Below are positions 1 through 39,475 of a DNA stretch of 39,475 nucleotides, one piece after another (the stretch's first letter is position 1; the number at the start of each line of letters is the position of its first letter). The DNA is taken from assembly GCA_013360185.1 (NCBI GenBank), contig JABWCO010000055.1, positions 1 through 39,475 of the forward strand. The letters run 5' to 3'. A program made the position numbers and the translations under genes. This stretch comes from Bdellovibrio sp. (GTDB lineage: Bacteria > Bdellovibrionota > Bdellovibrionia > Bdellovibrionales > Bdellovibrionaceae). Below the pieces are notes generated by a model. It did no database searches. It was not told the DNA's origin and was given only the letters and a program-made list of their open reading frames with translations.

Positions 1-51
1 TGTTCCGTTTCACTTAGTTTGACCGGGTTCGTTTCAGATACTTTGACCACC
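1..51. repeat. IS21 left terminal repeats
   Basis: Two copies of a roughly 21-bp motif lie 24 bp apart: GTTTCACTTAGTTTGACCGG from position 7 and GTTTCAGATACTTTGACCAC from position 31. Read on the other strand they match the repeats at 2549-2664. They are probably the transposase-binding sites of the istB-side end. Confidence 0.75.
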
Positions 52-77
52 TGATTTTTGAGGGTTTATTGGTCTTT

Positions 78-827
78 CTACTCGCTGTCAATATCGTTGA
101 AAGTTATTCGTCCCTTCATGCGGTGACTGGGGCCTTCAAAAATGCAAATATGGGCATTCTCGAACATCCTGTCGATTGCAGCACTTGCCAGGATTGGATC
201 GGTAAAAACTTGTGGCCATTCTTCAACGTCGCGGTTGCTGGTTAAGATCATCGCCGAGTTGTGTTTACGTCTATCAAACAAATCGAAAATCTCCTCACTC
301 ACGTCTCGAGGCATTGTTACGACGCCCCAGTCATCCAAGATCCATAGCTTTGATGTTAGAATTTGTTTGAATAAAACATCGAGCTTATTGTTCTCGCGCG
401 CTTTACGGATCTTTGTCCCAAGTCTTTTTACGCTCGTACAAAAAACACTGTGACCAGCCTGCGCAGCGCTCATCCCAAGAGCAATCGCAAGATGACTCTT
501 GCCCGTGCCGGGACTTCCCAAAAACAATGCAATTTCGTTGTTCTCGATAAACTTTAAATCTTTCAGATCCTCGATTTTTTCGCGCGGGAGTTTTTTATTG
601 AAATCCCAATTGAACTGCTCAAAGCTTCTTCGCTCTGGGAACTCGGCTTTCTTAATCCTTTTTTCTACGGCGTTATCTGCCCTTGCATCTAATTCCGTGG
701 ATAGAAGCTCACTGAGCCACTTAAGATCCTGGCTGCGTTTTCCTTTTTGAACTAAACCCTCGATCTCTGCGGATGCCGCGGGCATTCGTAACTGCTTTAA
801 CTGATCGCGTATCACATCTATTGTCAT
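78..827 (-). CDS. istB: IS21-family IstB helper ATPase
   Basis: This is the AAA+/DnaA-like ATPase that helps the IS21 transposase in target capture. A Walker A motif (GSPGTGKS, about residue 104) and a Walker B (WILDDWG, about 162-168) are visible, and the 249 residues fit the usual IstB length. The N-terminal helical segment (DQLKQLRMPAASAEIEGL) is typical of the family. The start is supported by an AAAGGAAAG Shine-Dalgarno just upstream. The gene follows istA on the same strand with a 14-nt gap and should be co-transcribed with it. No frameshift or missing motif is seen. Confidence 0.93.
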   Translation of the reverse strand: MTIDVIRDQLKQLRMPAASAEIEGLVQKGKRSQDLKWLSELLSTELDARADNAVEKRIKKAEFPERRSFEQFNWDFNKKLPREKIEDLKDLKFIENNEIALFLGSPGTGKSHLAIALGMSAAQAGHSVFCTSVKRLGTKIRKARENNKLDVLFKQILTSKLWILDDWGVVTMPRDVSEEIFDLFDRRKHNSAMILTSNRDVEEWPQVFTDPILASAAIDRMFENAHICIFEGPSHRMKGRITFNDIDSE

Positions 828-841
828 AACTGTCTTTCCTT

Positions 842-2458
842 TCAGTGGGCCTGGTTGCTATGAACCAGACGCAAATGGTTTTTATACTCACTCATGTCGC
901 GCGCAAACTTACCTCCCACCGTCTGCGCGGATAAAACCTCCTCATGACGAGGAGCTTTGGGTTTTGGCTTTGCCATAATATTCAATAGTTGATGAACTGT
1001 TTTTAAATTTACCTGTGATAACTCCAGCGCTGAAAGGCAGGCCTTGTCGATGTCGGCATTGCTGTACTTCTTGTTCAGCGTCAGAAGACCCCATACGCTG
1101 CGTGTATCAACAAAACCTTCGCCTCGAGCCAAAATAATTCCTACAAAGCGCTCAACATTGACGCCAATAATTTTTGCTTGCTTCAGATAGTGACCATGAT
1201 CTTGAAGAGTCTTCTCCCAAGACTCCTTGTAATGATCTTTACAGGCTTTACTTGTGAATTTATCTTGGATGCGCTCGTAAACTTCTAACAGTCGACCGTT
1301 GCAGTAGATACTTACTTGAACTGAATTACCAATCACCAAAGCAATTTCGCCTTTGAGTCTTGTGTCTACTCGGTAGTACTTGTTTGCAAAGCGAACATAA
1401 CCATCAGACCTCACTGTTGAGCGAGTGATGGTTTCCACTTCGTAGCGTAATAAAGGAAGAGGCTTTAACAACGAGGCTTCATCGTTAAGAAACACATCCA
1501 AAGGTTTTTGTAGGTGAGTCCCGTGCTTTCTCTCATTGGCGATACTCATCTTTTTATTCATGTGTGACTGTGCACACTCCAGAGAGTACTGCGACTTATC
1601 GTAGGACTCAAAAAGGCGACGCTTCATTGGAACCATTCGCTCCACTTTGCCTTTTTTCTCTGGAGAATAAGGCGGCAATGCCTCGACAACGAACCCGTAG
1701 TGCGAGGCCAGTCTTTCAAAGGCCGGGTTCAACGTCGGCTCGTGTTTTGATGCCTCATGAACAAAGACTTTGGGATTATCAGAAGTCACTTTACGAGGTA
1801 CTCCGCCAAGTTCCTCAAACATGCTTATTAAAATTTCGGCAGTTGTTTCAAAGTCGAGTTTCTCTACAACTCGGGCCATCTCGTAACGAGAATGCCCAAG
1901 AACGCCAACGAAAATCCAAATTGTTTTTTTCTTTTTTGTGACAGGATCGACGACGTCAAAGAGCTTTCCCCAGTCCACCTGCAGACATTCCCCCGGTGAG
2001 TGAACAAGCTCCATCACATTGCGCGCAGGTGCGGATCGCATAAGTTTGTGGCGGTGAATGTAGCGGTAGAAGTTAGATCGCGGGACAGAGAGCGGAAGCT
2101 CTTCAAAAATACTTTGCGGACTCCAGCCAAGTTCAATGCGCTCCTTGATCCATTCGCGCTTGGGATCTAAGATGGCATCCGTTTCAATGGCCTTCTCGCT
2201 GCGACCATCGCGCAGCGGAAACAGCGCCTCTGGGTAAGGTGGGATTTCTTTTGAGGTTTTGCAGTAGATTTTCTTCTCTGGGTTTGCGACGGCTACATAG
2301 CCATGCTCTATCGCCTGGTCGCGGATTTTTATGACGTAACCTTTGCCTTTACCAGTTGATTTAGTCAGTGCGGTGAGTGAGTGTCCTTCGCGAAGGCCTT
2401 CGACGATTTTTCGGTCCACTGTGATTTTCTCCAAGTCCTTTTTTCTGAGTTTCCGCAT
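842..2458 (-). CDS. istA: IS21-family IstA transposase
   Basis: This DDE-type transposase of 538 residues cuts and joins the IS ends. An N-terminal helix-turn-helix region (about 15-50) is followed by an RNase H-fold catalytic core. The acidic triad can be placed at QVDWG (about residue 160), TSDNPK (about 225) and KKGKVERM (about 270). The C-terminal beta-barrel-like part follows. The start is supported by AAGGAA upstream. It overlaps nothing and is read before istB as in other IS21 elements. The frame is intact, so the element could be mobile. Confidence 0.93.
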   Translation of the reverse strand: MRKLRKKDLEKITVDRKIVEGLREGHSLTALTKSTGKGKGYVIKIRDQAIEHGYVAVANPEKKIYCKTSKEIPPYPEALFPLRDGRSEKAIETDAILDPKREWIKERIELGWSPQSIFEELPLSVPRSNFYRYIHRHKLMRSAPARNVMELVHSPGECLQVDWGKLFDVVDPVTKKKKTIWIFVGVLGHSRYEMARVVEKLDFETTAEILISMFEELGGVPRKVTSDNPKVFVHEASKHEPTLNPAFERLASHYGFVVEALPPYSPEKKGKVERMVPMKRRLFESYDKSQYSLECAQSHMNKKMSIANERKHGTHLQKPLDVFLNDEASLLKPLPLLRYEVETITRSTVRSDGYVRFANKYYRVDTRLKGEIALVIGNSVQVSIYCNGRLLEVYERIQDKFTSKACKDHYKESWEKTLQDHGHYLKQAKIIGVNVERFVGIILARGEGFVDTRSVWGLLTLNKKYSNADIDKACLSALELSQVNLKTVHQLLNIMAKPKPKAPRHEEVLSAQTVGGKFARDMSEYKNHLRLVHSNQAH

Positions 2459-2548
2459 GCGTATTCCTTGCTGTAGTCTGGTTGTTAAACCAGCAGCTTA
2501 GCGCATGGGATCAGATGGAGAAAATGTGCTGAAAACGTAAGCAATTGC

Positions 2549-2664
2549 CCGGTCAAATTAGGTGGGATTTACTTCCCCCAAAGCCGGTCCACTTACGTGG
2601 GATTTGCCCCCCTTGAAACCGGTCAAACTACGTGGGATTGGACAAAACTACGTGGGATTGGACA
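2549..2664. repeat. IS21 right terminal repeats, four copies
   Basis: Four copies of the motif CCGGTCAAACTACGTGGGATT (with variations) start at about 2549, 2584, 2619 and 2643. The first three are spaced exactly 35 bp apart. The last is a partial copy 20 bp further on that forms the outer tip ending in GGACA. They are the inverted counterpart of the repeats at 1-51. Confidence 0.8.
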
Positions 2665-2990
2665 CGATACTCTTTTAAGAGAAGGCGGGAAATATTTTTT
2701 TATTAGCCATGTGGCACAGAATAGGACTGTGTTTATCAAGGAGTCATCAATCTAGGTCAATGACGCCGGCTATAAAGATGGTTGGTCACGTATAGACACC
2801 GGTTTCATGGCGAGACGAGTTGTGTATTTTTGACCGCCTGAAACCATCAGTTCCCGCAGTTTAGGCACGGCAAGTCGTTGAAATTATTGAAAACTAAATT
2901 CTATCAAAAGTTTAGAGTCTGGCAGTCTCGCTCCCGTCCACCCCGCCATTTTCCAATGACCACCTCAAAACTCTAGGATAAACATCTCCC
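2665..2990. other. Gene-free stretch after the IS element
   Basis: No open frame with a credible ribosome binding site is visible. The DNA just outside the IS tip holds a short palindrome (TCTTTTAAGAGA, 2671-2682). The stretch probably contains the promoter of the DJ-1-type gene at 2991, but no clear -35/-10 pair stands out. Confidence 0.5.
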
Positions 2991-3557
2991 ATGAAAACAA
3001 TGGCCCTCTTCTACCCAGGCTGCATCGAATTCGAAATCATGCTCGCTTGCGAACTCCTCAACTCCAAATACCCAGTAGAAATAGTCACGCCCGATGGCCA
3101 TGACCACGTCGGCTCTAACGGAATGAAATTCAAAGCAACCCATTCCCTAGCCTCCATCGTCCCCTCCGAATACAAAGTAGCACTTTTCCCAGGCGGTGAC
3201 CCAGGTGTTATGATCGGCAACCAACAACTAAATAATATAATACAAAACTTAAACTCTGCCGGAGCAATCCTCGGAGCCATTTGCGCGGGCCCGATTCTTT
3301 TAGAACAAGCTGGAGTTTTGAATAACCGCAAAGTAGCCCACGGCTATAAGGGATCACAACTGCAATGGATCTTAGAAAACGGTTTCTTTAAAAAAACTGA
3401 ACTCACGAACGAGTCGACAATTATAGAAGACAACATAGTCACAGCCCGTCCCGAGGCCTTCATCGATTTTGCGGTGGAAATAGCGGTGCTGTCTGGCGCA
3501 ATAGAAAAATCAAAAAGCTCTTTCTGGAAACATTATTATAAAGGACAATCGTCTTAG
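2991..3557 (+). CDS. DJ-1/PfpI family protein
   Basis: The 188-residue protein covers one complete class-I glutamine-amidotransferase-like fold of the DJ-1/PfpI family. The nucleophile elbow GAICAGP places the reactive cysteine at residue 98, and the conserved acidic residue near the first strand is present (Glu13 or Glu15). FPGGDPG (66-72) matches the glycine-rich turn of the family. Members act as chaperones, deglycase-like enzymes, cysteine oxidation sensors or proteases; the exact role cannot be told here. There is no signal peptide, so it is cytoplasmic. It lies between the IS element and a tRNA 3' fragment, which suggests it belongs to acquired DNA. Confidence 0.88.
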   Translation: MKTMALFYPGCIEFEIMLACELLNSKYPVEIVTPDGHDHVGSNGMKFKATHSLASIVPSEYKVALFPGGDPGVMIGNQQLNNIIQNLNSAGAILGAICAGPILLEQAGVLNNRKVAHGYKGSQLQWILENGFFKKTELTNESTIIEDNIVTARPEAFIDFAVEIAVLSGAIEKSKSSFWKHYYKGQSS

Positions 3558-3612
3558 ACTTAGCGGAATATGAAACGCTAATGCTTAACGCAGCTTTGCC
3601 TTTCCGACCATT

Positions 3613-3640
3613 GCGGGTTCAAGCCCCGTCGATCACCCCA
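3613..3640 (+). other. tRNA 3'-end fragment (tRNA-His type), candidate att site
   Basis: The sequence reads as a T arm (GCGGG, loop TTCAAGC, CCCGT at 3613-3629), then a 7-nt acceptor strand CGATCAC (3630-3636), discriminator C (3637) and CCA (3638-3640). A C discriminator is characteristic of bacterial tRNA-His. The anticodon arm, D arm and 5' acceptor strand (expected GTGATCG) are absent upstream, so it is not a functional tRNA. Such 3' ends are left as att copies when elements integrate into tRNA genes. Confidence 0.6.
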
Positions 3641-3759
3641 ATTTCCCCACTCATCAACCACACCACTAAGAAAAAGCACGAGAAAAAAAACGGAGCCGCC
3701 ATTCCCAGCAACTCCGCCAACAAAGATCCTCGCCAGTCTACCAAGGGCGAATTTCAAAC

Positions 3760-4410
3760 TTAATAGTCGTTACAGTAAAATCCAGACCGCACAACTTTCT
3801 CGTCACAAACTTTGATAGAAACAACAGCCCCGGCATAGTCTCCCGCCGCGCACATTCTTCTATCGCTTGTGTAACCAGTCACTTCATTACATCCATCAGC
3901 TTGAGGATGAATTTGCACAGTATTAAAAACTACTCCCGGCATAGAAAACTTGACGGAGTATTCATCCAGCAAGCGCCTTGCTTGATCCTCACTCAAAAGC
4001 TCGCGCCCAATAAATTCACCGCACTGAAAGTCCGCATCGTAAGTCGACTCTTCATTCGGCAAGCCCATGTTTGAAGGAGGTTCAAAAGTCATCGTCATTC
4101 GCACAATTTTTTGTTCGTCATTGCGGAACACTTGAATATTCCAAAAGTGTCCACCTTCCAACGTACCCGCTTTCCCCACTTTTAAATTCGCTTCCCAAAT
4201 CTTTGGCTCGTGACCAAAGAACTGCACAGGCACTTTAATTTTTTGCAGCGAAAACTCGACAACGCCCACTGCCGGGATCGAATCATTCGGATAACCTTGG
4301 TCAATTTTAGTTAAATAACAGCTGACCTTTTCTTTAGAGCTTACCGCCAAGGCCGTACTTGTTTGCAGAACCGCAAGCAGTAAAAGTGAAATTTTCATCA
4401 TTCTTTTCAT
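3760..4410 (-). CDS. Secreted protein of unknown function
   Basis: The 216-residue protein starts with a clear Sec signal peptide (about residues 1-20, cleavage after LALA-type small residues), so it is periplasmic or outer-membrane associated. The start at 4410 is chosen because AAAGGAGG lies about eight bases upstream; a longer frame to 4497 would put a non-signal extension in front and overlap the LysR gene region. The mature part has several cysteines, including paired ones near the C-terminus (CNEVTGY, RRMCAAGDY, VCDEKV, FYCNDY), which suggests disulfides. No family is recognised. It is divergent from the LysR gene, its likely regulator or co-regulated neighbour. Confidence 0.75.
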   Translation of the reverse strand: MKRMMKISLLLLAVLQTSTALAVSSKEKVSCYLTKIDQGYPNDSIPAVGVVEFSLQKIKVPVQFFGHEPKIWEANLKVGKAGTLEGGHFWNIQVFRNDEQKIVRMTMTFEPPSNMGLPNEESTYDADFQCGEFIGRELLSEDQARRLLDEYSVKFSMPGVVFNTVQIHPQADGCNEVTGYTSDRRMCAAGDYAGAVVSIKVCDEKVVRSGFYCNDY

Positions 4411-4523
4411 GAAGAGCCTCCTTTTGAGGGGTTGAGGTCGTCGAAACGAGGCACAAATTGACATAATGAACACCATATGTGAAATATATCTTATCAATAA
4501 TTACCATACTTAATGGATATACT

Positions 4524-5402
4524 ATGCAAACCTCGGTGGATCTGAATTACCTTAAGTACTTTTACTTCGTCGCAAAAGAAAATGGCTTTACCAAAGCCGC
4601 AGCAAAACTAGGTGTGCAGCAACCCGTGGTCAGTCGTGCAGTGAAGTTCTTAGAACAAGAATTCAAATGTCACTTATTAGAACGCCAACGCAAACAAGTC
4701 CTGCTGACAGCCGAAGGGCGCGAAGTTTACAACTATTGCCAAGTGATCTTTGATGCTGTGGAAAATCTAAACCAACAAGTCACAGAGAAAAACATAAAGT
4801 CCCACTCTTTGTCCCTAGCCTGTTCAGATTCTTTGTCTTTAGGATTGGTCGATAGCCTTTTCACAGTTCTTAGGAAACAAAACAGCCAACTAAAGCTCAC
4901 CCATCACACGGGCTCAGCAGCCTTGTTCTTAGACGACATTGCAAAGGGTGACATCGATATGGGGATTTTCTTTAACGTCCCCTCTTTACCAACGACACTG
5001 ACCAAGACAAAGCTTGCCGATATTGATTTTCACTTTGTGATTAAGGCTAAGCTTAAAGACAACAAAGATGTCCTAGATTCTTATATTGCAACCAACAGTC
5101 AGTCCTTTGAAAAAGCTGAAGACCTGCCGCTATATAAGAAATATCACGCCCACAACAAAAGCTCCGTCGTGTCGTTTATTTCAAGCAGCTCCATCACACG
5201 CAAAGCGTGCGTCTTAAAAGGCCAAGGAGTTTCGATTTTGCCAGAGTTTTTAATCCGCGAAGAATTAGAGAAGGGTCTGATCGCGCCCTTACATAAGACT
5301 GAAAAATTGGGCTTGTACTTAGTGGAAAGACAAAGCTCTTATCGCAACCCACTGAAAAACCTATTGGTTGCAGAAATCCGGAATATTGTTTCGCCTAAAT
5401 AG
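4524..5402 (+). CDS. LysR-type transcriptional regulator
   Basis: An N-terminal winged helix-turn-helix (LKYFYFVAKENGFTKAAAKL to about residue 65) is followed by a periplasmic-binding-protein-like effector domain, giving 292 residues, the normal LysR length. The start at 4524 is preferred because the LysR domain begins a few residues later, as in most members; the open frame extends 15 codons further without support. No clear Shine-Dalgarno precedes it. The 113-bp gap to the divergent secreted-protein gene probably holds its operator, as is common for LysR regulators. The ligand is unknown. Confidence 0.9.
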   Translation: MQTSVDLNYLKYFYFVAKENGFTKAAAKLGVQQPVVSRAVKFLEQEFKCHLLERQRKQVLLTAEGREVYNYCQVIFDAVENLNQQVTEKNIKSHSLSLACSDSLSLGLVDSLFTVLRKQNSQLKLTHHTGSAALFLDDIAKGDIDMGIFFNVPSLPTTLTKTKLADIDFHFVIKAKLKDNKDVLDSYIATNSQSFEKAEDLPLYKKYHAHNKSSVVSFISSSSITRKACVLKGQGVSILPEFLIREELEKGLIAPLHKTEKLGLYLVERQSSYRNPLKNLLVAEIRNIVSPK

Positions 5403-5452
5403 ATAAAAACCCCACCTTCTTGATCATAACCGTTTGACACCCAGCCCCTGTT

Positions 5453-5483
5453 TCCAAAGTTTGGACACACTTTGTATCCAAAC
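5453..5483. promoter_or_regulatory. Inverted-repeat operator candidate upstream of TIGR02147 regulator
   Basis: Three half-sites of one motif occur in alternating orientation: TCCAAA (5453-5458), TTTGGA (5460-5465) and TCCAAA (5477-5482). The outer pair forms GTTTGGA-N11-TCCAAAC. This looks like a binding site for a dimeric regulator, possibly the product of the next gene. Confidence 0.5.
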
Positions 5484-5487
5484 CTTA

Positions 5488-5516
5488 TTGCCAACACAAA
5501 AAATCCTGCCAATAAT
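5488..5516 (+). promoter_or_regulatory. Possible promoter placing the start codon at the transcript 5' end
   Basis: TTGCCA (5488-5493) and AATAAT (5511-5516) are separated by 17 bp. Transcription would begin at about 5522-5524, on the ATG at 5523, so the message could be leaderless; no Shine-Dalgarno is seen before this ATG. Confidence 0.35.
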
Positions 5517-5522
5517 TTTCAT

Positions 5523-6287
5523 ATGGAAACAAGAAGTGAAGATTTCAAAACATATCTGCAAGAAGAACTGATTCTTCGCTGTAAAAAGAATCCAGCTTAT
5601 TCTTTACGAAGCTTTGCCAAGTCTTTGGGACTTTCCCCGTCTTTCTTAAGTAAGATTTTAAACGGGCAACGTCGCATCACCGATCAAGTTTTTCAAAAAA
5701 TTACGACTCAACTAAATCTGGAACCTCAACTATTTGCGACCTTTCAAGGGGCCTCAACGGATGCATCTGAAGCAGACTTGAGTCTTAAGAATCTTCAGCT
5801 TGAATATTTTAAAATTATCTCTGACTGGTACCACTATGCTTTGATAGAACTTACCAATCTTGAGGGCTTTAAAAACTCCCCCGATTGGATTGCTAACAAG
5901 TTAGGTATTACAGTCAACCAAGCCAAAGCGGCTGTTGATCGCTTGTTGGCGCTTGAGCTTCTGGAAGTAAGAAAAGGCAAACTGCGACCGACCTCTGGTG
6001 GTAACACGACCACAAAAAATGATTTCACGGATCTGGCATTTAAAAAAATGCAGGATGATCTATTAAACAAAGCGCTACACTCGTTGTGGAACGAAGATAT
6101 CGATAAACGCGATCACACATCTATATGCATGGCCATCCACCCGGCTGATATCCCAGAGGTCAAAAAGCGTCTTAAAAAAGCCAGACGCGATATTTGCCAA
6201 TACCTGGAACGCCCTCAAGATACCAAGCCCACTCAAGTTTATAATTTAAGTCTTTCATTTTTTGCATTAAGCAAGGAGTCCGTATGA
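5523..6287 (+). CDS. TIGR02147/DUF4423 family regulator
   Basis: An XRE-like helix-turn-helix (YSLRSFAKSLGLSPSFLSKI and following, about residues 22-55) precedes a DUF4423-type domain with its own winged-helix-like part (WIANKLGITVNQAKAAVDRL). The 254-residue length and the domain order fit TIGR02147, a family best known to me from Bdellovibrio and Fibrobacter. The start at 5523 sits just before the HTH; the frame upstream to 5472 overlaps the inverted-repeat operator. Its stop overlaps the start of the next gene as ATGA (6284-6287), so the regulator and the lipoprotein behind it are translationally coupled. This pairing suggests it controls the lipoprotein gene. Confidence 0.85.
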   Translation: METRSEDFKTYLQEELILRCKKNPAYSLRSFAKSLGLSPSFLSKILNGQRRITDQVFQKITTQLNLEPQLFATFQGASTDASEADLSLKNLQLEYFKIISDWYHYALIELTNLEGFKNSPDWIANKLGITVNQAKAAVDRLLALELLEVRKGKLRPTSGGNTTTKNDFTDLAFKKMQDDLLNKALHSLWNEDIDKRDHTSICMAIHPADIPEVKKRLKKARRDICQYLERPQDTKPTQVYNLSLSFFALSKESV

Positions 6288-7502
6288 AGAACGCCTTAGC
6301 ACTTTTACCTTTCGTTTTATTGCTATCAGCCTGCCAAGAAGGAGGCGGAAACGGCGCCACAACTCTCGGCGCAAGCGCCGGCACTACGAATCCCGCAAGC
6401 AAAGGCACCGTCAGCGATTGGCAATCCTCGTTGCTGGGACAAGAAGGTCATGGTGGTGATGCCCTAGTCTGCTTTAGCATTCTCGTAGACCGCGCGCTTT
6501 ATAAAGTTAACGTGGGCGAATCAAACCAGAACGAAAAAAAACTGCACACCCGGCGAACTTTGCAATGGCAACAGCGGAAGCAGCAGTGGTGTCGTGTGGA
6601 GAATGACCGACGAAGGCAGAAATTCGATTCGCTCAGCAAAACCACTTGAACAATACCTTGCTGAAAAAATCACGAGCAAAAAAATCATCCTCGACCAACT
6701 AAATGCCATGCCGGTGGAAGAAGGCTATCAAAAAGTTTTAAGCTCTTTCACAAATCTTCCAGCCCCGTTTAGTCGCCTTTCAGAAATTCACCACAAGCTT
6801 GGCTGGCTGCACGAAGATGGCATTTCCAGTGAATATGGCCTTATGGACGTGAATGACTCGGGCTTTATCAGTGAAAATGAAATCGACAAAACCTACTGCA
6901 AAGAATTACAAGCAGTGGTTCGCCGGGACCATCAGTTGTGGTACGACGCTGACATTGTAAAGCATTTCGACAACGCCGGAAAAGTTCTGATCCAATTGCA
7001 TGAAGAATTTTACACTTGGGGTAAAGAGCAAGATGAATTCAATGGACGCTATGGCTACACAGCCCACGACACTTCGACCAAAACACGCCGTCTGATCCTT
7101 AAAATTTTAGACGACAAGATCGATCACAAACTTGTAAATGAAAATCTAAAGTCCTTGGGGTTTTCAATCCAGTTCTGGGATAAATCCTTTAACCTGCCAA
7201 CTTCTGCTGGCTATTTCATGGATACGGAATCTTGCATTTTAGAACAGCAATTCCTAAAGAATTATCTTACCGAACGTCGCCATGAAAGGGATTTTGCACT
7301 TGAGACTTCAATCCTGTTTTCGAATCGCTATCTGAATTCAAGTGACGCGAGGGCGCCGCTTGAACTGCGCCATAATTTCCCAACAGCTCTAGCTAACATG
7401 ATCGCACGAACAATCACCGGAAGCTCCAGCAACTTTGCCACCGAAATTATGCAGTTGCAGTCCATATTCGAACGCCCGGAATCATGCCAAGGAAAATTTT
7501 AA
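6284..7502 (+). pseudogene. Lipoprotein gene split by a +1 frameshift at an A8 tract
   Basis: The first frame (6284-6649) encodes a lipoprotein signal (LLLSACQE, lipid-anchored Cys) and a GHGGDALVCF segment. The second frame, open from 6489 to 7502, carries the rest with no start of its own. Eight A residues at 6534-6541 lie where the frames meet: removing one A gives a continuous protein of 405 residues (NQNEK joined to NCTPGELCNG). The C-terminal part contains DVNDSGFISENE (6846-6881), an exact match to the EF-hand calcium-loop pattern. No enzymatic family is recognised. It is coupled to the TIGR02147 regulator by an ATGA overlap. The shift could be a true mutation, polymerase slippage or a sequencing error. 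Confidence 0.7.
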
Positions 7503-7525
7503 AGAAAATTAACGGAGACTACCCC

Positions 7526-8089
7526 ATGCCATCAATCCTCAGCCACATAGCTCTTCTTGTTCCCAATGCGGAAGCGTCGGCAAAAATCCTAAGTGCCCGG
7601 GGCATTGCTTGCAACGCCCCAGAATCCTTCGCAGCCGAAGGCACAAAGGAAATCTATGTCGGCTCTTACTCTGACCAAACAAGTCTGTTGTTATTATTAG
7701 AGGCTATTTCTGAAGGGCCCTATAAAAGAGCTCTTAACAAACGAGGTCCGGGCTTACATCACATCGCGATCGACGTTTTAAATCTCCAGGACACTATTGC
7801 AAAAGCAACGAAAGTTGGGTGGCAACTTCATCCTGAAAGTGAACATACGATGAAGCATAAAACGGCTTGGTTGTTTCACAAAGGAGTCCCACTCATTGAG
7901 GTGCAGGAAAGAAAGGATTTATCAAAAAAGCCCCATAAAGTTTCAAAGATAGAATTCCCCGTCTCACAAGAAAATTTAGAACTCTTTAACGTGCTCGGAC
8001 TAAGAGACTTAATTAGTTACGGCAAAGATTTTAATCTGGCAATCGATGGTCAAAGTGTTTCATTTACCAATTTAAATGTAACAGAATAA
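7526..8089 (+). CDS. VOC-fold protein (glyoxalase/methylmalonyl-CoA epimerase-like)
   Basis: The N-terminal 130 residues form a vicinal-oxygen-chelate module with paired beta-alpha-beta units. Likely metal ligands are visible at the expected places: His in LSHIALLV, Glu in LLLLEA, His in LHHIAID and Glu in PLIEVQE. The layout is closest to methylmalonyl-CoA epimerase or glyoxalase I; the true substrate is unknown. The remaining about 55 residues are a tail I do not recognise. The start at 7526 has GGAG a few bases upstream (AACGGAGACT). It begins 23 nt after the broken lipoprotein gene on the same strand and may be read from the same promoter. Confidence 0.82.
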   Translation: MPSILSHIALLVPNAEASAKILSARGIACNAPESFAAEGTKEIYVGSYSDQTSLLLLLEAISEGPYKRALNKRGPGLHHIAIDVLNLQDTIAKATKVGWQLHPESEHTMKHKTAWLFHKGVPLIEVQERKDLSKKPHKVSKIEFPVSQENLELFNVLGLRDLISYGKDFNLAIDGQSVSFTNLNVTE

Positions 8090-8111
8090 CAAGCGCAGTT
8101 GTTTTTCTCAC

Positions 8112-8753
8112 CTACTTCGAAAACACCGGAATCCCATCAAACATAACGCCTAACAAAACATAAGACCCCGACAAATCAATCGTATTCACATTCGTCGTAA
8201 CAGTCCCCGAGCGAGTCAGACTTTCCACTTTATTACTTTCAAATCCACCCTCTAAAAATAGAAAATACTTTTGGTAACCCACCGCCACAGAGGCGCCAGC
8301 AGCAAAAGTAGGACTTGCGCTGCTTTCAAGAAATCCATCCTGTGTCGCACTCTTTTCAGTATACGTCGTTTTATTTACTCCACCCGCGGCAAAAATATCA
8401 AAATGCACGATGTCTGATTTAAAAAGCGGTACACGGGCCACACCCATCAATCCATCTTGCGAGATTTCTGCTTTATATGCTTGGACCAAGCTGCCTTCCT
8501 GTGAAGTCACATGATGAGTATAGCGCAGCCCCAAGCTTAGATATTGAAAAGTCGGAAAAGTAATTTCAATACCGTATTGATTATTTAAATCGATGTTTTT
8601 AATTCCTTGCGCGGTCAGCTCGGTATTAAGCTCTGTTGGACTGGGCTTCGCAGACCCCAAAAACAAACGCCCTTGTCCCAAACCCATGTCAGCAGCCATT
8701 GCCGTTGGTGCAGTAAAAAGAAATAAGACGCAGATTTTAAAAATAGAATTCAT
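8112..8753 (-). CDS. Small outer-membrane beta-barrel-like protein
   Basis: The product (213 residues) has a signal peptide (FLFTAPTAMAAD, cleavage after AMA) and a mature part rich in alternating hydrophobic/polar strands (YGIEITFPTFQYLSLGLRYT, KYFLFLEGGFESNKV) ending in hydrophobic residues plus FSK. This is the pattern of an eight-strand-type outer-membrane barrel. An upstream GTG at 8759 is an alternative start; ATG 8753 is preferred because GGGGTG lies at good spacing. It is divergent from the MerR-polymerase fusion gene, with 180 bp between. Confidence 0.7.
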   Translation of the reverse strand: MNSIFKICVLFLFTAPTAMAADMGLGQGRLFLGSAKPSPTELNTELTAQGIKNIDLNNQYGIEITFPTFQYLSLGLRYTHHVTSQEGSLVQAYKAEISQDGLMGVARVPLFKSDIVHFDIFAAGGVNKTTYTEKSATQDGFLESSASPTFAAGASVAVGYQKYFLFLEGGFESNKVESLTRSGTVTTNVNTIDLSGSYVLLGVMFDGIPVFSK

Positions 8754-8877
8754 CGCCACACCCCATTATTAAGATGTCCTTATTATATGCCGCTCAAATA
8801 AGTACCTCAATAAAATCGAGGTCTTACGACAAAAGCCCGGATCAGACGCAGCGTCCTCACAAGTTCACTCACCCCTA

Positions 8878-8908
8878 TTGACCTTGCCGTTACGTCAAAG
8901 CCTATGGT
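8878..8908 (+). promoter_or_regulatory. MerR-type promoter and operator (19-bp spacer with dyad)
   Basis: A -35 TTGACC (8878-8883) and a -10 TATGGT (8903-8908) are separated by 19 bp, the over-long spacing typical of MerR-activated promoters. The spacer contains the dyad ACCTTGCCGT-T-ACGTCAAAG (8881-8900), with one mismatch per half in the core. Transcription would start near 8915, giving a short leader with AAGGAA before the ATG at 8933. The obvious activator is the MerR-domain protein encoded directly downstream. Confidence 0.75.
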
Positions 8909-8932
8909 CAATTTATGGGAAGGAATCCAAGA

Positions 8933-10471
8933 ATGCTTTCAATCGGACAATTCGCAAAATCAGCCCACGTTTCTGCGCGCACCGTGCGCTACTACGAGTC
9001 TATTGGTTTATTGCCGAAATCCACACGAGGCGAAAACAACTATCGTTTCTATGATCAAAAAAATTTACCGCTGATGAATCGCATTCGCGATCTGCAAAGT
9101 TTGGGATTTAGTCTTGAAGACATCAAGATCGTCATCCACTTTTCAGAAAACGAATTGCACGCACGTCTGCACAAAAGACTTTTAGAAATAGAACAAGAAG
9201 TTGCTAACCTTGAGGACCGCAAAGAGCGCATTCAAAAACTCCTTTCCGTAGCCAACAAAATCAAAATCGGTGAAGTACTCACCGCCACGGAAAGGGATTT
9301 GTATATGGAGAACATCAAAGAAGAAGTCTTAGCTGGCTTGCACACGCGCTATAGCGAAATCTCGGAAACGGCGCTAGCCTACCTAAAAAGAGACGAGTGG
9401 CTGACAGCTCATCCCAATGTTAGGGACTATCTTGACGGCGTTAAAAAGTGTCTGGAGTTTGCTAAGAAAAATAATCTAAAACTGGGCCCAGCTCGCGGCA
9501 GTGCTTCGGCAAGTCTGTCGCTTTATGGCTTAGGTGTTTCCGGTGTTGATCCCATAAAGCATGAATTGATTCCAGAACGACTTAGTGCACGTCGCCCCTT
9601 TTTTCACATCGATGTCGAATACAGTAAAGGTCAAGAGTTCGTCGACTTTTGCAAAGGTATCAACTCAAAGCTTCCCTATGGTGAAATTCAAGCCTTTAAA
9701 ATGCCATTGCTAGATATCGTGCAAAACGTAAATAAGGCGTTAGACCAAGAAATTGACTTCGATGCCATTGACGACAACTCTGACTTAGTCCTAAATCCGT
9801 TTCGCAATCAAGACTTTGCAAAGATCTTCCAATTCGATTTTTCCCCGGACGCTTTGGTCATGAATTTTGAAAAGTTCGTACCTGAATTTTTAGGTTTAGG
9901 AAAAATCACCGAGCACTTTAATGGACAAAAGGATTTTAGCTTTAGAGACATCATAAACATAACAGCCCTGTGGCGTCCTTACACAAAAGAAATTGTCGAA
10001 CGCATCGAGCTTTACCGCAAAGCCAAAGCAACGAAACCGCATGACTATGGATTTTTAAGTGAAAGAATCAAAACTTACTTAGAACCAAACTATGGCGTGA
10101 TCATTTATCAAGAAGATATTATCCGTATAATTGCAGAATATACGGGTTGGGACTTTGCCCGCAGCAACGCTTTACGACTTGCGTGTAGCAACCACAAAAT
10201 CACCAACCACAAAGAGCAAATTCCCGACTGGAGCGAGTTTCAACGATTAGCCCCAGAATCTGTTGTCGCCTTGGTAGCGGAAGAAAGCAAGTGGGTCTTT
10301 TGTCAGCCTCACGCAATTGCCTTTGCCAAGTTTACCAAGATGACGGCCGTGCTAAAATCACTACACCAGGATTTATATTATCAAGAAATCGCGCGCTTTG
10401 AACAAGCACACGGAGTTTGTTGGGACGATATCGGAATATACTGGAAAGGTGTTTCATTACACCAAAGCTAA
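8933..10471 (+). CDS. MerR HTH fused to a DNA polymerase III alpha-like palm fragment
   Basis: Residues 1-70 are a canonical MerR winged helix (SARTVRYYESIGLLPKS, NNYRFYDQKN), followed by the usual coiled coil (about 75-108). From about 120 the protein follows the C-family replicative polymerase DnaE: GPARGSASASLSLYGLGVSG (185-204) matches its PGRGSAAGS motif, FFHIDV (223-228) its catalytic DxD strand, FLGLGKIT (319-326) its FLGL segment, ALWRPY (345-350) its ALYRPGP, YGVIIYQEDI (387-396) its YGVIVYQE and FCQPHAIAFA (456-465) its FNKSHSAAYA. The first catalytic Asp is His225; Asp227 is kept; the third position appears not to be Asp (Glu318 in the most likely alignment). PHP, beta-clamp and OB parts are absent. 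A dead palm used as a sensing domain is my inference. Start chosen by AAGGAA at 8918. Confidence 0.85.
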   Translation: MLSIGQFAKSAHVSARTVRYYESIGLLPKSTRGENNYRFYDQKNLPLMNRIRDLQSLGFSLEDIKIVIHFSENELHARLHKRLLEIEQEVANLEDRKERIQKLLSVANKIKIGEVLTATERDLYMENIKEEVLAGLHTRYSEISETALAYLKRDEWLTAHPNVRDYLDGVKKCLEFAKKNNLKLGPARGSASASLSLYGLGVSGVDPIKHELIPERLSARRPFFHIDVEYSKGQEFVDFCKGINSKLPYGEIQAFKMPLLDIVQNVNKALDQEIDFDAIDDNSDLVLNPFRNQDFAKIFQFDFSPDALVMNFEKFVPEFLGLGKITEHFNGQKDFSFRDIINITALWRPYTKEIVERIELYRKAKATKPHDYGFLSERIKTYLEPNYGVIIYQEDIIRIIAEYTGWDFARSNALRLACSNHKITNHKEQIPDWSEFQRLAPESVVALVAEESKWVFCQPHAIAFAKFTKMTAVLKSLHQDLYYQEIARFEQAHGVCWDDIGIYWKGVSLHQS

Positions 10472-10477
10472 ATAGTT

Positions 10478-11968
10478 TTACGCTGCCCGAGAGACCTTCA
10501 CTCTCGAAGGTCTCTGCCAAGAAGCTTCTTTAGCATTCGTCGCTTTCGCTTGCCCACGAATCACACGCACCAATTCATGGATCACAGAAGTCATGCTCTG
10601 CGCCTGGGCCGAAAGTTCTTCGGCAGAAGCTGCGGCTTCCTCTGAAGAGGCCGCATTAACTTGTGTAACTTGGTCCATCTGATTCATCGCCTGACTGATT
10701 TGCGCGATGCCGTTGGCCTGCTCACTGCTAGCTGAAGAAATTTCTTGATTTAAGTGAGTCACCTTGGTGACCGAGGCAAGAATCTCGTTAAACACGGCAC
10801 CACTTTTTTCAACTTGCGCACCTCCGGACTCCATTCGTCCGACGCTGGACCTAATTAGGTCCGTGATATCTTTAGCGGCTATAGCACTTCGTTGAGCCAA
10901 GGAACGTACGGCTTCTGCCACCACGGCAAAGCCTTTCCCCTGTTCACCGGCTCGCGCAGCTTCAACGGCGGCGTTAAGAGCTAAAAGATTCGTTTGAAAA
11001 GCGATGTCATCAATCACAGAGATGATTTCAGAAATCTTTTTTGAGTCTTGAGAAATTTCTTTCATTGCCGAAATCAGAACACCCATTTCAGCTTCGCCGC
11101 GGGCAACGACTTGACTGGTGTCCTCAGAAATTTTCGCCGCGTGGCCTGCGTTGTCAGAGTTCATTTTCACCATGGACGTCAACTCCTCGATGGTGGCGAC
11201 AGTTTCTTCAAGAGCCGAGGCTTGTTCTGTGGCAGATTCAGAAAGATTCACGGAAGCTGAGGCAATCTGCTGTGACGCAGAGGTCACTTGTTCAGAGGCC
11301 ATAGCGAGATCTTCAATAATGCCGCCAATAGACTTATTCAAAGAACGAAGAACATAAGTACCGATCGCAAGACCTAACAAAATCGTCACAAGGCTGACCT
11401 CTAAAGTGATCGTCCAGGCATTTGCATAGTCGGCTTCGGCCTCGTGCACTTCGTCTTGCATGTATTTTTCATTACGTGCAATGGTGCTTTCAATCAAGGC
11501 CTCGCAACTTTGTCGAATCGGAGCACCCACTTCTTCCATGTGAGCTCGAGCTTGGTCCTTTTCGCCCTTCGCTGCCAAACCTTTTACTTCGGCGACACTG
11601 GCCCACCATTGATCATAGGTGGATTTGAGTTTTTCCAGTTCCGATCGTCCCAGAGGAGTCGAAATTTCAAAAAGGTCAGCAATCTTTTGATGAAGTTCTT
11701 TATGACGCTTTTCTAGAAGTTCATTTACGTGCGCAGTCTTTGCCGGAGTTTCGGCATCAAGATAGGCGCGTTCGTTCATCAATTGTAAAAACAGAAGTCC
11801 ACGTAAGTCCTTCACCATGGAAACTCGGTCATGCTCCCGTGACATCGAATGGACTGTTTGATTGATACGACTGAGACTGCGTAAGCCCACCCCCGCAATA
11901 ACAAGAGAGCCTGCGATCAACAGGGTCATGATGAGGTACATTTTAAAGCTCAGGCTTCTGTTTTTCAT
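10478..11968 (-). CDS. Methyl-accepting chemotaxis protein
   Basis: The 496-residue receptor has a first membrane helix (about 12-32), a periplasmic four-helix-bundle-type sensor (about 33-185), a second membrane helix (about 188-210) and a cytoplasmic signalling rod. The conserved hairpin tip reads [20 protein letters not shown] and [16 protein letters not shown], the CheA/CheW contact region. A HAMP domain is weak or degenerate after the second helix. No CheR-docking pentapeptide is seen at the C-terminus. ATG 11968 is preferred because GGAG lies nine bases upstream. It is convergent with the MerR fusion gene, only 6 bp apart. The ligand is unknown. Confidence 0.93.
10490..10515. repeat. 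Perfect 10-bp inverted repeat in the 3' end of the MCP gene
   Basis: AGAGACCTTC (10490-10499) pairs with GAAGGTCTCT (10506-10515) around ACTCTC. It lies between the convergent MerR-fusion and MCP genes and inside MCP codons. No T run follows on either strand, so it is not a standard intrinsic terminator. Confidence 0.5.
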
Positions 11969-12089
11969 ATTTGCAATCTCCAGGACTTCCATCTCATTTT
12001 CGGAAACCGGGATAAAAGCTAAAATGAAGATTTCTTGATAAATACAAATATGATTATAAAAGCTTTAAAGACATGCGCACAAAGATTCT

Positions 12090-13424
12090 TTATAAAATCA
12101 GCTCCCCGCAGACTTCAATTCTGAACTTGCCCCGGCCACTTGAGACCAAGCGAATACCCACACCTTGGTCTTCTAAGCGCTTACGCAAAAGAATTAAGCG
12201 GGTCTCTAGGTTGTCTTTAATTTCAGGCAAATTGAGGGACTTTTCCGCACGCAGTTCCATGTTTGAAAATTCAGCTCGGCCCGTATTTTTGTAAGTTTGC
12301 AACAAATACCACAAGATCCGCGCCGGAATGTTTTTAATCAGATACTGATCATTCAAAAATATAAGCTCGTCTTCAGGGACCCAGCGAACTCGAATATTTT
12401 CTGACACGAGAAGAGGACAAGGAAGCTCTGTCGCGATTTGCGAACCCAAGACACGTCCCTGCCCCTCAAGAGCGCGAATCGCCAGGGCTAAAAAGTTTGC
12501 AACCGTTGTGACCACCAACTTGGCCTTTAATCCCCAATAAGCTTGCACCTCGGATTCAATAGCTAAAACACCGACAAGTTCATTTTGCACTAACAAAGGA
12601 GCCACGACCTGCGAAGCTGGTTTTACTAATCCCGGTAACGCAATTTTATTTTTAAGGTCTTTGGCAGCAACACCTTCTTTTGCGGCCTGGGCATAGCGCA
12701 GCCCTTCGCTCAGGGCTCCGACTTTCAAAAGGCGACGGTGCTCTGCACACATCCCGATCAGCCCCTCGCCTTTTTTGACCTCTGCTCCCACGCCACCTAC
12801 CGGATAACCAAAGCTTGAATGAGTCACCAAAGTTTGCTGGTCAGGCTCTGCCAACAGCAAGATCATGTGACTCCACCCCAGATAACGATTTAAAATTTGC
12901 ATAGAGCAATCAAAAAGATCTTCGAGGTTTGTAAGCTCTCCCATTTTATCAGAAATCACTCGCAACAATTCCAGGTCTTTAAGATTCACTTCATCCATGG
13001 GCACATGACCAGGATTATAAGTGGTATCTGGTGCGGTCTCTTGAACTTCCAGAACTTCATAGATGTCTGCCGCTTTTAACTGAAACAATTGTCCCATGCC
13101 TTCGTGGGCCGCAATCACATCAAGCTTAATCGACATATTATCAAAGACCGGTCCGGATCTTTCACTGCGCAAGTACTTAAGCTTCAGATGATAGGGTTGC
13201 AAGTTGATGGGATTCATCACCTTGATCATCGCATAGGGATTTTCTAAAAGATTCGCACGAGTCTTATTAAAGAATTGAAACGAGGTCGCAACGTGTTTGG
13301 CATCGACCATAAACACATGACTTAAATAAGAAGCATTCGGTGTTCCATCCTTCGCACAAGTTGCGACAACGGAGGGCACAAGACCTTCAAAGCAAAAAGA
13401 GATTTGTTCCAGGGTCACGCTCAC
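12090..13424 (-). CDS. Flavin split-barrel / GAF / winged-helix regulator
   Basis: Three modules are visible in 444 residues. Residues 1-125 resemble the pyridoxamine 5'-phosphate oxidase-type FMN split barrel (VVATCAKDGTPNASYLSHVF). Residues about 148-320 form a GAF domain (LFDCSMQILNRYLGWSHMIL, VVAPLLVQNELVGVLAIESE). Residues about 345-444 look like an OmpR-type winged helix (ILWYLLQTYKN, RLILLRKRLEDQGVGIRLV, GKFRIEV). It is probably a one-component regulator sensing a flavin, haem or small ligand. Its start overlaps the stop of the upstream split-barrel gene (13421-13424), so the two are coupled. Confidence 0.8.
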   Translation of the reverse strand: MSVTLEQISFCFEGLVPSVVATCAKDGTPNASYLSHVFMVDAKHVATSFQFFNKTRANLLENPYAMIKVMNPINLQPYHLKLKYLRSERSGPVFDNMSIKLDVIAAHEGMGQLFQLKAADIYEVLEVQETAPDTTYNPGHVPMDEVNLKDLELLRVISDKMGELTNLEDLFDCSMQILNRYLGWSHMILLLAEPDQQTLVTHSSFGYPVGGVGAEVKKGEGLIGMCAEHRRLLKVGALSEGLRYAQAAKEGVAAKDLKNKIALPGLVKPASQVVAPLLVQNELVGVLAIESEVQAYWGLKAKLVVTTVANFLALAIRALEGQGRVLGSQIATELPCPLLVSENIRVRWVPEDELIFLNDQYLIKNIPARILWYLLQTYKNTGRAEFSNMELRAEKSLNLPEIKDNLETRLILLRKRLEDQGVGIRLVSSGRGKFRIEVCGELIL

Positions 13425-13885
13425 TCAGTCCCCATGATTCTGCCCGCTTCGGGTCCTGGCGTTTGCACAAAAATATTATCAATGGCGACATCCAGAGCAA
13501 TATCCGAATGGCGAAGAAGGCCCTGGGCCGTTTCATTCATCACCCCGATAAGCTGTATTTCTTTTCGATAACCACTTAACCATTTTTCCGAAGCCTGCTG
13601 TTCAGAATCGGTCATGGTTCGCGTCTTTAATACCCGTCCTTTAATTTGTGCGGCTTTATAGGTGCAAGGACGAGACAACGAAATCGCCACCCGGCCATTG
13701 TCTTGAATATTTTTAAGAGCGGCTTGCGAGCGCGCACTGGAAATAAAAATTGTGCAGCTTTTTGCATCTGCGGACAGAACAATTCCATAGCCCTCGCAGA
13801 TGTCGGGTAAAAGCATCCCGTCTCGGGTTGCGACAACCATCCCAATGCCTGTTTCAATCAAGTCGTGCAGCTCTTTTATGTCCAT
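13421..13885 (-). CDS. Pyridoxamine 5'-phosphate oxidase-like split-barrel protein
   Basis: The 154-residue protein is a single FMN-binding-type split barrel (GMVVATRDGMLLPDICEGYG, CTIFISSARSQAALKNIQDN, GRVAISLSRPCTYKAAQIKG). Such proteins bind FMN, F420 or haem; the cofactor cannot be decided by eye. AGGT precedes the ATG. It overlaps the downstream split-barrel/GAF regulator by four bases, so a complex or shared ligand is likely. It is divergent from a periplasmic cytochrome c gene (115 bp between starts), which hints at a redox role. Confidence 0.82.
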   Translation of the reverse strand: MDIKELHDLIETGIGMVVATRDGMLLPDICEGYGIVLSADAKSCTIFISSARSQAALKNIQDNGRVAISLSRPCTYKAAQIKGRVLKTRTMTDSEQQASEKWLSGYRKEIQLIGVMNETAQGLLRHSDIALDVAIDNIFVQTPGPEAGRIMGTE

Positions 13886-14000
13886 CTGGACCTATCCTAC
13901 CGATCATTTAGGAAAAATTTAAGATCTTTTTAGGAGATTCATAGCAAACGCTCCCGCGCAGAAATGTTACCTTGATTTTACTAACAACAAAGGACTGCCT

Positions 14001-14498
14001 ATGAAGAATATATATCTCTTAATGTGTTCCCTTTTAATCGTGACGACGGCATCAGCCCAGAAAAAAACAAAGTCGGTCAACGCAAACCCAAGCATCGAGC
14101 AAGGGCGCTATCTTGCCATCGTCGCTGGCTGCAATGACTGCCACACTCCGATGTATGGTCCCAAGAATGGTGACGTGCCCGAAAAAGAATGGCTGTCTGG
14201 AAGTCCGGTGGGCTGGCAGGGACCTTGGGGCACCACGTATCCCACAAATCTGCGCGAGCGCGCTGCTTTGTTGAGCGAAGATGAATGGGTGTCTTACTTA
14301 AAAAATCTAAAGGCCCGCCCGCCTATGCCGTACTATGCTGTGAACTTAATGACGGATTCGGACTCACGCTCCTTGTATCGCTTCATCAGCTCGCTGGGAA
14401 AACATCCTCAGAAAATTCCTGCTGGCTTGCCACCCGGAGAAAAACCAAAGACACCATTTATCAACTTTGATGTGATTCCTCCGCAAGCCGCGAAATAA
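14001..14498 (+). CDS. Periplasmic c-type cytochrome
   Basis: A signal peptide (residues 1-19, TTASAQ) is followed by one haem c attachment motif, CNDCH (Cys44, Cys47, His48), within a typical GRYLAIVAGCNDCHTP context. Methionines at PPMPYY or NLMTD are candidates for the distal ligand. The 165-residue length fits a monohaem class-I cytochrome with a loop insertion. It probably shuttles electrons in the periplasm. AAGGA precedes the start at short distance. It lies divergent from the flavin split-barrel operon. Confidence 0.87.
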   Translation: MKNIYLLMCSLLIVTTASAQKKTKSVNANPSIEQGRYLAIVAGCNDCHTPMYGPKNGDVPEKEWLSGSPVGWQGPWGTTYPTNLRERAALLSEDEWVSYLKNLKARPPMPYYAVNLMTDSDSRSLYRFISSLGKHPQKIPAGLPPGEKPKTPFINFDVIPPQAAK

Positions 14499-14596
14499 AA
14501 CCTTTATTCAGGCACGCTTCTTGGATATACAACCCTCGCTAGTCGAAATTTCGATGTTTCAGTGTCGCGATGACACTCAATCAGAGCGGGGGAAGT

Positions 14597-17500
14597 ATGA
14601 AAAAAACCACGAACACATTTTTCTGGGTACTGAGTGCACTCTTAGTTGCACTAAATACAGGATGCTCCGCATCAAAGCAGAGCCAAAATGCCCTTCCTAA
14701 CGCGCAGTTTCTTGATGGTCTTTATGTAGCCAGACCGACTGTGGCAGAGCCCATCATCACAATTTTGAAACTGCAAAATCCTGCCCTGCTTGAAACTTCT
14801 ACACGCAAGGACGGTAAGCTCGTCATCGATCAGAAACTTTTGAAAGCGATCGAAACAGAGCAAGCGGACACCATCGCCGCTTTACAAAAAATTTCTCCGC
14901 AAATTCGCGTGTTGATTCGCTATCGTTTGGTATTAAATGGTCTGGCGATCTGGGCCCCGGCGGAAGCGTTTGAGCAAATCAAAAACTTACCAAACGTCAT
15001 CATGCAAGAAAAGGCCACAAACTTTGCGCGCCCTAAGGCTGCCACTGTGGCACCAAAAACGGCCGTGGGTGAAAAGACCTCCGTCAACTTCATCGGTTCT
15101 GATCTTGCCCACGCGCAAGGCATCAACGGTGAAGGTTTGCGTGTTGGAATCATCGACACAGGTATCGACTACACTCATAAAATGCTTGGCGGAGAGGGCA
15201 CCGAAGAGGCCTTTAAAGCCAACAATCCTCTGCTTGCAAATCCAGCCTTCCCCAATAAAAAAGTCGTGGGCGGTATAGACCTAGTGGGCACTGAGTACAA
15301 TGCCGCTTCGCCAGATCCTGTTTTACGCGTGCCAAAACCAGATGCAAATCCCATCGATGAAGGTGGTCACGGAACTCACGTTGCGGGCACTGTTGCCGGT
15401 ATTGGTGATGGCTTAAACACCTACAGTGGTGTGGCTCCGGCCGCGGACCTTTACGCTTTAAAAGTTTTTGGTGCAAATGGTTCAACAAGTGATGAGATCG
15501 TGATTGCGGCCTTAGAGTTCGCAGCCGACCCAACAGGTGACTTGTCATTTAAAGAGCAATTAGACGTTGTGAATCTTTCTTTGGGTGGTGGTTACGGCAA
15601 CCCACATATTATGTACAACCACGCGATCACAAACCTCGTTCGCGGCGGAACTATCGTGGTCGCAGCGGCTGGGAACAGTGGTGATACTGGCTACATCGTG
15701 GGTGCTCCAGGCAGCTCTGATGATGCGATCTCAGTTGCATCCAGTGTCGACAACCAAAATCAAAACGTTCTTTTCCCTGCCGCTGAATTTAAATTCGGCA
15801 GTGAAATCTTAAATGCCGAAATGATCGAAGGCGCCATCACAAAACCATTGGCCGAAGTCACAGATGCCCAAGGAGAATTGATCTTCTTAGGTCTTGCCGA
15901 CAAAGATTTCGATGCGGCCCTTAAAGAAAAAGTAAAAGGCAAAGTGGCTTTCATCGATCGCGGTGGAGTGGCTTTTTCTGACAAAGTAAAAAGAGCTGCC
16001 GAAGCAGGTGCCGTTGCCGTTATTGTTGCCAACAATGCCGATGATGCCCCCTTTGTTATGGGTGGCGACGGAAAATTTGAAATCCCGGGCGCGATGATTT
16101 CTAAAAAAGATGCAGCGACTTTAAAAGCTGAAATGGCGAAAGGCCCTGTCACAGTGAACTTAAAAACCACTGTGAAAATTGAAAAACCATGGCTTGCTGA
16201 TACGATGTCTACTTTCTCTTCACGCGGCCCCCGTTCTGATGACGGTTTGATCAAACCGGAAATCTCGGCTCCAGGCACAAACATCATTTCCGCTGATATG
16301 GGTGGCGGAGCCCGTGGCGTGGAAAACTCTGGCACTTCAATGGCCAGTCCGCACATTGCTGGTGTCATGGCTTTATTAAAGCAAAAGCACCCGACTTTAA
16401 GCCCTTACGAACTTAAATCAGTTCTTATGTCACAAGGTAAAGTGATTGCTGACCCGAAAGGTGCTCAATACTCTGTAAGCCGCCAAGGTGCTGGCCGCGC
16501 GCAAGTGGGTCTGTCACTGGATGTCAAAACTGTGACGATCCCTTCTTCATTGTCATTAGGAATCACCGATCTTGAAAAACAAAAGACTTTGCGCAAAGAA
16601 ATCCAAGTTAAAAACATCAGTCAAGAAGCCATGACAGTAAAACTGCAATGGAAAGGTTCTGATGCTTTGAAAGTAACAGCGGATGCTGTGACGCTGGCCG
16701 CGGGCGAATCTAAAACTGTGTTGGTCACTGTTAAAATCAACGGTGCCACAAGGAAAGACGCCAACCAAGAGCTTGATGGTTACTTGCAACTTGCAACGGA
16801 TAAAGACGTTGTCGGTCACGTGCCTGTGCTGGCTATCGTTCGTCAGATTTCTCAAGTGGCAGCCAAATCTTTGACTGTCCTTGCCACGTCTGCTGCAGAC
16901 TCTGCAGGCAGTGCTGCGGACCTGGTGTTAACCAATGCCGGAACTAACAAAGGAACTGCGCACATCTTTAACCTTTTAGGTAAAGACGGTCGCAAAAAAG
17001 ATCCAAAACCAGATATTGCTCACAACAAAGCCTGTGACTTGCAATCCGCAGGTTACAGAATCGTTGAAAAAGACGGCACTCAAGTTCTGCAAGTCGCGGT
17101 GAAGTTGTACGAAGCCACCACAACATGGCATGCGTGTGAGGTGAACGTACAAATCGACGCTGATGGCAATGGCGAGGCCGATCAAGAGATCGCAGGCCTT
17201 ACGGGTGAATCATTGCCAGGTCACACGGGTGATCAATTCGTGACCCTGGTCCTTGATGGCACGACAGCTCGCGAGATCCGCAAAAAATTTGAAGCGGACT
17301 TAGCGAAAGATCCAAAAGCCAAAGAAAACTACACAGAGGCTTTGATCGACCAACGCGAAATGCAGGTCTTTGATAACTCCACCCTTGCGATCATTGAAGC
17401 GGATGTGAAGGCCCTAGCCATCGCCGACACGGGCGAGCTGAATATCAAAGTATCAACGACTCACCAAGATGCTGGTGTCGTTGAATATGACGACTATTTG

Positions 17501-17737
17501 GCAGGGCATGCCGACGCTTGGGAAAAGATCTCTTTAAATGAAAAAGCCCAAGGTTTCTATGGCATGCCAGAAACAGTGGAACTTAAAGCCCAAGAAACAA
17601 CGACGCTTGCTTTAACAAAAGGCTATGGATCTCAAGATATCGTAGTCTTCGCTCCACAAAACAAGGCCGTCCGCGATTCAGTCCTAGAAGACGCGCAATC
17701 ACAAGTGATTGCACCAGAATATAAAAACGAGAATTAA
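14597..17737 (+). CDS. Large secreted subtilisin-family (S8) protease with PA domain
   Basis: The 1046-residue protein begins with a hydrophobic signal and a possible lipobox (ALNTGC, Cys23). An inhibitor-I9-like propeptide covers about 105-140 and the subtilase domain about 180-630. The catalytic triad is Asp187 (IIDTGID), His258 (GGHGTHVAG) and Ser581 (GTSMASPHIAG), with oxyanion Asn360. A protease-associated domain is inserted at about 405-520 (AEAGAVAVIVAN). The C-terminal 400 residues look like beta-sandwich domains. In a predator it would degrade prey or extracellular protein. ATG 14597 is preferred because GGGGGAAG lies just upstream; the frame opens nine codons earlier. Confidence 0.95.
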   Translation: MKKTTNTFFWVLSALLVALNTGCSASKQSQNALPNAQFLDGLYVARPTVAEPIITILKLQNPALLETSTRKDGKLVIDQKLLKAIETEQADTIAALQKISPQIRVLIRYRLVLNGLAIWAPAEAFEQIKNLPNVIMQEKATNFARPKAATVAPKTAVGEKTSVNFIGSDLAHAQGINGEGLRVGIIDTGIDYTHKMLGGEGTEEAFKANNPLLANPAFPNKKVVGGIDLVGTEYNAASPDPVLRVPKPDANPIDEGGHGTHVAGTVAGIGDGLNTYSGVAPAADLYALKVFGANGSTSDEIVIAALEFAADPTGDLSFKEQLDVVNLSLGGGYGNPHIMYNHAITNLVRGGTIVVAAAGNSGDTGYIVGAPGSSDDAISVASSVDNQNQNVLFPAAEFKFGSEILNAEMIEGAITKPLAEVTDAQGELIFLGLADKDFDAALKEKVKGKVAFIDRGGVAFSDKVKRAAEAGAVAVIVANNADDAPFVMGGDGKFEIPGAMISKKDAATLKAEMAKGPVTVNLKTTVKIEKPWLADTMSTFSSRGPRSDDGLIKPEISAPGTNIISADMGGGARGVENSGTSMASPHIAGVMALLKQKHPTLSPYELKSVLMSQGKVIADPKGAQYSVSRQGAGRAQVGLSLDVKTVTIPSSLSLGITDLEKQKTLRKEIQVKNISQEAMTVKLQWKGSDALKVTADAVTLAAGESKTVLVTVKINGATRKDANQELDGYLQLATDKDVVGHVPVLAIVRQISQVAAKSLTVLATSAADSAGSAADLVLTNAGTNKGTAHIFNLLGKDGRKKDPKPDIAHNKACDLQSAGYRIVEKDGTQVLQVAVKLYEATTTWHACEVNVQIDADGNGEADQEIAGLTGESLPGHTGDQFVTLVLDGTTAREIRKKFEADLAKDPKAKENYTEALIDQREMQVFDNSTLAIIEADVKALAIADTGELNIKVSTTHQDAGVVEYDDYLAGHADAWEKISLNEKAQGFYGMPETVELKAQETTTLALTKGYGSQDIVVFAPQNKAVRDSVLEDAQSQVIAPEYKNEN

Positions 17738-17744
17738 TTAAACT

Positions 17745-17778
17745 AAAAAGCCCCGTTAATCGCGGGGCTTTTTTTTTG
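17745..17778. terminator. Intrinsic terminator, bidirectional
   Basis: The stem AAAAAGCCCCG/CGGGGCTTTTT with a 7-nt loop (17756-17762) is followed by a run of T. A-rich sequence on the other side lets it also end the minus-strand gene at 17837. Confidence 0.9.
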
Positions 17779-17836
17779 CAAAAAATTTTTAGATTCTTTA
17801 AGTCGAAAGACGTCCGACACGTCAGGATGTCGCTTG

Positions 17837-18106
17837 CTATTTAAGAATACTCTTAAGCTCGTCACGATCCTCAGGAGCAGGAAGCAACCACTCCGCAGGC
17901 AGTTGTTCAACGACGTACTTCCACGAAGCCTGCAACATAGGTTTAGCCAAGGGCTTTTTATGCAGGTCCTTCAACAAATTCAAATGCCGCAATAAAATTG
18001 TCCGCGTGGGCTTATAAAAGCCTTCAGCATCGGTCCCCGCATTGGAAACGATATCGGACTCTTCAACTCGTACAATTAAGTCTGCAAAGAATTTCTCTAA
18101 ACTCAT
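17837..18106 (-). CDS. Small hypothetical protein
   Basis: This 89-residue protein is predominantly helical and charged (LLRHLNLLKDLHKKPLAKPM, EQLPAEWLLPAPEDRDEL). No signal peptide, membrane segment or known motif is seen. Coding seems likely because the residue pattern is amphipathic and the stop lies just before the shared terminator. The Shine-Dalgarno is weak. I do not recognise a family. Confidence 0.55.
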   Translation of the reverse strand: MSLEKFFADLIVRVEESDIVSNAGTDAEGFYKPTRTILLRHLNLLKDLHKKPLAKPMLQASWKYVVEQLPAEWLLPAPEDRDELKSILK

Positions 18107-18235
18107 CTGAAAACTTTAACCAGATTCGGGGACTGAAACTACAAAAATCATGCGTCTCAACACTTTCCGCACGGGCTTCTAGGCAAGAACCCCGCGTCGG
18201 CCTAAAATTTCGGCAAACCTTTAAGGAGATCTTCG

Positions 18236-18629
18236 ATGGAAAGAAAAGCGACAGCTGTGTGGCACGGAAATTTACAAAATGGAATCGGTCATATTTCAAC
18301 AGAAAGTCAGACCCTTAAGAATACGCCTTACTCATTTTCGACACGTTTTGAAAGTGATCTAGGCACAAACCCCGAAGAACTTATCGCGGCAGCACACGCA
18401 AGCTGTTTTACGATGGCCTTGGCAGCAGCCCTAGGCAAAGAAGGCATCCATGCCGACAGCCTGGAAACATCAGCCGTGGTTTCCTTAAAAAAGAACGGCG
18501 AAAACTTTACGATCGCATCGTCAAAGCTGCGTTTGCGCGCTTCGGTTTCGGACATTGATGCGAAACACCGAGGTGTCTTTAGACGTCGACTTCCATGCGA
18601 CTTTCCACGGTTCCTTGTCATCTCACTAG
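18236..18629 (+). pseudogene. OsmC-family peroxiredoxin, inactivated by internal deletion
   Basis: The N-terminal part is a normal OsmC/Ohr-type organic hydroperoxide reductase (NPEELIAAAHASCFTMALAA, with the first reactive Cys). After SVSDIDA (ending at about 18562) the frame changes to unrelated sequence. In the next frame, starting at 18564, the typical C-terminal strand resumes (NTEVSLDVDF) and stops at 18629. The about 20 residues that normally contain the second cysteine motif (GCPVSK) are missing. So an internal deletion of a length not divisible by three has removed the resolving cysteine and shifted the frame. In frame 1 translation would run on to 18709. GGAG precedes the start. Confidence 0.75.
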
Positions 18630-18653
18630 TTCATTGCTCTTATATCAACGGAC

Positions 18654-18672
18654 AGCCTAGCCTTCTTAGGCT
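18654..18672. repeat. Hairpin without T run
   Basis: AGCCTA (18654-18659) pairs with TAGGCT (18667-18672) around a 7-nt loop. There is no following T run, so it is not a clear terminator. It lies behind the broken OsmC gene. Confidence 0.35.
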
Positions 18673-18845
18673 GATCCGTTCAGAGACAACTCTACCCTTG
18701 GTCCTGTAATAAAGATCGACATATTTGCGAACATTCCAAAATCCATCATTAAACTTACCTGAAATTTCACGAACCTCGCCTTCAATCCCGCGCTAAAAAA
18801 CCGAAAAGAACATGTGTTTGTTGTGCAGCCACTAGGAGGCTTTCT

Positions 18846-19961
18846 TTGAAGACGTGGATGAAAAAGCTAGTTGAACAATTTGATATGGACTGGGGCAATA
18901 ACTCGGACAATCCCTCATCTGCCGGAAAAGCTGCGCCTATGTTGACCGAAGATCGCGCCACGTTGTTGTATATTCTCGACACTTATAATAAGCATCTCTT
19001 TGAGATCCAGGGACATCAAGTGCGCAAAGTGCGAGCTAAGCTGGACACTTTTGCCAAGGAGCTTGTCCAGCCTGACTCAGACGCCACAGAGAAAACTCTG
19101 TTCCGTTTGCGCCAATTCATTTCTAGCTATCGTATTGATGAATACACTTACGTACAAAACACCTTTGATGATTTTAAACGCATCATCTGGGATTTCGCTG
19201 ACCATTTAAGCGAAGAAGCGCATATCGAAGACTCTGCCCAAGGGGATATCAATCAAAGCCTTGAACATTTGCGGGAAGCCGTGGAATCCAATTCGATCGA
19301 AGAACTGCGTGCGCGGTCCCGAGAGTTCATTGATTTTTACCTGCATCACCAAAACGCCGACAATGAACGACGTTCCAAGCGCATGGAATCGATCAAAAAG
19401 AACTTAACGACCGTAAAGAAACAACTGATGGAAGCCAACCAAACGATGCGCCGGGATCACCTTACTGGGGCTCACAACCGCAAGAGCTATGACGAACAAG
19501 TTCGTCGCTATTTGCAATTGCACGACATCGATAAAGACCCAATGACACTGATCATCTTAGATATCGACTTCTTTAAAAAGGTCAACGATGCCTATGGCCA
19601 CGATATCGGCGACTTTGTCCTGCAAGAGTGCGTACGTTTGCTGCAAGAAAGCTTTTCGCGCGAAGAAGACTTTATTGCCCGTCTTGGCGGCGAAGAGTTT
19701 GGCGTGATCCTGCCGGGCTGTAATGCCGAATCCGCTATTAAAATGGCCGAAGAAGCCATGGCGCGGATTCGCAAAGAGGTGTTCGTACATGATAAACTCG
19801 AAATTCGCTTCACCGTTTCTATGGGTATTGCGGAAATCCACGCCAACGAATCGGCCGACAGCTGGTACAAACGCGCTGACGAGGCCCTTTATGAATCTAA
19901 ACAAACGGGTCGAAACAAATATACACTCGCAAAACCCACAAGTATCAAAAGAGTCGCCTAA
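18846..19961 (+). CDS. GGDEF diguanylate cyclase
   Basis: The C-terminal half is a full GGDEF domain that makes cyclic di-GMP from two GTP. The active loop reads GGEEF, with RDHLTGAHNRKSYDE at the domain start and DIDFFKKVNDAYGHDIGD at the GTP site. An inhibitory I-site RxxD (REED) lies exactly five residues before GGEEF, so product inhibition is likely. The N-terminal about 190 residues are helical with no known sensor. The start is TTG at 18846: AGGAGG (18834-18839) is six bases upstream, while the ATG at 18858 is too far from it. The product is 371 residues and soluble. Cyclic di-GMP controls the predatory switch in Bdellovibrio, so this is a plausible life-cycle input. Confidence 0.93.
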   Translation: MKTWMKKLVEQFDMDWGNNSDNPSSAGKAAPMLTEDRATLLYILDTYNKHLFEIQGHQVRKVRAKLDTFAKELVQPDSDATEKTLFRLRQFISSYRIDEYTYVQNTFDDFKRIIWDFADHLSEEAHIEDSAQGDINQSLEHLREAVESNSIEELRARSREFIDFYLHHQNADNERRSKRMESIKKNLTTVKKQLMEANQTMRRDHLTGAHNRKSYDEQVRRYLQLHDIDKDPMTLIILDIDFFKKVNDAYGHDIGDFVLQECVRLLQESFSREEDFIARLGGEEFGVILPGCNAESAIKMAEEAMARIRKEVFVHDKLEIRFTVSMGIAEIHANESADSWYKRADEALYESKQTGRNKYTLAKPTSIKRVA

Positions 19962-20027
19962 AACCACGTTTTTCAGAGGAGAAGTGTCAAAACTTTAGAC
20001 AGTTGTAAAGTCACTTCTGGTGACCAG

Positions 20028-20057
20028 AAAAGCCTGAACAGATGTTCGGGCTTTTTT
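20028..20057 (+). terminator. Intrinsic terminator
   Basis: AAAAGCCTGAAC (20028-20039) pairs with GTTCGGGCTTTTT (20044-20056) around AGAT and is followed by more T. It ends the diguanylate cyclase transcript. Confidence 0.88.
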
Positions 20058-20154
20058 TATGTTTAGAGATTTCAGTACACTTTCGGAAATGTTACAGGTG
20101 AAATCGAAACTACACAGCACACACTTGGCGTAGCGATTGCTTTAGTGCTTGGTC

Positions 20155-21066
20155 ATGAAGACAAAAGCACATTACTCCACAACATTTTTACTTCCTTTAT
20201 TAATTGCGCTGCCCGTTTCTGTTTCCTTAGCGCAAGAACCTCGCGACATCGTCGTGGCAATCATAGATACGGGCATGGATGTGAATCATCCTTTGCTGAA
20301 AAGACACTTGTGGGCCAATCCCCACGAAACCTCTATCGAAAAAGATAACGATGGCAATGGATATGCCGGGGATCTCCATGGATGGAACTTTGCTTCAAAT
20401 AACCATGATCTGTCAGACAATCATGGCCATGGCACCCATGTGGCCGGAATTATTTTGCAAAAGGCAAAATCAGCTCGCGTAAAATTTATGATCTTGAAGT
20501 ATTACGATCCGGATAGATCTGGTGATGAGAATCTGCTTAATACCGTCAAAGCCATTCGTTATGCAACGAAGATGAAGGCTGACATCATCAACTATTCAGG
20601 TGGCGGAGACACAAGAAGCCCGCTGGAAGAAGCTGCAATTCGCGACGCACAAAAAAAGGGAATTCTTTTTGTGGCGGCGGCCGGTAATGAAGGGCGCAAT
20701 ACCGACCGCATCGGCTTCTATCCAGCGGGCTATCGATTAAGCAATATTATTTCAGTAGCAGCCATGGATGCGCGCAAGCGGCTTTTGGCGACAAGTAATT
20801 ATGGTTCACAGTCGGTCGACATTGTCGCCCCCGGCAATCATATCTTGTCGTCTTTGCCAGGAGGTCGCTACGGCTATATGACAGGGACGTCGCAAGCCAC
20901 GGCGTGGGTCACCGGTTTGGTAGCCTCGGTACTTACCAACTCTGCCAAGGCGTGGACACCAGAAGAAGTCAAAAGTGTTTTAGAGAAAAATGCGATCAAA
21001 GACAGCCTGCTCAGCGATAAAATCCGCACTCAAGCGCGAATTTCAAACCTTCAAGCCATGAACTAG
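20155..21066 (+). CDS. Small secreted subtilisin-family (S8) protease
   Basis: The 303-residue protein has a signal peptide (cleavage about residue 26, SLAQ) and goes almost directly into the catalytic domain, with no visible propeptide. The triad is Asp38 (AIIDTGMD), His92 (GHGTHVAG) and Ser246 (TGTSQATAW), with oxyanion Asn178. The serine loop carries GTSQATAW in place of the common GTSMASPH, a difference in the substrate-side helix. A TTG two codons upstream (20149) is an alternative start; no clear Shine-Dalgarno is present. It probably acts in the periplasm or outside the cell. A secreted nuclease follows on the same strand after 45 bp. Confidence 0.92.
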   Translation: MKTKAHYSTTFLLPLLIALPVSVSLAQEPRDIVVAIIDTGMDVNHPLLKRHLWANPHETSIEKDNDGNGYAGDLHGWNFASNNHDLSDNHGHGTHVAGIILQKAKSARVKFMILKYYDPDRSGDENLLNTVKAIRYATKMKADIINYSGGGDTRSPLEEAAIRDAQKKGILFVAAAGNEGRNTDRIGFYPAGYRLSNIISVAAMDARKRLLATSNYGSQSVDIVAPGNHILSSLPGGRYGYMTGTSQATAWVTGLVASVLTNSAKAWTPEEVKSVLEKNAIKDSLLSDKIRTQARISNLQAMN

Positions 21067-21111
21067 TGCACCACCATTGCCAAAGCACAAAGAAGCTCTT
21101 AGGCTTTAACT

Positions 21112-21639
21112 ATGAAGAAACACATCCAGATTCTTAGCAGCTTGATCTTTTTAACTCTTCCCGCTTGTTTTGAAAGCTCGCAGGCCAAAGATGACCTGCA
21201 GAAACCCGCAGTTGCAGCCGTCGCAAACACCGATTGTGCCCATGACGATAAAACGTTTCGCTGCGTGGAAGTTTTAAAGAATTATGATGGCGACACGTTA
21301 ACGGTCAACATTCCGAACGTGCCTGCCCTTATTGGTAAGAAAATATCCGTGCGTGTGCATGGCATTGACACACCCGAAGTAAAAACCAAGAATCAGTGTG
21401 AAAAAGAAGCCGGCCGCATGGCTCGCAACTTAGTCACCAGCACGCTAAAAAATGCCAAGTCAATAGAGCTGCACAACGTGCAACGCGATAAGTATTTCCG
21501 AATCCTTGCGGATGTAATGGTCGATGGACGATCGTTGAAAGACGTGCTTTTAAAGAACAACCTAGCCTATGCCTATGATGGCGGCACCAAGCAACATCCT
21601 GATTGGTGCAAAAGTCTGCGTCAGCCGGCAAGTAAGTAG
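21112..21639 (+). CDS. Thermonuclease-family (SNase) lipoprotein
   Basis: A lipoprotein signal ends at LPAC (Cys19). The rest is a staphylococcal-nuclease OB fold (about 45-170): KNYDGDTLTV holds the calcium-site Asp residues, RVHGIDTPE the catalytic Arg/Glu pair, and RDKYFRILADV the second arginine. It therefore should cut DNA and RNA outside the inner membrane. The 175 residues include four cysteines. It follows a subtilase with only 45 bp between, so a shared transcript of secreted hydrolases is likely. It is convergent with the MarR gene. Confidence 0.92.
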   Translation: MKKHIQILSSLIFLTLPACFESSQAKDDLQKPAVAAVANTDCAHDDKTFRCVEVLKNYDGDTLTVNIPNVPALIGKKISVRVHGIDTPEVKTKNQCEKEAGRMARNLVTSTLKNAKSIELHNVQRDKYFRILADVMVDGRSLKDVLLKNNLAYAYDGGTKQHPDWCKSLRQPASK

Positions 21640-21643
21640 AAGT

Positions 21644-22105
21644 TTAAACCTTCTCAGCGATCCCGGCACTTTGCACAAACTCTTTCATCAAATTCGAAAG
21701 AGCCTGAATTTTTTCAGGGGGCATCTGCAGAAGAGAATCTGTCATCTGCTCCTGCACAGTGCGAGGAATTTCATTGAGCTTTTGGTCCCCGGCAATAGAC
21801 AAAGACACAACAACTCGACGTGAATCTTCTTGCGAGGTCGCGCGCAAAACCAAACCTTGCTCTTCAAGTTTCTTCACCACCACCGACACAGAGCTTTGAT
21901 GAGTGGTCGTGCGATCCGCCAGATCATTGATGGAAAGTCCGGGCTCTTCTTTAAGTTTTTTTAAAACGAAAATTTGCGCCGCACTTAAACCCAGCTCCTT
22001 TTCGAACTGGCTTGATGACACACGCAGAGCTTTAAATATCTGACGAATACAATCCATCACTTCGCTTACTTCTGATCTGTATTTAGAAAACAAGTCGTTA
22101 TCCAT
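21644..22105 (-). CDS. MarR-family transcriptional regulator
   Basis: The 153-residue protein has the MarR winged helix: GLSAAQIFVLKKLKEEPGLS, the recognition helix TTHQSSVSVVVKKLEEQGLV and the wing RATSQEDSRRVVVSLSIAG. The DxRxxxVSLS signature is complete. ATG 22105 is taken as start; a TTG at 22129 in the same frame is possible, and neither has a strong Shine-Dalgarno. A perfect palindrome 43 bp upstream is its probable own operator. Ligand and further targets are unknown. Confidence 0.9.
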   Translation of the reverse strand: MDNDLFSKYRSEVSEVMDCIRQIFKALRVSSSQFEKELGLSAAQIFVLKKLKEEPGLSINDLADRTTTHQSSVSVVVKKLEEQGLVLRATSQEDSRRVVVSLSIAGDQKLNEIPRTVQEQMTDSLLQMPPEKIQALSNLMKEFVQSAGIAEKV

Positions 22106-22147
22106 GTTTTTATTTAGAACGATCCTCAAAAAACAAGCAACAGGATT

Positions 22148-22167
22148 ATGTATGCGCTCTCATACAT
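22148..22167. promoter_or_regulatory. Perfect inverted repeat, probable MarR operator
   Basis: ATGTATG (22148-22154) and CATACAT (22161-22167) form a perfect 7-bp inverted repeat with a 6-bp spacer, directly in front of the MarR gene. Size and place fit a MarR dimer site and autoregulation. Confidence 0.65.
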
Positions 22168-22225
22168 GACCATTTGCAAACGATAAAAAAAATATTTTTT
22201 ATTTTTCTACAGAAAAAATTAACCG

Positions 22226-22906
22226 CTAAAGTGATGTCACTTTGACATCACTGGCAAGATCAAAGCGCGCCCGTTCTGGGGCTCCAGAAAAATTGATCGC
22301 ATAGGATCTAAGCGCAATAGCGTTGTCTTTCCACGGGCGTTTTGAACCGTAAAGCACGTCACCAACGATCGGAAAACCATGCCGACTGAGCTCGTATCGC
22401 AACTGATGGGGACGACCAGTGACGGGCTGCAAATCCCACATCAACAGTCCCTCGGAGTTAACGCCCAAGTACTCGGCCAAGGTGATGCTGTCCTTACCTT
22501 GCGGGCTTTCAAAAGAACGTTTTTTCCCTCTAAGAATGCGTGATTTCCATTCAAATTTTTTGCCGACCTCAAGGTCTATTTTTTCACGGGCATTTTTAAT
22601 TTGCGCCGGAATATGCGCAAAATCTTGTGCCACCGTTAGGGCACGATATGTTTTTTGCACAAGCTTGTGTTCAAACCAGGCATTCGCCACGCGGTGGGCT
22701 TGTGCAGTTTTGGCGTACATGACCAAACCCGACACTTCGAAGTCTAAACGATGCACGGGATAGATTTGTACTTTTAAGAAATCCTGCAATTCAGTGCCTA
22801 AACAACACCGCTCATCTTTATCCTCAAAACGACTTGGTGTCGAAAGCACACCACTTTCTTTGTCACAAATGACGAAAAAATCGTTCTGAAAAATAATTTG
22901 GATCAT
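22226..22906 (-). CDS. RluA-family pseudouridine synthase
   Basis: The catalytic motif VHRLDFEVSGLV carries the nucleophilic Asp55 that isomerises uridine in rRNA or tRNA. Further family motifs are KTYRAL, TLAEYLG and LQPVTGRPHQLRYELSRHG. At 226 residues with no S4 domain it is a short RluA/RsuA-like member; the target nucleotide cannot be named. Its start overlaps the rlmE stop by four bases (22903-22906), so both rRNA modification enzymes come from one message. Confidence 0.9.
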   Translation of the reverse strand: MIQIIFQNDFFVICDKESGVLSTPSRFEDKDERCCLGTELQDFLKVQIYPVHRLDFEVSGLVMYAKTAQAHRVANAWFEHKLVQKTYRALTVAQDFAHIPAQIKNAREKIDLEVGKKFEWKSRILRGKKRSFESPQGKDSITLAEYLGVNSEGLLMWDLQPVTGRPHQLRYELSRHGFPIVGDVLYGSKRPWKDNAIALRSYAINFSGAPERARFDLASDVKVTSL

Positions 22907-23493
22907 TTTTTATTTATACCCACAAGGAAGATTTCCTTTGAAATTTTTCTAGTCGAGTCCGGCTTAACGGCCTCACATTTATGGAAAGACTTCTTAATTT
23001 CTTCGCGCAATTTCGCAAAGTCATCGCTGTGAAAGAGCTTACAAACAAAATGTCCTTCTTTTTTCAAAAAACGACGAGCCACATCCAAAGCTAGCTCACA
23101 CAGCTCCATCGAACGGGCTTGATCTGTTCCGCGAATCCCCGTGGTTTTCGGCGCCATGTCTGACATCACGATATCAAAAGGTGGCACGAAACCATGCTCT
23201 TTAAAAATTTCTTCTAAGTTTAAATCGCGTAAATCCGCCTGAATAAAAACGGCGTTGTTCATTTTGACGTTCACTGGGCTTAGATCCACCCCCAGCACAC
23301 GTCCCTTTTCGCCCACTTTTTTGGAAGCATACTGCGACCACGAACCTGGTGATGCTCCTAGGTCCAAAACGATCTGATGGGGTTTAAAGATTTTAAACTT
23401 CTGATCAATCTCTTCTAGTTTAAAGACTGAACGCGCCGCAAAGTTTTCCTGTTTGGCTTTTCGAAAATAGTGATCACGAGGATTGTAAGTCAT
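22903..23493 (-). CDS. rlmE: 23S rRNA (uridine-2'-O)-methyltransferase RlmE (FtsJ/RrmJ)
   Basis: The 196-residue protein is a complete FtsJ-type SAM methyltransferase, which methylates U2552 of 23S rRNA in E. coli. The SAM motif reads LDLGASPGSWSQ. The catalytic K-D-K-E set can be placed at SVFKL (Lys25), SDMAPKTTG (Asp), HFVCKLFHS (Lys) and the Glu in SKEIFLVG. It acts on the assembled large subunit. It is translationally coupled to the pseudouridine synthase behind it. Confidence 0.94.
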   Translation of the reverse strand: MTYNPRDHYFRKAKQENFAARSVFKLEEIDQKFKIFKPHQIVLDLGASPGSWSQYASKKVGEKGRVLGVDLSPVNVKMNNAVFIQADLRDLNLEEIFKEHGFVPPFDIVMSDMAPKTTGIRGTDQARSMELCELALDVARRFLKKEGHFVCKLFHSDDFAKLREEIKKSFHKCEAVKPDSTRKISKEIFLVGINKK

Positions 23494-23540
23494 ATCACAG
23501 GGTTATCAAGGCAACCGACGATAAAGTCCATCACTTCTTT

Positions 23541-23569
23541 TTGCATTCCCATTTGCCCGTATATATAAT
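23541..23569 (+). promoter_or_regulatory. Sigma70-type promoter
   Basis: TTGCAT (23541-23546) and a perfect TATAAT (23564-23569) are 17 bp apart, upstream of a small membrane-protein gene. Transcription would begin near 23576, about 23 bases before its GTG start. Confidence 0.8.
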
Positions 23570-23598
23570 AAAAAAGATTCATTCTTTAAGGGAGTATT

Positions 23599-23781
23599 GT
23601 GAGCCTCATTGCATCCATGACCATTTTTTTTATTGTTGTAACCATGATCTTCGTAGCCATCGCCGTCTTTTTGCCAGAATGGATGGGGATCACAGGAAAA
23701 AAAGCCAAAAAGATCATCGAGGAGCAACAGGAAAAACCGCTGACTCCCCCAAGCAATTCAGATACTGCAGATAAGAACTAA
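23599..23781 (+). CDS. Small single-pass membrane protein
   Basis: The 60-residue product has one hydrophobic helix (about residues 5-28, TIFFIVVTMIFVAIAVFLPE) and a short charged tail ending in PPSNSDTADKN. It starts with GTG at 23599, supported by AAGGGAG (23588-23594) and the consensus promoter in front, which make it likely to be a real and well-expressed gene despite its size. Function unknown. It is divergent from rlmE and convergent with the transporter gene. Confidence 0.75.
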   Translation: MSLIASMTIFFIVVTMIFVAIAVFLPEWMGITGKKAKKIIEEQQEKPLTPPSNSDTADKN

Positions 23782-23787
23782 CTCCGC

Positions 23788-25053
23788 CTAGGGTGCCTGA
23801 GGGCGCGCCGGTTCCTTGACCAGCGCAAGCAAGGCCCCACCAGAGACAAATAAAATCAACAAGCCCAGCATGCCCCAACGCGAACTGCTGGTGACCGTCA
23901 CACCAACGGCCACCACCACCGGGCCCAAAATTGAAGCAAAGCGGCCTACGAGATTAAATAAACCAAAGTACTCGCCACTTTCTTCTTTGCGAATCATTCG
24001 CCCAAACAAAGATCGACTTAAAGACTGAACGCCACCTTGGAACATCCCGATAACCATCGCGAGCATATAGAAATGCCACGCCTCTTTCATCCCCGTCGAT
24101 AAAATCACCGTGATGGAATACATGACAATACAAGCTAGGATCGGCAATTTAGTTCCCCAACGACTGGTGACCACACCAAAATAATAGGCGCACGGAAAAC
24201 CAATAAACTGCGTGATTAACAACGCCGCAATTAAATCCTTAGCTTCAAAGCCAATCGACAAACCGTAATCCACCGCCATGGTCATTACCGTATAAACCCC
24301 GTCGATATAAAGCCAATAGGACACCATAAAAATCAGGATATTTTTTTCGCGCACCAATTTTTTTAATGTCTGTCCCAGGATACGCAAACTCATCAGGGTC
24401 AACTTCACGACGTTGTCTTTATTGACGGCAATTTCTGGTTCCCGCACATTCTTGGCTAAGGGCAAAGAAAAGACTGTCCACCACACGGCCACCATCACAA
24501 AAGAAATTTGAATAGCTGTCGCGCCATCGGCGATACCGAATTTTTCGGGAAACAAATACATCAAAACATTGATTAAGAATAAAACGCCGCCGCCCAGATA
24601 GCCCATCGCATAGCCCAACGAAGAGGCATAATCCATTTGGTGCGGTTCTGCTACGTAAGGCAGTAACGAATCATAAAAAACGCTGCTGGCATTAAAGGCC
24701 ATCATGGCAATACCATAGGCCCACATCGCGCTAACCCAGTCACCGGCCGGAATAAACCCCATCCACGCGCAGGAAATCACCCCCACTGCGGTGAACAGCA
24801 AACAAAAGAGCTTCTTAAAACCTTTAAGGTCGGCGACAACGCCTAGGGTGGGACTTAACAAAGCAATCGCCAAACTAGAAACCGCAATCGCCGTTCCAAG
24901 GCGCGCCGTTGTGACAATGGCGTCGGCGCCATCACTCCAGAATTTTTTAAAGAAAATCGGAAAGAATCCCGCCATGACGGTTGTCGAATAGGCACTGTTT
25001 GCCCAATCGTATAAAGCCCAACTAAAAATTTGCTTCTTTTGTGCGCGCTCCAT
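23788..25053 (-). CDS. UMF1-type major facilitator transporter (Atg22-like)
   Basis: The N-terminal WALYDWANSAYSTTVMAGFF is the hallmark of the UMF1/vacuole-effluxer Atg22-like MFS family. The 421 residues hold about 12 hydrophobic helices and the loop VADLKGFKK between helices 2 and 3. Atg22 exports amino acids from the yeast vacuole; the bacterial substrate is unknown, though amino-acid transport would suit a predator that lives on prey protein. GGGGG lies upstream of the ATG. It follows the membrane protein at 25102 on the same strand. Confidence 0.9.
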   Translation of the reverse strand: MERAQKKQIFSWALYDWANSAYSTTVMAGFFPIFFKKFWSDGADAIVTTARLGTAIAVSSLAIALLSPTLGVVADLKGFKKLFCLLFTAVGVISCAWMGFIPAGDWVSAMWAYGIAMMAFNASSVFYDSLLPYVAEPHQMDYASSLGYAMGYLGGGVLFLINVLMYLFPEKFGIADGATAIQISFVMVAVWWTVFSLPLAKNVREPEIAVNKDNVVKLTLMSLRILGQTLKKLVREKNILIFMVSYWLYIDGVYTVMTMAVDYGLSIGFEAKDLIAALLITQFIGFPCAYYFGVVTSRWGTKLPILACIVMYSITVILSTGMKEAWHFYMLAMVIGMFQGGVQSLSRSLFGRMIRKEESGEYFGLFNLVGRFASILGPVVVAVGVTVTSSSRWGMLGLLILFVSGGALLALVKEPARPQAP

Positions 25054-25101
25054 GCAGCCCCCGTGAGTCTAAAACAGATCATGGAACTGAGGGCAATTCA
25101 A

Positions 25102-25347
25102 TTATTTCTGCGCGGGTTCAACCATCATGACACGCTCATGCGAGCGACTATCGGTCTTAAACTCTTGGTAAAGGCAGATGGCTCCTAAAATAGTAAAGAG
25201 GATGCCCACACCGAGGTAAATCAACACACTTTTTCGATCTTGTTTAAAGAGATAATAACAAAGGCCTATCAATATTAAGATCGGTCCGACCACCACCGTT
25301 GATGCCAGCAGTTGCCGAAGCGCGAACGCCCCTAGCTCGAAATTCAT
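25102..25347 (-). CDS. Small two-helix membrane protein
   Basis: The 81-residue product has two membrane helices (VVVGPILILIGLCYYLF and VLIYLGVGILFTILGAICLY) with a short basic loop between and a charged tail. ATG 25347 is chosen because AGGTGAGG lies just upstream; the open frame extends to 25437 without a binding site. No family is recognised. It lies 48 bp in front of the UMF1 transporter gene and could be read with it. Confidence 0.65.
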   Translation of the reverse strand: MNFELGAFALRQLLASTVVVGPILILIGLCYYLFKQDRKSVLIYLGVGILFTILGAICLYQEFKTDSRSHERVMMVEPAQK

Positions 25348-25579
25348 AACCTCACCTACGTTCAATAATTGGTTATTTTCTGTATAACTTTTCGGCGAGT
25401 TGGACTTGCGGCTAAAGAGAAACATTATATTATTCACACGTAGCGGAGCGAATTTAATCTATCTAAGTCATCTTGAGAAAAACAGTCTCTTGTTTTTCAA
25501 ATTCGAGACATTTCGGACGAGGGAATTCCCAGGAAAAGACGATCTCATAGTAAGAATTGAAATTCGCTCAGAACTCGCT

Positions 25580-26374
25580 CTAAAACTTAGCAAGATAGGG
25601 GGCTGGCTTGGCCACGATAGTTAAGTGATTTAATCCAGGCACGATATCTACAGGCACTTTAAGGGGGGCAAAAATCTCCTGATAGCGAATGGCCTGATTC
25701 ACTTCATCTCTTTCACCACTGACGATGCATACTGCTGGCTTTAGATTCTCTAAGCGAGACAACAGTTGCGGAGGCGGAGCAACGGCCTGCACGTATTCTG
25801 CGCTATAGCTCAGCTTCTCTTGGCCCGTACGAAACAATTCGGCCATGTTCACCCGAAAGCCACCCTGCTCATCGAAAGTAATCCAGCCGGCGTAACCAGG
25901 CACGTGCACATTAAAATCTGGTGGCAAGTACGGCGCAATCGCCACGAACTTCGCAAACTGCTGACGAATATCTGAAACCGCCACACGCAAAACAAAACCG
26001 CCGCCCATGGAATGACCGGCCAAAGTAATCCGGCTCACCGCCCTTTGACTTTTTAAATGCACAATCAGCTCTTCCAGATCGATTTCTAATTGCTGACCAG
26101 AAATTTTATCAGAAAGCTCGCGGCTGCCCCCGTGACAACGAAAATCAGGGGTCACTACCGTGGCAATTTTTGCTTCCGCCAGAGCTGCGGCTAACAAACA
26201 CATATAACGACTGTCACTGCCCACACCATGATATAAAATCACTAAATCTTCGGACCAGGCTGGATAGAGGCGATACGAAAGCGTGTCGCCCTGGCGAGTT
26301 TTAAAAGTCGTTAAGGGCGCCACTCGCCCCAAAGGAATTTTAAAACTCTTCAAATCCAAGCCGTCAGAACTCAT
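25580..26374 (-). CDS. Alpha/beta-hydrolase
   Basis: The 264-residue protein shows the nucleophile elbow GHSMGGG (Ser122), an oxyanion HG motif (LYHGVGSDS), a likely acid in SGERDEV and a His in PGLNHLTIV. The layout fits a small esterase, lysophospholipase or peptidase of the alpha/beta fold. There is no signal peptide. Its start overlaps the stop of the ABC-F gene (26371-26374), so it is co-translated with it. The substrate is unknown. Confidence 0.87.
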   Translation of the reverse strand: MSSDGLDLKSFKIPLGRVAPLTTFKTRQGDTLSYRLYPAWSEDLVILYHGVGSDSRYMCLLAAALAEAKIATVVTPDFRCHGGSRELSDKISGQQLEIDLEELIVHLKSQRAVSRITLAGHSMGGGFVLRVAVSDIRQQFAKFVAIAPYLPPDFNVHVPGYAGWITFDEQGGFRVNMAELFRTGQEKLSYSAEYVQAVAPPPQLLSRLENLKPAVCIVSGERDEVNQAIRYQEIFAPLKVPVDIVPGLNHLTIVAKPAPYLAKF

Positions 26375-28005
26375 GTGGCGCTTTGCTCTTGTTGTTTTTT
26401 CTGTTGGTAATATTCGTAGTTACCATCATAGATACGAATCTGATTGCGATCCACTTCAAATACTCGCGTTGTCACTTCCCGTAAAAAGTGACGATCATGG
26501 GATACAATCATCACTGTGCCAGGGAAGTTTTTAATCGCATCCAGCAACACTTCACGGGATTTGATATCCAAGTGATTCGTCGGTTCATCGAGAATCAAAA
26601 GATTCACGGGTTGTGCTAAGATCGTCGCCAAAACAACGCGGGATTTTTCACCGCCGGATAAGATCGAAATCTTTTTATCTGCTTCTTCGCCAGAAAACTT
26701 GAAGGCGCCCAAAAGGCTGCGCACAAAACCCATTCCGGCATTGGGAATGCGTGAGTGCACTTCTTCAAAGATCGTCGCCTTGGGATCCAGAACGTCTAAA
26801 GAATTTTGCGAAAAATAGCCAAGGTTGATTGAAGCACCAACAGTCATTTTACCGGCTGTTGGGTCGGCGTGACCCGCAATAATTTTTAATAAGGTCGACT
26901 TACCCGCCCCATTGACCCCAACCACGGCGATGCGATCCAAACGTTTTACTAAGGCGTTAGCCCCAGCGAAAACTGATTTTTCTTTGCCGTCATCGCGCAG
27001 CCAAACTTTCGAAAGGCCCTCAAGTTTCACAACTTCATCGCCCCCGCGCGGCGGAACCGGCCATTCAAATTTAATCTCTGCCTCTTCCGGTGGAATTTCA
27101 ATGCGATCAATTTTTTCTAATTTTTTAACACGCGATTGCACTTGCGCAGCATGTGAAGCACGAGCCGCAAACCGGGCAATAAACTCTTCCTCTTTCGCTA
27201 ACATATCTTCTTGGCGTTTGGCGGCCGCGATTAACTGTTCTTTGCGAATGTCGCGCTCACGCTCATAAAAGTCGTAATTGCCACCATAAACAGTGATCGT
27301 TTTATTGGCGATCTCGACAATTTTAGTTACCAGACGATTCAGGAAGTCACGATCATGGCTAGTCATCAAGATGGCGCCGGTATAATTTGAAAGCCATTCT
27401 TCGAGCCATACGATTGATTCCACGTCCAAGTGATTCGTCGGTTCGTCCATTAACAAAACTTCGGGATTCAACACTAGAATTTTCGCCAAGGCGATACGCA
27501 TTTTCCAACCGCCCGAAAAACTTTCGGTTGGCCGATGATAGTCTTCAGGACCAATACCCAAACCCGTTAAGATTTCCGCGGCACGGGATTCAAGATCATA
27601 ACCACCCAAACGTTCGAAGTCGGCCTGCAATTCGCCGTACACTTCAAGAATTTTCATCATTTCATCAGGATCCAAATCCGGATCCGCCAGCTTGGTTTCA
27701 CAGTCTTGCATGCGGGTTTGCATATCACCAATGTTACCTACGGACGACTTCACCTCTTCCAAGGCGGTTTTGCCGCGCATGTCTTCGATGTCTTGAGAAA
27801 AATATCCAATCACCGTACGGTCAGATTTTGAAATCGTCCCGCCGTCAATACCCTCTTCGCCCGTGATCACGCGAAAGATAGTGGTCTTACCAGCGCCATT
27901 CGGGCCGACTAGACCAATTTTTTCCCCTGCGTTGATTTGAAACGAACCATTGCGATAGAGAATCTTATTTCCATGCTGCTTTGAAATATTTGATAAGTGA
28001 ATCAT
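26371..28005 (-). CDS. ABC-F family ATPase (translation factor type)
   Basis: Two ATP-binding cassettes and no membrane segments define an ABC-F protein, a ribosome-binding class acting at the E site. Cassette 1: GPNGAGKTT, FSGGWKMRI, LLMDEPTNHLD. Cassette 2: GVNGAGKST, LSGGEKSRV, LILDEPTNHLD. Both sites keep all key residues, unlike the second ABC-F at 33092. The inter-domain linker (about 245-320) is charged and helical. Length is 544 residues. GAGGAT precedes the start. It is followed by a coupled alpha/beta-hydrolase. I cannot assign a named subfamily. Confidence 0.93.
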   Translation of the reverse strand: MIHLSNISKQHGNKILYRNGSFQINAGEKIGLVGPNGAGKTTIFRVITGEEGIDGGTISKSDRTVIGYFSQDIEDMRGKTALEEVKSSVGNIGDMQTRMQDCETKLADPDLDPDEMMKILEVYGELQADFERLGGYDLESRAAEILTGLGIGPEDYHRPTESFSGGWKMRIALAKILVLNPEVLLMDEPTNHLDVESIVWLEEWLSNYTGAILMTSHDRDFLNRLVTKIVEIANKTITVYGGNYDFYERERDIRKEQLIAAAKRQEDMLAKEEEFIARFAARASHAAQVQSRVKKLEKIDRIEIPPEEAEIKFEWPVPPRGGDEVVKLEGLSKVWLRDDGKEKSVFAGANALVKRLDRIAVVGVNGAGKSTLLKIIAGHADPTAGKMTVGASINLGYFSQNSLDVLDPKATIFEEVHSRIPNAGMGFVRSLLGAFKFSGEEADKKISILSGGEKSRVVLATILAQPVNLLILDEPTNHLDIKSREVLLDAIKNFPGTVMIVSHDRHFLREVTTRVFEVDRNQIRIYDGNYEYYQQKKQQEQSAT

Positions 28006-28216
28006 GCATCCTCATATAGCTCGAAAAATGAAAAGTTGCGCTGAAAATTTTAAGTATTTTTGCTCAAGTTCTGTGCAGATAACAAAGTGTACACAAAAAG
28101 TCTAACTTTGGGGGGATTTCTCTCTAAAAACTTCTAACGAATTCAAGCACTTCGTGAAACGTAGAAGCGGCTCACATGGCCCTGCTGTTGCTTTAGTAGG
28201 CTCTTGGGGGCCCAAT

Positions 28217-29026
28217 ATGATCGCGACACCGAACCGCAAAGGCACAAAGAACAATACACTCGTTACGGCAGCAATTTCGCTCTTAGTCCTGTTAACAGGC
28301 TGTGCGAAATCAGGACAATTCCCAGTGATCAACCAAGATAACTCAAACCAAAGTTCAGGTGTCGCGCCCTCAGATCCCCCTTCTGAAACTTCCGATGAAG
28401 GCTCTAGCGAAACTCCGCTTCCAGCGACGCCACCGGTTGAAATTCCAAGTTACAAAATGACCGCCCTGTCCTGGGAAACAAGTAAGAACCCCGAGCGCAA
28501 ACTTTGGTCAGAATATTTACAGAATATTTTAATCAACGAATGGAGCAGTTTATTAAACGGCGCCAGCGACATCACAAACTTCTGTCCCACTTACGACCAA
28601 CTCAACATCGATCAAAAGGCCAACGTGTGGGCGCAAATCTTCGTGGCTATCGCCAAATATGAAAGTGCTTACAGTCCTACTTCGCGCATGCATGAAACCA
28701 CCATGGGTAATGACCCGGTGACCAATCAACCAGTGTATTCCGAGGGACTGTTGCAATTGTCTTATCAGGATATTCAGTGGGCCCCGTGGTGTGAGTTTGA
28801 TTGGTCCAAGGACCGCAGTCTGAGCGCAACAGATCCGAGAAAAACTATCTTAGACCCCTATTTAAATCTTAACTGTGGCGTGGGCATCATGGCTAAGCAG
28901 ATTAAGAGCAAGGGCTCTATTGTCGTCAGTTCCGGCGTCTACTGGGCTGTGATTAAGTCTGGCGGAAAATATCAGCAAATCAGCAATATTCAGAGTATGG
29001 TAAAAGCCCTTTCTTTGTGCAAATAG
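28217..29026 (+). CDS. Lytic-transglycosylase-like lipoprotein
   Basis: A basic n-region, hydrophobic core and lipobox LLTGC mark a lipoprotein. A Ser/Pro/Glu-rich spacer (about 35-75) leads to an SLT-like lysozyme domain: AKYESAYSP places the likely catalytic Glu, and SEGLLQLSYQD resembles the GLMQ motif of goose-type and Slt transglycosylases. Two or more disulfides seem possible. It would cut peptidoglycan in the periplasm, useful for cell growth or prey-wall entry. Start at 28217 is chosen because the signal peptide begins there; the open frame reaches back to 28154. Confidence 0.78.
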   Translation: MIATPNRKGTKNNTLVTAAISLLVLLTGCAKSGQFPVINQDNSNQSSGVAPSDPPSETSDEGSSETPLPATPPVEIPSYKMTALSWETSKNPERKLWSEYLQNILINEWSSLLNGASDITNFCPTYDQLNIDQKANVWAQIFVAIAKYESAYSPTSRMHETTMGNDPVTNQPVYSEGLLQLSYQDIQWAPWCEFDWSKDRSLSATDPRKTILDPYLNLNCGVGIMAKQIKSKGSIVVSSGVYWAVIKSGGKYQQISNIQSMVKALSLCK

Positions 29027-29118
29027 TACATAGTGCCTAGAAAGCCAAGAAATAGAGAGCTTTTGGCCTCGACATCGTTTATCTTGGGCCCCTCTATTAT
29101 CTGAAAGGTCCCTCTATA

Positions 29119-30927
29119 ATGACTCCATTGACAACTGTTGATAATTTCGAAAGCTTTGGTCTTAGCGCCCCCCTATTGGCGGCGATGCAAGACATGGGCT
29201 TCTCGACTCCGACGCCCATCCAACGCCAAGCTTTGCCTTTATTGCTCGCAGGAGCACAAGACTTCATCGGTCTTGCTTCAACAGGTACAGGAAAAACGGC
29301 AGCATTTGGGATTCCCCTGATCGAAGGCATTGATGCCACGATCAAAGACACACAGGCTCTTGTTATGAGCCCGACTCGTGAACTTGCTATGCAAGTATCT
29401 GAACAACTGACACTTCTTGGTAAGAAAAAAGGTGTTCGCGTTGTAACGATCTATGGTGGTTCTAGCTACCGTACACAAATCGACGGCATCAAGCGTGGCG
29501 CGCACATTATCGTTGCGACCCCGGGCCGTTTGGTCGATTTCCTTGACCAAAAAATCATCAAACTACAAAAAATGAAAACTGTTGTGTTAGATGAAGCAGA
29601 CGAAATGCTTTCTATGGGCTTTAAAGAAGACATGGAAACAATCTTGAAAGCAACTCAACCAGACGATTCTCAGTCTCAACGCGCTTCATGCCGTACTTGG
29701 TTGTTTTCTGCGACGATGAGCCCTGAAGTTCGTCGTCTTTCTGCAACTTATCTTGAAAATCCAGAAACAGTGCAAGTGAACAAAGTCGGCGCTGCTGACA
29801 CGATTGAACAAGTTTATTACACAGTGAAAAACGTGTACAAAACAGAAGTCATTGGTCGCTTGTTGCAAACTCTTCCTGAGTTCTATGGCATCATCTTCTG
29901 CCAAACGAAAATGGAAGTGGCAGAGCTTGCTGACATTTTAACACAACGTGGTTTCCCAGCAGATTCTTTGCATGGTGATAAATCACAACAAGAGCGCGAA
30001 GCGACTCTTAAAAAATTCAAATCTAAAAACGTCAAAGTGATCGTAGCAACAGACGTTGCGGCACGTGGTTTGGACATCAAAGATCTTACTCATGTCATCA
30101 ATCACTCTTTGCCATGGGATGCAGAATCTTATGTTCACCGTATCGGTCGTACCGGCCGTAACGGTCAAAAAGGAACTGCAATCACTTTGGTGAGCCCAGA
30201 GCAATTGACACTTCTTCGCCGCGTAATGAACACAACCAAAGCTGTTCTTACTAAGGGCGTTGTCCCTTCTGCGGATGAAGTTGCAGGTCTTAAAATTAAA
30301 GACGTGTTAGAACGCGTCGGCAATATGAAGGCTGAAACTCCGGAATTACTTTTGGCTTCTGATTTGATTGTCGATCTAATTCACGCAGGTGATATCGACT
30401 TCAAAGATCTTTCTAAAGAAGAGCTTTTGGCGCGTTTCATCGTGACGTACTTACCGAAAGTCTTTGTTCAAAAAGACGTAATGCTTGATTACATGGGCGA
30501 CCGTGTACCAAGAGAACTTTTACCGCGCGATCCGAATGACAACCGCTTCTCTGGTGGTCGTTCATCAGGTGGTGGCGGACGTAGTGGTGGCGGCGGTGGT
30601 TACCGTCGTAATGACCGTGGTGGCGACCGTGGTGGCTATCAACGCAACGATCGCAATGACGATCGTGGTGGTGACAGCGCTCCTCGACGCAGCTTCGCCA
30701 ACCGTGATGACCGCGCTCCACGCAGCGAAACTACTGGCTACCGTCCGCAACGTACAGCTCCATCAGGTGATTACTCAGAACGTCCAGCACGTTCTGCAGC
30801 AGCGTCTTCAGAGCGTCCTGCACGTACAGAAAGAAGCGAGCGCACAACTCCATCTGGAGAAGCACGTCGCACGGACCACCCGGGAATCAAACGTTTCCGT
30901 GGTCCTAAACGCCAATACCGCGATTAG
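29119..30927 (+). CDS. DEAD-box RNA helicase with long RGG-like tail
   Basis: The core (about 1-370) has the full motif set: Q motif TPTPIQRQALP, Walker A STGTGKTAAF, PTRELA, TPGRLVD, DEAD in VLDEADEML, SAT in LFSATMS, ATDVAARGLDI and HRIGRTGRNG. About 100 residues follow that may form the dimer/RNA-anchoring part of DeaD-like proteins. The last about 125 residues (480-602) are low complexity, rich in Gly, Arg, Asp, Ser (GGGGRSGGGGGYRRNDRGGD) and basic at the end, an RNA-binding and phase-separating type of tail. It probably acts in ribosome assembly or RNA decay, especially in the cold. A strong terminator follows. Confidence 0.95.
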   Translation: MTPLTTVDNFESFGLSAPLLAAMQDMGFSTPTPIQRQALPLLLAGAQDFIGLASTGTGKTAAFGIPLIEGIDATIKDTQALVMSPTRELAMQVSEQLTLLGKKKGVRVVTIYGGSSYRTQIDGIKRGAHIIVATPGRLVDFLDQKIIKLQKMKTVVLDEADEMLSMGFKEDMETILKATQPDDSQSQRASCRTWLFSATMSPEVRRLSATYLENPETVQVNKVGAADTIEQVYYTVKNVYKTEVIGRLLQTLPEFYGIIFCQTKMEVAELADILTQRGFPADSLHGDKSQQEREATLKKFKSKNVKVIVATDVAARGLDIKDLTHVINHSLPWDAESYVHRIGRTGRNGQKGTAITLVSPEQLTLLRRVMNTTKAVLTKGVVPSADEVAGLKIKDVLERVGNMKAETPELLLASDLIVDLIHAGDIDFKDLSKEELLARFIVTYLPKVFVQKDVMLDYMGDRVPRELLPRDPNDNRFSGGRSSGGGGRSGGGGGYRRNDRGGDRGGYQRNDRNDDRGGDSAPRRSFANRDDRAPRSETTGYRPQRTAPSGDYSERPARSAAASSERPARTERSERTTPSGEARRTDHPGIKRFRGPKRQYRD

Positions 30928-30948
30928 TTTTTGCACTTAGTTTGAAAA

Positions 30949-30987
30949 CAAAAAACCCACAATCTTTTTTGATTGTGGGTTTTTTAA
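30949..30987. terminator. Intrinsic terminator, bidirectional
   Basis: AAAAACCCACAATC and GATTGTGGGTTTTTT form a 14-bp stem around a 6-nt T loop, with A and T runs outside. It can end both the helicase gene and the convergent cytochrome b561 gene. Confidence 0.92.
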
Positions 30988-31013
30988 TTTTAAGGGTCGC
31001 TTACTTTAAAGAC

Positions 31014-31661
31014 CTATTCTTTATCGCCGCCGTTAATCATATCCGATACGACTCCCGGTTCATCACGCAACTCCGCGAGAACCACACCGGCAATATGCAG
31101 AACAACAAAACCAACAAAGAACCACATCATTAATTCGTGAAGCTCTTTTATCGGGGTGATTTGGTCTTTGCTCAGGCCCAACTCATTTTTGAAGTTCATT
31201 GTTAAACCAGAACTCACCATAAACACGGTCGCTAGATAAAACATTGCATAACTGATTTTGACACCAGCAAAATGAAAGGCTTTAAGGCGTTCGGATTTAT
31301 CGACATTAAAGATATTCCAAGTGCTTTTCACTGACTGACCCGCCGGGCATTTTTTGACAACAAAGAGACCGATCAGGATCCGAAAAAGAATCAACGCTGC
31401 CAAGGCAAAGCCTAGATAGATATGCCAATCCCACATTGGATCACGAATACTTACGGCGATATCTTTAGCCACTTCGGGCGTGATCGTGGTGCCGACTGCC
31501 TGCAATTTATTTTCAATTAACGCAGAATTGGCGCGCCAACTTAAAAAAGTTTTACGCAGAAGAACCGTCGATAAAAGGCCTAAAATAGCCAAAGCATTAA
31601 GCCAATGCCAAAGACGTAAACTTACAGGTTGATATTTTCTAAAACTATACTTTGCCGTCAC
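31014..31661 (-). CDS. Cytochrome b561-family membrane protein
   Basis: Four membrane helices carry histidines placed to bind two b haems: LRLWHWLNA, WDWHIYLGFA, IKELHELMMWF and VVLHIAGVV. The pattern fits the cytochrome b561 / NiFe-hydrogenase cytochrome b family, which passes electrons between quinone and periplasmic partners. The 215 residues are normal for the family. The start is GTG at 31661 with AGGGGGC upstream. No partner dehydrogenase or hydrogenase gene is next to it. Confidence 0.9.
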   Translation of the reverse strand: MTAKYSFRKYQPVSLRLWHWLNALAILGLLSTVLLRKTFLSWRANSALIENKLQAVGTTITPEVAKDIAVSIRDPMWDWHIYLGFALAALILFRILIGLFVVKKCPAGQSVKSTWNIFNVDKSERLKAFHFAGVKISYAMFYLATVFMVSSGLTMNFKNELGLSKDQITPIKELHELMMWFFVGFVVLHIAGVVLAELRDEPGVVSDMINGGDKE

Positions 31662-31695
31662 GAGATGCCCCCTGCAGAGAGTTTAGTATACTCAG

Positions 31696-32079
31696 CTAGG
31701 CTGCGCTACTAAAGGATAATAATGCTGTTTTTAAATCATCGGCGACCTCCAGCCCGCGCACCACTCCCATACGGACTAGTTTTTCGCGTAAACCTTCACG
31801 AATGCACAGACGCAGCTCAGCAGGTTTTAGACGAATGTCGCGCTGAATTTGCGCAATAAGAGGAATCGCGTCCATAGTGATCGCTTCCACATTTTGAAAA
31901 AACAGAACCACCGACGCGACGTCAGTCTTGCTCAGTATTTCCTGCCGACACGCTTCTAAGGCCCCCAATGCAGGACTGGCGATCTCGCCACTTAAAGATA
32001 CGACGAGCATTTTGTTTTTTTGCGTAAAAGTATACTCAAACGACTTCTGCTCTTCCAACGTGCAACTCCTCGAAATCAT
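31696..32079 (-). CDS. STAS-domain protein lacking the phosphorylatable serine
   Basis: The 127-residue protein is one STAS domain (MLVVSLSGEIASPALGALEA, ASVVLFFQNVEAITMDAIPL, ELRLCIREGLREKLVRMGV). Anti-sigma-factor antagonists such as SpoIIAA have Asp-Ser-Ser-Gly at the switch; here the matching stretch reads MDAIPL, so the phosphorylated Ser is Ala. It may bind a partner constitutively. AAGGAA precedes the ATG. No kinase gene is adjacent. It sits 34 bp upstream of the cytochrome b561 gene on the same strand. Confidence 0.8.
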   Translation of the reverse strand: MISRSCTLEEQKSFEYTFTQKNKMLVVSLSGEIASPALGALEACRQEILSKTDVASVVLFFQNVEAITMDAIPLIAQIQRDIRLKPAELRLCIREGLREKLVRMGVVRGLEVADDLKTALLSFSSAA

Positions 32080-32316
32080 TTTCCTTGTTTTTGTTGATAT
32101 TCTAGCCGGTTCAATACGAGCATTAAAGTTTTCTCATGCTTGTGCATCAGCATGGAACGAAAGAACTATGGTGTCCTCGCAATCCCTTAAAAATTTCGTG
32201 AACATCATTCGCTATTTTGTCTTATTGTACGACGCGAAAACTAAAGCGCAGGGGGCCGCTAAGTTCCCAATATTAAATAGATCTTCAGACCAAAAGTTAT
32301 ACAAAACCACCCTGCT

Positions 32317-32346
32317 TTGCACACTTCCACATGTTCATGCGATACT
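32317..32346 (+). promoter_or_regulatory. Probable promoter of the 32374 lipoprotein gene
   Basis: TTGCAC (32317-32322) and GATACT (32341-32346) are 18 bp apart; transcription would start near 32353, about 20 bases before the ATG with CAGGAG in between. Confidence 0.5.
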
Positions 32347-32373
32347 CTTTCCATACATCCTTCAGGAGACCCC

Positions 32374-32928
32374 ATGCGAAGTATTCTTGCTCTTGGTATT
32401 TTAGTGTTGACCCTTAATGCTTGCACGAGCACGCCAACCAAGAACAGCATCGCTGACTCGGTCAATACGCCCACCGCCGCTGAAGATACGTCAGGGGCAA
32501 TTGATTACTTCGCTTTGCAAAGTCATTTACGCATGGGGCGCGAACGCGAGTCTTTAGGCTTTTCCGAAAAGTCTTTTAATACCTGTGAGGCGGGCTATGG
32601 ATATTCGCGCTCGCAAAATTGCCATCACCATCACTTCGTAGTGATTCACTTCCGTCTTTTATGTCGCGATTCAGAAGGGACCATCTCGAATATTCTAACC
32701 GATGAGGACCTCCGCCCCTTGGACCGCCGCAGTGTTAAGTGGAGCTTGAAAGGGACCACCGGTGTTGCACAAACAGATGGCCAAGGTTATGGGCAGATAG
32801 TGACCGCCGTGGCTGCCTCACAAAGAAGTCAGCGCATCCGTTTGGCTTTGGGAAATGAGTTTTTGTACATGCGGGCGAACGAAATTCAGAAAGTGATTAC
32901 TCCCGCCCCCTGGTGTGATCAATACTAA
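32374..32928 (+). CDS. Lipoprotein of unknown function
   Basis: The start at 32374 gives a clean lipoprotein signal (MRSILALGILVLTLNAC) with CAGGAG upstream; the frame reaching back to 32317 would spoil it. The mature part has a His cluster (SQNCHHHHFVVIHF) between cysteines and a beta-rich C-terminal half (RRSVKWSLKGTTGVAQTDGQ). The HHHH run could bind metal. The second half resembles an Ig-like strand set, but I do not recognise a family. Length is 184 residues. Confidence 0.75.
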   Translation: MRSILALGILVLTLNACTSTPTKNSIADSVNTPTAAEDTSGAIDYFALQSHLRMGRERESLGFSEKSFNTCEAGYGYSRSQNCHHHHFVVIHFRLLCRDSEGTISNILTDEDLRPLDRRSVKWSLKGTTGVAQTDGQGYGQIVTAVAASQRSQRIRLALGNEFLYMRANEIQKVITPAPWCDQY

Positions 32929-33091
32929 CTGGTCAAAGCCCAGCCCCAGCCTGCTGATTCTTGTGCCTTCGCCGCAAGAAAAGGCCGTTTGTGAGTGAAA
33001 AAGCTCCCCAGCACGGCACCTAAATTATGCAATTCATTGATATTTGGCGGGTTTTAAAGTATCTAAAGTCCCTCATATCGGGGTACGTACC

Positions 33092-34684
33092 ATGATCAGC
33101 ACATCCAACGTCAGTTTGCGTTTCGGCGGAAAAAAACTTTTCGACGAAGTTAATGTTAAATTCACACCAGGCAATTGTTATGGCCTGATCGGCGCTAATG
33201 GTGCCGGCAAAACAACCTTTCTTAAAGTTTTGGCCAAAGAAATCGAGCCAAACACTGGCGAAGTATTAATTCCCTCTACTTTACGCCTTTCAGTTTTAAA
33301 ACAAGATCACTATGCCTATGACAACGTCACTGTTCTAAAAACCGTCCTGATGGGCAACGACCGCCTTTACAACGTGATGGAAGAAAAAGATGCACTTTAC
33401 GCAAAGCCTGATTTTTCCGAAGCCGATGGGGTCAGGGCTTCTGAGTTAGAAACTGAATTCGCCGAACTCAATGGCTGGGAAGCCGAAGCTGAAGCGGGGG
33501 TGATGCTTGCGGGCTTAGGAATTTCTGATGAGCTGCATGGCAAAGACATGAAGGATCTGGATCCTGGCGACAAGGTCAAAGTCCTTTTGGCGCAAGCCTT
33601 ATTCGGCCAACCAGATATTTTACTTCTGGATGAGCCCACGAATCACTTGGATATCTATGCGATTCAGTGGTTAGAAAACTTTCTTTTAAATTTTGAAAAC
33701 ACCGTGATCGTTGTTTCCCATGACCGTTACTTTTTAAATAAAGTCTGCACTCACATGGCTGATATTGATTTTAATAAAGTCACGGTTTTCTCTGGTAACT
33801 ATGAGTTCTGGCGTGAAGCGACTGAGTTAAGTCAACGCCTGCGCGCTGATCAGCGTAAGCGCAACGAAGAAAAAGCTGACGATTTAAAAAGCTTTATCCA
33901 ACGCTTTAGTGCCAACGCTTCAAAGTCGCGCCAAGCTTCGTCACGCCAAAAACAACTCGAAAAATTAGACTTAGGCGATTTACCCGTCTCGACTCGCCGT
34001 CAACCTTTTGTCGGCTTTGACCCAAAACGCGAAGCGGGCAACGATATTTTGACGGTGCAAGGATTGACGAAAACTATCAACGGCGAAAAACTTTTAGACA
34101 ACGTCAGCTTCACTTTAAAGAAAGCCGACAAGGTTGTGCTTTTAGGTCGCAATGACGTCGCCAAGACCGTTTTGCTCGACATTTTAGCTGGCGACATGCA
34201 ACCAGATTCAGGCACTGTCACTTGGGGGATCACCACCACGCGCAGCTATTTCCCTACCGACAACTCTCGCTATTTTGAAAATGCTTCTGGCACCTTGGTG
34301 GATTGGTTGCGTGAGTACTCGGAAGACAAAGATGAATCGTTCTTACGCGGCTTCCTAGGGAAAATGCTTTTTAGTGGCGAAGATGCTTTGAAAAGTCCTA
34401 AAGTTCTTTCTGGGGGCGAAAAAGTTCGCTGTATGTTTTCCAAGATGATGCTTTCTGGTGCCAACGTTTTGTTACTGGATGGTCCCACTGCGCATTTAGA
34501 TTTAGAAAGTATTTCGGCGGTCAATGAAGGTGTCAAACGCTTTAAGGGCACGGTCATCTTTACGTCCCATGATCATGAGTTCGTACAAACCGTCGCAAAT
34601 CGTATTATTGAAATTGATGGCCGCATTGTTGAGGACCTTAACATTACTTACGATGAATACATCGAGTCGAAGAAGCCGCAATGA
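33092..34684 (+). CDS. ybiT: YbiT-like ABC-F ATPase with one degenerate ATP site
   Basis: At 530 residues it has the length and order of E. coli YbiT, and its first cassette aligns well (GLIGANGAGKTT, LLLDEPTNHLD). Cassette 2 is altered: Walker A reads GRNDVAKT (Ala357 for the last Gly), the Q-loop Gln is lost (FPTDN), and the catalytic Glu of Walker B is Gly464 (LLLDGPTAHLD). Signature 1 is LDPGD, signature 2 is LSGGEK. So the site made by cassette 2 Walker motifs plus signature 1 is degenerate, and the other is intact. The linker FSANASKSRQASSRQ is typical. CGGGG precedes the start. It overlaps the S1-protein gene by ATGA and leads a three-gene operon with hflX. Confidence 0.9.
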   Translation: MISTSNVSLRFGGKKLFDEVNVKFTPGNCYGLIGANGAGKTTFLKVLAKEIEPNTGEVLIPSTLRLSVLKQDHYAYDNVTVLKTVLMGNDRLYNVMEEKDALYAKPDFSEADGVRASELETEFAELNGWEAEAEAGVMLAGLGISDELHGKDMKDLDPGDKVKVLLAQALFGQPDILLLDEPTNHLDIYAIQWLENFLLNFENTVIVVSHDRYFLNKVCTHMADIDFNKVTVFSGNYEFWREATELSQRLRADQRKRNEEKADDLKSFIQRFSANASKSRQASSRQKQLEKLDLGDLPVSTRRQPFVGFDPKREAGNDILTVQGLTKTINGEKLLDNVSFTLKKADKVVLLGRNDVAKTVLLDILAGDMQPDSGTVTWGITTTRSYFPTDNSRYFENASGTLVDWLREYSEDKDESFLRGFLGKMLFSGEDALKSPKVLSGGEKVRCMFSKMMLSGANVLLLDGPTAHLDLESISAVNEGVKRFKGTVIFTSHDHEFVQTVANRIIEIDGRIVEDLNITYDEYIESKKPQ

Positions 34685-35547
34685 TTCAAATTGGACGCTT
34701 TAATAAACTTAAGGTCGTAAAGCACGTCGACTTTGGCGTTTTTCTGGACGGCGAAGATGATGGCGAAATCCTGTTACCGTTACGCTATATGCCCGAACAG
34801 TGCGACGTCGGCGACGAAGTAAACGTCTTTGTGATGTTTGATTCGGAAGACCGTCTCTTGGCGACCACCGAAGTCCCCAAAGCTCTGGTCGGAGATTTTG
34901 CATTGCTTAAAGTCGTCGCCGTTGAAAAAGTCGGCGCCTTTTTAGACTGGGGCTTAGCAAAAGATTTATTCTTACCTTATGCTGAACAAATTCACGCCCC
35001 GCGGGTGGGTCAAGATATTCTGGTCTATCTTTACACCGACAAGAGCGATCGTATTTCAGCCTCGATGCGTTTAGACCGTTACACACAAAAGGCCCCTGCA
35101 GAACTAAAAAATGGCGACGAAGTCGATTTGCTTATCACCGGTAAAACCGATTTAGGCTTTAAGGCTATCGTCAATAACTGCTGCCAAGGCTTGCTCTTTA
35201 CCAACGAGGTCTTTCAACCTTTACACTATGGGCAAAAAACTAAGGGCTTTATTAAGACCGTGCGCCCTGATGGGAAGCTCGACATCGTTCTGCAAAAAAC
35301 CGAAAAGGTTGGCCATAAGGCGGCGGATGATATCGGCCCTTTGATCTTAGAACAATTAATTAAAAACTCTGGCTTCCTAGCGATCAATGACAAAACTCCT
35401 CCAGAAATAATTTATAAACTTTTTGGAGTCAGTAAAAAGAAATACAAGATCGCCTTGGGCGGGCTGTACAAAAAACGTCTGATCTCCGTGGATGAAGACG
35501 GCATTCGTTTAGTCGCCAAAAAACAGCAGAACACTGCAGCAAAATAA
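34681..35547 (+). CDS. cvfB: CvfB/YitL-family S1 RNA-binding protein
   Basis: The 288-residue protein contains S1-like OB folds in series (GRFNKLKVVKHVDFGVFLDG at the N-terminus, VVAVEKVGAFLDWGLAKDLF in the second, KTDLGFKAIVNNCCQGLLF in the third) and a C-terminal winged helix (IIYKLFGVSKKKYKIALGGL). This is the CvfB order. Family members bind RNA and affect virulence gene expression and translation in Staphylococcus; the molecular role is not settled. Its ATG overlaps the ybiT stop (34681-34684) and hflX starts 10 bp after its stop, so all three are probably one transcript. Confidence 0.88.
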   Translation: MIQIGRFNKLKVVKHVDFGVFLDGEDDGEILLPLRYMPEQCDVGDEVNVFVMFDSEDRLLATTEVPKALVGDFALLKVVAVEKVGAFLDWGLAKDLFLPYAEQIHAPRVGQDILVYLYTDKSDRISASMRLDRYTQKAPAELKNGDEVDLLITGKTDLGFKAIVNNCCQGLLFTNEVFQPLHYGQKTKGFIKTVRPDGKLDIVLQKTEKVGHKAADDIGPLILEQLIKNSGFLAINDKTPPEIIYKLFGVSKKKYKIALGGLYKKRLISVDEDGIRLVAKKQQNTAAK

Positions 35548-35557
35548 TAGGTGTCTT

Positions 35558-36988
35558 ATGGACTTGTTAAATGATCAAAAACCCTTGAACGCCCTGCTTG
35601 TGGGTATTCAGTTACCAAAAGTTTCCGAATCCGAAATGAAGGCCTCGCTTGCAGAGCTATCGCGACTGGTCACCACTTTGGGTTACAACGTCATTGGTGA
35701 AACTTCGCAACGTCGTCAGTCGGAACGCAAAGCGACTGTCTTCGGTGAAGGTAAACTTAAAGAAATCGCAACATGGACTGGTGGCACAGGAGTTGTCGGA
35801 CCCACGTTCGTTAAGAAAAAACATAAAGCCGCATTAAAATTTAAAAAAGATGACGACGAAGATGATTTCGAAGACGTCGATTTAGATGCTGATTTAGATT
35901 ATAGCGAAGAAGATGAAGATCCAAGCGATCTAGGCACCGCGACACCGGCAAAAAAAGAAATCGCCCAAGTCATCGTCGTCGACAGTGAACTGTCGCCGTC
36001 CCAGATCCGCAATTTAGAAAGTGCAACGGGCGCGCAAGTTTTAGATCGTACGGGTGTTATTATTGAAATATTCAGTCGCCATGCCCGCACACGCACTGCC
36101 CGTTTGCAGGTCGAAATCGCCAAACTGACTTACGTAGCACCGCGCTTACGCGAAGTCGGTGGTGGTGAAGATCGCGGCGGTGGTGGAATCGGTGGCAAGG
36201 GTGCTGGGGAATCCAATATTGAACTGGATCGCCGTAAAATCCGCGACCGCATTAAAGAGCTTAAAAAAGAATTTACTTCCATCGCGCAAGAGCACGACCT
36301 GCGCAGATCCCGTCGGGAACAAGAAATTACGGTGGCTTTAGTCGGCTACACAAACGCGGGGAAATCTTCGTTGATGCGTGCTTTAACTGGCAGTGACGTC
36401 TTAGTCGCGGACAAGTTGTTTGCGACTTTAGACACCACCGTGCGAATTCTGTATCCGGAAACAAAGCCAAAGATTTTGGTCTCTGACACGGTCGGCTTTA
36501 TTAAAAAATTACCCCATGATTTGGTCGCCTCTTTTAAATCCACTTTAGATGAAGCTTCGAATGCTTCGTTACTTCTGTACGTGGTCGACGTCGCGGACCC
36601 AACATTTCGGTCGCAACTGGAGGTGACTCGTTCTGTTTTGAATGAAGTTGGAGCCAGTGGCATCGATAACATTTTGATCTTAAATAAAGTCGACAAAGTT
36701 TCTGAAGAAGCTTTGGCCGCGCTTAAAGAAGAATATCCCGAAGCGATCTTTATGTCTTCACTGAACGAAGAACACGTCGCCAACTTACGCTTACATCTGG
36801 TTAAGCACTTTGAAACTGCGATGGTCGATCAAAACCTGTTCATCCCCTATGATGTCCAAGGAGCCATCGGCGATATTCGCGCGAAGTTGCGCGTTTTGGA
36901 AGAATCTTACGACGAGCGCGGGGTTACTTTAAAAGTTCGCGCCCACGCAGATGATGTAAAACGTATCCGTATCCGATACGGAATCTAA
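35558..36988 (+). CDS. hflX: Ribosome-splitting GTPase HflX with acidic insertion
   Basis: The N-terminal HflX domain (GEGKLKEIATW) and the loop GGGEDRGGGGIGGKGAGESN are present, then the GTPase domain: G1 GYTNAGKSS, G3 DTVGF, G4 NKVD. HflX splits stalled 70S ribosomes after heat or antibiotic stress. At 476 residues it is longer than E. coli HflX; the extra length is a lysine-then-acid stretch at about 88-130 (KKDDDEDDFEDVDLDADLDY) between the strands GEGKLKEI and IVVDSELSPSQIRNLE. AGGTG precedes the ATG. It closes the ybiT-cvfB-hflX operon. Confidence 0.94.
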   Translation: MDLLNDQKPLNALLVGIQLPKVSESEMKASLAELSRLVTTLGYNVIGETSQRRQSERKATVFGEGKLKEIATWTGGTGVVGPTFVKKKHKAALKFKKDDDEDDFEDVDLDADLDYSEEDEDPSDLGTATPAKKEIAQVIVVDSELSPSQIRNLESATGAQVLDRTGVIIEIFSRHARTRTARLQVEIAKLTYVAPRLREVGGGEDRGGGGIGGKGAGESNIELDRRKIRDRIKELKKEFTSIAQEHDLRRSRREQEITVALVGYTNAGKSSLMRALTGSDVLVADKLFATLDTTVRILYPETKPKILVSDTVGFIKKLPHDLVASFKSTLDEASNASLLLYVVDVADPTFRSQLEVTRSVLNEVGASGIDNILILNKVDKVSEEALAALKEEYPEAIFMSSLNEEHVANLRLHLVKHFETAMVDQNLFIPYDVQGAIGDIRAKLRVLEESYDERGVTLKVRAHADDVKRIRIRYGI

Positions 36989-36994
36989 TTTTTT
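36966..36994 (+). terminator. Probable intrinsic terminator overlapping the hflX stop
   Basis: TCCGTAT (36966-36972) and ATACGGA (36976-36982) form a perfect 7-bp stem with a 3-nt loop inside the last codons of hflX. Six T residues follow at 36989-36994, a few bases after the stem. Confidence 0.55.
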
Positions 36995-39475
36995 AGTCTT
37001 TAGATCCCGTATCCACAGCAGCTATACTGGTGGTGCCTAATAACAGATCAAAGTCTTCTTTTGTTAAGGCGCCGCTGCCAGGTCCCAGATCGGCGTCTTT
37101 TTCTGACGTCGTAAACAGCGTTTGGAATTTTCTGTCTTTACGAGTTTTTAAAAGCTCCATCTTTTCTTCTAAAGATTCATGCATAATATAGCGGAACACT
37201 TGTACCGCCTTGCTTTGACCTAGGCGATGAGCCCGATCCGTAGCTTGATTTTCCACGGAAGGATTCCACCACGGCTCTAGATGGAAAACGTAACTGGCTT
37301 TGGTCAAATTCAACCCCACCCCACCGGTTTTCAAAGTCATCACCAGAACCGCACCACCTTTGGTGTTGTTAAAATCAGCTAAGATCTTTTGCCGTTGCTT
37401 GGTGGGGACTCCGCCATGCAACGCAAAAACAGCAATGCCTGCCTTACTTAATAAGGACACCGTGTGCTCTAGAGTTTGCAAGAACTGAGTAAAAACCAAA
37501 GCACTTTCGCCGGACTCGACAATTTCTAGCAATGAATCGAGCAGGGCTTCTAACTTAGGCGGAATGCGGTCGTAACGAACATTCGGCAATGCCGCTGGGT
37601 CCGAACACGCTTGGCGCAGACGCAATAACGCCGTCAACATTTGCAATTGGATACTGCCGGTTGCTTGGGTCAGCATACTTTCTTGAACTTTTTGATTATA
37701 GGACAAAGCGATATCGCGATAGATTTCGCGTTGGCGCTCTTCAAAGGCAATGCTGATCTTGGTTTCTTGTTTCTCTGGCAATTGATCCAAGATTTCTTTT
37801 TTCGTCCGACGCAACAACAACGGCTTCATTTTAAGTTTTAGATCTTCAATTTCTTCGCGTGTCACCATTTCGGTATTTACGAACTGACGACGGAAGTCCT
37901 CGATCTTACCTAAACTGCCGGGCACTAACAAATCCACCAATGAATAGAACTCACCATAATGGTTCTCCATGGGAGTTCCGGTTAGACAAATTTTAAAACG
38001 GGCCGCTAAGGCGCGAGCGGAGCTGGTTCGTTTGGTTGTAATATTTTTTAGGTTCTGGGCCTCGTCGAAAATCGCGACATTCCACTTATATTGACTCAAA
38101 AAACTTTCATGCTCCATCAACAAACCATAGGTCGTCAGCAAAACCACGTCTTCACGAGACTCTAGTTTCTTGCCGATCTTGGACAGTTCCTTAGAGTTGA
38201 AAACTATGAGAGGCAATTTTTCCGTGAACTTTTCAACTTCACTTTGCCAGTTAAAGATCAATGACGAGGGCACGATGATCAGGACTTTTCCAAGTTCTTC
38301 TTTAACACGAAGATCCTCTAAAAACGTGATGGTCTGAAGAGTTTTACCCAAACCCATATCGTCGGCAAGCAGTGCGCCTAAGTGCAGATTATAAAGATCC
38401 TGCAACCAGTGAAAGCCCTTCACTTGGTAGGGCTTTAAATCAGCTTTGACTGTCGGTGGAATCTCGGCAGCACGTTGGCTTTCCCCCATGCTGTCATAAA
38501 ATGCACAAAGTTTTTTCCATTGCTCATCGCCACGAATTCCAACACCCGAAGCCCGCAAGGCCAAAAGCTCTAATACTTGATTGCGTGGCAACTGATAGAC
38601 CTTGTCACCCTTACTGCGTTTGCTGGCCTCGACTTTACCGCGTTGCAGTTTGTTCCAGAAGTTCTCTAAGCGACGCAATGAGGGCATCTTGGTGCGCGGA
38701 ACCAGATACAACCGGCCATCGTATTCAATCACCCCACTGCCGCCGAAACTGCCCATATTTTGCGGATCAATTTCTTGGCCATGCAGAAAAAACTTGGGGT
38801 TCAGTTCAAACCAGTTAAAGTCCCGCTGTTCGCCATCGGCCTGCAGAACGAACTCTACTTGGAACTCGTCTTCAGCGAGTTCTTGCAGCGGTTGCTCTTT
38901 AAAATACAGACTGAAACCATGGGGAATCAGAGGTTGGACGTTTTCTAAGGTTTCGTAAATTAACGATCCCTCTTTTTTTCCTTTGCTAAAGAAAAAGCGA
39001 CCATCCTTTAAATACGGATCAGACACAATGTCGCCACTCCAAATTTTTGTCAGCAAGGAGGTTCGTGATTTTTTGAAGATCTCTCCACCAGAGGTTTGCG
39101 CCATTCTCTTAAGCATCTCATAGATAAGACGCAGCTCCCGCTCAACCACACCCTCTAAGATTACTTCTCCTTGTTCGGAGTAAAATGACTCTTTGGCTTT
39201 AAAAGTTTTAAAAGTACTTTTCACGAAATCGTTAAAGTAATTAAGCACGGGTGCTGAGCACAATTCTGGCAAAGTATACTCCTTCGCCAATACCACACCG
39301 GATCCACTTAAAAGCAATGCTTGCACGCGCTCCTGCAAAGAATTAAAGATTTCTTCTTTATCCGGCGTGCTGCCGTCAGTCAACGCACCGTCAAAGTGAT
39401 AAGACAATGTTTCAAAAGCAAGATATTGCAATACACCTAAGTGCTTTAAGATCTTGATATCCCAATCGCGCTTAC
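36993..39475 (-). CDS. SNF2-family helicase (5' end outside the window)
   Basis: The C-terminal part has the full SNF2/Rad54-type ATPase: DDMGLGKTLQTITFL (motif I), IVPSSLIFNW (Ia), DEAQNLKN (II, DEAQ), LTGTPMENHYGEFYSL (III), then the second lobe with LALHGGV-type strand, KTGGVGLNLTKASYVFHLEP (V) and ATDRAHRLGQSKAV (VI). The about 320 residues before it match the bacterial SNF2 N-terminal region. The frame stays open to the window edge (reading KRDWDIKILKHLGV before the TTG at 39431), so the true start is beyond 39475. It is a DNA or nucleoprotein translocase; the partner is unknown. Convergent with hflX. Confidence 0.94.
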   Translation of the reverse strand, partial: KRDWDIKILKHLGVLQYLAFETLSYHFDGALTDGSTPDKEEIFNSLQERVQALLLSGSGVVLAKEYTLPELCSAPVLNYFNDFVKSTFKTFKAKESFYSEQGEVILEGVVERELRLIYEMLKRMAQTSGGEIFKKSRTSLLTKIWSGDIVSDPYLKDGRFFFSKGKKEGSLIYETLENVQPLIPHGFSLYFKEQPLQELAEDEFQVEFVLQADGEQRDFNWFELNPKFFLHGQEIDPQNMGSFGGSGVIEYDGRLYLVPRTKMPSLRRLENFWNKLQRGKVEASKRSKGDKVYQLPRNQVLELLALRASGVGIRGDEQWKKLCAFYDSMGESQRAAEIPPTVKADLKPYQVKGFHWLQDLYNLHLGALLADDMGLGKTLQTITFLEDLRVKEELGKVLIIVPSSLIFNWQSEVEKFTEKLPLIVFNSKELSKIGKKLESREDVVLLTTYGLLMEHESFLSQYKWNVAIFDEAQNLKNITTKRTSSARALAARFKICLTGTPMENHYGEFYSLVDLLVPGSLGKIEDFRRQFVNTEMVTREEIEDLKLKMKPLLLRRTKKEILDQLPEKQETKISIAFEERQREIYRDIALSYNQKVQESMLTQATGSIQLQMLTALLRLRQACSDPAALPNVRYDRIPPKLEALLDSLLEIVESGESALVFTQFLQTLEHTVSLLSKAGIAVFALHGGVPTKQRQKILADFNNTKGGAVLVMTLKTGGVGLNLTKASYVFHLEPWWNPSVENQATDRAHRLGQSKAVQVFRYIMHESLEEKMELLKTRKDRKFQTLFTTSEKDADLGPGSGALTKEDFDLLLGTTSIAAVDTGSKD

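Follow-up and report, generated by a model that had tools for sequence, protein, structure and literature searches.

Known MerR systems and the fusion locus

MerR regulators that are well known control an effector gene separate from their own, and such a separate target gene or operon is usual in the MerR family, although not universal. BmrR, EcmrR, TipA, SkgA, and BrlR have an N-terminal MerR helix-turn-helix (HTH) and a big C-terminal domain, which in these proteins binds ligands. The over-long spacer of MerR promoters is described as blocking simultaneous contact with the two promoter elements as long as the DNA has not been distorted by the regulator bound to it (PMC9909328, PMC1526738). 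The copA promoter of E. coli K-12, controlled by CueR, consists of TTGACC, 19 bp, and TAACCT with a dyad of 7/10 pairs, and the site described here has the same register. It lies in a window of 39,475 nucleotides of Bdellovibrio sp. DNA (the whole stretch that was analyzed), before a gene that joins a MerR HTH to part of a replicative polymerase:

8878-8883, + strand: -35 element TTGACC, read from the sequence, invariant in 6/6 clade-A orthologs
8881-8901, + strand: predicted MerR-type operator dyad, centered on T8891, 7/10 pairs
8903-8908, + strand: -10 element TATGGT, 19 bp after the -35 element
8914-8916, + strand: expected transcription start, predicted from the position of the -10 element
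8917-8924, + strand: ribosome-binding site GGGAAGGA, similar in orthologs
8933-10471, + strand: fusion gene, 512 amino acids, MerR HTH plus C-family DNA polymerase palm and fingers, open reading frame from ATG 8933
8939-9136, + strand: MerR HTH domain, residues 3-68 (PF13411, E 2.5e-17)
9314-9655, + strand: polymerase palm match, residues 128-241 (PF07733, E 1.2e-11), H225 replacing catalytic D403
9938-10210, + strand: polymerase finger match, residues 336-426 (PF17657, E 5.8e-14)
10310-10312, + strand: codon of H460, equivalent to the E. coli steric-gate H760, H in 20/20 fusions
L030:1553-2638, + strand, genome G007: MerR-Lon substrate-binding-domain fusion (PF02190, E 3.2e-24), with an operator-like site at L030:1501-1521

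The HTH matches two MerR models (PF13411, E 2.5e-17; PF00376, E 6.3e-15). Among MerR models of NCBIfam its best match is CueR, but at 69.8 bits it falls short of the CueR subfamily cut-off of 147.4 bits. Two further differences from the CueR system are that copA is a separate effector gene, whereas here no intact target other than the gene of the regulator itself was found, and that the sensor of the fusion is polymerase-derived. BmrR, EcmrR, TipA, SkgA, and BrlR share the arrangement of the fusion and are among the solved relatives of its HTH, but none of the solved-relative matches spans both the HTH and the polymerase palm and fingers. A literature search covering few subscription papers found, among the papers listed, no description of a MerR-polymerase III fusion, including for Bdellovibrio and for pseudoenzymes, and MerR is absent from the main texts of two surveys of bacterial polymerases (PMC12926913, PMC3919608). 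The promoter is of an ordinary, known MerR type; the single self-target and the polymerase-derived sensor are new.

The promoter and operator

The spacer between TTGACC and TATGGT (8884-8902) is exactly 19 bp, so that direct reading bears out the two elements and the distance given for them in an earlier note on this DNA. The dyad that the note had placed around a central T in the spacer is also present, though imperfect: the arms ACCTTGCCGT (8881-8890) and ACGTCAAAGC (8892-8901) flank T8891, and positions 8881/8901, 8883/8899, and 8887/8895 are unpaired. An operator dyad within a promoter spacer of 19-20 bp, as is characteristic of the MerR family, is therefore found at this locus. A longer perfect repeat, TTGACC...GGTCAA (8878-8883 and 8906-8911), was considered too, but the other five clade-A sequences do not share its right arm, and it was discarded for that reason.

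Sites were scored as the sum of hexamer matches and dyad pairs, with spacers of 19 or 20 bp allowed. The window site scores 16 (-35 match 5, -10 match 4, dyad 7), a value reached by 1/5000 dinucleotide-preserving shuffles of the 160 nt upstream of the ATG, and takes first rank when 577 loose candidates from the two window strands are compared. An ordinary sigma-70 scan with spacers of 16-18 bp does not report the site, because its spacer of 19 bp lies outside that range. When spacers of 14-22 bp were tried, a -10-like hexamer was present in all six clade-A sequences at 19 bp only.

Translation is placed at the conserved ATG 8933, which follows the ribosome-binding site, and the leader would be about 18 nt long with a transcript starting at about 8914-8916. 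ATG 8915 was rejected as a start: the window and L055 have it in frame, but G046, G047, G007, and L020 have ACG in its place. The fusion gene stands alone, since its upstream neighbor (8112-8759) points away and its downstream neighbor (10478-11992) converges. The divergent gene 8112-8759 has an ordinary promoter candidate of its own, a promoter-like TTGAGG and TATAAT with 17-bp spacing at 8782-8810 on the - strand. Elsewhere in the window, two + strand open reading frames overlap in different frames, one at 6284-6649 that begins like a lipoprotein and one at 6594-7502; they may belong to a single frameshifted gene.

Conservation in orthologs and across the phylum

The fusion was found in 15 of 66 genomes in a family search, with 10 of 24 genomes of the genus carrying it, and the resulting 15-row alignment found it in 22 of 368 genomes of the phylum. 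A scan of genome contigs, which is insensitive, gave one full relative, L020, on a contig labeled Bdellovibrionales, in Bdellovibrionota. Clade A comprises six genes: the window gene and those of G046, G047, G007, L020, and G217 (L055). Identity to the window protein is 66% for G046 and for G047, 56% for L020, and 46% for G007. L020 and G302 (L052) have identical protein and upstream DNA and were counted once.

The six clade-A upstream regions were aligned on the -35 element and compared by mean pairwise identity. The 21-bp core TTGACCTTGYCGTTACGTCAA (8878-8898) reaches 0.975, with only one variable base across the six sequences, while the 88 positions upstream of the -35 element stand at 0.283, approximately the random level. 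The -10 element, whose second and sixth bases are A and T in all six, stands at 0.811, and the 19 positions that follow it at 0.656. The distance from the -35 element to the ATG is 55-57 nt in 6/6 genes. The surroundings of the fusion gene differ among these orthologs, the operator having been inherited with the gene. This phylogenetic footprint is taken as the decisive evidence for the predicted promoter.

Outside clade A, the spacing is the more general feature. In one of the 22 genomes found in the phylum, G056 (L007), the sequence begins within the gene, which leaves 21 fusion genes with readable upstream DNA: 18 anchored by a motif, L059 and L061 taken from an unanchored scan, and L060 read by eye. 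In all 21, a -35-like hexamer precedes the start codon by 47-69 nt. In the hexamer that follows it at exactly 19 bp, position 2 is A in 21/21 and position 6 is T in 20/21; in the exception, G057/L008, the T is found at 20 bp. The count of 21/21 is descriptive, because the -35 anchors were picked by motif after the pattern had been seen. With that reading of the count, the association of the MerR layout with the fusion gene claimed in the earlier note is supported, the core being kept in 6/6 clade-A orthologs and the -10 element being placed at 19 bp across the family. In the unanchored scan, 16 of 20 DnaE-fusion genes have their best candidate at the family position; L009 and L010 have none, that of L012 is shifted by 6 nt, and that of L015 is elsewhere. 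Its results are strong in clade A (at most 1/500 shuffles in 6/6) and for L058, and weak or empty outside clade A for L057, L059, L061, L013, L008, L009, and L010. The fusion copy of L060 (G081) has an in-frame TAG and may be broken or misassembled; it keeps the 19-bp promoter layout.

Across fusion classes, operator similarity does not follow similarity of the whole HTH (rho -0.19, equaled or exceeded in 1813/2000 permutations, with several of the 30 operators mis-anchored) or, with corrected anchors, that of the recognition helix (rho -0.23, 1919/2000 permutations at least as high). L007, L059, L060, and L061 were left out of this correlation. K-type helices occur mostly with CC...GG operators and R-type helices mostly with CG...CG; this pattern is post hoc, has exceptions, and is not used as evidence.

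Targets and neighboring genes

A search of six genomes with an operator pattern rigid in form, allowing up to 3 mismatches, gave a perfect match once in five of them, each time before the fusion gene. The sixth, G056, whose fusion copy is without its upstream region, has no perfect match. The single match with 2 mismatches, in G007, precedes the MerR-Lon fusion of L030, which likewise couples a MerR HTH to part of a housekeeping machine and has a TTGACC promoter of its own in front; it differs in its sensor domain and in its hexamer at 19 bp, TTACCT, which lacks A at position 2. With two places that are the operator on the other strand excluded, the nine remaining 3-mismatch places do not exceed the 10 matches of a reversed control pattern. 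The site profile R1, with 150 of 404-922 first-look candidates scored per genome, found the fusion-gene site alone in 5/6 genomes and one further weak match in G046 (E 3.9). By eye, the open reading frames listed for the loci of nine relatives showed no conserved neighbor in the flanks covered, which were about 1.5 kb long (for L020, 3 kb).

A separate target gene or operon was thus sought as a second intact site in the clade-A genomes searched and as a conserved flanking gene, and neither was found. The best-supported target list is the fusion gene itself, because the scans found no other intact site and no conserved neighbor. That the fusion protein targets its own promoter, as had been proposed, is supported by the intact operator occurring only before this gene in the clade-A genomes searched; a genome scan for the dyad, which the note had suggested as a way to the regulon, found no second intact site in those genomes.

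The polymerase-derived domain

Residues 128-241 match the DNA_pol3_alpha model of C-family polymerases, and when 15 fusions and ten polymerases (nine of this phylum plus E. coli DnaE) were compared as profiles, the probability was 99.8 and E 1.1e-27. The same genome has a full-length polymerase match (open frame of 1181 amino acids) and a second strong match (967 amino acids), so the fusion is an extra. An AlphaFold2 model built from two sequences, of low confidence (mean pLDDT 47), has a helix at 72-111, the region after the HTH in which the dimerizing coiled coil of MerR regulators would be expected.

Three catalytic aspartates are described as absolutely conserved across the C family (PMC3919608). 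Residues at the DnaE positions were tallied in 20 fusions, L060 and L007 being left out. D403 is replaced in 20/20 (H in 11, W in 9), D401 is retained in 3/20, and D555 has no aligned residue in 20/20, so that D401, D403, and D555 occur together in none. The fusion protein also differs from DnaE in having no PHP family, the N-terminal feature of the C family, among its Pfam matches. Its likeness to DnaE lies in the profile match over palm and fingers and in the equivalents of R362, G363, E389, D405, E688, and H760, which are retained in 20/20. Others are retained in part: S364 in 6, R390 in 10, R709 in 13, and R710 in 12. The steric-gate residue H760, present in all 20 fusions tallied and corresponding to H460 of the window protein, is modeled in PMC8485763 as contacting the sugar of the incoming dNTP and acting as a steric gate.

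Lost catalytic residues with a kept substrate-contact histidine and GxRG loop fit a ligand-binding pseudo-enzyme. A nucleotide ligand is plausible because catalysis appears to be lost while the substrate-contact histidine and the GxRG loop are retained, and the loss of D403 and D555 with the sugar-contact histidine kept suggests a nucleotide sensor.

Proposed mechanism and alternatives

Layout, conservation, single intact copy, family-wide spacing, and the lack of a conserved partner in the flanks read were computed here. On these grounds 8878-8908 is probably an operator-promoter to which the fusion protein binds with its MerR head, and this protein would activate its own gene on a signal. 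By analogy with the MerR family, the head would bind upstream of its own gene. The 19-bp spacer is proposed to give RNA polymerase poor contact with the -35 and -10 elements, and because of this poor engagement basal transcription would be low. When the polymerase-like C-terminal domain is in its signaling state, the bound protein would distort the spacer and raise its own transcription. Both repression without signal and activation by distortion are expected from the behavior of the family. Because the fusion gene is the only intact target, the proposed result would be a positive feedback switch of one gene. The signal may be a nucleotide or nucleotide analog in the former dNTP pocket, a guess with some support.

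The self-target model has against it that a separate effector gene, as in the well-known MerR regulators, was not found, that operator and HTH similarity are uncorrelated across fusion classes, and that the unanchored scan gave weak or empty results for several members outside clade A. The missing second intact target would suit a simple autorepressor, a protein that merely holds its own level low from the same dyad and has its regulated output through weaker sites elsewhere; that the R1 profile scan scored only part of the candidates leaves room for such sites. Pure autorepression is nevertheless improbable, since repression alone does not need the 19-bp spacer kept in 21/21 genes, and PMC9909328 describes MerR spacers of 19-20 bp as essential for activation. 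That a different MerR protein of the cell, for example a CueR-like one, controls the promoter is suggested by the resemblance of the operator to CueR sites, ACCTTCCC-(5)-TGGAAGGT in PMC1526738, and by the four MerR matches in the genome, one of which is a CueR-like short protein. Such control is very improbable, given that the searched clade-A genomes have an intact site nowhere but in front of the fusion gene, and that the site has been passed on together with this gene in six orthologs with differing surroundings. Least probable is a reading without a MerR operator, in which the block would be an element of the leader RNA or a promoter that is not regulated: some conservation past the -10 element (0.656) speaks for it, but the conserved downstream part is largely the ribosome-binding site, and conservation peaks upstream of the expected start, in copA geometry. 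A self-targeting MerR promoter is therefore the most likely identity of 8878-8908, with ligand-driven activation inferred.

A broader reading is possible but on balance doubtful. It holds that the dead C-family palm and fingers would be the nucleotide (or nucleotide-analog) sensor of a self-only MerR switch, a one-gene feedback sensor of the dNTP pool, and one of a phylum set that joins MerR heads to pieces of housekeeping machines. The pieces would be those of DnaE, the Lon substrate-binding domain, and a third domain without a name, and every such fusion would follow a long-spacer promoter of its own.

Other MerR proteins, distribution, and meaning

MerR proteins of 325-334 amino acids (L018, L019, L101, and L103-L109; nine were aligned) have an unnamed C-terminal domain, and each follows a long-spacer promoter. 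Six of the genomes, G003, G009, G015, G016, G017, and G023, consist of one or two contigs, and in these the gene sits 11.5-13.1 kb into contig 1. By eye the C-terminal domain may resemble Mur ligases; family and structure searches gave no support for this identity. Two shorter MerR proteins, L112 and L114, are likewise behind long-spacer promoters. Because other MerR proteins there also follow such promoters, the self-placed MerR promoter is a habit of the lineage, and the exceptional element among them is the polymerase-derived sensor.

The fusion was found in 0/398 genomes of another phylum, a search that scored only 3 candidates in most genomes and whose empty result, with no positive control behind it, is not evidence of absence. 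Phage and plasmid records held none with one place covering 80% of the fusion protein, and two IMG/VR matches cover the HTH only.

If the proposed reading is true, the promoter would report directly on a regulator that senses with a part derived from the replicative polymerase. The palm of a polymerase would then be re-usable as a sensor, and the promoter would provide a ready reporter for the ligand. The fusion gene as its own only intact target sharpens the question of whether the protein itself acts or uses weak sites.

Follow-up and report, generated by a model that had tools for sequence, protein, structure and literature searches.

A MerR-type regulator fused to a degenerate DNA polymerase III alpha core in Bdellovibrionota, with a predicted internal start

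TipA is a MerR regulator which induces its own gene, yields two in-frame products, one full-length and one reduced to the effector domain, and traps an antibiotic (PMC7762955, PMC6078987). AlbA from Klebsiella oxytoca is an autoregulated MerR protein with an internal in-frame start, whose short product AlbAS sequesters albicidin, a replication (gyrase) inhibitor (PMC12531866). The locus described here lies within a stretch of 39,475 nucleotides of Bdellovibrio sp. DNA, analysed as a whole and referred to as the window. It contains a gene, called MerR-palm in the following, in which a MerR head and coiled coil are fused to a degenerate Pol III alpha core. By analogy with the two systems above, the data suggest that the protein is a decoy, able to detect and mop up an agent directed against the genuine polymerase.

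Domains, fold and active site of the fusion

A single uninterrupted open frame of 518 codons extends over positions 8915-10471 of the forward strand. Its true start is probably the ATG at 8933 rather than the mechanical ORF start at 8915, because a Shine-Dalgarno sequence, GGGAAGGA, is located at 8917-8924 (+) and the relatives begin at or near the equivalent codon. The long product (8933-10471, +) thus has 512 aa (~59 kDa). Three Pfam domains were detected above cut-off: MerR_1 at residues 9-74 of P0001 (8939-9136, +; E 2.6e-17), corresponding to the winged HTH, DNA_pol3_alpha at residues 134-247 (E 1.2e-11), and DNA_pol3_finger at residues 342-432 (9938-10210, +; E 6e-14), which define the core of the fingers domain. 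NCBIfam and PDB sequence searches concur with this assignment, and the profile alignment of the MerR-palm core against 20 Bdellovibrionota DnaE1 proteins gave an E value of 5e-39. Between head and core, a long coiled-coil helix (residues 78-117; 9146-9265, +), predicted to mediate dimerisation, was recognised in the AlphaFold2 secondary structure.

The AlphaFold2 model, built from 17 family sequences, has a pLDDT of 83. Structure comparison of this predicted fold matched residues 112-500 to C-family polymerases, the best match being M. tuberculosis DnaE1 (7pu7; Z 31.8, rmsd 3.0 over 351 residues), with residues 282-797 of the E. coli structure 2hnh also matched (Z 29.1); the head of the model matches SoxR, TipAL and CadR, with Z of 11-12. 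The profile and structure check proposed along with the original prediction thus returned a clear match, and ORF, Pfam and fold data all confirm that one frame joins MerR and Pol III alpha parts, the palm occupying the effector-domain position behind the MerR head. The polymerase part consists of palm and fingers only. The 512-aa chain has no PHP, thumb, beta-binding, OB or tau-binding parts; the loss of PHP, OB and tau-binding parts had been correctly anticipated, while the description of the core as palm and thumb was wrong, fingers being kept and thumb lost. The absence of the thumb, which we take to span approximately residues 433-510 in E. coli, follows from the distance between the DxD strand and the strand of the third Asp, ~30 residues in MerR-palm versus ~150 in DnaE.

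The active site was surveyed in 20 family members, residue equivalences being assigned by motif and predicted secondary structure. Of the three catalytic Asp, only the second is retained in the window protein (H-x-D ... K). The DxD motif (E. coli D401/D403) is replaced by H231-I-D233 (9605-9613, +), as had been noticed for its first position, which is H or W in 20/20 members, while the second is D in 20/20. The third Asp (E. coli D555) is replaced by K262 (9698-9700, +), with K or R in 19/20 members and Q in 1/20; AFKMPLLDI aligns without gaps to KFDFLGLKTL, across the family the strand corresponding to KFDFLGL is AFKMP, AFRSP or a similar sequence, and in the model this strand covers residues 257-263 and is followed by a helix at 264-276. 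The expectation that the third position is not Asp was therefore right, but the catalytic motif had been sought in FLGLGKIT, a placement ruled out by motif order and predicted secondary structure, since this segment is situated after the GxFQ motif. The K553 equivalent is Ala. Given these substitutions, the protein is predicted to lack polymerase activity.

Other active-site residues are invariant in the 20 members, namely the Arg of the GPxRG loop (G191-G195; 9485-9499, +), corresponding to the GPGRG motif of DnaE, the second Asp at the D403 position, the Glu of YQED (E400), and H466 (10310-10312, +). The latter is equivalent to the active-site pocket residue H787 of M. tuberculosis DnaE1, where Gln638, Arg667 and His787 form hydrogen bonds with nargenicin (PMC8922275). 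All three pocket residues, equivalenced by motif, are present in the window protein as Q306, R354 and H466, and only the His is conserved in all members; clade B lacks both Arg and Gln, so that the ligand may differ between clades.

Promoter, operator and internal start signal

A MerR-type promoter/operator, conserved in all clade-A relatives, was found at 8878-8908 (+). It consists of a -35 box TTGACC (8878-8883), a 19-bp spacer containing the imperfect dyad CCTTGCCGT-T-ACGTCAAAG, whose arms match at 7 of 9 positions, and a -10 box TATGGT (8903-8908). The clade-A consensus, TTGACC-TTG(C/T)CGTTACGTCAA-N4-(C/T)ATG(G/A)T, stands directly upstream of every clade-A gene, and promoters with a 19-bp spacer are present in all six clade-A genes and in most clade-C ones; spacers of 19-20 bp are typical for MerR promoters (PMC9909328).

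In a scan allowing up to three mismatches, which more degenerate targets would escape, the 21-bp clade-A operator was found once per genome, at the MerR-palm gene, in six carrier genomes; an extra site in genome G014 corresponds to the MerR-Lon promoter, described below. The clade-B operator differs, and is likewise found solely at its own gene in six genomes. Since in both clades, 12 genomes together, the scan located the respective operator at no promoter but that of the gene, MerR-palm seems to control itself alone, through a predicted self-only operator. This speaks against a plain dNTP sensor governing a regulon, dNTPs having been among the ligands named at the outset. The original prediction had overlooked the putatively autoregulatory promoter with its 19-bp spacer, as well as the conserved start within the gene and the related MerR fusions.

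The second signal is located at the junction of linker and palm, where an internal Shine-Dalgarno sequence, GGAAAGGGA (9289-9297, +), holding an invariant AGG Arg codon, was identified by codon and SD comparison. The junction Arg is encoded by AGG in 35/36 genes, compared with 4/140 at other conserved Arg columns (Fisher p ~3e-31, a nominal value because relatedness is ignored), and AGG accounts for 86 of the 814 Arg codons (10.6%) of these genes. Among 40 degenerate conserved columns of the 18 palm genes, no column other than the junction Arg shows the same codon throughout, the next best reaching 0.67. Shared ancestry alone does not explain the AGG, because other conserved columns use mixed codons between clades. 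The codon lies within AAGG, AAGGA or AAGGAG(G), 6-9 bases 5' of a conserved Met, which is lost in one palm gene only (L119), where it is replaced by a Val encoded by GTG. The residue following the Arg varies (N, S, T, K, R, D, G), while purines mostly persist. In 33 of 38 genes the junction Met has the best anti-SD energy among all internal Met; the internal SD of clade A, AAGG(A), is of moderate strength (about -4.6 to -4.9 kcal/mol), and the junction Met is outscored by another one in four genes of this clade.

The simplest reading of this pattern is a ribosome start within the gene, predicted to release the palm and fingers alone, as a free dead core of 388 aa (~45 kDa) initiated at the ATG at 9305 (9305-10471, +). 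AGG, being a minor Arg codon in these genes, might alternatively make the ribosome pause while the MerR head folds, with the fusion protein as the only product. Pausing would leave unexplained that the purines after AGG are kept despite residue changes, giving AAGGA or AAGGAG, and that Met is kept at a near-fixed spacing, its L119 substitute GTG being itself a start codon; such a role is accordingly regarded as very improbable.

Distribution, origin and sister fusions

A palm/fingers profile search detected MerR-palm in 22 of 369 Bdellovibrionota genomes, in single copy each, and all full copies sit behind a MerR head. Two copies are exceptions, that of G103 having one in-frame TAG and that of G081 being cut by the contig end; the others are open frames. 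Four close relatives (56-66% identity) occur in public Bdellovibrio and Bdellovibrionales MAGs, but their contigs coincide with those of certain carriers among the 22, and they are not independent copies (L048/G071, L049/G072, L050/L116/G226, L051/L117/G302 and L052/G009 are evidently the same records). An assembly chimera is rejected by the full-length relatives, of 25-66% identity, found in other genomes and MAGs. Outside Bdellovibrionota, no member was found in one pattern-based contig scan using Bdellovibrionaceae motifs, which also missed the f12 members. Searches for a phage or plasmid origin produced no record with 80% coverage, just ordinary DnaE or MerR proteins, and no viral contigs.

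In the tree, the palm part is monophyletic with a support of 100/100, apart from DnaE1 and DnaE2, a placement to be read with caution because long branches meet. The MerR heads are too short for their tree to tell a single fusion event from several. Three close pairs gave dN/dS values of 0.06-0.12 in the palm part, indicating purifying selection; together with the open frames in all copies except G103 and G081, these values reject a pseudogene. Distribution is sporadic, the gene relocates, diverges fast and is found in several different genomic contexts inside one genus, so that MerR-palm looks like a functional accessory gene.

The proposed survey of further fusions and their neighbourhoods thus yielded the 22 genomes; operon and target neighbours conserved across clades were sought and none was found. 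Small RelE/HigB-like and HigA-like pairs, recognised by eye, are located near three MerR-palm genes (L066 7061-7716, L067 9743-10385, L051 954-1539), but their orientation or distance varies; they are probably mobile and unrelated, and were discounted as partners. The neighbours within the window, an outer-membrane-like protein and a chemoreceptor (both by eye), a VOC protein and a GAF protein, give no functional link. Elsewhere, the window encodes two ABC-F type ATPases (26371-28005, -, and 33044-34684, +; duplicated ABC_tran with ABC_tran_Xtn), a class which includes ribosome protection proteins, and a large, likely secreted subtilase of 1055 aa with PA and Fn3-like parts (14570-17737, +).

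MerR heads are also joined to other enzyme pieces. In MerR-Mur, which shares the chassis and the internal start of MerR-palm, the C-terminus of ~330 aa resembles a degenerate middle domain of Mur ligases, its model matching Mur ligases and cyanophycin synthetase with Z ~20. MerR-DnaB, with the same chassis, was found once (L128 4105-5226, -, genome G127); it carries a DnaB_C helicase domain (Pfam E 1.1e-32) with an apparently intact Walker A, the gene is preceded by the dyad CTCCCTAGGGGGAG, and an SD with an ATG is present at the junction. MerR-Lon (L124 4242-5324, +, genome G014) ends in a Lon protease N-terminal domain (E 3.2e-24), and its operator is 3 bases off the MerR-palm operator of the same genome; an internal start signal was sought in L124 and none was found.

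The MerR-Mur set comprises 17 sequences (A5), including L131 11585-12568, L012, L013, L014, L122, L123 and L125-L127. An AGG Arg codon is present at the internal start, many members have a TTGACC-type promoter, and the operator is essentially self-only where found. MerR-Mur is more widespread than MerR-palm; G006 carries the former without the latter, and in several complete Bdellovibrio genomes MerR-Mur is located ~11-13 kb from the record start. The other long MerR proteins compared looked ordinary or of unrelated types.

A broader reading, tentative and held at somewhat less than an even chance, is that a Bdellovibrionota MerR chassis, formed by head, coiled coil and a linker with built-in start, serves to display and release parts of essential enzymes in degenerate form, namely the core of Pol III alpha, the helicase domain of DnaB, the middle domain of a Mur ligase and perhaps the N domain of Lon. 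These parts would be self-inducing target mimics, an integrated decoy against agents attacking those enzymes. To our knowledge, no such strategy has previously been described in bacteria.

Interpretation and relation to known systems

The preferred explanation, to which a probability of about 0.55 is assigned, is an autoregulated sensor-sponge similar to TipA and AlbA, with a dead replicative polymerase core as effector domain. A MerR dimer would occupy the 19-bp spacer of its own promoter; a ligand entering the palm/fingers cleft would cause the MerR head to distort the promoter and the gene to be transcribed. The mRNA would be translated from both in-frame starts, giving the 512-aa sensor and the 388-aa free core, and the latter would build up and sequester the ligand. 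The output would be the protein itself, because no other operator was found. Most likely the ligand attacks the Pol III alpha active-site pocket, and may be either a compound resembling an antibiotic or a protein from phage or prey; an inhibitor is preferred over a nucleotide because a trap suits a ligand that is scarce and bound tightly. MerR-palm is not known to be linked to any resistance or defence phenotype.

The clamp loader and primer-template, initially suggested as what is sensed, are unlikely ligands for a protein devoid of tau-binding, OB and thumb parts. A nucleotide sensor, in which a dNTP, an NTP or an alarmone such as ppGpp would be bound by the dead palm through its GPxRG loop and D403, and the MerR head would tune replication-related genes through operators too degenerate for the scan, fits the invariant GPxRG Arg and second Asp. 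It would also suit the life of Bdellovibrio, which alternates between a non-replicating attack phase and a replicating growth phase. Against it, the operator occurs at the own promoter only in the 12 genomes, there are no conserved neighbours, most genomes lack the gene, and the equivalents of K553 and D555 are Ala and Lys; moreover, it is hard to see what an excess of ligand-binding domain from the internal start would serve if the ligand were a nucleotide present in abundance, and the whole reading is considered unlikely. The separate dead core predicted here, with its fingers kept, could instead be a replication brake, dominant-negative on the cell's own replisome or primer-template, with the MerR form setting its level. 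Since the protein lacks the surfaces by which Pol III alpha docks (PHP, thumb, OB and tau-binding parts), and the same architecture is found with Mur-ligase-like and DnaB domains, so that its logic is not replication-specific, a brake appears rather improbable.

Compatible with the preferred sensor-sponge is a more specific, doubtful version, in which a protein inhibitor of Pol III alpha, of phage or prey origin, takes the place of a small molecule as ligand, the palm/fingers mimic serves as its bait, and the alarm is self-amplification. The sporadic, relocating, fast-diverging, single-copy gene and the attackable enzyme pieces of the sister fusions (Pol III alpha, DnaB, Mur ligase, Lon) are in its favour, to be set against the lack of conserved defence neighbours and of an inhibitor known in Bdellovibrionota; in the anti-phage defence models of PADLOC, the match was limited to the mad1 MerR-like HTH, at residues 4-49.

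If the sensor-sponge is real, a one-gene resistance circuit, known with antibiotic-binding folds, could arise from an inactive copy of the very target of a drug or attacker, and domain identity would reveal what an undiscovered agent attacks. As an antibiotic target, Pol III alpha is much wanted and little exploited, and the core might serve as bait for such agents, whether they come from prey, from competitors or from the phages of predatory bacteria. Both products would be concealed by an annotation as 'MerR regulator', and equally by one as 'DNA polymerase III alpha'.

No MerR-polymerase fusion was found in the open literature searched, although one may still exist, in agreement with the earlier view that no regulator of such build is described. 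Winged HTH, coiled-coil helix and operator in a 19-bp spacer place the protein in the MerR family. The large C-terminal ligand domain is shared with BmrR, EcmrR and BrlR, where it is GyrI-like; their fold differs, they control efflux or other genes, and we know of no effector-only product for them. With the DnaE1 core, MerR-palm shares motif order and the palm and fingers fold of C-family polymerases, but it is fused to MerR, its K553 equivalent is Ala and two residues of the Asp triad are replaced (H231, D233, K262).

The TipA class (TipAL/TipAS, SkgA, Mta) has the same order of MerR head, coiled coil and C-terminal effector domain, and the same minimal one-gene circuit with own-promoter operator and two in-frame starts, in MerR-palm predicted from sequence. 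In MerR-palm, ~390 aa of dead palm and fingers from Pol III alpha stand in place of the helical TipAS fold as effector; there is no thiopeptide pocket, and the operator was found nowhere else. As Pfam returns Pol III alpha domains instead of TipAS (PF07739), MerR-palm would work like TipA without being a member of the class. A self-directed MerR operator and an in-frame internal start, both predicted in MerR-palm, are also features of AlbA (AlbAL/AlbAS); AlbAS is a duplicated TipAS-like fold and no copy of the drug target, whereas the effector of MerR-palm resembles the target enzyme.
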